IMG/VR virus record: IMGVR_UViG_3300030104_000417
Coordinates: 1 to 29,953 of that record
Reading direction: 5' to 3' (one strand)
Length of the DNA stretch: 29,953 bases
Source of the DNA: a virus
The position numbers and the translations under genes are program-made. Below, one piece after another: positions 1-29,953 of this stretch. The first letter of the stretch is position 1, and every line of letters begins with the position of its first letter. Under the pieces are notes generated by a model. The model worked only from the letters and a program-made list of their open reading frames with translations, was not told the origin of the DNA and made no database searches.

Positions 1-35
1 CCCCTATGCCCCCTATGCCTACCCCCTATATCCCC
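1..35 (-). repeat. G-run repeat, potential G-quadruplex
   Basis: On the minus strand four runs of four to five G (plus-strand C runs at 1-4, 9-13, 22-26 and 32-35) are separated by 4, 8 and 5 bases. The unit GGCATAGGGG is partly repeated. In such AT-rich DNA this is out of character. It lies in the coding frame of the HTH protein, and at the very edge of the window, so a terminal or assembly effect cannot be excluded. Confidence 0.4.
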
Positions 36-248
36 TTCAGTATAGGTAGTTCCTTTTATAAGTTGGTACATTAATGGTTGAGACACGCTATACTTTCTAG
101 CAAGAGATGATATAGTAATCTTTTGTGTTGAGGTGCTATATTCTTTTCTTATAGCGTCTGCTTCTTCAACAGTAAACTTTCTTCTGGAGTATCCTCCACC
201 TCTACTATCTTTTCTGTCTTCTAATTTTATTTTTCTAATCTTTGGCAT
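1..248 (-). CDS. Helix-turn-helix DNA-binding protein, cut by window edge
   Basis: The frame is open from ATG at 248 to the window edge, giving 82 codons with no stop, so the C-terminus is missing. Residues about 8-24 are strongly basic. The next part reads FTVEEADAIRKEY, then SSLARKYSVSQPLMYQLIKG. That is the helix-turn-helix pattern (a run of charged residues, then L-A-x-x-Y-x-V-S and I-x-x-G) found in small phage DNA-binding proteins and in the specificity domain of many HNH homing endonucleases. The last visible codons are encoded by a G-rich repeat and look atypical (GDIGGRHRGHR). It starts four bases after the upstream stop, so it is probably in the same operon. It could be a free regulator or the front of an HNH nuclease; the missing part would decide. 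Confidence 0.6.
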   Translation of the reverse strand, partial: MPKIRKIKLEDRKDSRGGGYSRRKFTVEEADAIRKEYSTSTQKITISSLARKYSVSQPLMYQLIKGTTYTEGDIGGRHRGHR

Positions 249-251
249 AAT

Positions 252-509
252 CTAATATTCATCTGGAAACCTGTCGTTAGTTTCTCCATATTGATTTTCA
301 ATTTCAATATTTAAAAACTTAACCTCAACATCTTCAGGTTTTTTCCTGTTAACATAACATATTCTATTTATTGTGTCCTTATCGTTTTCAATTTCTTCTA
401 AGTTGGAAGTCAATACAAAAGTATCTAATGTTCCTTTCTTACCTCTTCTTACCGCTTTCTTGCTTTTTATTTCATAGGTAATAAACACTCTGAAGATTGG
501 CTTTTTCAT
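252..509 (-). CDS. Hypothetical early protein, 85 aa
   Basis: I do not recognise a family. The 85-residue product starts with a beta-like stretch (FRVFITYEI), continues with a basic patch (KSKKAVRRGKKG), then alternates charged helix and strand-like segments, ending acidic. No signal peptide, membrane segment or cysteine pair is visible. ATG at 509 overlaps the TGA of the upstream gene as ATGA, a sign of translational coupling, and the stop lies three bases before the next start. Position in the early block suggests a small accessory protein acting in the cytoplasm; no function can be assigned. Confidence 0.7.
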   Translation of the reverse strand: MKKPIFRVFITYEIKSKKAVRRGKKGTLDTFVLTSNLEEIENDKDTINRICYVNRKKPEDVEVKFLNIEIENQYGETNDRFPDEY

Positions 510-904
510 TTTTCCATTGACATTTTTAATAGTAATAGATAGCCAATAATATCATCAACAGTATCTTCAGTCTTATCGTTAATACCTTTATTCTTAATCC
601 TAGATAGTTTATCATCTAACCTAGCACATATAGCCTCAGTTGAATCTAATTTGCTAAATATGTTTGGTGGGTTCAAGGCAGTATTTCCATACGCTGAGTT
701 TTTCTCCTTCAATAGTTTTACTATTTTTTCTGACACTTTATCTAAGTGCCAATTAAAATTATATATAGTTTTTTTTGTCATTTCTATTTCTTCTTTACTA
801 ATAAACATTTTAGGGTTTATTTTTGATTTATTATCTTCAAAAGTAGTAGATGGAGTCCATCCGTTTCTCCCAACTTCGTAATAATATTTATTATGGCTAG
901 TCAT
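506..904 (-). CDS. DUF1599/nucleotide-modification-associated domain 1-like protein
   Basis: The C-terminal 70 residues show the pattern I associate with the Nmad1 (DUF1599) family: K68-x-x-A-Y72-G73-N74, then R95-L-D-D-K99-L-x-R102, then E113-D-x-x-D117-D118-x-x-G-Y122. Family members are small all-helical phage proteins linked by association to modified-nucleotide metabolism, and the paired acidic residues resemble those of MazG-type all-alpha NTP pyrophosphatases, where they bind magnesium. The first 45 residues are less conserved-looking and may be a separate extension. The start overlaps the end of the upstream small membrane gene by eight bases and its stop overlaps the next start. The family call rests on recognition of the residue pattern only; no substrate can be named, and no base-modification gene is visible in the window. 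Confidence 0.55.
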   Translation of the reverse strand: MTSHNKYYYEVGRNGWTPSTTFEDNKSKINPKMFISKEEIEMTKKTIYNFNWHLDKVSEKIVKLLKEKNSAYGNTALNPPNIFSKLDSTEAICARLDDKLSRIKNKGINDKTEDTVDDIIGYLLLLKMSMEK

Positions 905-1076
905 TATCTTCTTCTATTTTTAATTTATAATTTTTTTTAAATAATTCTAATGTATTATTTTTATTTTTTCTAAATATCAATCCCTTAATTACATTAAAAA
1001 CAGTTATAATTATCGCTATAGGAAGTATTATAACAAAAAAAATCCACTTAACTATTTTTTTTAAAATATTTTTCAT
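897..1076 (-). CDS. Small membrane protein, 59 aa
   Basis: ATG at 1076 overlaps the TAA of the upstream gene (TAATG) and the TAG stop is at 897-899. The product begins with a short basic stretch (MKNILKKIVK), then one hydrophobic helix of about 20 residues (WIFFVIILPIAIIITVF), then a basic and finally acidic cytoplasmic-type tail (ending EEDND). This is the shape of a single-pass inner-membrane protein. It is the last of a chain of coupled tiny hydrophobic genes. No family is recognised; membrane-acting accessory roles such as superinfection exclusion are possible but unsupported. Confidence 0.6.
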   Translation of the reverse strand: MKNILKKIVKWIFFVIILPIAIIITVFNVIKGLIFRKNKNNTLELFKKNYKLKIEEDND

Positions 1077-1210
1077 TATTTGTTGTTTTTTTTATCAAAT
1101 TTTTTTAAGTTTTCTTCAATATTATTTTCGTCCATAAATTTAGTGCAGAAAATCGCCTCTAATATACAAAGTATTATTATTATTCCCCAAATCATTGTTA
1201 ATATCTTCAT
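1076..1210 (-). CDS. Small membrane protein, 44 aa
   Basis: I choose ATG at 1210 because it overlaps the TGA of the 20-codon reading frame upstream as ATGA. A longer version from GTG at 1261 would add 17 polar residues. The product has one hydrophobic helix near the N-terminus (ILTMIWGIIIILCILEAIFC) and an acidic-then-basic soluble tail. The stop overlaps the next start as TAATG. It looks like a single-pass membrane protein of unknown role. Confidence 0.5.
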   Translation of the reverse strand: MKILTMIWGIIIILCILEAIFCTKFMDENNIEENLKKFDKKNNK

Positions 1211-1269
1211 TCTCTTATTTTTCTTATTAGCCACATCACAATGGCTGTTATTATTACCCACCCTATCAT
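1207..1269 (-). CDS. Possible 20-residue hydrophobic peptide
   Basis: ATG at 1269 overlaps the TGA of the upstream gene (ATGA, 1269-1266) and its own TGA overlaps the next ATG in the same way (1210-1207). The peptide, MIGWVIITAIVMWLIRKIRE, is a hydrophobic segment with a basic end, like a mini membrane peptide. Overlaps at both ends are unlikely by chance, but the frame is very short and could serve only to re-initiate translation of the next gene. It overlaps the alternative GTG-started form of that gene. Confidence 0.35.
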   Translation of the reverse strand: MIGWVIITAIVMWLIRKIRE

Positions 1270-1634
1270 GTTAGTAGTTTTGGTTCAGGTCTGTAATGCA
1301 GAACTGATTTAGGGTTTTCTCCTCTATCAACTTTTGCTCTAGCATCCCATATTAAATCTTTATGCTTTCTTAGCCATTTCATGTATGTTGGCACATTAAG
1401 ATGTATAAAATCTCCGCTTATCTGACTTCTTACTCCTAAATTAAATGCGTTTTGAGCATCTTCAAAGTAAAAATTCTTATAGGTTTTGGCTAAATCGTCT
1501 GCTAAACTTTGAGACATAATCATTATTGTATCTTCTTCAATATTGTTTTGACCTAACTCTATATAAGTTTTACTAATTAAATCTACTGATCCCATCAATA
1601 GTTCTTCTTTTGTCATTGTTTTAATCTGTCTCAT
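1266..1634 (-). CDS. Conserved-looking helical protein, possible replisome accessory
   Basis: The 122-residue product is mostly helical. The middle reads LADDLAKTYKNFYFEDAQNAF, then LGVRSQISGDFIHLNV and KWLRKHKDL. A similar layout (short helices, a G-x-R/K-G-x-F turn, L-N-V, then a W-L helix) occurs, as I recall, in small proteins next to DnaD-like or O-like initiators in Bacteroidota phages and prophages. ATG at 1634 overlaps the TAA of the initiator gene (TAATG), so the two are translationally coupled. Neighbourhood suggests a replication accessory such as a helicase loader, but no AAA+ Walker motifs are present and this is inference. It has no cysteines or membrane segments. Confidence 0.55.
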   Translation of the reverse strand: MRQIKTMTKEELLMGSVDLISKTYIELGQNNIEEDTIMIMSQSLADDLAKTYKNFYFEDAQNAFNLGVRSQISGDFIHLNVPTYMKWLRKHKDLIWDARAKVDRGENPKSVLHYRPEPKLLT

Positions 1635-2275
1635 TAGTTAAATTGTTTTCTTAGTTTTTCTTTTACATTCATATTCTTTTGCAAATGAGAATGTATCTTA
1701 CTCATACTGTTATTGTTTTTAGTTTGTCTTTTTTCCCAAGTCCTTACACAAGCCTTCCACGCTTTCATTTTGTTTTTACCTATTTTCCAGTCTTTACTTT
1801 CATAAAAATCGTAAAAAGTTTCTGCATCTATATTATTCTTTCTTTCAGTACAATACTCAGCAATTTCATTAATAGTTGGTTTTTTAAAACGCCCTTTATT
1901 ATTACTATCTGTAAGATTAATATTAATACTTGTATTATTATCCTTAAACTTTTCTTTAATACCCCCCTTGTCGTTTTCTTTAATACCCCCTTTAAGAATA
2001 CTTAAATACCTCCTATCAATTTCTTTAGTACCTCCTTTATATGTATAACTAGATGATACATAGCCATTTATAATTAACTCTTTAATCCATTTAGAAATCG
2101 TTACTATACTCTTTCCATAAAGATTAGAAAAGTATTTGTTAGTTGCAAAGCACTCACCATTCATATTTAGTAGTGCGGTTATTTCAGCATATAAAAGTTT
2201 AGCATTAGCAGTTAGATTTTTATCATATCTAACCTCAGCACTTATTATAGCATAGTAGTTTGGTTGTTGTTTCAT
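1634..2275 (-). CDS. Replication initiator-like protein with N-terminal winged helix
   Basis: Residues 1-80 read like the replication-protein-O/HTH_36 domain: YYAIISAEVRYDKNLTANAK, then LLYAEITALLNMNGECFATN and a second helix (VTISKWIKELIINGYV). This winged helix is common in phage initiators and DnaD/DnaT-like replisome organisers. Residues about 85-125 are a low-complexity linker with repeated KGGxKE peptides, encoded by the spaced DNA repeats listed separately. The C-terminal 80 residues (AETFYDFYESKDWKIGKNKM, a W-rich helix) resemble the C-terminal domain of DnaD/O-like proteins that contact helicase or loader. Expected role: bind the phage origin and recruit host helicase. It is coupled to the gene downstream (TAATG) and lies four bases after the nuclease stop. 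Confidence 0.7.
   Translation of the reverse strand: MKQQPNYYAIISAEVRYDKNLTANAKLLYAEITALLNMNGECFATNKYFSNLYGKSIVTISKWIKELIINGYVSSSYTYKGGTKEIDRRYLSILKGGIKENDKGGIKEKFKDNNTSININLTDSNNKGRFKKPTINEIAEYCTERKNNIDAETFYDFYESKDWKIGKNKMKAWKACVRTWEKRQTKNNNSMSKIHSHLQKNMNVKEKLRKQFN
1901..2035 (-). other. Candidate replication origin inside the initiator gene
   Basis: Four copies of a 12-base word lie at 1955-1966, 1979-1990, 2002-2013 and 2024-2035 (plus strand TTTAATACCCCC twice, then TTAAATACCTCC and TTTAGTACCTCC). Starts are 24, 23 and 22 bases apart, about two helical turns, so all copies face the same side of the DNA. Copy three is read in a different coding frame from the others (it encodes RRYL, the others GGIKE or GGTKE), so protein repeats do not explain it. 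A very AT-rich stretch at about 1901-1954 lies beside the array and could be the unwinding element. The layout copies that of lambdoid O genes, where four iterons and an AT-rich region sit inside the initiator gene. Function is inferred. Confidence 0.5.
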
Positions 2276-2278
2276 TGT

Positions 2279-2788
2279 TTAGTTGTGTTTTTGTATTTTT
2301 AGTTCATAGCATTTAGTATAAGTTGACATTACCACATCCCAATCATTAACATCCTCATACTTATACCAGCAAAATCTTGCGTATAAAGCGTTGAGAGGCT
2401 GAATGAATAGATAGTGCGTAACTTTTTTATTAGGGTTGTTATGGGCTTTATAATTAACTCTAAGCGTATCTCCTTTGCTTTTAACTCCCTTAACATCTAT
2501 ATAATTTAATTCATCAATACCCTGCATGATTATATCAGCATCAACCACAGGTCTTGTTTCAATTAAGGGTGCTGCTTCATAGAAAACTCCTCTATTGTTA
2601 TCCAATATATGCCTAGCCACTAATTCTGCAAATATCCCTAAACTTTGTATAGAGTGTTCTTGACTACCTCTATACTTCTCTGTGTCTTTATTATACACAT
2701 CTGCAGACAGCATACTTCTTACCTTAGCAAGTTCATCAGATAGTTTGATGAAAGTGCTAGGATAAGTAGTTGTTTTCCATTTAATCAT
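2279..2788 (-). CDS. PD-(D/E)XK-fold nuclease
   Basis: The 169-residue protein shows the core of a PD-(D/E)XK nuclease: an acidic helix GIFAELVARHI with E55, a strand with D83 and D85 (VVDADIIMQG), and D98-V-K100 in the strand NYIDVKG, followed by a possible N113-Y-K. The spacing of 12 residues between D85 and D98 is usual for the family. Such phage enzymes act as recombination exonucleases, junction resolvases or host-DNA nucleases. The neighbours (mini SSB-like protein upstream by a TAATG overlap, initiator downstream) favour a role in DNA replication or recombination. Most of the remainder is beta/alpha and shows no extra domain. Exact activity cannot be read from sequence. Confidence 0.6.
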   Translation of the reverse strand: MIKWKTTTYPSTFIKLSDELAKVRSMLSADVYNKDTEKYRGSQEHSIQSLGIFAELVARHILDNNRGVFYEAAPLIETRPVVDADIIMQGIDELNYIDVKGVKSKGDTLRVNYKAHNNPNKKVTHYLFIQPLNALYARFCWYKYEDVNDWDVVMSTYTKCYELKIQKHN

Positions 2789-3063
2789 TAGAATGGTAAA
2801 TCATCATCACCAGTTGTAGATTTAATTTTTTTAGCAGAAGTTTTATTTTCTGTTGGTGGCTCATAATCATTTACATAAGAGTAATGAGTAGCACCTTTTT
2901 CAGATGGTTCTCTTCTTTCTGCAATCACCATAGAAACCCAACCATTCTTTGAGTTTTCTTGTAGTGCATCCATTTTAAAGTTTGCAACCATCATTGACCC
3001 AAACTTTGTTTCAATGTTTTTAATGCTACTAGGCAAGTAGACTTTCTCTTTCTTTTCTTTCAT
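2788..3063 (-). CDS. Mini single-stranded DNA-binding-like protein with DDDLPF tail
   Basis: The product is only 91 residues, against 110-180 for normal SSB. It ends in G-DDDLPF, the acidic tip by which bacterial SSBs contact partner proteins; DDLPF endings are typical of Bacteroidota SSB. A flexible lysine/threonine linker (about 68-85) precedes the tip. Residues 8-65 contain short strand-like segments (KVYLPSSIKNIETKFGSMMV, then WVSMVIAERREP) with W42 and several aromatics that could form a reduced OB-like fold. Likely role: coat ssDNA and recruit host replication and repair proteins through the tip. The start overlaps the end of the DnaA-domain gene by 35 bases, and the stop overlaps the nuclease start. 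Binding activity is inferred from the tail and context. Confidence 0.6.
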   Translation of the reverse strand: MKEKKEKVYLPSSIKNIETKFGSMMVANFKMDALQENSKNGWVSMVIAERREPSEKGATHYSYVNDYEPPTENKTSAKKIKSTTGDDDLPF

Positions 3064-3466
3064 ACTTTAATTTATTTAGTTTATATAATTTGGTTAATGT
3101 GTTTTTAATTGTTTTTAACTGATCTTCTAAATCTCTTATCTCTTCATCTAATTCAACTTCAATAATTTTATTCTCAACTCTATTAAAATTTTGTTTTTCT
3201 ATTTCGTAAGTTTCGTATTCAAATTTAAACTGCTCATGATGATGTATTATAGAGGCATGATGTAAGTTGGTAATCTTTCCAATACTTTTCAAGGTCATAT
3301 CAAACACCTCTCTTAATATGTAAATGTATAATCTTTTAGCCTGAATAATGTTTCTTTTTCTATTTCCTAAAAACATTCTTTCTTTGTCAACATCATATAT
3401 TTCACATATTTCATTTACTATTAAATCGTTATAATAGTCGCTAAATTTTACTCTTCTTCTTTTCAT
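3029..3466 (-). CDS. Stand-alone DnaA domain IV-like DNA-binding protein
   Basis: Residues about 12-80 match the DnaA C-terminal (domain IV) plan: VNEICEIYDVDKERMFLGNR, then KRNIIQAKRLYIYILREVF and SIGKITNLHHASIIHHHEQF. The last part corresponds to the DnaA signature around D-H-T/S-T-V-x-H that reads the DnaA box. No Walker A or B motif exists, so the AAA+ motor is absent. Residues 85-145 form a charged coiled coil (EIRDLEDQLKTIKNTLTKLY) that may give dimers. It probably binds DnaA-box-like sites at phage or host origins, or acts as a transcription regulator. The gene follows a 114-base leader containing large inverted repeats. It overlaps the mini SSB gene downstream, placing it in the replication cluster. 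Confidence 0.65.
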   Translation of the reverse strand: MKRRRVKFSDYYNDLIVNEICEIYDVDKERMFLGNRKRNIIQAKRLYIYILREVFDMTLKSIGKITNLHHASIIHHHEQFKFEYETYEIEKQNFNRVENKIIEVELDEEIRDLEDQLKTIKNTLTKLYKLNKLKYERKERESLLA

Positions 3467-3490
3467 TTTATTTTATTTTTTTTTGTTAAT

Positions 3491-3577
3491 AAACTACACA
3501 GGCAGAGGAACATAATCGCCACAAAGTATAACCGCAGAGTTATTAAATAATTGATTATAACTCTGCCTGTATAGTTT
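3491..3577 (-). promoter_or_regulatory. Overlapping inverted repeats forming mutually exclusive RNA hairpins
   Basis: The 114-base gap between the HTH gene and the DnaA-domain gene contains two nested inverted repeats. The long one pairs AAACTACACAGGCAGAG (3491-3507) with CTCTGCCTGTATAGTTT (3561-3577); in the minus-strand RNA all 17 pairs form, one as G-U. The short one pairs GCAGAGTTAT (3534-3543) with ATAACTCTGC (3557-3566), a perfect 10-base stem with a 13-base loop. Both use bases 3561-3566, so only one can form at a time. The layout resembles an attenuator or a protein- or RNA-responsive switch in the leader of the DnaA-domain gene. Neither hairpin is followed by a clear U-run. It could equally be a DNA operator for the HTH protein next door. 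Confidence 0.5.
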
Positions 3578-3580
3578 AAA

Positions 3581-3823
3581 TTAATTTATATCGTACACAA
3601 TAGTATCAATGATGTCTTGTATGTTTAGACCAATAAAGTCTGCTAATCTTTTAGCGTGTATAAACCTCATATTAGTTGGCGTTTCTATAAACTTCTTGCT
3701 TGTAAGATAGTTAACTTCTAGCACTTTACAAAGCCTTAGATTAGATATTCCATATATTCTAAGTAAAGCCTCAAATTCATTTCTAGACTTTCTGATCTTG
3801 TCTAAAGAGTATTTATTTGTCAT
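3581..3823 (-). CDS. Small Cro/C1-type helix-turn-helix regulator
   Basis: The 80-residue product is a single small helical domain. Its pattern (FEALLRIYGISNLRLCKVLE, then KKFIETPTNMRFIHAKRLAD and FIGLNIQDIIDTI) matches the five-helix XRE/Cro fold: helix two begins with ISNLRLCKVL, and the recognition helix would lie around VNYLTSKKFI. The final helix with FIGLNIQDII is typical of XRE proteins. Its start overlaps the upstream gene by 11 bases. It lies immediately before the inverted-repeat leader and about 1.6 kb from the palindrome next to the early promoter, both plausible targets. It probably regulates phage transcription; whether it is a repressor or a timing factor is unknown. Confidence 0.6.
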   Translation of the reverse strand: MTNKYSLDKIRKSRNEFEALLRIYGISNLRLCKVLEVNYLTSKKFIETPTNMRFIHAKRLADFIGLNIQDIIDTIVYDIN

Positions 3824-4010
3824 CTCTTAGTAAGTTGTTTTTTATTTTTGTTTTCTCTACTTTGAATTTGTTTTTACCTAAGTGATAAAAATCTACTAAC
3901 TGATTTTTGTTTAAAATCTTCATTATACCATCTTCAATCACCTCCCCTAATATTTCTTTTTTATTCCATACTATATAAGAGTGAGGTTTAATAAAATGAT
4001 CATAAATCAT
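3813..4010 (-). CDS. Hypothetical early protein, 65 aa
   Basis: I choose ATG at 4010, which overlaps the upstream stop by 11 bases; a longer frame from 4070 would overlap it by 71 bases. The product is a small alpha/beta protein with a beta-like start (HSYIVWNKKEILGEVIEDGI) and a basic end (KVEKTKIKNNLL). No family is recognised. It shares a translationally coupled chain with the HTH regulator downstream. It may be a small DNA-associated or regulatory protein, but nothing in it decides that. Confidence 0.5.
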   Translation of the reverse strand: MIYDHFIKPHSYIVWNKKEILGEVIEDGIMKILNKNQLVDFYHLGKNKFKVEKTKIKNNLLRDDK

Positions 4011-4266
4011 TATGTCCAAATACTCCGTCTTTAAACATTTTTTCCCATTGCTTTCTTGTGTCTCTTTCAATTTTGTTCTCGTTTATAAGTTTAATAATTT
4101 CTTCTGCTTCTAGTTCTGATAATTCTTCAATGTTGTTTAAAATATTGTTGACTTGATTTAGTGGTAAACAAGTGTGTTGTATGTTGCTTTCAATGATGAA
4201 CCATTGCGTATCTGTAATAGGCGATGGCTCACCATTGTGCAACTCATCAAACCAACCCTCATTCAT
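4000..4266 (-). CDS. Hypothetical acidic early protein, 88 aa
   Basis: ATG at 4266 overlaps the TAA of the upstream annealing-protein candidate (TAATG). The product is acidic and helical, rich in N, E and I, with an N-terminal MNEGWFDELHNGEPSP segment followed by NQVNNILNNIEELSELEAEE, an amphipathic helix. The C-terminus has KQWEKMFKDGVFG. I recognise no domain. Tight coupling to the upstream gene suggests a partner of that protein, for example a modulator of DNA annealing; this is inference from position only. Confidence 0.6.
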   Translation of the reverse strand: MNEGWFDELHNGEPSPITDTQWFIIESNIQHTCLPLNQVNNILNNIEELSELEAEEIIKLINENKIERDTRKQWEKMFKDGVFGHNDL

Positions 4267-4706
4267 TAATCAACAATCTCATCTTGACCGAATACTCCTT
4301 GCTCATAGAATCCAGCAATTTTAAGAACTACTCTTGACATTGCTCTCTTTTCAGCCATAGCAACAGGAAACTTTTTACCACCTCCCATTAAATTAGCATC
4401 AGAAGCCTCACCAAAACTCATAGCATTTCTAACATCATTTCCAACTTTCATTGTTGCTGCCCCTCTTAAAACGCAATTATTTTTTTCTAAGTCAAGGGTT
4501 ATAACTTCATAAGCAACTGTAATGTTGTTTTTAGATACAATCTTATCAATACCAGTTCTTGTGATAATTACAAAGCCTCTTTTGTCTTTGTATATATCTT
4601 CTTCTGTTAAACCATTTTCTTTGTAAAGCCTTCTTAGTGCTTCTTTTCTTGTTTCAACAACAGGTTCAGGTTGTTTTCTTAATTTTTCTTGCATAGTTTT
4701 TTTCAT
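4266..4706 (-). CDS. Candidate RAD52/ERF-superfamily single-strand annealing protein
   Basis: The 146-residue product has a basic first 30 residues, then a beta-rich part (KRGFVIITRTGIDKIVSKNN and NCVLRGAATMKV) and ends with FPVAMAEKRAMSRVVLKIAG followed by an acidic tail. A helix of the form A-x-A-E-K-R-A-x-x-R-x-x-L-K-x-x-G is a hallmark of RAD52-like annealing proteins such as ERF and Sak, where it follows a beta-hairpin built on G/T-rich strands. Expected role: anneal complementary ssDNA during phage recombination, with the SSB-like protein and the nuclease encoded 1.5-2.5 kb downstream. It lacks the full ERF length (about 200), so it may be a short or divergent form. The gene has the recurrent A-rich leader. 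Family assignment needs a profile search. Confidence 0.4.
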   Translation of the reverse strand: MKKTMQEKLRKQPEPVVETRKEALRRLYKENGLTEEDIYKDKRGFVIITRTGIDKIVSKNNITVAYEVITLDLEKNNCVLRGAATMKVGNDVRNAMSFGEASDANLMGGGKKFPVAMAEKRAMSRVVLKIAGFYEQGVFGQDEIVD

Positions 4707-4716
4707 CTTTTTTTTG

Positions 4717-4736
4717 TTTTTAGTTAATAATTAATT
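4717..4736 (-). promoter_or_regulatory. Recurrent A-rich translation leader
   Basis: On the minus strand AATTAATTATTAACTAAAAA precedes ATG at 4706 by about ten bases and also spans the region just after the upstream stop. Nearly the same word precedes other starts at 5160, 7168, 15216 and the internal start at 15640. There is no Shine-Dalgarno sequence, as is usual in Bacteroidota. Confidence 0.55.
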
Positions 4737-4740
4737 TGTT

Positions 4741-5160
4741 TTAATAATAGTCTTCATTGTAATCATATAAAGCAACCCTTTCATTTGTTTTTAAATCAAA
4801 TTTAAAAAAATAAAAAGTAATATATTCTTTATTGTTATATTGTTTTTTTAATTCTTGAGGAATTTCAAAAACTGCGTTATCTTCATAAGATGGTCTATTT
4901 GGATGTCCTCCAATTATTGAAAAACTATTATTAAATTTTTTACTAAACTCGTGTAGTTTTTCGTGTACTTCATCTTCTGTATCGTGCATTGAAATGTGTG
5001 TATTTAAACTGTCTTTTAAAATGTATTTCTCATTTTGTGTTTTTTGTGTTTTTTGTGTTTTAAAACATTTATTAAAAACATCTTCTGTGTTTTTTATAGA
5101 ATTGTTAAATGCTTCTATTTGTGTTTTTACTAATTCTTCTTTCATTTTTTCTGTGTCCAT
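4741..5160 (-). CDS. Hypothetical early protein with KTQ tandem repeat
   Basis: The 139-residue product is unfamiliar. The first 60 residues are a charged helix with F/K/T/Q repeats (KTQKTQKTQ), encoded by a perfect nine-base triple tandem repeat at 5033-5059. The C-terminal half looks folded, with beta and turn segments (FSIIGGHPNRPSYEDNAVFE) and an aromatic, acidic end (YDYNEDYY). Two histidines occur at HDTEDEVHEKLHEF. No catalytic signature can be named. It is the second gene of the early operon and has the recurrent leader before its ATG. The tandem repeat may vary in length between relatives. Confidence 0.65.
   Translation of the reverse strand: MDTEKMKEELVKTQIEAFNNSIKNTEDVFNKCFKTQKTQKTQNEKYILKDSLNTHISMHDTEDEVHEKLHEFSKKFNNSFSIIGGHPNRPSYEDNAVFEIPQELKKQYNNKEYITFYFFKFDLKTNERVALYDYNEDYY
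5033..5059. repeat. Three tandem copies of a 9-base unit
   Basis: The unit ttttgtgtt occurs three times in a row without a mismatch (5033-5041, 5042-5050, 5051-5059). It is in frame and encodes three KTQ-type tripeptides. The surrounding gene also uses ACACAA-type codons often, so this is probably slippage-generated coding sequence, not a binding site. Confidence 0.7.
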
Positions 5161-5170
5161 TTGTGTATAG

Positions 5171-5189
5171 TTTTTAGTTATTAATTATT
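5171..5189 (-). promoter_or_regulatory. Recurrent A-rich translation leader
   Basis: AATAATTAATAACTAAAAA on the minus strand ends about 11 bases before ATG at 5160 and begins at the stop of the upstream gene. It is a near copy of the leaders at 4717-4736 and 7176-7197. Confidence 0.5.
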
Positions 5190-5376
5190 GTTGTATTAAA
5201 TTATCTGTATTGTCTGTCAATACTAAATAAATTTCTTTTAGTTTTAATTTTAAATCTATAATCTCAAGTTTAAACTTTTTATTTGACTCTCTAAGTATTT
5301 TAACTTCATGATTTTCAATTTCAGGACTAACTATTGTGTCCTTGTTAACATTGTTGGCTGGTGTGTAAGTTTCCAT
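5185..5376 (-). CDS. Hypothetical coiled-coil protein, first gene of early operon
   Basis: The 63-residue product has a polar N-terminus and then one long charged amphipathic helix (NHEVKILRESNKKFKLEIID, LKLKLKEIYLVL) likely to form a coiled coil. I recognise no family. It lies about 20 bases downstream of the expected transcription start of the strong promoter at 5403-5433, so it is the first early gene expressed. Short coiled-coil proteins in this position often serve as adaptors or takeover factors, but that is only a possibility here. Confidence 0.65.
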   Translation of the reverse strand: METYTPANNVNKDTIVSPEIENHEVKILRESNKKFKLEIIDLKLKLKEIYLVLTDNTDNLIQQ

Positions 5377-5402
5377 TTTTTATTTATTTGATTAATATGA
5401 CG

Positions 5403-5433
5403 CAAAGTTATAAAATTGAAACCAACCACCAAA
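5403..5433 (-). promoter_or_regulatory. Bacteroidota-type promoter for the early operon
   Basis: The minus strand carries TTTG at 5433-5430 and TAACTTTG at 5410-5403, separated by exactly 19 bases. This is the TTTG-N19-TAnnTTTG consensus of the Bacteroidota primary sigma factor. Transcription would start near 5397, about 20 bases before ATG at 5376. It is the only intergenic site I found with both boxes intact. Confidence 0.75.
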
Positions 5434-5441
5434 GAATTTTC

Positions 5442-5462
5442 AACATTTTTTTACAAAATGTT
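5442..5462. promoter_or_regulatory. Palindrome just upstream of early promoter, possible operator
   Basis: AACATTTT (5442-5449) and AAAATGTT (5455-5462) form a perfect 8-base inverted repeat around a 5-base centre. Its near edge is nine bases from the -33 box of the early promoter. A symmetric site in this place could bind a dimeric regulator such as the Cro/C1-like protein encoded at 3581-3823. As an RNA hairpin it would be weak and lacks a U-run, so a terminator is less likely. Confidence 0.4.
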
Positions 5463-5493
5463 TATCTACTAGGTTAAAATTGTGTGATTTTTT

Positions 5494-6582
5494 CTAAAAA
5501 TAATGAACTAATCGTGCTACTTGACCGCTATTTCTTTCGTGAATAAAGCCTTCAACTGCTTTTAAAATACCAGTATAACCCTTTCTTGAGTGCCAACTAT
5601 CAGTACCACTTGGTGAACGCATATACTCTACAGTAACTCCTATAAAGTCTTTAGCGTCTCTCCATTTATGTTTTATTTTGTGGTGTAAATGATGTAAATA
5701 CCAGTATCTATACTTAGTTTCACTCCACATCTCTGGTTTTTCCTGAGCCATTAATAAAGGAAGGTTATCCATCTTAGCACCATCACCATGTTCTAGTCCT
5801 ATTAAATTAGTACCATACTGATAATACTTTCTATGTGCAACGCCTACATCAAAAGAAACTTCTTGATCCTGTCTAAACCAACTCTTTAATGCGTGTGCCA
5901 AATGAAACCCACTTTGATAATCGTGATTACTCATACAATGTATCACATCTACAGGTGCTACCTCTCTTAACATTTCTACACATTTAACATATAAGGCTAA
6001 TGCAACCTCAAAGTGTTCCCACCATTTACCATCTGTATCTTGATATGTTCCTTTTGTAGTGGTACTATAAACATTATCAATATGTAAAACATCATTCCCT
6101 ATACAGAATAAAACCTTTTCTATACTAAACCCTTTTGACTTGTCAATAAGCCCTTGTAGCCCCTCTAAAACTTGCATACAAGCAGTTTCAACATCATATT
6201 CGCTACCAGTTTCAACAGCGTTTGCGTATTTACCTATATGAATATCTGCTGGATTTATTACTAATAAGTGATTTGCATTTTTGTTTTTTCTTTTTACAGA
6301 GGGGTAAGTAGGAGAATAATTCTCTATAAAATCACTTATCTTGTCTAATATATCATTTTGATTAATAGACATATCTTCTTTTGTAACCACGCTAAATCTA
6401 TACTCTCCATTTGCTGACTGCCAATGCTTGACAGAGACAACATCTTTTTTGAGTATCCCTCTTTCTGCTAGATGAGAATCTAATGCTGTGTTACCATTAA
6501 TGTTTGTTGTACTGGCTCTACCTTCATATACCATCTCTACTTCTTCTGGAGATAATCTTAGCCTTTTTCCATATTTTTTCAT
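5494..6582 (-). CDS. Calcineurin-like metallophosphoesterase
   Basis: The 362-residue protein carries the metallophosphoesterase motifs in order: D113-I-H115 (DxH), G162-N-D164 with D169 (GDxxD form), S218-N-H220-D221 (GNHD with S for G), H265 in LEHGD, and H298-L-H300 (GHxH form) in a histidine-rich stretch. These bind two metals and cleave phosphodiester bonds. Relatives include SbcD/Mre11 nucleases and phage phosphodiesterases. Residues 1-100 form a separate N-terminal part (SPEEVEMVYEGR) without a known match, perhaps for substrate or DNA binding. The gene stands alone between the lysis genes and the early promoter and is flanked by intergenic regions with hairpins. A DNA-processing role is plausible; nucleotide or lipid substrates cannot be excluded. 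Confidence 0.75.
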   Translation of the reverse strand: MKKYGKRLRLSPEEVEMVYEGRASTTNINGNTALDSHLAERGILKKDVVSVKHWQSANGEYRFSVVTKEDMSINQNDILDKISDFIENYSPTYPSVKRKNKNANHLLVINPADIHIGKYANAVETGSEYDVETACMQVLEGLQGLIDKSKGFSIEKVLFCIGNDVLHIDNVYSTTTKGTYQDTDGKWWEHFEVALALYVKCVEMLREVAPVDVIHCMSNHDYQSGFHLAHALKSWFRQDQEVSFDVGVAHRKYYQYGTNLIGLEHGDGAKMDNLPLLMAQEKPEMWSETKYRYWYLHHLHHKIKHKWRDAKDFIGVTVEYMRSPSGTDSWHSRKGYTGILKAVEGFIHERNSGQVARLVHYF

Positions 6583-6640
6583 GTTATTTTGTTTTAGTTG
6601 CTGTGCAAGTTAAATATAATAACACCTTTTAAAATACAAA

Positions 6641-6666
6641 AGTGAGATGCTTATGAACACCTCACT
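6641..6666 (-). terminator. Probable Rho-independent terminator after lysis genes
   Basis: In the minus-strand RNA AGTGAGGTG (6666-6658) pairs with CATCTCACT (6649-6641) in a nine-base stem with one G-U pair and an eight-base loop, followed by UUUUGUAUUUU-like sequence. It lies 64 bases after the holin-like gene stop. A TATCTTTG word at 6697-6690 resembles a -7 box, but no -33 box sits 19 bases upstream. The rest of the 147-base gap (6583-6729) has a small ACCT/AGGT palindrome near 6710 and no gene. Confidence 0.55.
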
Positions 6667-6729
6667 CTTGATAACTATAAACAATTGAACAAAGATAGGC
6701 ACAACCCTACCTGTTAGGTGTAAAGATAA

Positions 6730-7008
6730 TTATTTTTTGCAATTTGCTGAACAATTACCACAATTTTTTTCAAAAGCAGAAAAACATAAAGGGATTATCC
6801 CTAGTGCTGTCATTATAAGTGCGTTTGTATTTATACCATTTTTTTCTATATACATACTTGCAGCAACAACTATTACACCGCTAATAGTTCTTTTGCTACT
6901 CCACTTTCCTTTTGTATCTGTAAACAAATCTTTTACTGCTTTTAATAATTCTGTTATAGGTTTAACACCACCAGCCATTAAAGCCTCTCCAATCCATTTC
7001 TTTATCAT
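6730..7008 (-). CDS. Holin-like membrane protein
   Basis: I choose ATG at 7008, four bases after the upstream stop, giving 92 residues; an ATG at 7041 would overlap the neighbour out of frame by 29 bases. The N-terminal half is an amphipathic, basic segment (KKWIGEALMAGG, then LLKAVKDLFTD). Two hydrophobic helices follow (TISGVIVVAASMYIE and ALIMTALGIIPLCFSAF), joined by a short polar turn, and the tail is cysteine- and lysine-rich (CGNCSANCKK). Two helices, a charged tail and position beside the endolysin suit a class II holin, which makes the lesion that frees or activates the peptidase at lysis. The three clustered tail cysteines are unusual. The terminator downstream closes this lysis group. 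Confidence 0.6.
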   Translation of the reverse strand: MIKKWIGEALMAGGVKPITELLKAVKDLFTDTKGKWSSKRTISGVIVVAASMYIEKNGINTNALIMTALGIIPLCFSAFEKNCGNCSANCKK

Positions 7009-7012
7009 ATTT

Positions 7013-7168
7013 TTATTTTTTGTAGTTAGGAATAATTGCATCTATAATTTTGTCCAACCAGCCAAAAACTTTATTGTCTGCTTCGGTTGGAGTTAGGTTA
7101 GTAACAACTTTGGCAAAAGCCATTAAGCCAATTAATAATTCTAACCAATTTTCTGTAATAAAACTCAT
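7013..7168 (-). CDS. Small lysis-region protein, 51 aa
   Basis: ATG at 7168 follows the recurrent A-rich leader, and TAA is at 7013-7015. The product has one hydrophobic stretch (WLELLIGLMAFAKVV) followed by LTPTEADNKVFGWLDKIID, ending in basic residues. Proteins with LTPTxxDNKxFGWLD after one hydrophobic helix are, as I recall, frequent beside phage endolysins in Bacteroidota. It may be a second holin, an antiholin or a holin partner. The function is inferred from size, hydrophobicity and position only. Confidence 0.6.
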   Translation of the reverse strand: MSFITENWLELLIGLMAFAKVVTNLTPTEADNKVFGWLDKIIDAIIPNYKK

Positions 7169-7175
7169 AATATAA

Positions 7176-7197
7176 TTTTTTAGTTAATAATTAATTT
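7176..7197 (-). promoter_or_regulatory. Recurrent A-rich translation leader
   Basis: The minus strand reads AATTAATTATTAACTAAAAA just before ATG at 7168, identical over most of its length to the leader of the gene at 4266-4706. It begins at the stop codon of the endolysin gene. Confidence 0.55.
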
Positions 7198-7549
7198 AAT
7201 AAACCCAAATAACAGGGCTTACCTTATCTTCATCTATATCTACATGAATAAACGATTTACTTATTCCAATCCTGTAAAACTCAACATAAGTTAAAGCATC
7301 CATAAGAATTGCTCTCTTTTTACTATCAGAACATTTTATATCTGCAGCCAATCCTTTAATATGAGAAGATGTAGGATTTTTTTTACTTTCTGGATGATTA
7401 GGACATCTATAACCACTAGTTATTTTAAATGGTATTCCTGCGTGTTTCCTAGCATAATCTAACATCTGTAACAACTCATCACTTATAACAGTTTCACCAC
7501 AACCACATTTACAAGTAAACTCTGATTTTTTGAAATGTTTAAGTTTCAT
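7196..7549 (-). CDS. M15-family peptidase endolysin
   Basis: I choose ATG at 7549, one base after the upstream TAA; the extra N-terminal residues of a longer frame overlap the previous gene. The 117-residue enzyme has the zinc peptidase M15 signature: SGYRCP (45-50), then S62-H63-x-x-G66-x-A68-A-D70 (SxHxxGxAxD) and H102-V-D104. H63, D70 and H102 bind zinc. The N-terminal CKCGCG cluster is common in the M15_3 subgroup. These enzymes cut peptide bonds in the peptidoglycan cross-bridge (D-Ala or L-Ala-D-Glu type); the exact bond is not predictable. No signal peptide is present, so export would depend on a holin. It is followed by two small membrane proteins that fit that role. Confidence 0.85.
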   Translation of the reverse strand: MKLKHFKKSEFTCKCGCGETVISDELLQMLDYARKHAGIPFKITSGYRCPNHPESKKNPTSSHIKGLAADIKCSDSKKRAILMDALTYVEFYRIGISKSFIHVDIDEDKVSPVIWVY

Positions 7550-7550
7550 T

Positions 7551-8216
7551 TTATTTTGATTCTTTAAGATTTTTAATAATCTCATCAAAATAGTTGCCAA
7601 ATTCATCTTTAATTTCTTCTTCTTCTGGACTATACTCCTCAGTCTCTTCTACATCATAAGTAAAAAGTATAACCATTTCTTTATCATCTTCTTCTACTTT
7701 AACTTCTAACTCTCCATCATGATGTAATGTCTCCATCATTTCTTGAGTAAAATGAAAGTGATGATCATGTTCTTCGTCAGAATAATATTTTCTCTTTTTT
7801 GCCATATTTTTTTTATCTATTTGTTCTAATTTTTTTATTGCCCAATTTATACCTGCATCTCCTCCCCAAGCATCCCACATTATACCTCCACACCCTTCAT
7901 CATAAGGCACATCTTTGTGTTGTTGATGTCTCTTAAAAGAAGCCATACGAGCAATAGTTCTTCTTGTAAGGCTTTCTCTGTTTGCTAATTGTCTGGCTCT
8001 TGTCCAGCCAACGACAGTCCCACAATCGCTGCCATTTTCTTCTTTATACTTTATTGCTCTCTTAGCATTATTAGTTGCTGCTTGTGGATAGTCATTATAA
8101 GTTTCTTCTGCATAATAATCTTTATTAGCAGTTTCACACTCAGATTTAGAATCATACTGACATTCTCCAGTTTGTCCAAACTTCCATTTCCCATTTTCAC
8201 ATTCGTAGCAAGGCAT
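7551..8216 (-). CDS. Cysteine-rich phage protein with conserved RMASFxRH/WDAWGG domain
   Basis: The 221-residue product has three parts. Residues 1-30 carry four cysteines (CYEC, then ECQYDSKSEC), looking like a small metal- or disulfide-linked knot. Residues 45-135 match a domain I recognise from many phage structural regions: GTVVGWTRARQLANRESLTR, then RMASFKRHQQHK and GGIMWDAWGGDAGINWAIKK. Its role is not known to me; it is often encoded beside or fused to head proteins. The C-terminal 80 residues are very acidic with a HDHHFHF cluster (DDKEMVILFTYDVEET). A particle-associated or prohead role is plausible. It lies between a tiny basic protein and the endolysin. Confidence 0.6.
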   Translation of the reverse strand: MPCYECENGKWKFGQTGECQYDSKSECETANKDYYAEETYNDYPQAATNNAKRAIKYKEENGSDCGTVVGWTRARQLANRESLTRRTIARMASFKRHQQHKDVPYDEGCGGIMWDAWGGDAGINWAIKKLEQIDKKNMAKKRKYYSDEEHDHHFHFTQEMMETLHHDGELEVKVEEDDKEMVILFTYDVEETEEYSPEEEEIKDEFGNYFDEIIKNLKESK

Positions 8217-8227
8217 ATTATTTGTTT

Positions 8228-8359
8228 TTATCTTCCCTGACCTCTGTAAGCCTTAACATATTGCTTACCTCCTTTAGTCCTAGACGCATTTTTACTATGT
8301 ATTCCTTTTCTTTTTTTACGAGCATTACCTCTAAACTTAAATGTAACTCCTTTTGCCAT
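8228..8359 (-). CDS. Tiny strongly basic protein, 43 aa
   Basis: ATG at 8359 lies one base past the previous stop and TAA is at 8228-8230. The 43-residue product is rich in K, R and G and reads GIHSKNASRTKGGKQYVKAY then RGQGR. I recall very similar small proteins (GVHSK...SK.YKK.YRGQGR) in unrelated Bacteroidota phages. Such a peptide would bind nucleic acid, perhaps packaged DNA or RNA, but this is inference. It has no hydrophobic segment. The gene is too short for many gene finders but is closely packed between two genes on the same strand. Confidence 0.6.
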   Translation of the reverse strand: MAKGVTFKFRGNARKKRKGIHSKNASRTKGGKQYVKAYRGQGR

Positions 8360-8360
8360 A

Positions 8361-8807
8361 TTATGCTGTTACTGCTAATATTTCTATATCACACGCTGCT
8401 GTATCTGCATCTGCTTTAATTTGAGTTATGTCTGCAAATGCACCAAAAGTTGTACTTGCGTCAATGGCATCCATCTCATTGTTCATTAAAACAAAAGTGT
8501 CTCCTGCTGCTACTTTGTAGAAAAAAGAATCCGCCCCATTATATAAAGTTAAAGTAACAAAATTTGTGTCATCTAAATTTGTTACTCTAAAGTATTTGTA
8601 ATCTGCCACCGCTACCTGACCTGCTGCGTCTGCTGCACCAAAGTTTAAGATTGCTGGATCAGAAGTGCTTACATTCATTACTCTTTGAAGAACCTGACCA
8701 TTAGAAGTATATGTTTTGTTATTAGAATTACCATAAGTAACCCCATTTAAAGTGTAAGTTTCTTTTATACTTACTGTTAAATCTGCTGCTGTTACTGTTG
8801 TTGCCAT
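8361..8807 (-). CDS. Beta-rich particle-surface or decoration protein candidate
   Basis: The 148-residue protein is rich in A, T, D and N and alternates short strands, as expected of a beta-sandwich. The region VADYKYFRVTNLDDTNFVTL followed by YNGADSFFYKVAAGDTFVLM matches a common plan for phage head-associated proteins. It begins MATTVTAADLTVSIKETYTL. No signal peptide or membrane segment is visible. It is encoded among other small structural proteins after the portal. It could decorate the capsid or form a small fibre; sequence does not decide. It has no paralogue that I can see in the window. Confidence 0.55.
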   Translation of the reverse strand: MATTVTAADLTVSIKETYTLNGVTYGNSNNKTYTSNGQVLQRVMNVSTSDPAILNFGAADAAGQVAVADYKYFRVTNLDDTNFVTLTLYNGADSFFYKVAAGDTFVLMNNEMDAIDASTTFGAFADITQIKADADTAACDIEILAVTA

Positions 8808-8826
8808 ATTATTATTTTTATTTCGT

Positions 8827-9501
8827 TTATAAAGTTTCTAATCTTTGATTTATGTTATATGTTAATTGCGTACTTGTTGAACTATATATTTGAACTTCTT
8901 TCATAGTACCATTAAAAGGGTTAAGGTCTATTCGTCTAACTCCTAATGCGTCAATATCTGCTGTTCCTGCTAAAGTTTCAGTATCTGTTTGAGCCACCCC
9001 ATCTACATATAGTGTTATTAAGTTTGAAGAATCTCTAGTTATCACCAAATAATTATCTCCAAAAGCCCCACTATTTAAAGATATATCAGCATTGCTACTA
9101 TCTATTTTAACTCTCATTTGACTACTTGTAGAAAACTTAATAAACTCACCTGCTGTTGTGTTGTCTGCTATTGGAACTCCCCCTACTGAAGTAAGATTAA
9201 GTTTCATAGCAATAGTAAACTCTCCAGATAAAGAGATTTGACTAGTTGTTTGAAGATTATTAGAATCTGCAGAAGCAAAAGTTATAATCCCTGTTGCAGC
9301 ATTATATGCAGGTTGCTCGGTAGCAGTAGCCTGAACCATATCATGACTATTACTAGAACTATCTGCCCAAGCAGAAACATCTGTACCATTTAAACTAATT
9401 CCTGTTTGGAATTGATACCAAGCCTCTAAAGAAGCCTCGTCATAAGGATTCCAAAGAGGATTAATACTGCTTAAACTTAAACCTTGTTTTAAACTTAACA
9501 T
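8827..9501 (-). CDS. LamG/concanavalin A-like jelly-roll protein
   Basis: The 224-residue product is a single LamG-like beta-sandwich. It begins with a short helical leader and then W-x-P-Y-D-x-A-S-L-x-A-W-Y, then VSAWADSSSNSHDMVQATA (about 42-60), then strands ending in VDGVAQTDTETLAGTADI and FNGTMKEVQIYSS. This is the typical order of a glycan-binding LamG/laminin-type fold. The second LamG copy is the C-terminal part of the protein at 26440-27588, sharing V-S-A-W-A-D and V-Q-A-T-x-x-x-Q-P. Likely displayed on the particle to bind host or environmental polysaccharide. Enzyme activity is not indicated. Confidence 0.7.
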   Translation of the reverse strand: MLSLKQGLSLSSINPLWNPYDEASLEAWYQFQTGISLNGTDVSAWADSSSNSHDMVQATATEQPAYNAATGIITFASADSNNLQTTSQISLSGEFTIAMKLNLTSVGGVPIADNTTAGEFIKFSTSSQMRVKIDSSNADISLNSGAFGDNYLVITRDSSNLITLYVDGVAQTDTETLAGTADIDALGVRRIDLNPFNGTMKEVQIYSSTSTQLTYNINQRLETL

Positions 9502-9506
9502 ATTAC

Positions 9507-9779
9507 TTATATATCTCTATATCCAATACCAATTCCACTCGTAAGTTGAATAGAGTTAATATTCATGAACAATGTCGTACCAGCAGGGAGTGTGGTTTGT
9601 AGAGCAGTTTCACCTGAAACTCCACTTGCCGCAATACTTGCAATAACAGAAGTAACTGGGAAATATACACATACCCAATCTTTTCCTGATTGTGCTGCAG
9701 TAGTAAAAACTTCAGTACCACCACCTTTACCTAATTGCATCATTAAAAGCGTATTGTCATTATCAAATTCTGTACCCAT
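9507..9779 (-). CDS. Small hypothetical structural protein, 90 aa
   Basis: The 90-residue product is hydrophobic in its middle (WVCVYFPVTSVIASIAASGV) and ends SGIGIGYRDI. It is rich in G, T and S and looks beta-structured, with no family I recognise. The ATG at 9779 follows a weak version of the A-rich leader. The stop is five bases before the LamG gene start, so the two are probably co-expressed. It may be an adaptor or small surface protein; the middle stretch could also be a short membrane segment, but the surrounding pattern fits a beta-sheet better. Confidence 0.6.
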   Translation of the reverse strand: MGTEFDNDNTLLMMQLGKGGGTEVFTTAAQSGKDWVCVYFPVTSVIASIAASGVSGETALQTTLPAGTTLFMNINSIQLTSGIGIGYRDI

Positions 9780-9800
9780 CTTTTTATTTTTTTTTATTAA

Positions 9801-10034
9801 TTAATCTGTAAATATTTTTATTATTGCCCCTAAAGTAATAGTATATATCACCCACATTGCTTTTACTAAATTCTTCCTCATCATTGTATTTCTGTTTACT
9901 CTAGCAGTTACCCCATTATCAGGATTTAGCAATTTATCCGTTAGCATATCTAATTTTGAATCTATGCTATCTATTTTTTTGTTTATAGAAGTTATATCCT
10001 TTTTCATTGCTATTATCTCTTCTTTAGTTGTCAT
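9801..10034 (-). CDS. Coiled-coil membrane protein, XhlA-like shape
   Basis: The 77-residue product starts with a heptad-patterned helix (IIAMKKDITSINKKIDSIDS, KLDMLTDKLL), continues with NPDNGVTARVNRNTMMRKNL and ends with one hydrophobic helix (AMWVIYTITLGAIIKIF). This order, coiled coil, basic linker and C-terminal membrane helix, is that of XhlA/hemolysin-type phage accessory holins. It lies about 2.2 kb from the endolysin, among surface protein genes, so a lysis role is not assured. It overlaps the upstream gene by TAATG. It could alternatively be a membrane-anchored assembly protein. Confidence 0.55.
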   Translation of the reverse strand: MTTKEEIIAMKKDITSINKKIDSIDSKLDMLTDKLLNPDNGVTARVNRNTMMRKNLVKAMWVIYTITLGAIIKIFTD

Positions 10035-10672
10035 TAGAACGCTGTAGTTTGAATGTTAGTGTTAAAGTATATTGAAGAACCTGCACTAGACTCTTTTACC
10101 ATTGGAAATATAATATCTCCTGCCGCTAAAGAGGCTGTAGTTATAGTAGTTTCATTTATAGCAATTACCTTATTGTTATTGTTTAATCCTGTAACAGCAA
10201 TTTCATCTATAACTACAGGTTGAAGGTCTGAAGCATCGTCTGCAGTAGGAGTTACTTTACACAAAGCAAAAGTTACAGTATTAGTGCTGTTTGCTGTAAT
10301 CCAACCGAAAATAGCAGTAACATTACAGGCTTCTGGAATAACACATCCTTGCCCAATTCTAAATACATTTGTTACTGTCATAGTTGTTCCAGCAACAGTT
10401 GCAGAACCAAAATTTAAAGCCATTTCGTAAGGAGACTTAGTATCTGCAATATCCTCTCCATAAGTGTAATTTGTAGCACCTGTTAAAAAACCCTGCATAG
10501 CATAATTAGTAGTACCCATTTTAGATTTAGATTGCCATTGCAAATTTCCATCTGTTAAAGTGGCACTACTTCCTATAGTTTTTCCTAATACAGTATTGTT
10601 ATAGGCACTTTCAAAACCCTTTGGATTATGCCTGTTAGCATCTTTTAAATTTTTATGTTCGTTAGCAGCCAT
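10034..10672 (-). CDS. Beta-rich structural protein, possible fibre or spike
   Basis: The 212-residue protein has a short polar N-terminal anchor (NEHKNLKDANRHNPKGFESA) of a type I recall from marine Bacteroidota phage proteins, then T/A/G-rich strands through the rest of the chain (TTMTVTNVFRIGQGCVIPEA, then VTAIFGWITANSTNTVTFAL). A C-terminal beta part contains AAGDIIFPMVKESSAGSSIY. This suggests an N-terminal particle-attachment motif and a beta-sandwich head. No enzymatic motif is visible. Its neighbours are the connector candidate and the membrane protein. A fibre, spike or head-decoration role is possible; the exact one is unknown. Confidence 0.55.
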   Translation of the reverse strand: MAANEHKNLKDANRHNPKGFESAYNNTVLGKTIGSSATLTDGNLQWQSKSKMGTTNYAMQGFLTGATNYTYGEDIADTKSPYEMALNFGSATVAGTTMTVTNVFRIGQGCVIPEACNVTAIFGWITANSTNTVTFALCKVTPTADDASDLQPVVIDEIAVTGLNNNNKVIAINETTITTASLAAGDIIFPMVKESSAGSSIYFNTNIQTTAF

Positions 10673-10683
10673 TTATTTATTTT

Positions 10684-11268
10684 TTAACAGTCATCACAAG
10701 GACAGAAATTTTTCCAACTATCATAATTTCTAGTAGGTCTTGAATATATACTGTCATACATTATTATACCATGATTCTTATAAACATTCTCATTACAAGG
10801 CTTATTAGATTCATAAGTAGCATAATGTCCGCTTTGGTCATCATCATTCATGTAGTCTAACATATCTTTTAAGTATATTTCAGCCTTTCTATATGTATCT
10901 TGCTTATAAGCATTTAATTCTGCTGGGTCTATAATTGTAGCAAACTCATCTATATTGTGTACTATACCAGCACTTGTACTATTACTTTGAACTTCATTAA
11001 TAACTTCAAATCTAACAAACCAAGAAAGACATCTAGTTAAGAAGTCATCCATAAGTGTTTGATTGTGAGTTGTTAAAGTTCCGTTATTATGTTGTGTTTT
11101 TATTTCCTCATAGAACTTCTGACCTAACGCTGATTTTATATGTGCTAATTCAGCAAGTAATATAGTATTGTCAGAGACTAAAGCAGGGTCAGTATTAGCA
11201 TTAGTAAAACTATTGCTTATAACCTCTCCCCCTGTTACTAAAGGTATATATTTATTTACATTTGCCAT
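10684..11268 (-). CDS. Head-tail connector/adaptor candidate
   Basis: The 194-residue product is mainly helical: ILLAELAHIKSALGQKFYEE, then LMDDFLTRCLSWFVRFEVIN and KAEIYLKDMLDYM. A helical protein of about 150-200 residues encoded right after the portal (two bases apart) fits the HK97 gp6-type head-tail adaptor that docks on the portal ring. The C-terminus is cysteine-rich (NFCPCDDC), not typical of known adaptors. No cleavage or membrane signal is visible. Assignment depends on position and helical content, so it is moderate. It could instead be a neck or head-completion protein. Confidence 0.5.
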   Translation of the reverse strand: MANVNKYIPLVTGGEVISNSFTNANTDPALVSDNTILLAELAHIKSALGQKFYEEIKTQHNNGTLTTHNQTLMDDFLTRCLSWFVRFEVINEVQSNSTSAGIVHNIDEFATIIDPAELNAYKQDTYRKAEIYLKDMLDYMNDDDQSGHYATYESNKPCNENVYKNHGIIMYDSIYSRPTRNYDSWKNFCPCDDC

Positions 11269-11270
11269 AG

Positions 11271-12602
11271 TTATTCTTTTATTTCAGTTACCTGTGTATC
11301 ACCAGCAGCGTCATCTCCCTTTCCATCTGCATCATCATCTCTAGTTACAATAATCTGCTCTCTATCTGTTATAAACATATCCCCCTCTTCTAACATCGGC
11401 AAGTCCTCATCTAACATTTTTCTTTGCTCATTTATAGTTAGTATTGCTTTAGGGTCTATCTGAGTAGCAAAACTAATAGGTGGCTCATAATGTATTATCA
11501 ACTCTTCTGGCAAGAATCCCATTTCTTTATACAAAATAGTTCTTAGTCCATTTAATAACAAATCAGAAGTATCTTTGATTACTGTAGTCATTGCTAAATC
11601 ATAAGCAATTCTAATTTCACTACCTGTGTTATTCATTTTTCCAGAACTAACTAAGCCACTTAATGATGGCTGCCATCTATGTGCAGTTACAATATTCTGG
11701 TCAGTTATTCGTTGTAAGTCTATCCAACTACCTTCTTGGTCGTCTTTTATAATTTGAACATTAGCATTAGAAGCGTCTCCATTCTTTACAATAAACATTA
11801 TTTTGCCATTATTTCCATCTCCGACAAATTTCTTTTGTGCCTCTCTTACTAACTTCTTAGCCTCTTCTTCTCCCATATCGCCATTGATCTCAATAATAGC
11901 AGATGGTTGAAAGCCATTTTTAAATTTTGTGTGATTCCATTTTCCTATTTCATAATCAACTGCAATATGCTCTAAAGCAGCAATGTAATCTGGCAATCCA
12001 TAGAATTGAAATGTTGGTTCGTAATCTTTAAATTGAAGTACAAATCTACTGCTTCTGCTATTTGGGTAAAGAGGAATTATAGAAAGTTTATCCTTCATAG
12101 TATTGTACTTAGCCCAGTCAGGATGCACATATACTTCTTTTTTGTTTTTAGACATTCTAACAGTAGTAGCATCTATGTGATATAGATTCAAGCCACCATC
12201 ATATAATACACCCTCTAAATAAGCGTTTCCAAAAGTGTAATAATCATCAGCAAGTTTTTTATAAACTTCTCTTAATGATTCACCATCAGCATTTACATCT
12301 TTTATGTATTCTTTGACAGTTTCATTGTTAGTTACAAATTTTGCACCACTTGTGAAAACTGCTTTCTGTGCTAATACACTTCTATGTGTACTAGATTTTC
12401 TTTTTAATTCTGCTAAATACTGAGGAAACAAGTTGTTAGTACCAAAAGGAATGAACTTAGTCCTTACTTTTGATAAGTCTTGTGGTTCTTCAATATGTTC
12501 AGGAATTGCTAAATTAAAAACTCCAAATTCAAAAGTATTACTCTTTTGAGTCTGAAGATTTTTTACCTGACTTTTCTTTCTTGGTTGCTTTCTTTGACTC
12601 AT
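11271..12602 (-). CDS. Portal protein
   Basis: The 443-residue product resembles phage portals of the HK97 type: an N-terminal part with NLFPQYLAELKRKSSTHRSV, a wing region with TFGNAYLEGVLYD and LYHIDATTVRMSKNKKEVYV, then a long stem helix (GEEEAKKLVREAQKKFVGD) and LSGLVSSGKMNNTGSEIRIA before the crown. The acidic tail (DDDADGKGDDAA) is typical. Twelve subunits form the ring through which DNA enters and to which tail and terminase bind. Here the gene follows the capsid and tail-tube genes in transcription order, an unusual place; portals usually precede the protease and capsid. Its start overlaps the upstream gene by 65 bases in another frame, which is long; a later non-ATG start is possible. 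Confidence 0.8.
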   Translation of the reverse strand: MSQRKQPRKKSQVKNLQTQKSNTFEFGVFNLAIPEHIEEPQDLSKVRTKFIPFGTNNLFPQYLAELKRKSSTHRSVLAQKAVFTSGAKFVTNNETVKEYIKDVNADGESLREVYKKLADDYYTFGNAYLEGVLYDGGLNLYHIDATTVRMSKNKKEVYVHPDWAKYNTMKDKLSIIPLYPNSRSSRFVLQFKDYEPTFQFYGLPDYIAALEHIAVDYEIGKWNHTKFKNGFQPSAIIEINGDMGEEEAKKLVREAQKKFVGDGNNGKIMFIVKNGDASNANVQIIKDDQEGSWIDLQRITDQNIVTAHRWQPSLSGLVSSGKMNNTGSEIRIAYDLAMTTVIKDTSDLLLNGLRTILYKEMGFLPEELIIHYEPPISFATQIDPKAILTINEQRKMLDEDLPMLEEGDMFITDREQIIVTRDDDADGKGDDAAGDTQVTEIKE

Positions 12603-12816
12603 CTTTTGTTTTTGTAGTTGATAATTTTTCTATTACATCAGTCATTCCTAACTCTTCATAAGCGTATGCTAAAGTTTCTTGAGAAGCAACCGCCCATTCA
12701 ATTATAACATCATTTTTTACTGAAACTCCTGAATTATATTTTGCTTTATAAGTACCCATAAATGTATATATTTTAATAGTATCTAAATTTATTTCTTTTT
12801 CTGAACATCCACACAT
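12538..12816 (-). CDS. Small hypothetical protein with lysine/serine tail
   Basis: The 92-residue product begins MCGCSEKEIN, has a compact middle with strands and helices (IKIYTFMGTYKAKYNSGVSV, AVASQETLAYAYEELGM) and ends in a low-complexity K/S/E tail that overlaps the portal start by 65 bases. I recognise no family. Position between the tail-tube-like genes and the portal suggests a small structural or assembly protein. The tail may be extra coding sequence kept only because it encodes the portal leader on the other frame. An 80-base gap upstream contains no gene. Confidence 0.5.
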   Translation of the reverse strand: MCGCSEKEINLDTIKIYTFMGTYKAKYNSGVSVKNDVIIEWAVASQETLAYAYEELGMTDVIEKLSTTKTKDESKKATKKEKSGKKSSDSKE

Positions 12817-12896
12817 AATACATAAAAAGATATTAATAGGATAATGTTATTAAACTTTTTACGAACAAAGTCAACCTATTATTATACCTTTAATTA

Positions 12897-13517
12897 TTAA
12901 GATACAGTTGCTACTAAACCTGCTGCGTTAATTGAAACTGCCGCACCTGCTGCCACATAAGTTCTTGGTAACTCATACTGAGTACAAGTTAGGGTAACTG
13001 TTAATCCATTTTCGTCAGAAAATGCTGCCCCAGTACCACCCTCTACACTTGCTAATCTTGCAAATGTTTGAGGTCTAGTTCCAATATGTGATGCTGCTGG
13101 TAAGTCTAAACCACCATCTCCGCCTGTCAAAGTTCCACTTATACCAATAACGAAATAAGTACCATTAGTATCTAACATCATTACTTGTAAGCATTTTCCT
13201 TGAAAATCAGTAATACTGTTTCTTCTTGCTAAATCCATTTGTGGTAGCATAAAAGTTAAACTACACTCATAAGTATTTACATTCATTTCAGAAGTTCCTG
13301 ATACTGCTAAAACAGGACTTTCTAATTTAGTTTCAAAAACACCCCAAGTAGAAGTTGAGCCTCCACTATCTGCTATAGAAGTTATAGTACCAGTTCCTAA
13401 AGTTGCTATTTGGTCTGGAGAACCTGTAGAGTTCCACTCTCTTATAAATACAGTTTGAATACCACCACTAGATTGTAAGTTAGTACACGCTGTTGTTAAT
13501 CCACTTGCTATTGCCAT
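12897..13517 (-). CDS. Tail-tube-like protein, copy B
   Basis: The 206-residue protein is a paralogue of the next upstream gene product. Shared blocks are an N-terminal C-x-N/D-L-Q-x-x-G-G-I, an aromatic R-x-W segment, the acidic-aromatic middle with MLPQMDLAR, and the C-terminal VEGGTGAAFSDENGLTVTLT followed by ELPRTY. It is beta-rich, with no cysteine pairs conserved. Position right after the capsid gene and its paralogue fits the main tail-tube subunit group. One copy probably polymerises as the tube and the other may be a tip, collar or modified ring. It has a partial A-rich leader before the ATG at 13517. Confidence 0.5.
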   Translation of the reverse strand: MAIASGLTTACTNLQSSGGIQTVFIREWNSTGSPDQIATLGTGTITSIADSGGSTSTWGVFETKLESPVLAVSGTSEMNVNTYECSLTFMLPQMDLARRNSITDFQGKCLQVMMLDTNGTYFVIGISGTLTGGDGGLDLPAASHIGTRPQTFARLASVEGGTGAAFSDENGLTVTLTCTQYELPRTYVAAGAAVSINAAGLVATVS

Positions 13518-13538
13518 TTTATTATTATTTTAAAGTTA

Positions 13539-14132
13539 TTAAGTTGTTGTTGCTTTGTATGTACTAGAAGGGGTAGCATCATTATAGTAAGATATAGTAC
13601 CAGTATATTCTCTTGGTAATTCAAATTGTTTACAAGTTAAATTAAGAGTTACACCATTTGCGTCTGTATAAGCACTACCAGTTCCACCTTCTATAGAAGC
13701 GACATTTAAAAAAGTTTGACTTCTTCCTTGTACTTTTTCATTTTGATATGTTTTAGAAGCACCTAAAACTAATTGAGTTCCATTACCATCAACTGCTATA
13801 GCCATCATACAATCAGAAAGCATATTTTGCAGTTCATGAAATTTCGCTTTACCCATTTTAGGCAGCATCAAAGATAAACCACATTCAAAAGCAGTTGAAC
13901 CATTTTCTTTTGTAGCATTAACAGTCATACTTGCTTCTTGTGCTTTAAATTCATATAAAAACCACTCTGAATCAGAACTTGATGTTTGAAACGAAGAAAT
14001 ATCATGTTTTCCTGCCCCATCATCATAGGTTACTGCGTCATTAGTAGTCCAACTTCTTAATAATATATGTTTTATGCCTCCTATTTGTTGTAAATCATCA
14101 CAACTTATTGCGATTCCTTTATCTATTGCCAT
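13539..14132 (-). CDS. Tail-tube-like protein, copy A
   Basis: The 197-residue product starts with ISCDDLQQIGGIKHILLRSW and ends with IEGGTGSAYTDANGVTLNLT followed by ELPREYTG. The last block is nearly the same as in the paralogue downstream, so these arose by gene duplication and have diverged strongly elsewhere. Beta-rich composition and location after the major capsid protein favour a tail-tube protein. The gene follows a strong stem-loop after the capsid gene and an A-rich leader variant. A decoration protein is the main alternative, as tandem copies of those also occur next to capsid genes. Confidence 0.5.
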   Translation of the reverse strand: MAIDKGIAISCDDLQQIGGIKHILLRSWTTNDAVTYDDGAGKHDISSFQTSSSDSEWFLYEFKAQEASMTVNATKENGSTAFECGLSLMLPKMGKAKFHELQNMLSDCMMAIAVDGNGTQLVLGASKTYQNEKVQGRSQTFLNVASIEGGTGSAYTDANGVTLNLTCKQFELPREYTGTISYYNDATPSSTYKATTT

Positions 14133-14167
14133 GTCATTATTATTTTATTAGTTATTAGAAGTAATTA

Positions 14168-14192
14168 AGAGAGGAGGACTAGCCTCCCCTCT
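14168..14192 (-). terminator. Stem-loop after major capsid gene
   Basis: AGAGGGGAGG and CCTCCTCTCT pair over ten bases on the minus-strand RNA (arms 14192-14183 and 14177-14168, one G-U pair) around a five-base loop. It lies 16 bases beyond the capsid stop and is not followed by a U-run. A partial terminator or an RNA-stability element that raises capsid mRNA is likely. GC-rich stems are rare elsewhere in the window. Confidence 0.5.
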
Positions 14193-14208
14193 ATTATTAC
14201 ATTATTGT

Positions 14209-15216
14209 TTAGTAGAATATCCCCCATTGAACAAGTGAAGGGTACAAGAATTGTACTCCTAACTTGTAATATCCTCTGAAGAACATTTTCTCTTCTAAGT
14301 CATCATAAAATACTTTGAAAGAACCTTCTGGGTCTGTTACATCAGAACCTATAATTAGGTTGTCTACTGCACAGTAACAAGCACCTTCTGTACCATTAAC
14401 ACCACCTCTTAAAAACATTGCTGGGTCTAAGTCTGCTAAAATAGTATCCCACTCATACATAGGAACTAATTCAACACCTCTAAACTTAACAACTAACACA
14501 CCATCTTGCTGGTTAGTTATTGCTAAATCTGCAGAAGTACCTTCTAAGTTTGATAAGTAAGCATTGTAAGTCTTAGGAGTTACAAAGATTTTCTTATCTG
14601 AAGCAGGTACTTGTTGTAATGCTGCAGGTGCATCATCATACATTTTTCTTAAAATACTTATTGATTCTGCTGCTGTAGGTGTTGTAGGTGCTACTGCACT
14701 ATACTCAGTTCTAGCAGCCAATACAGTTGCGTCATCTCCCATTAACTTCATCCATCCTGTTACACCTTGATAGTTTGCAGTAGAGTCATCTCCACCCCAT
14801 GCTAATCTCACAACATCTTGTGCGATACCTTTTACAGCACGATTTACAATCGCATCTGCTAATTGAGTTCCCTCAATATTCATTACATCAGCACCATTTC
14901 TGTACATTTCTTCAATGTAAGTTCCAAAGAACTCATCAGTACATTGCTCAAGAGCAACTCTCATTCTACCTGCTGTAATTGTTTTCTCATCAATATCAAA
15001 TTGAGTTGAACCACTTGTTGCTGAACAACCTGTGTATTTTTGAGATATTTTTGTTAGAGCAGCAGAAGTGAACACATTCATTTTGTGCTTTACATTAGGG
15101 ATAACTCTATAGTTACGCATAATATCATCACTTCTAAATACTGGCTCATAAAATATTTCGTTAAGATTCGCCCCTGAATAAGTTGCGAAAGTTCCTTTAT
15201 CTGCTACATTTGCCAT
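14209..15216 (-). CDS. Major capsid protein, HK97 fold
   Basis: The 335-residue product has the features of a HK97-type capsid subunit: an N-arm starting with YSGANLNEIFYEPVFRSDDI, a helix-rich P-domain with long acidic helix (EEMYRNGADVMNIEGTQLAD), an A-domain core with KIFVTPKTYNAYLSNLEGTS, VELVPMYEWDTILADLDPAM, and a C-terminal GSFKVFYDDLEEKMFFRGYY and FLYPSLVQWGIF. No extra cleavable pro-domain is obvious, fitting a separate scaffold supplied by the upstream gene. It is the most likely highly expressed gene in the window, with the A-rich leader just before its ATG and a stem-loop after its stop. Its position right after protease/scaffold is typical. Confidence 0.75.
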   Translation of the reverse strand: MANVADKGTFATYSGANLNEIFYEPVFRSDDIMRNYRVIPNVKHKMNVFTSAALTKISQKYTGCSATSGSTQFDIDEKTITAGRMRVALEQCTDEFFGTYIEEMYRNGADVMNIEGTQLADAIVNRAVKGIAQDVVRLAWGGDDSTANYQGVTGWMKLMGDDATVLAARTEYSAVAPTTPTAAESISILRKMYDDAPAALQQVPASDKKIFVTPKTYNAYLSNLEGTSADLAITNQQDGVLVVKFRGVELVPMYEWDTILADLDPAMFLRGGVNGTEGACYCAVDNLIIGSDVTDPEGSFKVFYDDLEEKMFFRGYYKLGVQFLYPSLVQWGIFY

Positions 15217-15224
15217 TTTTTTTT

Positions 15225-15245
15225 ATTTTTTAGTTATTAAATTTA
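15225..15245 (-). promoter_or_regulatory. Recurrent A-rich translation leader of capsid gene
   Basis: AATTTAATAACTAAAAAA lies on the minus strand about ten bases before ATG at 15216. It is a shortened version of the leader seen at 4717-4736 and 7176-7197 and includes the stop of the upstream gene. Confidence 0.5.
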
Positions 15246-15640
15246 TTTCTTACTCTTTCTGCCATTGCTGCATAAAAACCTGCATTAGCATCTTCTTTTT
15301 TGTTTTCAACTACTGCAGGGTCGCTATCAGTTTCAATTTCAGTACCTTTAGCATCTGCTTTGTTGATTTTAGCGTTTAACGCTTCAACCTCTTCAGTTAA
15401 AGTTAAGTTAGTTCCTTTAGCATTTACTAACTCTTCTTCTAATGAAGAAATTTTATTTGTCAACTCAATGTTGTTAGTTTCAAATTCAGATATTTTATTC
15501 ATTACATCCTCTTTGTCTCCTATCATAACATTAACAGTTGTTTCTTCAACAACATCTTTAGAAACTTTTACATCACCTTTTACAGTAGCAATAATTTCTT
15601 CAACTTTGTTGTTAAACCATTCTTTTAACTCATTAGTCAT
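15230..15640 (-). CDS. Nested in-frame scaffold protein start
   Basis: ATG at 15640 is codon 210 of the protease-scaffold frame and would give a 136-residue protein (MTNELKEWFNNKVEEIIATV and on) containing the coiled-coil region only. The residues before it, LNINIKNRK, look like an unstructured linker, and the DNA that encodes them is almost identical to the phage's A-rich leader. This copies lambda C/Nu3, in which scaffold is translated from an internal start. It shares its stop with the full-length protein. Start use is inferred. Confidence 0.5.
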   Translation of the reverse strand: MTNELKEWFNNKVEEIIATVKGDVKVSKDVVEETTVNVMIGDKEDVMNKISEFETNNIELTNKISSLEEELVNAKGTNLTLTEEVEALNAKINKADAKGTEIETDSDPAVVENKKEDANAGFYAAMAERVRNKFNN

Positions 15641-16267
15641 TTTTCTGTTTTTTATGTTAATATTTAATTTATTTTGGATTTCCTCCTCTGTGATGTTTTT
15701 AAATTTAGAAACATCATACTTTGCAGCCACTTTAATAGAGTCAGAAATAGTGTCTACAAAACCTGCTTCATATGCCTCTTCAGAGTTCAGCCAAGTTTCT
15801 TCGTCCATCATCTGTTGTAAAGCCTCGTAAGACAATCCAGTCTTTTTTCTATAAATGTCTGTAAGTTCACCTGAGATTTTATCAAGAGTATCAGCAGTCT
15901 TTCTCATGTCTTTTGCTTCTCCCATTGTTCCTCCCCAAGCGTTATGAATCATAAATAAAGAATTTTCTGCCATTACAACTTCATCTGCACCAAGAGCAAT
16001 AATTGTAGCGATACTCGCTGCGATCCCCTCAATATAAACAGTTGTTTTAGCCTCTCTCCTTTTGATTACATTATACATTGCCATACCATCAAACACATCA
16101 CCACCTAAACTGTTAATGCGTAGGTTGACAGGCATACCTTTTAAACCTTTAATATCATTAATAAATTCTTGTGCTGTTACGCCATAAGTGCCTATCTCAT
16201 CAAAGATATATATTTCAGCAGTTTCACCACCTGCTTTATTTTGAATGTTATACCATTTTCCTTTCAT
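15230..16267 (-). CDS. ClpP-type prohead protease fused to scaffold domain
   Basis: Residues 1-180 form a ClpP/S49-type protease: RINSLGGDVFDGMAMYN (50-66), nucleophile S85 in GIAASIA, H108 in MIHNAWG, and an ETWLNSEEAYEAGFVD block with D155/E157 near where the acidic residue of ClpP lies. Residues 210-345 are helical with coiled-coil heptads (NKISEFETNNIELTNKISSL, then LTEEVEALNAKINK), like a scaffold. The protease matures the prohead after assembly and would digest the scaffold. An internal ATG at codon 210 with the phage's own leader suggests the scaffold is also made alone. The gene lies just before the capsid gene, as usual. Confidence 0.8.
   Translation of the reverse strand: MKGKWYNIQNKAGGETAEIYIFDEIGTYGVTAQEFINDIKGLKGMPVNLRINSLGGDVFDGMAMYNVIKRREAKTTVYIEGIAASIATIIALGADEVVMAENSLFMIHNAWGGTMGEAKDMRKTADTLDKISGELTDIYRKKTGLSYEALQQMMDEETWLNSEEAYEAGFVDTISDSIKVAAKYDVSKFKNITEEEIQNKLNINIKNRKMTNELKEWFNNKVEEIIATVKGDVKVSKDVVEETTVNVMIGDKEDVMNKISEFETNNIELTNKISSLEEELVNAKGTNLTLTEEVEALNAKINKADAKGTEIETDSDPAVVENKKEDANAGFYAAMAERVRNKFNN
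15649..15671 (-). promoter_or_regulatory. Recurrent A-rich leader inside the protease-scaffold frame
   Basis: The minus strand reads AAATTAAATATTAACATAAA shortly before ATG at 15640. It matches the intergenic leader at 4717-4736 almost base for base, yet lies inside an open frame, where it encodes LNINIKNRK. This supports internal initiation of the scaffold. Confidence 0.5.
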
Positions 16268-16322
16268 AAACGCAAAAATATTATTAATGATTTAAGTATT
16301 TACACTATTTCCTTACAAAACT

Positions 16323-16661
16323 TTATGATGTAATATTGTAAGATATTTTTGACTTCTTTCTTTCTTTGTAAACTATGTTTTGTGCCTGACTTTCACTAAT
16401 ATCATATTTTATAGATAAATCCATCCAAGTATGCGTCCTACTCCCTTGATTGCCAACTAACATTCTATCAAAATCTGCTATTATCATATAATTACGAAGT
16501 CTTTTAGGCTCAATAATCCCCTGCTCTACAAAATGTCTAACAATGTCTTTGCAGGTTGGTTGTAAGCCAAACCTCCTTTCTAAAGAAGTCCCAGCAATTT
16601 CAATAAAATCTTTTACAACATCAATTTTATTTTGCTTTTGTTTTTTTCTTTTTAGAGGCAT
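16323..16661 (-). CDS. Helix-turn-helix protein, small terminase candidate
   Basis: I choose ATG at 16661 (112 residues); a longer frame from 16703 overlaps the upstream gene by 77 bases. The N-terminus is basic (MPLKRKKQKQNK), followed by a helical part (KDFIEIAGTSLERRFGLQPT, CKDIVRHFVEQGIIEPKR) and a C-terminal HTH (MDLSIKYDISESQAQNIVYK). The HTH looks like those of small terminases or transcription activators, which read phage packaging or late-promoter sites. No terminase small gene is visible next to the large one, so this is a candidate. It lies upstream of the protease gene. Confidence 0.5.
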   Translation of the reverse strand: MPLKRKKQKQNKIDVVKDFIEIAGTSLERRFGLQPTCKDIVRHFVEQGIIEPKRLRNYMIIADFDRMLVGNQGSRTHTWMDLSIKYDISESQAQNIVYKERKKSKISYNITS

Positions 16662-16929
16662 TAGGTTTTTTTGTTGGTGCTTGTGCAGCAATAATCCACT
16701 CATCTACAATAGTTTCCCAAAACTTAACTACTGCTTTTCTACAAGAAGAACAATTCATGTCTTGTTTGTGAGTAGGAAATAACAAGTGCCATTCTGCAAA
16801 CATTAAATTTAATGATTCAGAATGATAAGTAGTAAAGTTTCTTGTGTGGTTCTTGTTTTTAATAACAGCATTTGTCATTGCTGTAATTTTGTTTTTGTTA
16901 AAATTATCAGCGATTTCTTTTAAATTCAT
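16627..16929 (-). CDS. Hypothetical protein with CxxC, 100 aa
   Basis: I choose ATG at 16929, ten bases after the upstream stop; a TTG at 16968 would overlap it. The product has a helical N-terminus (NLKEIADNFNKNK), a middle with HSESLNLMFAEWHLLFPTHK, and the segment DMNCSSCRKAVVKFWETIVD, a C-S-S-C pair that could be a redox or metal site. It ends in a very basic lysine tail. No family can be named. It is co-encoded with a zinc-ribbon protein upstream and an HTH protein downstream, in a small DNA-associated gene set between tape measure and protease. Confidence 0.5.
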   Translation of the reverse strand: MNLKEIADNFNKNKITAMTNAVIKNKNHTRNFTTYHSESLNLMFAEWHLLFPTHKQDMNCSSCRKAVVKFWETIVDEWIIAAQAPTKKPNASKKKKTKAK

Positions 16930-16939
16930 ATGTAAAGTT

Positions 16940-17134
16940 TTACCATTTATTTTGAGGACACTTACCAAAGAAGTCTTTAGTTAATGATGTTTTTGCATCT
17001 AGGAAGCACTTGCAATCTGCACATCTTGCCCCCCATTTAATCTTTGGTGTTTTAAGTAACATAAAGTTTCGGTAAAAACTACAACTTTTACATATACTTA
17101 ATCTTTCTAATTTAGTTTTTTTATCAACAAACAT
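16940..17134 (-). CDS. Zinc-ribbon-like small protein
   Basis: The 64-residue product contains C15-x-x-C18, a C38-x-x-C41-x-C43-F motif and C59-P-x-N-K-W at the end, suggesting a zinc-binding ribbon plus a fifth or sixth cysteine. A CxxC followed by CxxCxCFxxxK...CPxxKW is a layout I recall from many marine phages. The function is not known to me. It follows the tape-measure stop by 20 bases and a partial A-rich leader precedes its ATG. Most such proteins bind metal; contact with DNA or RNA cannot be stated. Confidence 0.6.
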   Translation of the reverse strand: MFVDKKTKLERLSICKSCSFYRNFMLLKTPKIKWGARCADCKCFLDAKTSLTKDFFGKCPQNKW

Positions 17135-17153
17135 TTGTTTATTTCTTTAATTA

Positions 17154-20100
17154 TTAAATTGTTGCGTCTGCTTCTATAACACTAACTGAGTTCTGACTAT
17201 CAGTAATATCTGCCTCAACAACAACCACTTTGTTTGACCTATTCATAGCCCCTAACATGTTGTTTTGACCTAAGGCATTAAATTGCTGTTGTGCAAAAGA
17301 AGGTTGGTTTAAAAGACCTCCATCTGCGAATTTAACACCTCCTCCTGCAGCGTTCATTGCTGATAGTTGGTTTCTAAACATTGCTGTACTTCTTTTATTT
17401 ATAACAGCCTCTCCTCCTTCTAGTTCTACTACCCTACCTCCTACTGCAAACTTCTCTCCTCCTTGTGCGTGAGACCTGCCATGAACCATCCCTCCATTTG
17501 CAAATTCTTCTATCATCCCTCCTAAAGCATATTTTTGAGATGCTATAACTGCTATTTGTGCAGCAGTCATTGCAGCAACAAAAGGTGAAAACGCAAACAC
17601 TAAAGGAAACCCTACAGTACCAGCAGTTTTTGTCATTGCTAAAGCACCATTAATAATCGCCTGTGCTATATCTAGTCTTTTCTTCCTTTCAAATGCTTTT
17701 CTCTCTATTTGTTCTACTCCTTTTTCATACTCTTCTTGAGTGATTAATCCAGCATCTTTCCTTTCTTCTAATCTTTTTGTCTCTCTCTCTGTGTTTTTAC
17801 TTTGATTATTACTCATAATAGTAAAGATAGAGTTAGAAGCAGTTTGCATTAATTGTAATGCTTGTTGTGCTTGTTCTTGCTGCTTTTGTAGAGTTTCTGT
17901 ATTTTTTTGCTGAAGTAAATCTTGATTTTTCATTTTTAAATCAAAAAGTTTTTGCTCTAAGGCTTCTCTTTCTTCTTCGTTAAGCGTTTCACTTTGCAAT
18001 AAACTATCTAGCATTGTTATTGTTTGGTCTAATATATTTTGATTTGCTTCTTTTCTTGTTATCAATCCGTCTAAATAGTCTTGATTAACTTCCTCAAAAA
18101 TAGCCCTTTCTAAATCTGAAGCCCCTTCTAAAATACCTGTTATTTCTTCTGTAACTTCTTTTTCCGCATCTCTTCTTTTAAACTTTAAATCTATTAACCT
18201 GTTTTCTTCTTGTTGAGTAGACTTGTCTAGTTTAGGCATTTTATTTTTAAGATTTATGACATCATTTAGATATTTCATTTCTTTATCCATCATCTCTTTA
18301 TCAAATTGAGTTTTCTCAATTTTTCTTGCTAAATAATCTTCTTTAAGTTTCATCTGGTCATTATGAAGTTTATCATCTAAAGCGTCTTTTTCTTTCTTAT
18401 AGTCTATTTCTAAAAACCTTAACTCTTCATTTTTTCTATGCCTATTTAAAGCACTAATTTGATTAGTTGCAGATTCATATAAATCACGCAAGTCAGACAT
18501 TTGCTCTCTTCTCGTATTAAACAACTTATGCCATTCTGCATCTTCTAGATGTTTCTTGTCATTGTCGTACATAGTATTCAATGCTGGTCTCTGTTTTTCT
18601 ATTTCGGCATAAACTCTCTGTTGCTCATATCTAACCAACTCTAACTCTTCATCAATCTTCTTTTTTGACTCCTCTAAAGTGCTTCCTTTAGGCATTGGTT
18701 TTGAGAAAGTTTTTTGCAAATCACTTATTGCTTTGTTGTATTTTTCCATTGCTTCAGCACTTGCCACTTGTTGTTTTTGAATATCACTTAATTCACCTTC
18801 AAAATCATCCATTTCGTCTTTAGCAAAAATAAGTCCCATAGCAAGTTCTTGTAGTAATACAACCAAAAGACCAATTCCTGTAGAGGCAATTAAGGCTTTT
18901 ACTGACCCTGCTAACCCCCTTAAAGATGCAGCCAAACCTGCTGTTGCACTTCTTGCTGCTATTGATGCTGCTGTCCATAATTTTAAATTTAAAATATTTT
19001 GTCCTACAGCCCCAGTAAAAAATGTAAACGCTATTCTAGCCGCTTTTAATCCTATTCCTAGTTTTACTAAAATTCCAATAAAACTTACAGTCCATCTTAT
19101 ATTGTCAGCGAGTTGTTTAGCATTGTCAGTAAGACTATTTATGAAATCTGCCATACTATCAACAGACCTTTGAAGCCCTTTTCCTGACAATTCATCAAAT
19201 AAAGCAATAGCAAGTCCCTCTGTTGCAGACCACAATCTTCTAAAAGAACCCTCTAAAGTGTCTCCAATAATTTCAGACATTCTTTTAGCAGTACCTGAAG
19301 CATTTTCCATTTCATTTCGTAAAACTTCCGTAGCACCAGCACTTGTTAGTAACTGCTCAAAGGCTGCTGCTTGTCTTAAATCAACAACCTCCATCACATC
19401 TGCCATACTTCCTCCCTCTCTAATAAACTTTTGCATTGCAGGTATTAATTCATCATAAGAATGTATTGTCTTACCAAAAGATTTTGTTAAATCTGAGTTA
19501 GGGTCTTGCATTTTAAGAAGTATATTTCTTAAAGATGTACCAGAAATAGAAGCCTCAATACCTGCATCTGTTAATTTAGACATCATTGCTGCAGTATCTT
19601 CAATAGAGAACCCTGCTGATTTAGCAATCGGGGCTACTTTTGTCATAGATGTTTGCCACTTTTCTAAGTCCATTGCAGAACTTGTAAACGCTACTGCCAT
19701 TACATCAACTACTCTTTGTGTTTCACTAGCATCTAATCCAAAACCTCTTACTGCCGCACCTGCTACTGTTGCTGCTCTTGCTAAGTCTGATCCTGTTGCA
19801 GTAGATAGTTGTATGGTCGCCTCTTGTGCTTTTAATATCTCATCAGTAGTAAAACCTAACTTACCATAATTAGTTTGTAATTGTGCTACTTGAGATGCGG
19901 TAAAGAATGTTGTTCTACCTAACTCTTTAGCAGATTCTGATAGTTTTTTAAATTCTTCGTTATTAGCCCCAGTAATCGCCCTTGTCTTAGCCATTTGAAA
20001 CTCAAAACTCTTAAAAGTTCCAACTATCTTACTAACTACCTTACTCATTGCTTGATATGCCAATGTTGCAGCAGCAATCTGTGAAGCCAACTTAGTAAAA

Positions 20101-20195
20101 CTCTTAGAAGATTTTTCAGTTGTTCTATTAAGATTTTTTAAATCCTTTTCCCCTTTTACTATTACTTGAACTATTACTTTTTCTGTGTTTGCCAT
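17154..20195 (-). CDS. Tail tape measure protein
   Basis: The 1013-residue protein begins with a PhageMin_Tail/TP901-type domain: residues about 70-330 include TRAITGANNEEFKKLSESAK, LGRTTFFTASQVAQLQTNYG, VRGFGLDASETQRVVDVMAV and IEASISGTSLRNILLKMQDP. Two hydrophobic regions lie near 365-460, a long coiled coil near 500-780, and another hydrophobic stretch (about 850-900). The C-terminus has glycine-rich modules ending in VELEGGEAVINKRSTAMF, common in the family. It sets tail length by spanning the tube and enters the host membrane at infection. At about 0.15 nm per residue the tail would be near 150 nm (estimate). Confidence 0.85.
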   Translation of the reverse strand: MANTEKVIVQVIVKGEKDLKNLNRTTEKSSKSFTKLASQIAAATLAYQAMSKVVSKIVGTFKSFEFQMAKTRAITGANNEEFKKLSESAKELGRTTFFTASQVAQLQTNYGKLGFTTDEILKAQEATIQLSTATGSDLARAATVAGAAVRGFGLDASETQRVVDVMAVAFTSSAMDLEKWQTSMTKVAPIAKSAGFSIEDTAAMMSKLTDAGIEASISGTSLRNILLKMQDPNSDLTKSFGKTIHSYDELIPAMQKFIREGGSMADVMEVVDLRQAAAFEQLLTSAGATEVLRNEMENASGTAKRMSEIIGDTLEGSFRRLWSATEGLAIALFDELSGKGLQRSVDSMADFINSLTDNAKQLADNIRWTVSFIGILVKLGIGLKAARIAFTFFTGAVGQNILNLKLWTAASIAARSATAGLAASLRGLAGSVKALIASTGIGLLVVLLQELAMGLIFAKDEMDDFEGELSDIQKQQVASAEAMEKYNKAISDLQKTFSKPMPKGSTLEESKKKIDEELELVRYEQQRVYAEIEKQRPALNTMYDNDKKHLEDAEWHKLFNTRREQMSDLRDLYESATNQISALNRHRKNEELRFLEIDYKKEKDALDDKLHNDQMKLKEDYLARKIEKTQFDKEMMDKEMKYLNDVINLKNKMPKLDKSTQQEENRLIDLKFKRRDAEKEVTEEITGILEGASDLERAIFEEVNQDYLDGLITRKEANQNILDQTITMLDSLLQSETLNEEEREALEQKLFDLKMKNQDLLQQKNTETLQKQQEQAQQALQLMQTASNSIFTIMSNNQSKNTERETKRLEERKDAGLITQEEYEKGVEQIERKAFERKKRLDIAQAIINGALAMTKTAGTVGFPLVFAFSPFVAAMTAAQIAVIASQKYALGGMIEEFANGGMVHGRSHAQGGEKFAVGGRVVELEGGEAVINKRSTAMFRNQLSAMNAAGGGVKFADGGLLNQPSFAQQQFNALGQNNMLGAMNRSNKVVVVEADITDSQNSVSVIEADATI

Positions 20196-20206
20196 TTTTT
20201 ATATCT

Positions 20207-20740
20207 TTATAATGATTTAAATAAATTTTTTCCTGCTAATGTAACATCTTTATTGTTTCTTTTTAAGTATTCTCCTATAGCCTCTGCAACATCTTTACCT
20301 ATTGCTGGGGCTAGTTTGTTTGCTATTTTTTTACTAAACTTATTCGCTACATATCCTGCAAAATTTGTTCTTCTTAAATTATTCCCTTCTGTCCAATAAG
20401 CGTATGGCTCACCATAAAAACCTTTAAGTTTTTTTAATATTGGGTAAGCGGCTCTTGCTGGTAACCCTTTTACAGAAACCCATCTTTTAATTGTTTCAAT
20501 ATTTGGAACTGTAGCAAATTTAGGATTGTTAACTGCTTCCCAATAACTCACAGACGACATCATACTTAAAGTTAAATTTTCAAAATCTGCTAACTCATGT
20601 CTACCTATTATAGATGCTCTTATACCTCTACTTAGCCTTCCTGTTGCATTATGTCTTTGTGCTGCCAATTCATCTTGCAACCCTTTTTTAAGGATAAACC
20701 CAACCTCTTTTAATTTATTTTTTGTGTTTTTAAATTCCAT
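20207..20740 (-). CDS. Tail-completion/neck protein candidate (HK97 gp10-like plan)
   Basis: The 177-residue product starts with a helix (KNKLKEVGFILKKGLQDELA), then NATGRLSRGIRASI, a beta part with a conserved aromatic YWEAVNNPKF, IETIKRWVSVKGLPAR and a helical basic C-terminus. The order N-helix, ATGRLxxxI, YWxxV, WV..KGL is what HK97 gp10-type tail completion or neck proteins show. Its start is coupled to the upstream gene by TAATG and it ends 11 bases before the tape-measure start. It would join tube and neck. It sits next to the tape measure, not the portal, in keeping with the rearranged gene order here. Confidence 0.55.
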   Translation of the reverse strand: MEFKNTKNKLKEVGFILKKGLQDELAAQRHNATGRLSRGIRASIIGRHELADFENLTLSMMSSVSYWEAVNNPKFATVPNIETIKRWVSVKGLPARAAYPILKKLKGFYGEPYAYWTEGNNLRRTNFAGYVANKFSKKIANKLAPAIGKDVAEAIGEYLKRNNKDVTLAGKNLFKSL

Positions 20741-21492
20741 TATGAATTTAATCTTTCGTTTTTTAAATTTCTTCTTAATACTTTTTGACTATTACCATAT
20801 ATGTCTTCAGAATAAACAGGTATAAGTGTTTCTTGCTTTTGCTTAATTGAAATGTTAGTTATATTTACTGAAGCAGAAGCAGAAGTAGTTGTTAAATATA
20901 TTACAATAAAATCATTTGGAGTTTTAGCAGTAAATGTTGAGGTTAAAATACAATCTTGTTCAAAAGTTACAGGATAAGTTTTATTAGCAGTTGTGTTTAT
21001 TTTATAACCCACTTCATTTTGGTCTGGATTATATCTTTGAAAATATGTATTAACATATAAAGTTGCTGTATCAGTATCTGTCGTATTTGTTACTTCAATT
21101 TCGTACTCTGTACCAACAGTAGTAGACAACTGCTGATATATTCCTGCATAAGATAGTTTTGCTGCAGAAGAAGCAGCGTTAAAAGTAAAATAACCACTAC
21201 CACTTGTTGGGGCTGCTACTACATAATTTTTTGTTCCTGTTTCAGTATGAAACCTGTTCCAATGCCCTGTCGTGTATTGTGTTGGCGAACTACTTGTTAA
21301 AGCATCATATATAGGGTCTACTGAATCTCCTGACACAATTCTATCTATAACTGAATTTAAACCAGTACCAAGTGCTAAAGCATTACCCCAGTTAATATAC
21401 TCTCCGCTATATATTTCTTCTGTAACAAAAACCTCTAATCCACTTCTATTTGCTATACCCTGTGGTGTAATCTGATTTGTTTGGTTTCTCAT
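20740..21492 (-). CDS. Beta-sandwich tail-associated protein, CBM-like
   Basis: The 250-residue product has a polar N-terminus (TNQITPQGIANRSGLEVFVT) and then a carbohydrate-binding-module-like jelly roll: SAAKLSYAGIYQQLSTTVGT, then YEIEVTNTTDTDTATLYVNT, then SVNITNISIKQKQE. Such folds resemble CBM4/9-type modules and occur in phage tail tips and fibres, where they bind host glycans. The N-terminal 80 residues (YDALTSSSPTQYTTGHWNRF) may attach it to the tail. It is coupled to the next gene by TAATG. A similar beta module appears at the N-terminus of the 1036-residue protein upstream. Confidence 0.55.
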   Translation of the reverse strand: MRNQTNQITPQGIANRSGLEVFVTEEIYSGEYINWGNALALGTGLNSVIDRIVSGDSVDPIYDALTSSSPTQYTTGHWNRFHTETGTKNYVVAAPTSGSGYFTFNAASSAAKLSYAGIYQQLSTTVGTEYEIEVTNTTDTDTATLYVNTYFQRYNPDQNEVGYKINTTANKTYPVTFEQDCILTSTFTAKTPNDFIVIYLTTTSASASVNITNISIKQKQETLIPVYSEDIYGNSQKVLRRNLKNERLNS

Positions 21493-21510
21493 TTTATTTA
21501 TATTGTTTTA

Positions 21511-24500
21511 TTATCCTGATGTATTCTCATCACTTATCACTCCATCATCATTACTACTTGCATAAACACCAGTCCCCCAATTTGTAGTGTTAAAATTACC
21601 AGTAGAAGGTGCAGTTGCAGCAAAAGCACCTGTTTCTATCCATTGTAGTAACTCTACTTTTGTAATGCTAGTGCTGTTAGGCTTATAGTCTATAATTTTA
21701 TTGATTCTCCAATACACCCCATCTATATAGATTAATTTTCTAAAGTTTAAGTTAATAATGTCTGCTAATTTTAAATCAACAAAAACAGTTCTAACTCTAG
21801 GGCTTCCCTTTATCATCTCAAACATTTTTCTGTAATAGGTTTCATATAACCCCTTACCTGTTGTAGACGCAGCCAGAACCCCTGTAGCATCATCATAATC
21901 CTTTATCCAAACATTACCATAAGAAAGAACAGGGCTAGGGTCTGCAGTAGTGTCTACTTTATGTCTGTTTATAGAGGTTGCTTGAGGAAAAGCATTACTC
22001 AATATAGAATTTGCCCCACCTAAACTTTGACTTGCGTCAGGAACAATGCCATTAAAAAAAGTATCCCAAGTTTCTACTATAACTTGTTTTCTAAAATCAA
22101 TAGCAGTTGCAGGTGAGTATCTGTTCCAAAATAAGAGTCTTGGTAAAAACTCATATCCTTTAGGAGTGTATCCTCTACCCCCTTGTGCGGTGCTATCAGC
22201 GTTTTCCCATAAACACGCAGAGTAAGCAGGATGAGACTGTAGACTAGCCCCTCCATCTGAATCTTCAGCATTATAAGTCCCTGCAAAAAACGGATTTTCA
22301 AAAACACTTTCACCTCTTTCAAAAGCATCTGATAATTCCATCCATTTTGGATATTCGTCATGTATTTTGTTAAACCACTTCTCTCCTCTATCTTTTACTT
22401 TTAAATCTTTGTCGTCAGATTTGTATTTAAAAACAACTCTTCTTTTTAAATCAGACTTCACCCAAGTATCTTTTATTTCTTTGCTTCTGTCTAGTTTGTG
22501 AGTCCAGTCTATAGCATCACCATAGGGCAGGTAAAAATCATTAAAAGGCTCAATACTTATTGTTTTAGTAACTTCATTTGTAGTAAGAGTTAAGTTAAAG
22601 GCATGAGCAACTCCTTTTACAAAATCTATCTGCTTGTACTCTTTATTTATAACTTTAGACAAATCATAAGTCTGCCCATACTCTACAATTTCAGGAGATA
22701 AAGCAATAGAAAATCTTGATGCACCAGTAGTTTTCCACATAACTTTAACACTAAAAGCCTGACCATATTCACTTGTATCTGTAAGTCTAACCCCTCTTGT
22801 AAGTTTTATTTTATCGTTTTTGTTTAACCAATATCGTTCTAATTTTAAATTTGGAGTGCTAACCCAATTAGTAAAAGAATAATTACTACTATTCACCCCT
22901 GTACCTCCAGAACTATTTTGAGGTATTAATCCTTTTTCTATCTGACCTATTATATTCCAACTTGTTTGCCCTACTGTCTGTAACTCTAAATTTATACACA
23001 CATCCATATCATATACTGACTCAGTAGTGGTACCCCCTTTATACAATCTAGTTAGTTGGGTTTCAAAATTTGGTAAACTTAAATCATAGTAGCCATACTC
23101 TCCTATAACCACATTGTCATTCGCTAGAACTAATCTAGTGTTCTCATCTAATATTGTTTCTATATTATAACCAGTACCAAATGGGGATGCACTATCTGCA
23201 AGTCCAATCAACTCCCTGCTACTACCTGTGTAGTGAGTATCTAGGTCAGACTCTTTAAGAGAACCATCGTCAAAGTATGTAAAAAAATTAGGGACAGTAA
23301 TAGCAGGAATACTCCCTACGGCTGAAAATGTTATACTCCTTTCGCTAAGTAGTTTGTATTCTACAGAGTATTCATGAACTCTATCTTCTGGGTTGTTATA
23401 TTTAAAGTTTGGTAATAACCACACTAATTGTTTAAACATATCAGACTCCATAAAATTAGAAGATATATTATAACCTAATTTATTAAATATTGCTTCTATT
23501 GTTGTTTTTACAAAAATCGCTGGTCTCCAATCTGGTGAAGGTAAAGGAGTTCCATAACTAGCCCCACTATCATAAAAACCATGATAACCTATCTCTGTAG
23601 CGTCAGATGAGGAGAAATGGTCGTGTTTTGTATCTAAAAGTTGTATTGTGTAATCAAAGCCATCTGGATTGTAATTACCATAAGAAACAACAGGATATAC
23701 TATTGGAGATGTTGAAGAGTCGCAGTTTTCATCAGCCCAAGTGGCAGTTATTTTTGCTTTATTATATTCAAGTTGACTTCCAGCACTTCCCCATAAACCA
23801 TACCCATCTGAAAATGTTTCATCCATGTACTTTCCATCTAAATCTTTAGCCCATCCTAAATTATTCCCATAAAAAACACAATCATAACTTACAGGATTTT
23901 CTCCGTATCCGCTTATCCCTGTTACTTTTATTTTTCCAACTAAAGAATAAAAATCATTAATTAGTATCCTGCAATCTCTCATTATGGATATATGCTGTCC
24001 AGAATATTCTACATTTGGGTTATATTGATGTTTTAAAATTTTATTGTTGTTTTTTGTAGCAGGTATTTTAAAAGTTTTACTGTAATCTCCACTTGTAGAT
24101 GTAATGTCTTTAATGTCTGATATTTGAAATGTTATAGCGAGAGGAAATTCAGAATGAGAAGTAACATCTAACTCTCCCACAATACTGTCTTCCCATACAA
24201 CACCATCTAACCTAATTACTCTAACCTCAACAGATCCACTATTCGTCCCTTTCCCAAAAACTCTAAGTTTCCCTGTTGTTGTAATAGTAACATCTCCTTC
24301 TATTGTGTTGTTTGCAGAATCCCTAAAGGTAGTACCGATTCCATTTGCAGTTCCTCCAGAAGTAGAGGCAGATATTCCTATATTCCCAGTTCCGCTATAA
24401 TTTGTTATCCATATTTTTATTCTATATGTAGACCCTGCTATCAATGTGTCTGAAACATCTTCATAAAATTTCGTATTTCCTGTTCCATCACCACTCCAGT

Positions 24501-24621
24501 TAGCCTTTTGATTAGATATAGTAGATAGAGACCACCCTGTTGCTGCTGTACCTGTAGAAAAATCAACTATATTTCCACCAACTCCATAAACATAATCTAA
24601 TATTTCAATTTTTACTGACAT
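21511..24621 (-). CDS. Large distal-tail/baseplate protein, 1036 aa
   Basis: The N-terminus (residues about 20-150) holds a jelly-roll module (LIAGSTYRIKIWITNYSGTG, EGDVTITTTGKLRVFGKGTN). The stretch around 150-200 reads SEFPLAITFQISDIKDITST, then SGDYSKTFKIPATKNN, which I recognise as a recurrent feature of a conserved Bacteroidota phage tail protein. The middle and C-terminal parts (KDWRPAIF, EPFNDFYLPYGDAIDWTHKL) are large and mixed alpha/beta. It is likely a central tail-tip or baseplate component that carries the receptor-binding apparatus. No enzymatic motif is visible. It lies between another tail protein and the CBM-like protein, each four to 18 bases away. Confidence 0.55.
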   Translation of the reverse strand: MSVKIEILDYVYGVGGNIVDFSTGTAATGWSLSTISNQKANWSGDGTGNTKFYEDVSDTLIAGSTYRIKIWITNYSGTGNIGISASTSGGTANGIGTTFRDSANNTIEGDVTITTTGKLRVFGKGTNSGSVEVRVIRLDGVVWEDSIVGELDVTSHSEFPLAITFQISDIKDITSTSGDYSKTFKIPATKNNNKILKHQYNPNVEYSGQHISIMRDCRILINDFYSLVGKIKVTGISGYGENPVSYDCVFYGNNLGWAKDLDGKYMDETFSDGYGLWGSAGSQLEYNKAKITATWADENCDSSTSPIVYPVVSYGNYNPDGFDYTIQLLDTKHDHFSSSDATEIGYHGFYDSGASYGTPLPSPDWRPAIFVKTTIEAIFNKLGYNISSNFMESDMFKQLVWLLPNFKYNNPEDRVHEYSVEYKLLSERSITFSAVGSIPAITVPNFFTYFDDGSLKESDLDTHYTGSSRELIGLADSASPFGTGYNIETILDENTRLVLANDNVVIGEYGYYDLSLPNFETQLTRLYKGGTTTESVYDMDVCINLELQTVGQTSWNIIGQIEKGLIPQNSSGGTGVNSSNYSFTNWVSTPNLKLERYWLNKNDKIKLTRGVRLTDTSEYGQAFSVKVMWKTTGASRFSIALSPEIVEYGQTYDLSKVINKEYKQIDFVKGVAHAFNLTLTTNEVTKTISIEPFNDFYLPYGDAIDWTHKLDRSKEIKDTWVKSDLKRRVVFKYKSDDKDLKVKDRGEKWFNKIHDEYPKWMELSDAFERGESVFENPFFAGTYNAEDSDGGASLQSHPAYSACLWENADSTAQGGRGYTPKGYEFLPRLLFWNRYSPATAIDFRKQVIVETWDTFFNGIVPDASQSLGGANSILSNAFPQATSINRHKVDTTADPSPVLSYGNVWIKDYDDATGVLAASTTGKGLYETYYRKMFEMIKGSPRVRTVFVDLKLADIINLNFRKLIYIDGVYWRINKIIDYKPNSTSITKVELLQWIETGAFAATAPSTGNFNTTNWGTGVYASSNDDGVISDENTSG

Positions 24622-24624
24622 TTA

Positions 24625-26436
24625 TTAATTTGTTTGAGTTATTACCTTGTGTGATAATGTATATTCTATATTGAAACTAACAAGCCCCTGCTCTTGGTTG
24701 ACAGTTTCAATATCACTATTAGTTATTATGACTGGTATATATTCTTTTGTTGAAGGTCTTAAATAAGGATTACTGTTGTTTCCTATCTTAGTTGCCTGTG
24801 TATCCATTTCAACCCATACATTTGGTGATAACATCATTTTTGCTAACCACTTAGAGTCTTTGTCATTTAAAGGTTCAGTATAAACACTAAGATTTCTTTC
24901 CGCATTAACATTCATTACCTCTCTACCTCCTTTATATATATCTCCTCCTCTCATTGTGTCAGATATATATATACCATCAGCAAGTGTTGTCCCTTGATTT
25001 TCGTTGCCTTGATACCAAGTTCTATCTACACTTTTTCTTTCAATTATATCTTTACCTATAGAGTATCCTTCTGATATATTTCTTTTTGCGGTATAACTAT
25101 CTATCGCCCCCAAATCGTTAAGCCAATGAAATCTTACAAAAGCGTAAGCGGCTTTTTCATCTTCCCTGTCTATAGTGTAATATCTATATTCAGATGTTCT
25201 TCTTGTGGCTGTGGGGTCATCCTCACCAAACCTACTTATACTAACTCTGTAATATGCAGTTGAAGATGTAATTTTGCTTCCACTATAAGTTGTCCAGTAA
25301 GGAAATGCCGCACTACCACTATCGTTATAAGACTTGCAAGTAGCATGGTCATTTATAAAAGAAGGTGATATGTTTTGAGTAAACATAGCGTCTTGTTTTT
25401 TTCTAATGTATTCTTTACCTGCTACAGTATTTACTGTAATAAAATGGCTTTCAAAGTCGTTTAAATAAAAAGTATTTTCAGCAGAGCCATCACTTGTAAA
25501 TGTTTCTACCTTTATACCTATAGCCCTTACAGCGTTCTGACCAGTTGATGATATATTATTAGAAGAAGCGTTCATAAAATAAAAATTCAAACACTCTGCC
25601 GCTTCATCTATTCTTATTGGTTTTTTGCAATAAGGGGCAGAAGAGTCATAAGAATAATTATCATACCTAGAAAGAAATTTAAAAGATTGGTATGTAGAAG
25701 CAGATGCTGTTTCATACATTCTAAAATACCCTCCAAAACTACTGCTAGAATAGTAAACAGAGTCTTGTTCAAATTGATTTACAGAGTTTATTATTGTAAT
25801 TGGCTCAGAGATTTGTGAATTACTTGCGTATAAAATTTCACCAGCATCATTGATTATGTAAGGGGCTGCTATTACTTGCAATCTCCGCCACGCCCCATTT
25901 TTAGACACATTATAATTACTTACAGGATTACCAAAACTCGCATTATTTGAAATAACATTATCTTGCATTACCTGACCCCCATTCATCCCTCCATATTTAT
26001 TACTTTGCCATGTTCCCTTGCCTATAGGGCATAGACTGTAGGATAATTCGTTTGACACTACCTGACTAACATCTACTGTAAACTTATGACCAACAGCAAC
26101 TGCATCGGTATTGTATTTTTTGTTTGCTATATCTCTTGTTTTTGTTATTTCTGCAATAGTTTCCCATCCATTAATATTTGCATCTTCTTCACTCATACAA
26201 ACCTGCACAATAAATTTTACATATATTACATCTCCTGTTGTTGAAGTGCCACTTAGTGCAGAAGGCTCTGTTGCCTCTGTTACCCCTCCTTTTGTCCAAA
26301 CCACTTGATACCTTAAAGGGTCGTTTGCACTTTTTATGTAATTACCTCTTGTATTCCAAAAAGCCCCTCCTAAATCACTACTCCCCCAATCTAAAGGCTG
26401 AAATCCCCAGTCTATACTTCCTAATATAGTTGCCAT
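24625..26436 (-). CDS. Distal tail protein candidate, 603 aa
   Basis: The 603-residue product starts SIDWGFQPLDWGSSDLGGAF and has a long beta-rich body. The segment YAFVRFHWLNDLGAIDSYTA (about 425-445) is one I recall as conserved in Bacteroidota phage tail proteins, where sugar-like or tail modules repeat. The C-terminus (EPLNDKDSKWLAKMMLSPNV, then YIPVIITNSDIETV) resembles a Dit-type end that binds the tail-tube tip. Aromatic and serine-rich stretches (SVYYSSSSFGGYFRMYETAS) suggest surface exposure. It is four bases from the preceding and following genes, forming a tail-tip operon. Which of the two large proteins is hub and which is baseplate is not decided. Confidence 0.55.
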   Translation of the reverse strand: MATILGSIDWGFQPLDWGSSDLGGAFWNTRGNYIKSANDPLRYQVVWTKGGVTEATEPSALSGTSTTGDVIYVKFIVQVCMSEEDANINGWETIAEITKTRDIANKKYNTDAVAVGHKFTVDVSQVVSNELSYSLCPIGKGTWQSNKYGGMNGGQVMQDNVISNNASFGNPVSNYNVSKNGAWRRLQVIAAPYIINDAGEILYASNSQISEPITIINSVNQFEQDSVYYSSSSFGGYFRMYETASASTYQSFKFLSRYDNYSYDSSAPYCKKPIRIDEAAECLNFYFMNASSNNISSTGQNAVRAIGIKVETFTSDGSAENTFYLNDFESHFITVNTVAGKEYIRKKQDAMFTQNISPSFINDHATCKSYNDSGSAAFPYWTTYSGSKITSSTAYYRVSISRFGEDDPTATRRTSEYRYYTIDREDEKAAYAFVRFHWLNDLGAIDSYTAKRNISEGYSIGKDIIERKSVDRTWYQGNENQGTTLADGIYISDTMRGGDIYKGGREVMNVNAERNLSVYTEPLNDKDSKWLAKMMLSPNVWVEMDTQATKIGNNSNPYLRPSTKEYIPVIITNSDIETVNQEQGLVSFNIEYTLSHKVITQTN

Positions 26437-26439
26437 ATC

Positions 26440-27588
26440 TTAATATATTTTATATTTTGTGTTTAAATAATTCCTAACATCTAATTTTTCTGACTCTGTT
26501 AATTCTCTGTTATATATTATAACCTCTTCAATGTTTGCATCTGCAAAACCCTCATTAGTAGAAGAGCCTATAGTAAAAACTTCGTCATTAAAATCTACTG
26601 CACTCCATCCTAATGAAGTTGTGGCTTGAGCAGACTCATTGTTAAATTGAGATGTAAGCCTACCTGAAGTTCCATCAAGACTTGTTGCTATCATTCCGTA
26701 ATCATTTGCATTTCCACTTGTTTGCAAATGATATGCCTCTACCAACCCACTTTTTACAAAAGAATAAAGTTTATTATTTCTAAAACCAACAATAATTCTT
26801 GCTGTTGTTGCCGTTCTAGTGTAATCAAAAATAGGCTTTACATCTGTTTGAGTGCTAACCTGTTTTGCAACAGCAAAGATAGTGTAACTTGTTGCAGAGA
26901 TAGGGCAGTTGCCACTTGAACCCATGCCATCATTTATACCATCAAAAGATAAATATGTTTTATCATTAGCCCCATCATAACCATACCTTAAAGGTTGTTT
27001 GGCACTTGTTGCTTGTACTACACTATTGCTATTTCCTGATTGGTCTGCCCAAGCACTTACTGCTTTTGTTGGTATATCAAATGTAGCACCGCTATCTGCT
27101 TTTAGCCATACTACTAAATCAGAAAAGTCTGATGGGTAGTGAGATACTGGTCTAAAGCATTTTGTAAACGCACTCATTGTAAAAGTAAGTTTTAATTGTA
27201 CTAATCTGTCATTTGCTACCTCTTTTACTCTTTCTATTTCTATACTTTCATCATTTAAGTAAGCATCTACTGTTACATCTTGATAATTTTTTAATACAAA
27301 ATCTAACCATTCGTTAGCCAAGTCTTGTAAGTTATCCCATCTTTTTTGTAGTGTTACTACTGATTGTGCTGCTTGAGAGTATAAATTATAAAAATTTATT
27401 TCAAAAGAATATTCTTCCCTCCCATTATATACTACTGGAATTGTTGACTCTGGTGGTTCAATCAACATTAATGGGTATTTTATGTCATGATCTTGATTTA
27501 CCTCGCCCTCATAACCGAACTTTACATCTCCATAAGTCCATTTGTTTTCAAAAACTGTTACTATATCTGTTAATCTTGTAATTGCCAT
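26440..27588 (-). CDS. Tail protein fused to LamG-like domain
   Basis: Residues 1-146 form one domain (WTYGDVKFGYEGEVNQDHDI, then YPLMLIEPPES, then KRWDNLQDLANEWLDFVLKN), an alpha/beta plan like tail-terminator or completion proteins. Residues 155-382 are a LamG/concanavalin-like jelly roll: SDLVVWLKADSGATFDIPTK, VSAWADQSGNSNSVVQATSA (177-196), then YLSFDGINDGMGSSGNCPIS and a C-terminal NIEEVIIYNRELTESEKLD. The second domain is a paralogue of the protein at 8827-9501. The fusion puts a glycan-binding module on a tail component. The first domain fixes it to the particle. Confidence 0.6.
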   Translation of the reverse strand: MAITRLTDIVTVFENKWTYGDVKFGYEGEVNQDHDIKYPLMLIEPPESTIPVVYNGREEYSFEINFYNLYSQAAQSVVTLQKRWDNLQDLANEWLDFVLKNYQDVTVDAYLNDESIEIERVKEVANDRLVQLKLTFTMSAFTKCFRPVSHYPSDFSDLVVWLKADSGATFDIPTKAVSAWADQSGNSNSVVQATSAKQPLRYGYDGANDKTYLSFDGINDGMGSSGNCPISATSYTIFAVAKQVSTQTDVKPIFDYTRTATTARIIVGFRNNKLYSFVKSGLVEAYHLQTSGNANDYGMIATSLDGTSGRLTSQFNNESAQATTSLGWSAVDFNDEVFTIGSSTNEGFADANIEEVIIYNRELTESEKLDVRNYLNTKYKIY

Positions 27589-27590
27589 TA

Positions 27591-27929
27591 TTAAAGTTTT
27601 ACATTATTTTTTTCGTGTATTTTTTCCTGAACAGCAATTTCATAATCGTTTTTAGCAGTATTCCAACTTAAATAAGTTAAAACTTTATATAAGTCTGCTT
27701 TTTTTACGCTTTCTATATGATTTTCTCCATCCATTTTAAATACTTTTTTTTCTGCCACCATATACAGGCTGTTTAGCCATCCGTATGGTTTTATGAACTT
27801 GTTATAGAGTCCAACTGTAGAAACTCTGTTTTTGCCGCTTCCAGTTCCTTTCCTTCCTTGCCCAAAAACATTTGGAAAGTCTTTGTTAATCTTACGCTTT
27901 GCTGAGTCAAAAAAAAAGCGAACTCCCAA
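27591..27929 (-). CDS. -1 frameshift extension of the tail-chaperone-like protein
   Basis: This frame overlaps the previous gene by 139 bases and has only a TTG at its open start, with no leader. It is therefore probably reached by a -1 frameshift at nine T (27917-27909): frame 0 reads GCT TTT TTT TTG, and slipping back one base gives TTT GAC TCA. The joined product would have 187 + 106 = 293 residues, the frame-0 product 226. The added part ends with YGWLNSLYMVAEKKVFKMDG, KADLYKVLTYLSWNTAKNDY, a helical module. This pair layout matches lambda G/GT. A one-base homopolymer error that splits a single gene is the main alternative. Confidence 0.55.
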   Translation of the reverse strand: MGVRFFFDSAKRKINKDFPNVFGQGRKGTGSGKNRVSTVGLYNKFIKPYGWLNSLYMVAEKKVFKMDGENHIESVKKADLYKVLTYLSWNTAKNDYEIAVQEKIHEKNNVKL

Positions 27930-28471
27930 ACTATGTCCATTGTCAATTCTTTAAACTTTTCTGTTTTTGCTGGTATGACATCATCATCATACTCTTCTCC
28001 TGATTTTCTGCATAATATAGCCATCTGTTCTGGTAAAATATCAAACCTACCATGCTTCATTATTTTTACTGTGCTTTCAAGATGAGTTGCTTCTATATAA
28101 TCTCCAAAAGTGTTTCTTTTTAAAAATTCTTTTGGGAAGTAGTAAGTCTCTCCATCTTGTTGAAATTTATCCACTCCCAAAGGCTTATACTCTGTAACAG
28201 CACCTGAAAAAGCATTTACTGCGTCAGTTACACTTTGTATATCTAGTTCTTGCATTTGACTTTCTTTAATACCTGTTAAATACATAAAAATATCCCTATT
28301 TATCTTTAATGTCTGAACATCAGAGTGTTCTACTTCTATAAGATTTCCATCCTCGTCTCTTTCGTTGTATTTATTAATAACTGCATACAACCCACACCAA
28401 TATCTTAATGTCATATCCCTCCATTCTGTTGGAATATCATAACTGTCGTTTTGAATTTTAATTTCTATCAT
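27791..28471 (-). CDS. Tail assembly chaperone-like protein
   Basis: The 226-residue product starts MIEIKIQNDSYDIPTEWRDM, continues with a helical domain (VQTLKINRDIFMYLTGIKES and SVTDAVNAFSGAVT), then FPKEFLKRNTFGDYIEATHL and MAILCRKSGEEYDDDVIPAK, ending with FKELTMDIVWEFAFFLTQQS. The pattern (an N-terminal strand and W-R-x-M-T-L, a helical body, then a slippery site near the end) fits tail-assembly chaperones that hold the tape measure during tail building. The frame-0 stop is 39 codons after the slip site. It is the third gene after the terminase. Chaperone genes normally lie next to the tape measure, which is seven kilobases away here. Confidence 0.55.
   Translation of the reverse strand: MIEIKIQNDSYDIPTEWRDMTLRYWCGLYAVINKYNERDEDGNLIEVEHSDVQTLKINRDIFMYLTGIKESQMQELDIQSVTDAVNAFSGAVTEYKPLGVDKFQQDGETYYFPKEFLKRNTFGDYIEATHLESTVKIMKHGRFDILPEQMAILCRKSGEEYDDDVIPAKTEKFKELTMDIVWEFAFFLTQQSVRLTKTFQMFLGKEGKELEAAKTEFLQLDSITSS
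27909..27917 (-). other. Slippery run of nine T, candidate -1 frameshift site
   Basis: On the minus strand nine T follow GC and precede GAC. Frame 0 codons TTT TTT (186 and 187) can re-pair perfectly after slipping one base back, and the -1 frame then stays open for 106 codons. No strong downstream stem-loop is obvious. Confidence 0.5.
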
Positions 28472-28475
28472 ATAA

Positions 28476-28916
28476 TTAATTTTTATTTATTTCTATACCA
28501 AAAATATCCTTTATCATTTCTTTTTCAACCTCTTCGTCTATAAGAATATCTGCTAATTCGCTTGTTGCGTTTTCACAGTTAACGCCAATTCTCTCCAAAA
28601 CATCTCTTAACTCTAGGTCGTTTTTACCATCTTTAAGTGCAGTCAAAAAACCAATAGCAGTATAGAAAGACATATTTGGTATTAAAAACAAAAACTCTGC
28701 AATTACACCATCGTCTTTTTTCTTTTTACTGACCATAGTCTCATGAAAATTGTTAGAATAAACATATATTGATTTTAATATAGTTAAAAAATCTTGAAAC
28801 TTGCCTTTTTCTGTGTTTTCTGTAGCAAAGTACATCAATTTTTTAATTGTATTAATATGCTTCCCAACAATCTTCTCATGTTGCTCATTTAAGTATATAA
28901 CCTCAGTATCTTTCAT
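28476..28916 (-). CDS. Helical hypothetical protein between terminase and chaperone
   Basis: I choose ATG at 28916 (146 residues); a TTG at 28937 adds seven residues. The product is almost all helix: EQHEKIVGKHINTIKKLMYF, KFQDFLTILKSIYVYSNNFH, LELRDVLERIGVNCENATSE and an acidic end. No domain is recognised. It is preceded by an 83-base gap with a possible promoter and followed four bases later by the chaperone-like gene. Position suggests an assembly helper, or the first gene of the tail operon. It could also be a small-terminase-like helical protein, but no DNA-binding motif is visible. Confidence 0.55.
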   Translation of the reverse strand: MKDTEVIYLNEQHEKIVGKHINTIKKLMYFATENTEKGKFQDFLTILKSIYVYSNNFHETMVSKKKKDDGVIAEFLFLIPNMSFYTAIGFLTALKDGKNDLELRDVLERIGVNCENATSELADILIDEEVEKEMIKDIFGIEINKN

Positions 28917-28944
28917 AATTTTTAGATAATTATTCAAAACGCAA

Positions 28945-28952
28945 CAAAATTA
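28945..28952 (-). promoter_or_regulatory. Weak -7 box candidate upstream of tail operon
   Basis: TAATTTTG (28952-28945, minus strand) matches TAnnTTTG and would start transcription about 22 bases before ATG at 28916. No TTTG or TTG lies 19-23 bases upstream, so it is either weak, activator-dependent or chance. The 83-base gap holds nothing else I recognise. Confidence 0.25.
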
Positions 28953-28999
28953 CGCTGATTGCACATAATATCTTCATAGTTTTTTAACAAACTCAAAAT

Positions 29000-29953
29000 T
29001 TAACTAAAATAAACTATTTTACCACTTCCACCCCATATTTCCTTGTTTACAGCCATAACTAAGCAATCTACCATATCATCATGCTTTGCTGCTGGAAATT
29101 TAGTTAATTGGTCTAAAAACTCCTCATTCCATTTTCCATATAACAAACTTACTCTTCCGCTTTCTAAAGAAGCACTAATATCACTTACTCTTGCTACTTT
29201 ATCTTTTGTTGGTGGTTTATCTTCTTTTACATTAAGTCCTGTTTCTCTTATTAGTGTTTGTACAATAGATTTACCAGATGCTTTTGGTTCTACATATATT
29301 CTACTCCTATTTGTATATCCATTCTTCTGTACCCACTCAGGAATAAACTTGACAAGTTCTGGAAACTCTTTCCTAACATTTATACAGTCTACTATCTGCC
29401 ACATATTATCTACATAGGTATATGCTAGTAGTGCCGAAGGGTCATTCTTTTGATTTGCAGTATATGCAGGGTCTATTATAAAATTGACCTTTGCTTCTTT
29501 TTTATATTTATCTATCTTGAACCAATCTCTATGTATCATTCCACTATCTAAGGGTGTTGGTGTTTGTTGTAGTTGCCCTGCATAACCATAAGTACCTAAA
29601 GCATTTTTGTAATCTTCTAAAACTTTTTTGCTGAATCTCTCTTCCCAAAACAAACCAGTTTCTTTATTGTAATATTTTTCTAGTGATTTTGGTTTTATAT
29701 TTCCATCTTCATTTGTTGCAGGAATACATATGTGCTTATAATTTAATCTTGTCTCTTTATCCAACAAGAATCCGCTTAAATCTTCTTCGTGTACTCTTTG
29801 CATTATTATAATCCTCACTCCAATATCCGCTTGGTTAAGTCTTGAGTAGAATGTTGTCCTATACCACTCATTTGCATTATCCCTTTCAGTTGCTGAGTTT
29901 GCCATTTGTGGCGACAAAGGGTCATCCACAATTAAGAAGTCCCCACCTTGACC
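29000..29953 (-). CDS. terL: Terminase large subunit, 5' end beyond window
   Basis: The frame is open to the right edge, so the N-terminal ATPase part is missing. The first visible residues GGDFLIVDDPLSP are the Walker B strand with acidic D-D, followed by a coupling region with FYSRLNQADIGVRIIIMQRV. The C-terminal half is the RNase H-like nuclease: VNFIIDPAYTANQKNDPSAL (first metal aspartate), RIYVEPKASGKS (glutamate), KFPAAKHDDMVDCLVMAVNK (D-D and D). Together these cut and pump the genome into the prohead. The product continues past the edge, so the GTG at 29929 is not a real start. An 83-base gap separates it from the next gene, so the tail genes may have their own promoter. Confidence 0.9.
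   Translation of the reverse strand, partial: GQGGDFLIVDDPLSPQMANSATERDNANEWYRTTFYSRLNQADIGVRIIIMQRVHEEDLSGFLLDKETRLNYKHICIPATNEDGNIKPKSLEKYYNKETGLFWEERFSKKVLEDYKNALGTYGYAGQLQQTPTPLDSGMIHRDWFKIDKYKKEAKVNFIIDPAYTANQKNDPSALLAYTYVDNMWQIVDCINVRKEFPELVKFIPEWVQKNGYTNRSRIYVEPKASGKSIVQTLIRETGLNVKEDKPPTKDKVARVSDISASLESGRVSLLYGKWNEEFLDQLTKFPAAKHDDMVDCLVMAVNKEIWGGSGKIVYFS

Follow-up and report, generated by a model that had tools for sequence, protein, structure and literature searches.

Four phased repeats within the initiator gene of a virus: a probable replication origin whose sites change together with the DNA-reading domain

The gene of a replication initiator in a virus contains four evenly spaced repeats, and this raises the question of whether the repeats are kept for the peptide that they encode or for a function of the DNA itself. 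To our knowledge, few origins are known for phages of marine Bacteroidota. We analysed a 29,953-base IMG/VR virus record (the window, i.e., the whole stretch of DNA), in which an initial annotation had proposed a likely replication origin inside the initiator gene, on the basis of four 12-base words beside an AT-rich stretch. The coordinates of the gene, of its protein domains and of the repeats are collected in Table 1.

Table 1. Features of the initiator locus, in positions of the window
Feature	Position	Strand	Remarks
Initiator gene	1634..2275	-	213 aa: HTH_36 (PF13730) N-domain, intragenic putative origin, C-terminal domain (phrog_15768)
HTH_36 winged-helix DNA-reading domain, residues 19-73	2057..2221	-	Pfam, AlphaFold model and structure neighbours
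Iteron 1, AAAGGAGGTACTAAAGAA	2021..2038	-	codon phase 0; gene offset 237
Iteron 2, ATAGGAGGTATTTAAGTA	1999..2016	-	codon phase differs from that of the other three; gene offset 259
Iteron 3, AAAGGGGGTATTAAAGAA	1976..1993	-	gene offset 282
Iteron 4, AAGGGGGGTATTAAAGAA	1952..1969	-	gene offset 306
AT-rich tract, presumed unwinding element	1895..1951	-	holds AATAATACAAGTATTAATA at 1921-1939
C-terminal domain, residues 128-213	1637..1894	-	occurs with several different N-domains; presumed replisome-recruiting

The encoded protein matches the Pfam model HTH_36 with an E-value of 4.4e-12 (46.1 bits, versus a curated cut-off of 25) and the PHROGs families of replication initiation proteins phrog_19658, 270, 428 and 2880 (best E-value, 1.4e-22), and annotated initiators of cultured phages are among its homologues. 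The link to the O-like family phrog_678 is weak and at the family level (E-value, 1.4e-7). The Pfam scan gave HTH_36 and one sub-threshold match, with no match to RepA_N (PF06970) and none in the C-terminal domain, and NCBIfam gave no match for the protein. In the AlphaFold model, the pLDDT is mostly 74-89 over residues 11-90 and poor elsewhere. The plasmid RepA initiators 4pql, 4pt7, 5kbj and 4pta are among the nearest solved structures of the modeled N-domain (Z-scores 8.5-9.9); it should be noted that LexA and other winged helices score similarly, and the likeness of fold is supportive and not specific. A search of PDB sequences returned a circular tendon repeat protein as the sole match (residues 58-101), which we took as chance. 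Two records with different host labels, PQ554527.1 ("Acinetobacter phage") and PQ283533.1 (Enterococcus phage), gave an identical best match, 54.0% over 113 residues; one of the labels may be wrong.

As judged from sequence likeness, the host of the phage is probably a marine flavobacterium: when sequenced bacterial genomes were searched with the C-terminal domain, a close match came from a Flavobacteriales bin (L242; 72% over 64 residues), and the hosts of cultured relatives are Cellulophaga and Polaribacter. The identifiable phage genes of the window are all on the minus strand. A few genes upstream of the initiator, a 145-aa protein (3029-3466, minus strand) contains DnaA domain IV (Bac_DnaA_C, E-value 9e-13); in the Polaribacter phage P12002L, an annotated DnaA-like gene, weakly similar to that of the window, lies directly upstream of the HTH_36 initiator.

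The four 12-base words of the initial annotation (1955, 1979, 2002 and 2024; 24, 23 and 22 bases apart on the plus strand) were found as described, one copy being in another codon frame. The word itself is real, but it is only the conserved part of a longer site: on the coding strand, the iteron consensus is AAAGGRGGTAYTAAAGAA, present in four copies separated by 22, 23 and 24 bp. A 17-base consensus with up to three mismatches occurs in seven places of the window, compared to 1.02 expected, and no shuffled sequence reached seven. When codons were redrawn synonymously from the phage's own usage, keeping the protein, one of 20,000 redraws gave copies as alike as the real ones (89 of 108 positions; null expectation 69.9, standard deviation 4.8); thus, the likeness of the four copies is beyond what a peptide repeat alone yields. 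Two dyads overlap the repeats, TTTAAG-TATT-CTTAAA (1991-2006) with iteron 2 and TTAAAG-AAAA-GTTTAA (1944-1959) with iteron 4; for the window taken alone, the dyad signal is weak (p = 0.06). A fifth, weak copy (1880-1896; three mismatches, 72 bp from the fourth) was not counted, because codon 127 varies freely (observed/expected, 1.24) and the consensus match is missing in some relatives. We found no second repeat array elsewhere in the window, just two isolated matches with three mismatches (12068 and 28262), and no enrichment of DnaA boxes TTATNCACA (2 in the window versus 2.4 expected).

The stretch adjoining the repeats (1895-1950) is indeed AT-rich, 84% compared to 68% for the window, and its duplex stability is within the lowest 0.3-0.9% of the window, about the lowest 0.5% when 40-nt stretches are ranked; equally AT-rich stretches occur elsewhere in the window. 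The word AATAATACAAGTATTAATA in this tract is common to phages of other phyla. The repeats sit between the DNA-binding domain and the separate C-terminal domain. We infer, from sequence comparison and from published analogues, that the repeats and the AT-rich tract are very probably the replication origin of this phage, placed within its own initiator gene. The GC skew has no switch at the site; it runs monotonically through the window, where it is negative throughout, and through two relatives of 34-36 kb, and it lends the origin reading no separate support.

Initiators often autoregulate, and where the gene of a DNA-binding protein contains sites for that protein, these could serve as operators for the self-repression of its operon, or as a transcription roadblock, instead of as an origin. 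We consider this improbable as a replacement for the origin: four phased sites in the middle of a gene, beside an AT-rich tract, would be an unusual arrangement for operators, and the layout fits that of experimentally studied intragenic origins (PMC5703833, PMC5499656, PMC6022878). Autoregulation may be a second role of the sites.

If the repeats were selected for the protein only, e.g., as the charged linker KGGxKE, synonymous positions within them would be expected to vary as they do elsewhere in the gene. Three of the four copies, in one phase, do encode KGG(T/I)KE; copy 2, in the other phase, encodes DRRYLS, yet its DNA is equally conserved, and two of the spacings, 22 and 23, are not divisible by three. 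The initial annotation had itself held that repeats missing or uneven in close relatives would count against it. Among 80 relatives found in viral contigs, 74 have the four copies at exactly 22, 23 and 24 bp, and copy 2 is again in the other codon frame. The remaining six, which lack the word, are divergent members, of which five were read: in three of them (L058, L075 and L077), GGT anchors are kept at 22/23(/23) bp and the words differ, and the other two (L079 and L080) fall in a class whose repeats are different. One relative (L179) has three iterons, with one 24-bp unit lost, at offsets of about 237-320 of the match.

We calculated synonymous diversity, relative to expectation, for 63 distinct sequences (the window and relatives). 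Outside the repeats, it was 0.67 (codons 1-78) and 0.55 (codons 128-213), compared to 0.038, 0.022 and 0.000 in iterons 2, 3 and 4, respectively, and 0.19 in the AT-rich tract. In iteron 1, conservation is confined to the 3' part, codons 82-85 being near zero and codons 80-81 free. The core iteron codons, when pooled, show 0.019 of the expected synonymous diversity, and none of 100,000 random sets of 22 codons from outside codons 80-127 was as low (minimum, 0.28). Synonymous change in the core of the repeats is thus almost nil, and the earlier proposal that the repeat is kept at the DNA level, beyond the peptide, holds; in the aligned relatives, selection acts on the repeat DNA itself. Amino acid changes point in the same direction, as KGG is replaced by KEG and REG with the purine pattern of the DNA preserved. 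The near-zero synonymous diversity refutes the peptide as the sole cause, and we regard that explanation as highly improbable. The perfect core GGTAYTAAAGAA is present three times at the initiator locus and nowhere else in each of five relatives' records, four of which are 33-36 kb in length. What this selection serves we deduce from position, geometry and published analogues; the kept spacing, the scarcity of synonymous change and the layout all support an origin of replication, as initially proposed.

A constraint at the level of RNA structure, of an overlapping antisense gene, or of internal ribosome-binding sites (GGAGG) could also suppress synonymous change, and here the prospects are very poor. 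The sequence AAAGGAGGT does resemble a Shine-Dalgarno site; however, in the pooled copies the 5' positions that resemble GGAGG are variable, with purines replacing one another (about 1.0-1.6 bits), and most positions of GGTA and AAAG.A are near 2 bits, which is the reverse of the signal expected for ribosome-binding sites. An antisense open reading frame does overlap the repeats (1679-2005), but of 46 relatives tested, 36 have stop codons inside it. The folding z-score is -1.0, with no match in Rfam.

The preferred reading, an origin inside the initiator gene, implies that the sites are recognized by the protein that the gene encodes, and relatives with a different DNA-reading helix bear on this. 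In such relatives the repeat words differ as well, the spacing is almost unchanged, and the AT tract and C-terminal domain are the same. For example, a relative (L115) with a start of the protein resembling that of the window is 58% identical to it over residues 40-70, 38% over the iteron segment, and 81% over the C-terminal domain. In two further classes with different words, synonymous diversity at codons 79-108 was 0.29 and 0.25, compared to 0.8-0.9 upstream; the 23-bp period is clear in class C, and class E gives a weak period signal. Across the sequences compared, the repeat words change together with the DNA-reading part of the initiator. A search with the C-terminal domain alone recovered proteins with a matching C-terminal domain and AT tract, and other N-domains. 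Three of the relatives (L147, L148 and L159) have the C-terminal domain behind an N-domain that bears no relationship to HTH_36, and their linker region contains AACAACT-like repeats; judging by these sequences, they are possibly another type of initiator with its own sites. The C-terminal domain (DFYESK.W..G...M..W....R.WE) also occurs in Bacteroidales, Clostridia, Bacilli, Treponema and other genomes, where several instances are attached to unrelated N-domains.

In cultured phages with HTH_36 initiators (from Firmicutes, Fusobacteria and Cellulophaga), the layout is mostly alike and the words differ. The repeats are 22, 23 and 24 bp apart in Fusobacterium phage FNU4, 22, 24 and 24 bp in Staphylococcus phage SAP71, and 22 and 24 bp in Enterococcus phage B1578, where the last pair is inverted; in Polaribacter phage P12002L, the spacing is 23 bp, with the dyad TTAAAG-AAAA-CTTTAA as in relatives of the window. 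By shuffling, the repeat was significant in 12 of 16 genes tested; the automatic test found no significant repeat in the remaining four of these genes, from cultured phages Cormatin, EfsPF36 and CL1 and from L251. In a set of 29 genes, the iteron region holds an excess of 6-bp dyads whose halves are separated by a 4-bp centre (75, versus 51 in two control regions summed), and the enrichment is limited to this centre length.

When a 22-bp AT-tract word was used as a plain DNA query, at least 120 stretches matched; 77 loci were readable, of which 73 encode an N-domain of the window type. Directly upstream of the word, a significant repeat was detected in 65 of the 77, and in all 65 the period was 21-24, with 14-39 allowed; a period of 22 or 23, i.e., not a multiple of three, was found in 16 of them. 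The automatic test detected no significant repeat in the other 12 readable loci. It should be noted that many of these loci are interrelated (64 distinct N-terminal sequences), and the counts do not represent independent events. The chance placement of a packaging (pac/cos) or recombination site in the initiator gene can practically be dismissed, since, even though phage packaging sites can be repeat-rich and inside genes, the gene of the terminase large subunit is situated at the opposite end of the window (29000-29929), the repeats change jointly with the helix-turn-helix of the initiator, and phages of other phyla also have such repeats in their HTH_36 initiator genes.

These observations suggest, with somewhat better than even confidence, that HTH_36 initiators across several phyla share a modular origin, consisting of about four sites at a near-fixed pitch of 21-24 bp, each a semi-palindrome with a 4-bp A-rich centre, and the AT word AATAATACAAGTATTAATAATA; the helix and the words would be swapped jointly by recombination, while the pitch, the AT tract and the C-terminal domain persist. 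A description of this family-wide pattern could already exist in subscription journals.

The intragenic origin would operate as follows. The winged-helix N-domain would bind the four semi-palindromic sites, probably as one dimer each, and the distance of about two helical turns would align the bound dimers on one face of the DNA. The resulting nucleoprotein complex is predicted to strain and then melt the adjoining AT-rich tract, after which the C-terminal domain would recruit a replicative helicase or primase. The host's enzyme is favored, since neither DnaB nor a DnaC-type loader was found: PF01695 (IstB/DnaC) and PF03796 (DnaB) had no match in the window and four relatives, records that may be fragments and in which a divergent loader could escape detection. 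The lack of such a gene is weak evidence that fits recruitment from the host. The protein segment between the two domains would be mainly a linker, with a sequence dictated by the DNA sites.

The comparative data delimit the putative origin to the base. The exchange of helix and site words at a kept pitch provides natural pairs for decoding protein-DNA recognition by HTH_36, and it would explain how co-infecting phages avoid each other's origins. If the modular design is true, the origin of a phage and its incompatibility group would be readable from sequence alone.

Several known systems resemble the locus to different degrees. The parallel with lambdoid O genes, drawn in the initial annotation, is right with respect to layout: in the GenBank record of lambda, the iterons are 20, 24 and 23 bp apart, inside O. 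Lambda O binds each of the four dyad iterons within O, straining an AT-rich region (PMC6022878). Four dyad iterons in the initiator gene, an AT-rich neighbor, a binding N-domain and a recruiting C-domain are common to both (PMC6022878), the binding and the recruiting being predicted for the window; in contrast, the sequence link is weak, and a lambda P-like loader was not identified in the window. In 80alpha ORF20 and SPP1 G38P/oriL, the origin is in the initiator gene, as predicted for the window. ORF20 of 80alpha is not complementable in trans (PMC5499656), as expected if the origin is within the gene, and the 80alpha record has an annotated rep_origin at gene offset 235-460, a position equivalent to that of the putative origin in the window; unlike in the window, the 80alpha repeats are 30 bp apart, and the proteins have no significant similarity (E-value, 0.11). 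In SAP71, an N-domain of the window type is joined to a C-domain of the 80alpha type.

The initiator gp41 of Cellulophaga phage phi39:1, a cultured marine flavobacterial phage, is a PF13730 protein with 57% identity to that of the window over the N-domain, and its gene has repeats ACCCACGACAAAATTGTC at 21 and 22 bp and an AT tract in the equivalent place. Its repeat word differs, and the phage's own DnaB-like helicase gene follows; the scans of the window and its relatives revealed no such gene.

Plasmid initiators of the RepA_N type (pSK41 and pTZ2162) have a winged-helix N-domain and semi-palindromic direct repeats around an A tract (PMC5703833, PMC7145576). In pSK41, rep itself contains four Rep boxes that are bound by the N-domain of Rep; the origin encodes a dispensable linker segment, and the C-domain binds the host primase (PMC5703833). 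As in the window, the four boxes are central in rep, between the N- and C-domains, and the fold is near that of our N-domain model; the differences are that the C-domain is another one, and that the window protein has no Pfam RepA_N match. In pPR9, a piece of about 500 bp (N-domain and origin) has been exchanged for one whose N-domain is pfam13730; the mini-replicon is capable of autonomous replication and is compatible with pSK41 (PMC5703833). In this hybrid Rep, as predicted for the window, PF13730 reads the DNA, and the initiator domain and the origin are one exchangeable intragenic cassette; unlike the window, pPR9 is a staphylococcal plasmid of a Gram-positive host with a pSK41-type Rep C-domain, and the likeness drawn here is one of domain family and cassette layout. 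By analogy of design, pSK41 Rep and the pPR9 hybrid are the nearest functional parallels of the locus, closer than lambda O.
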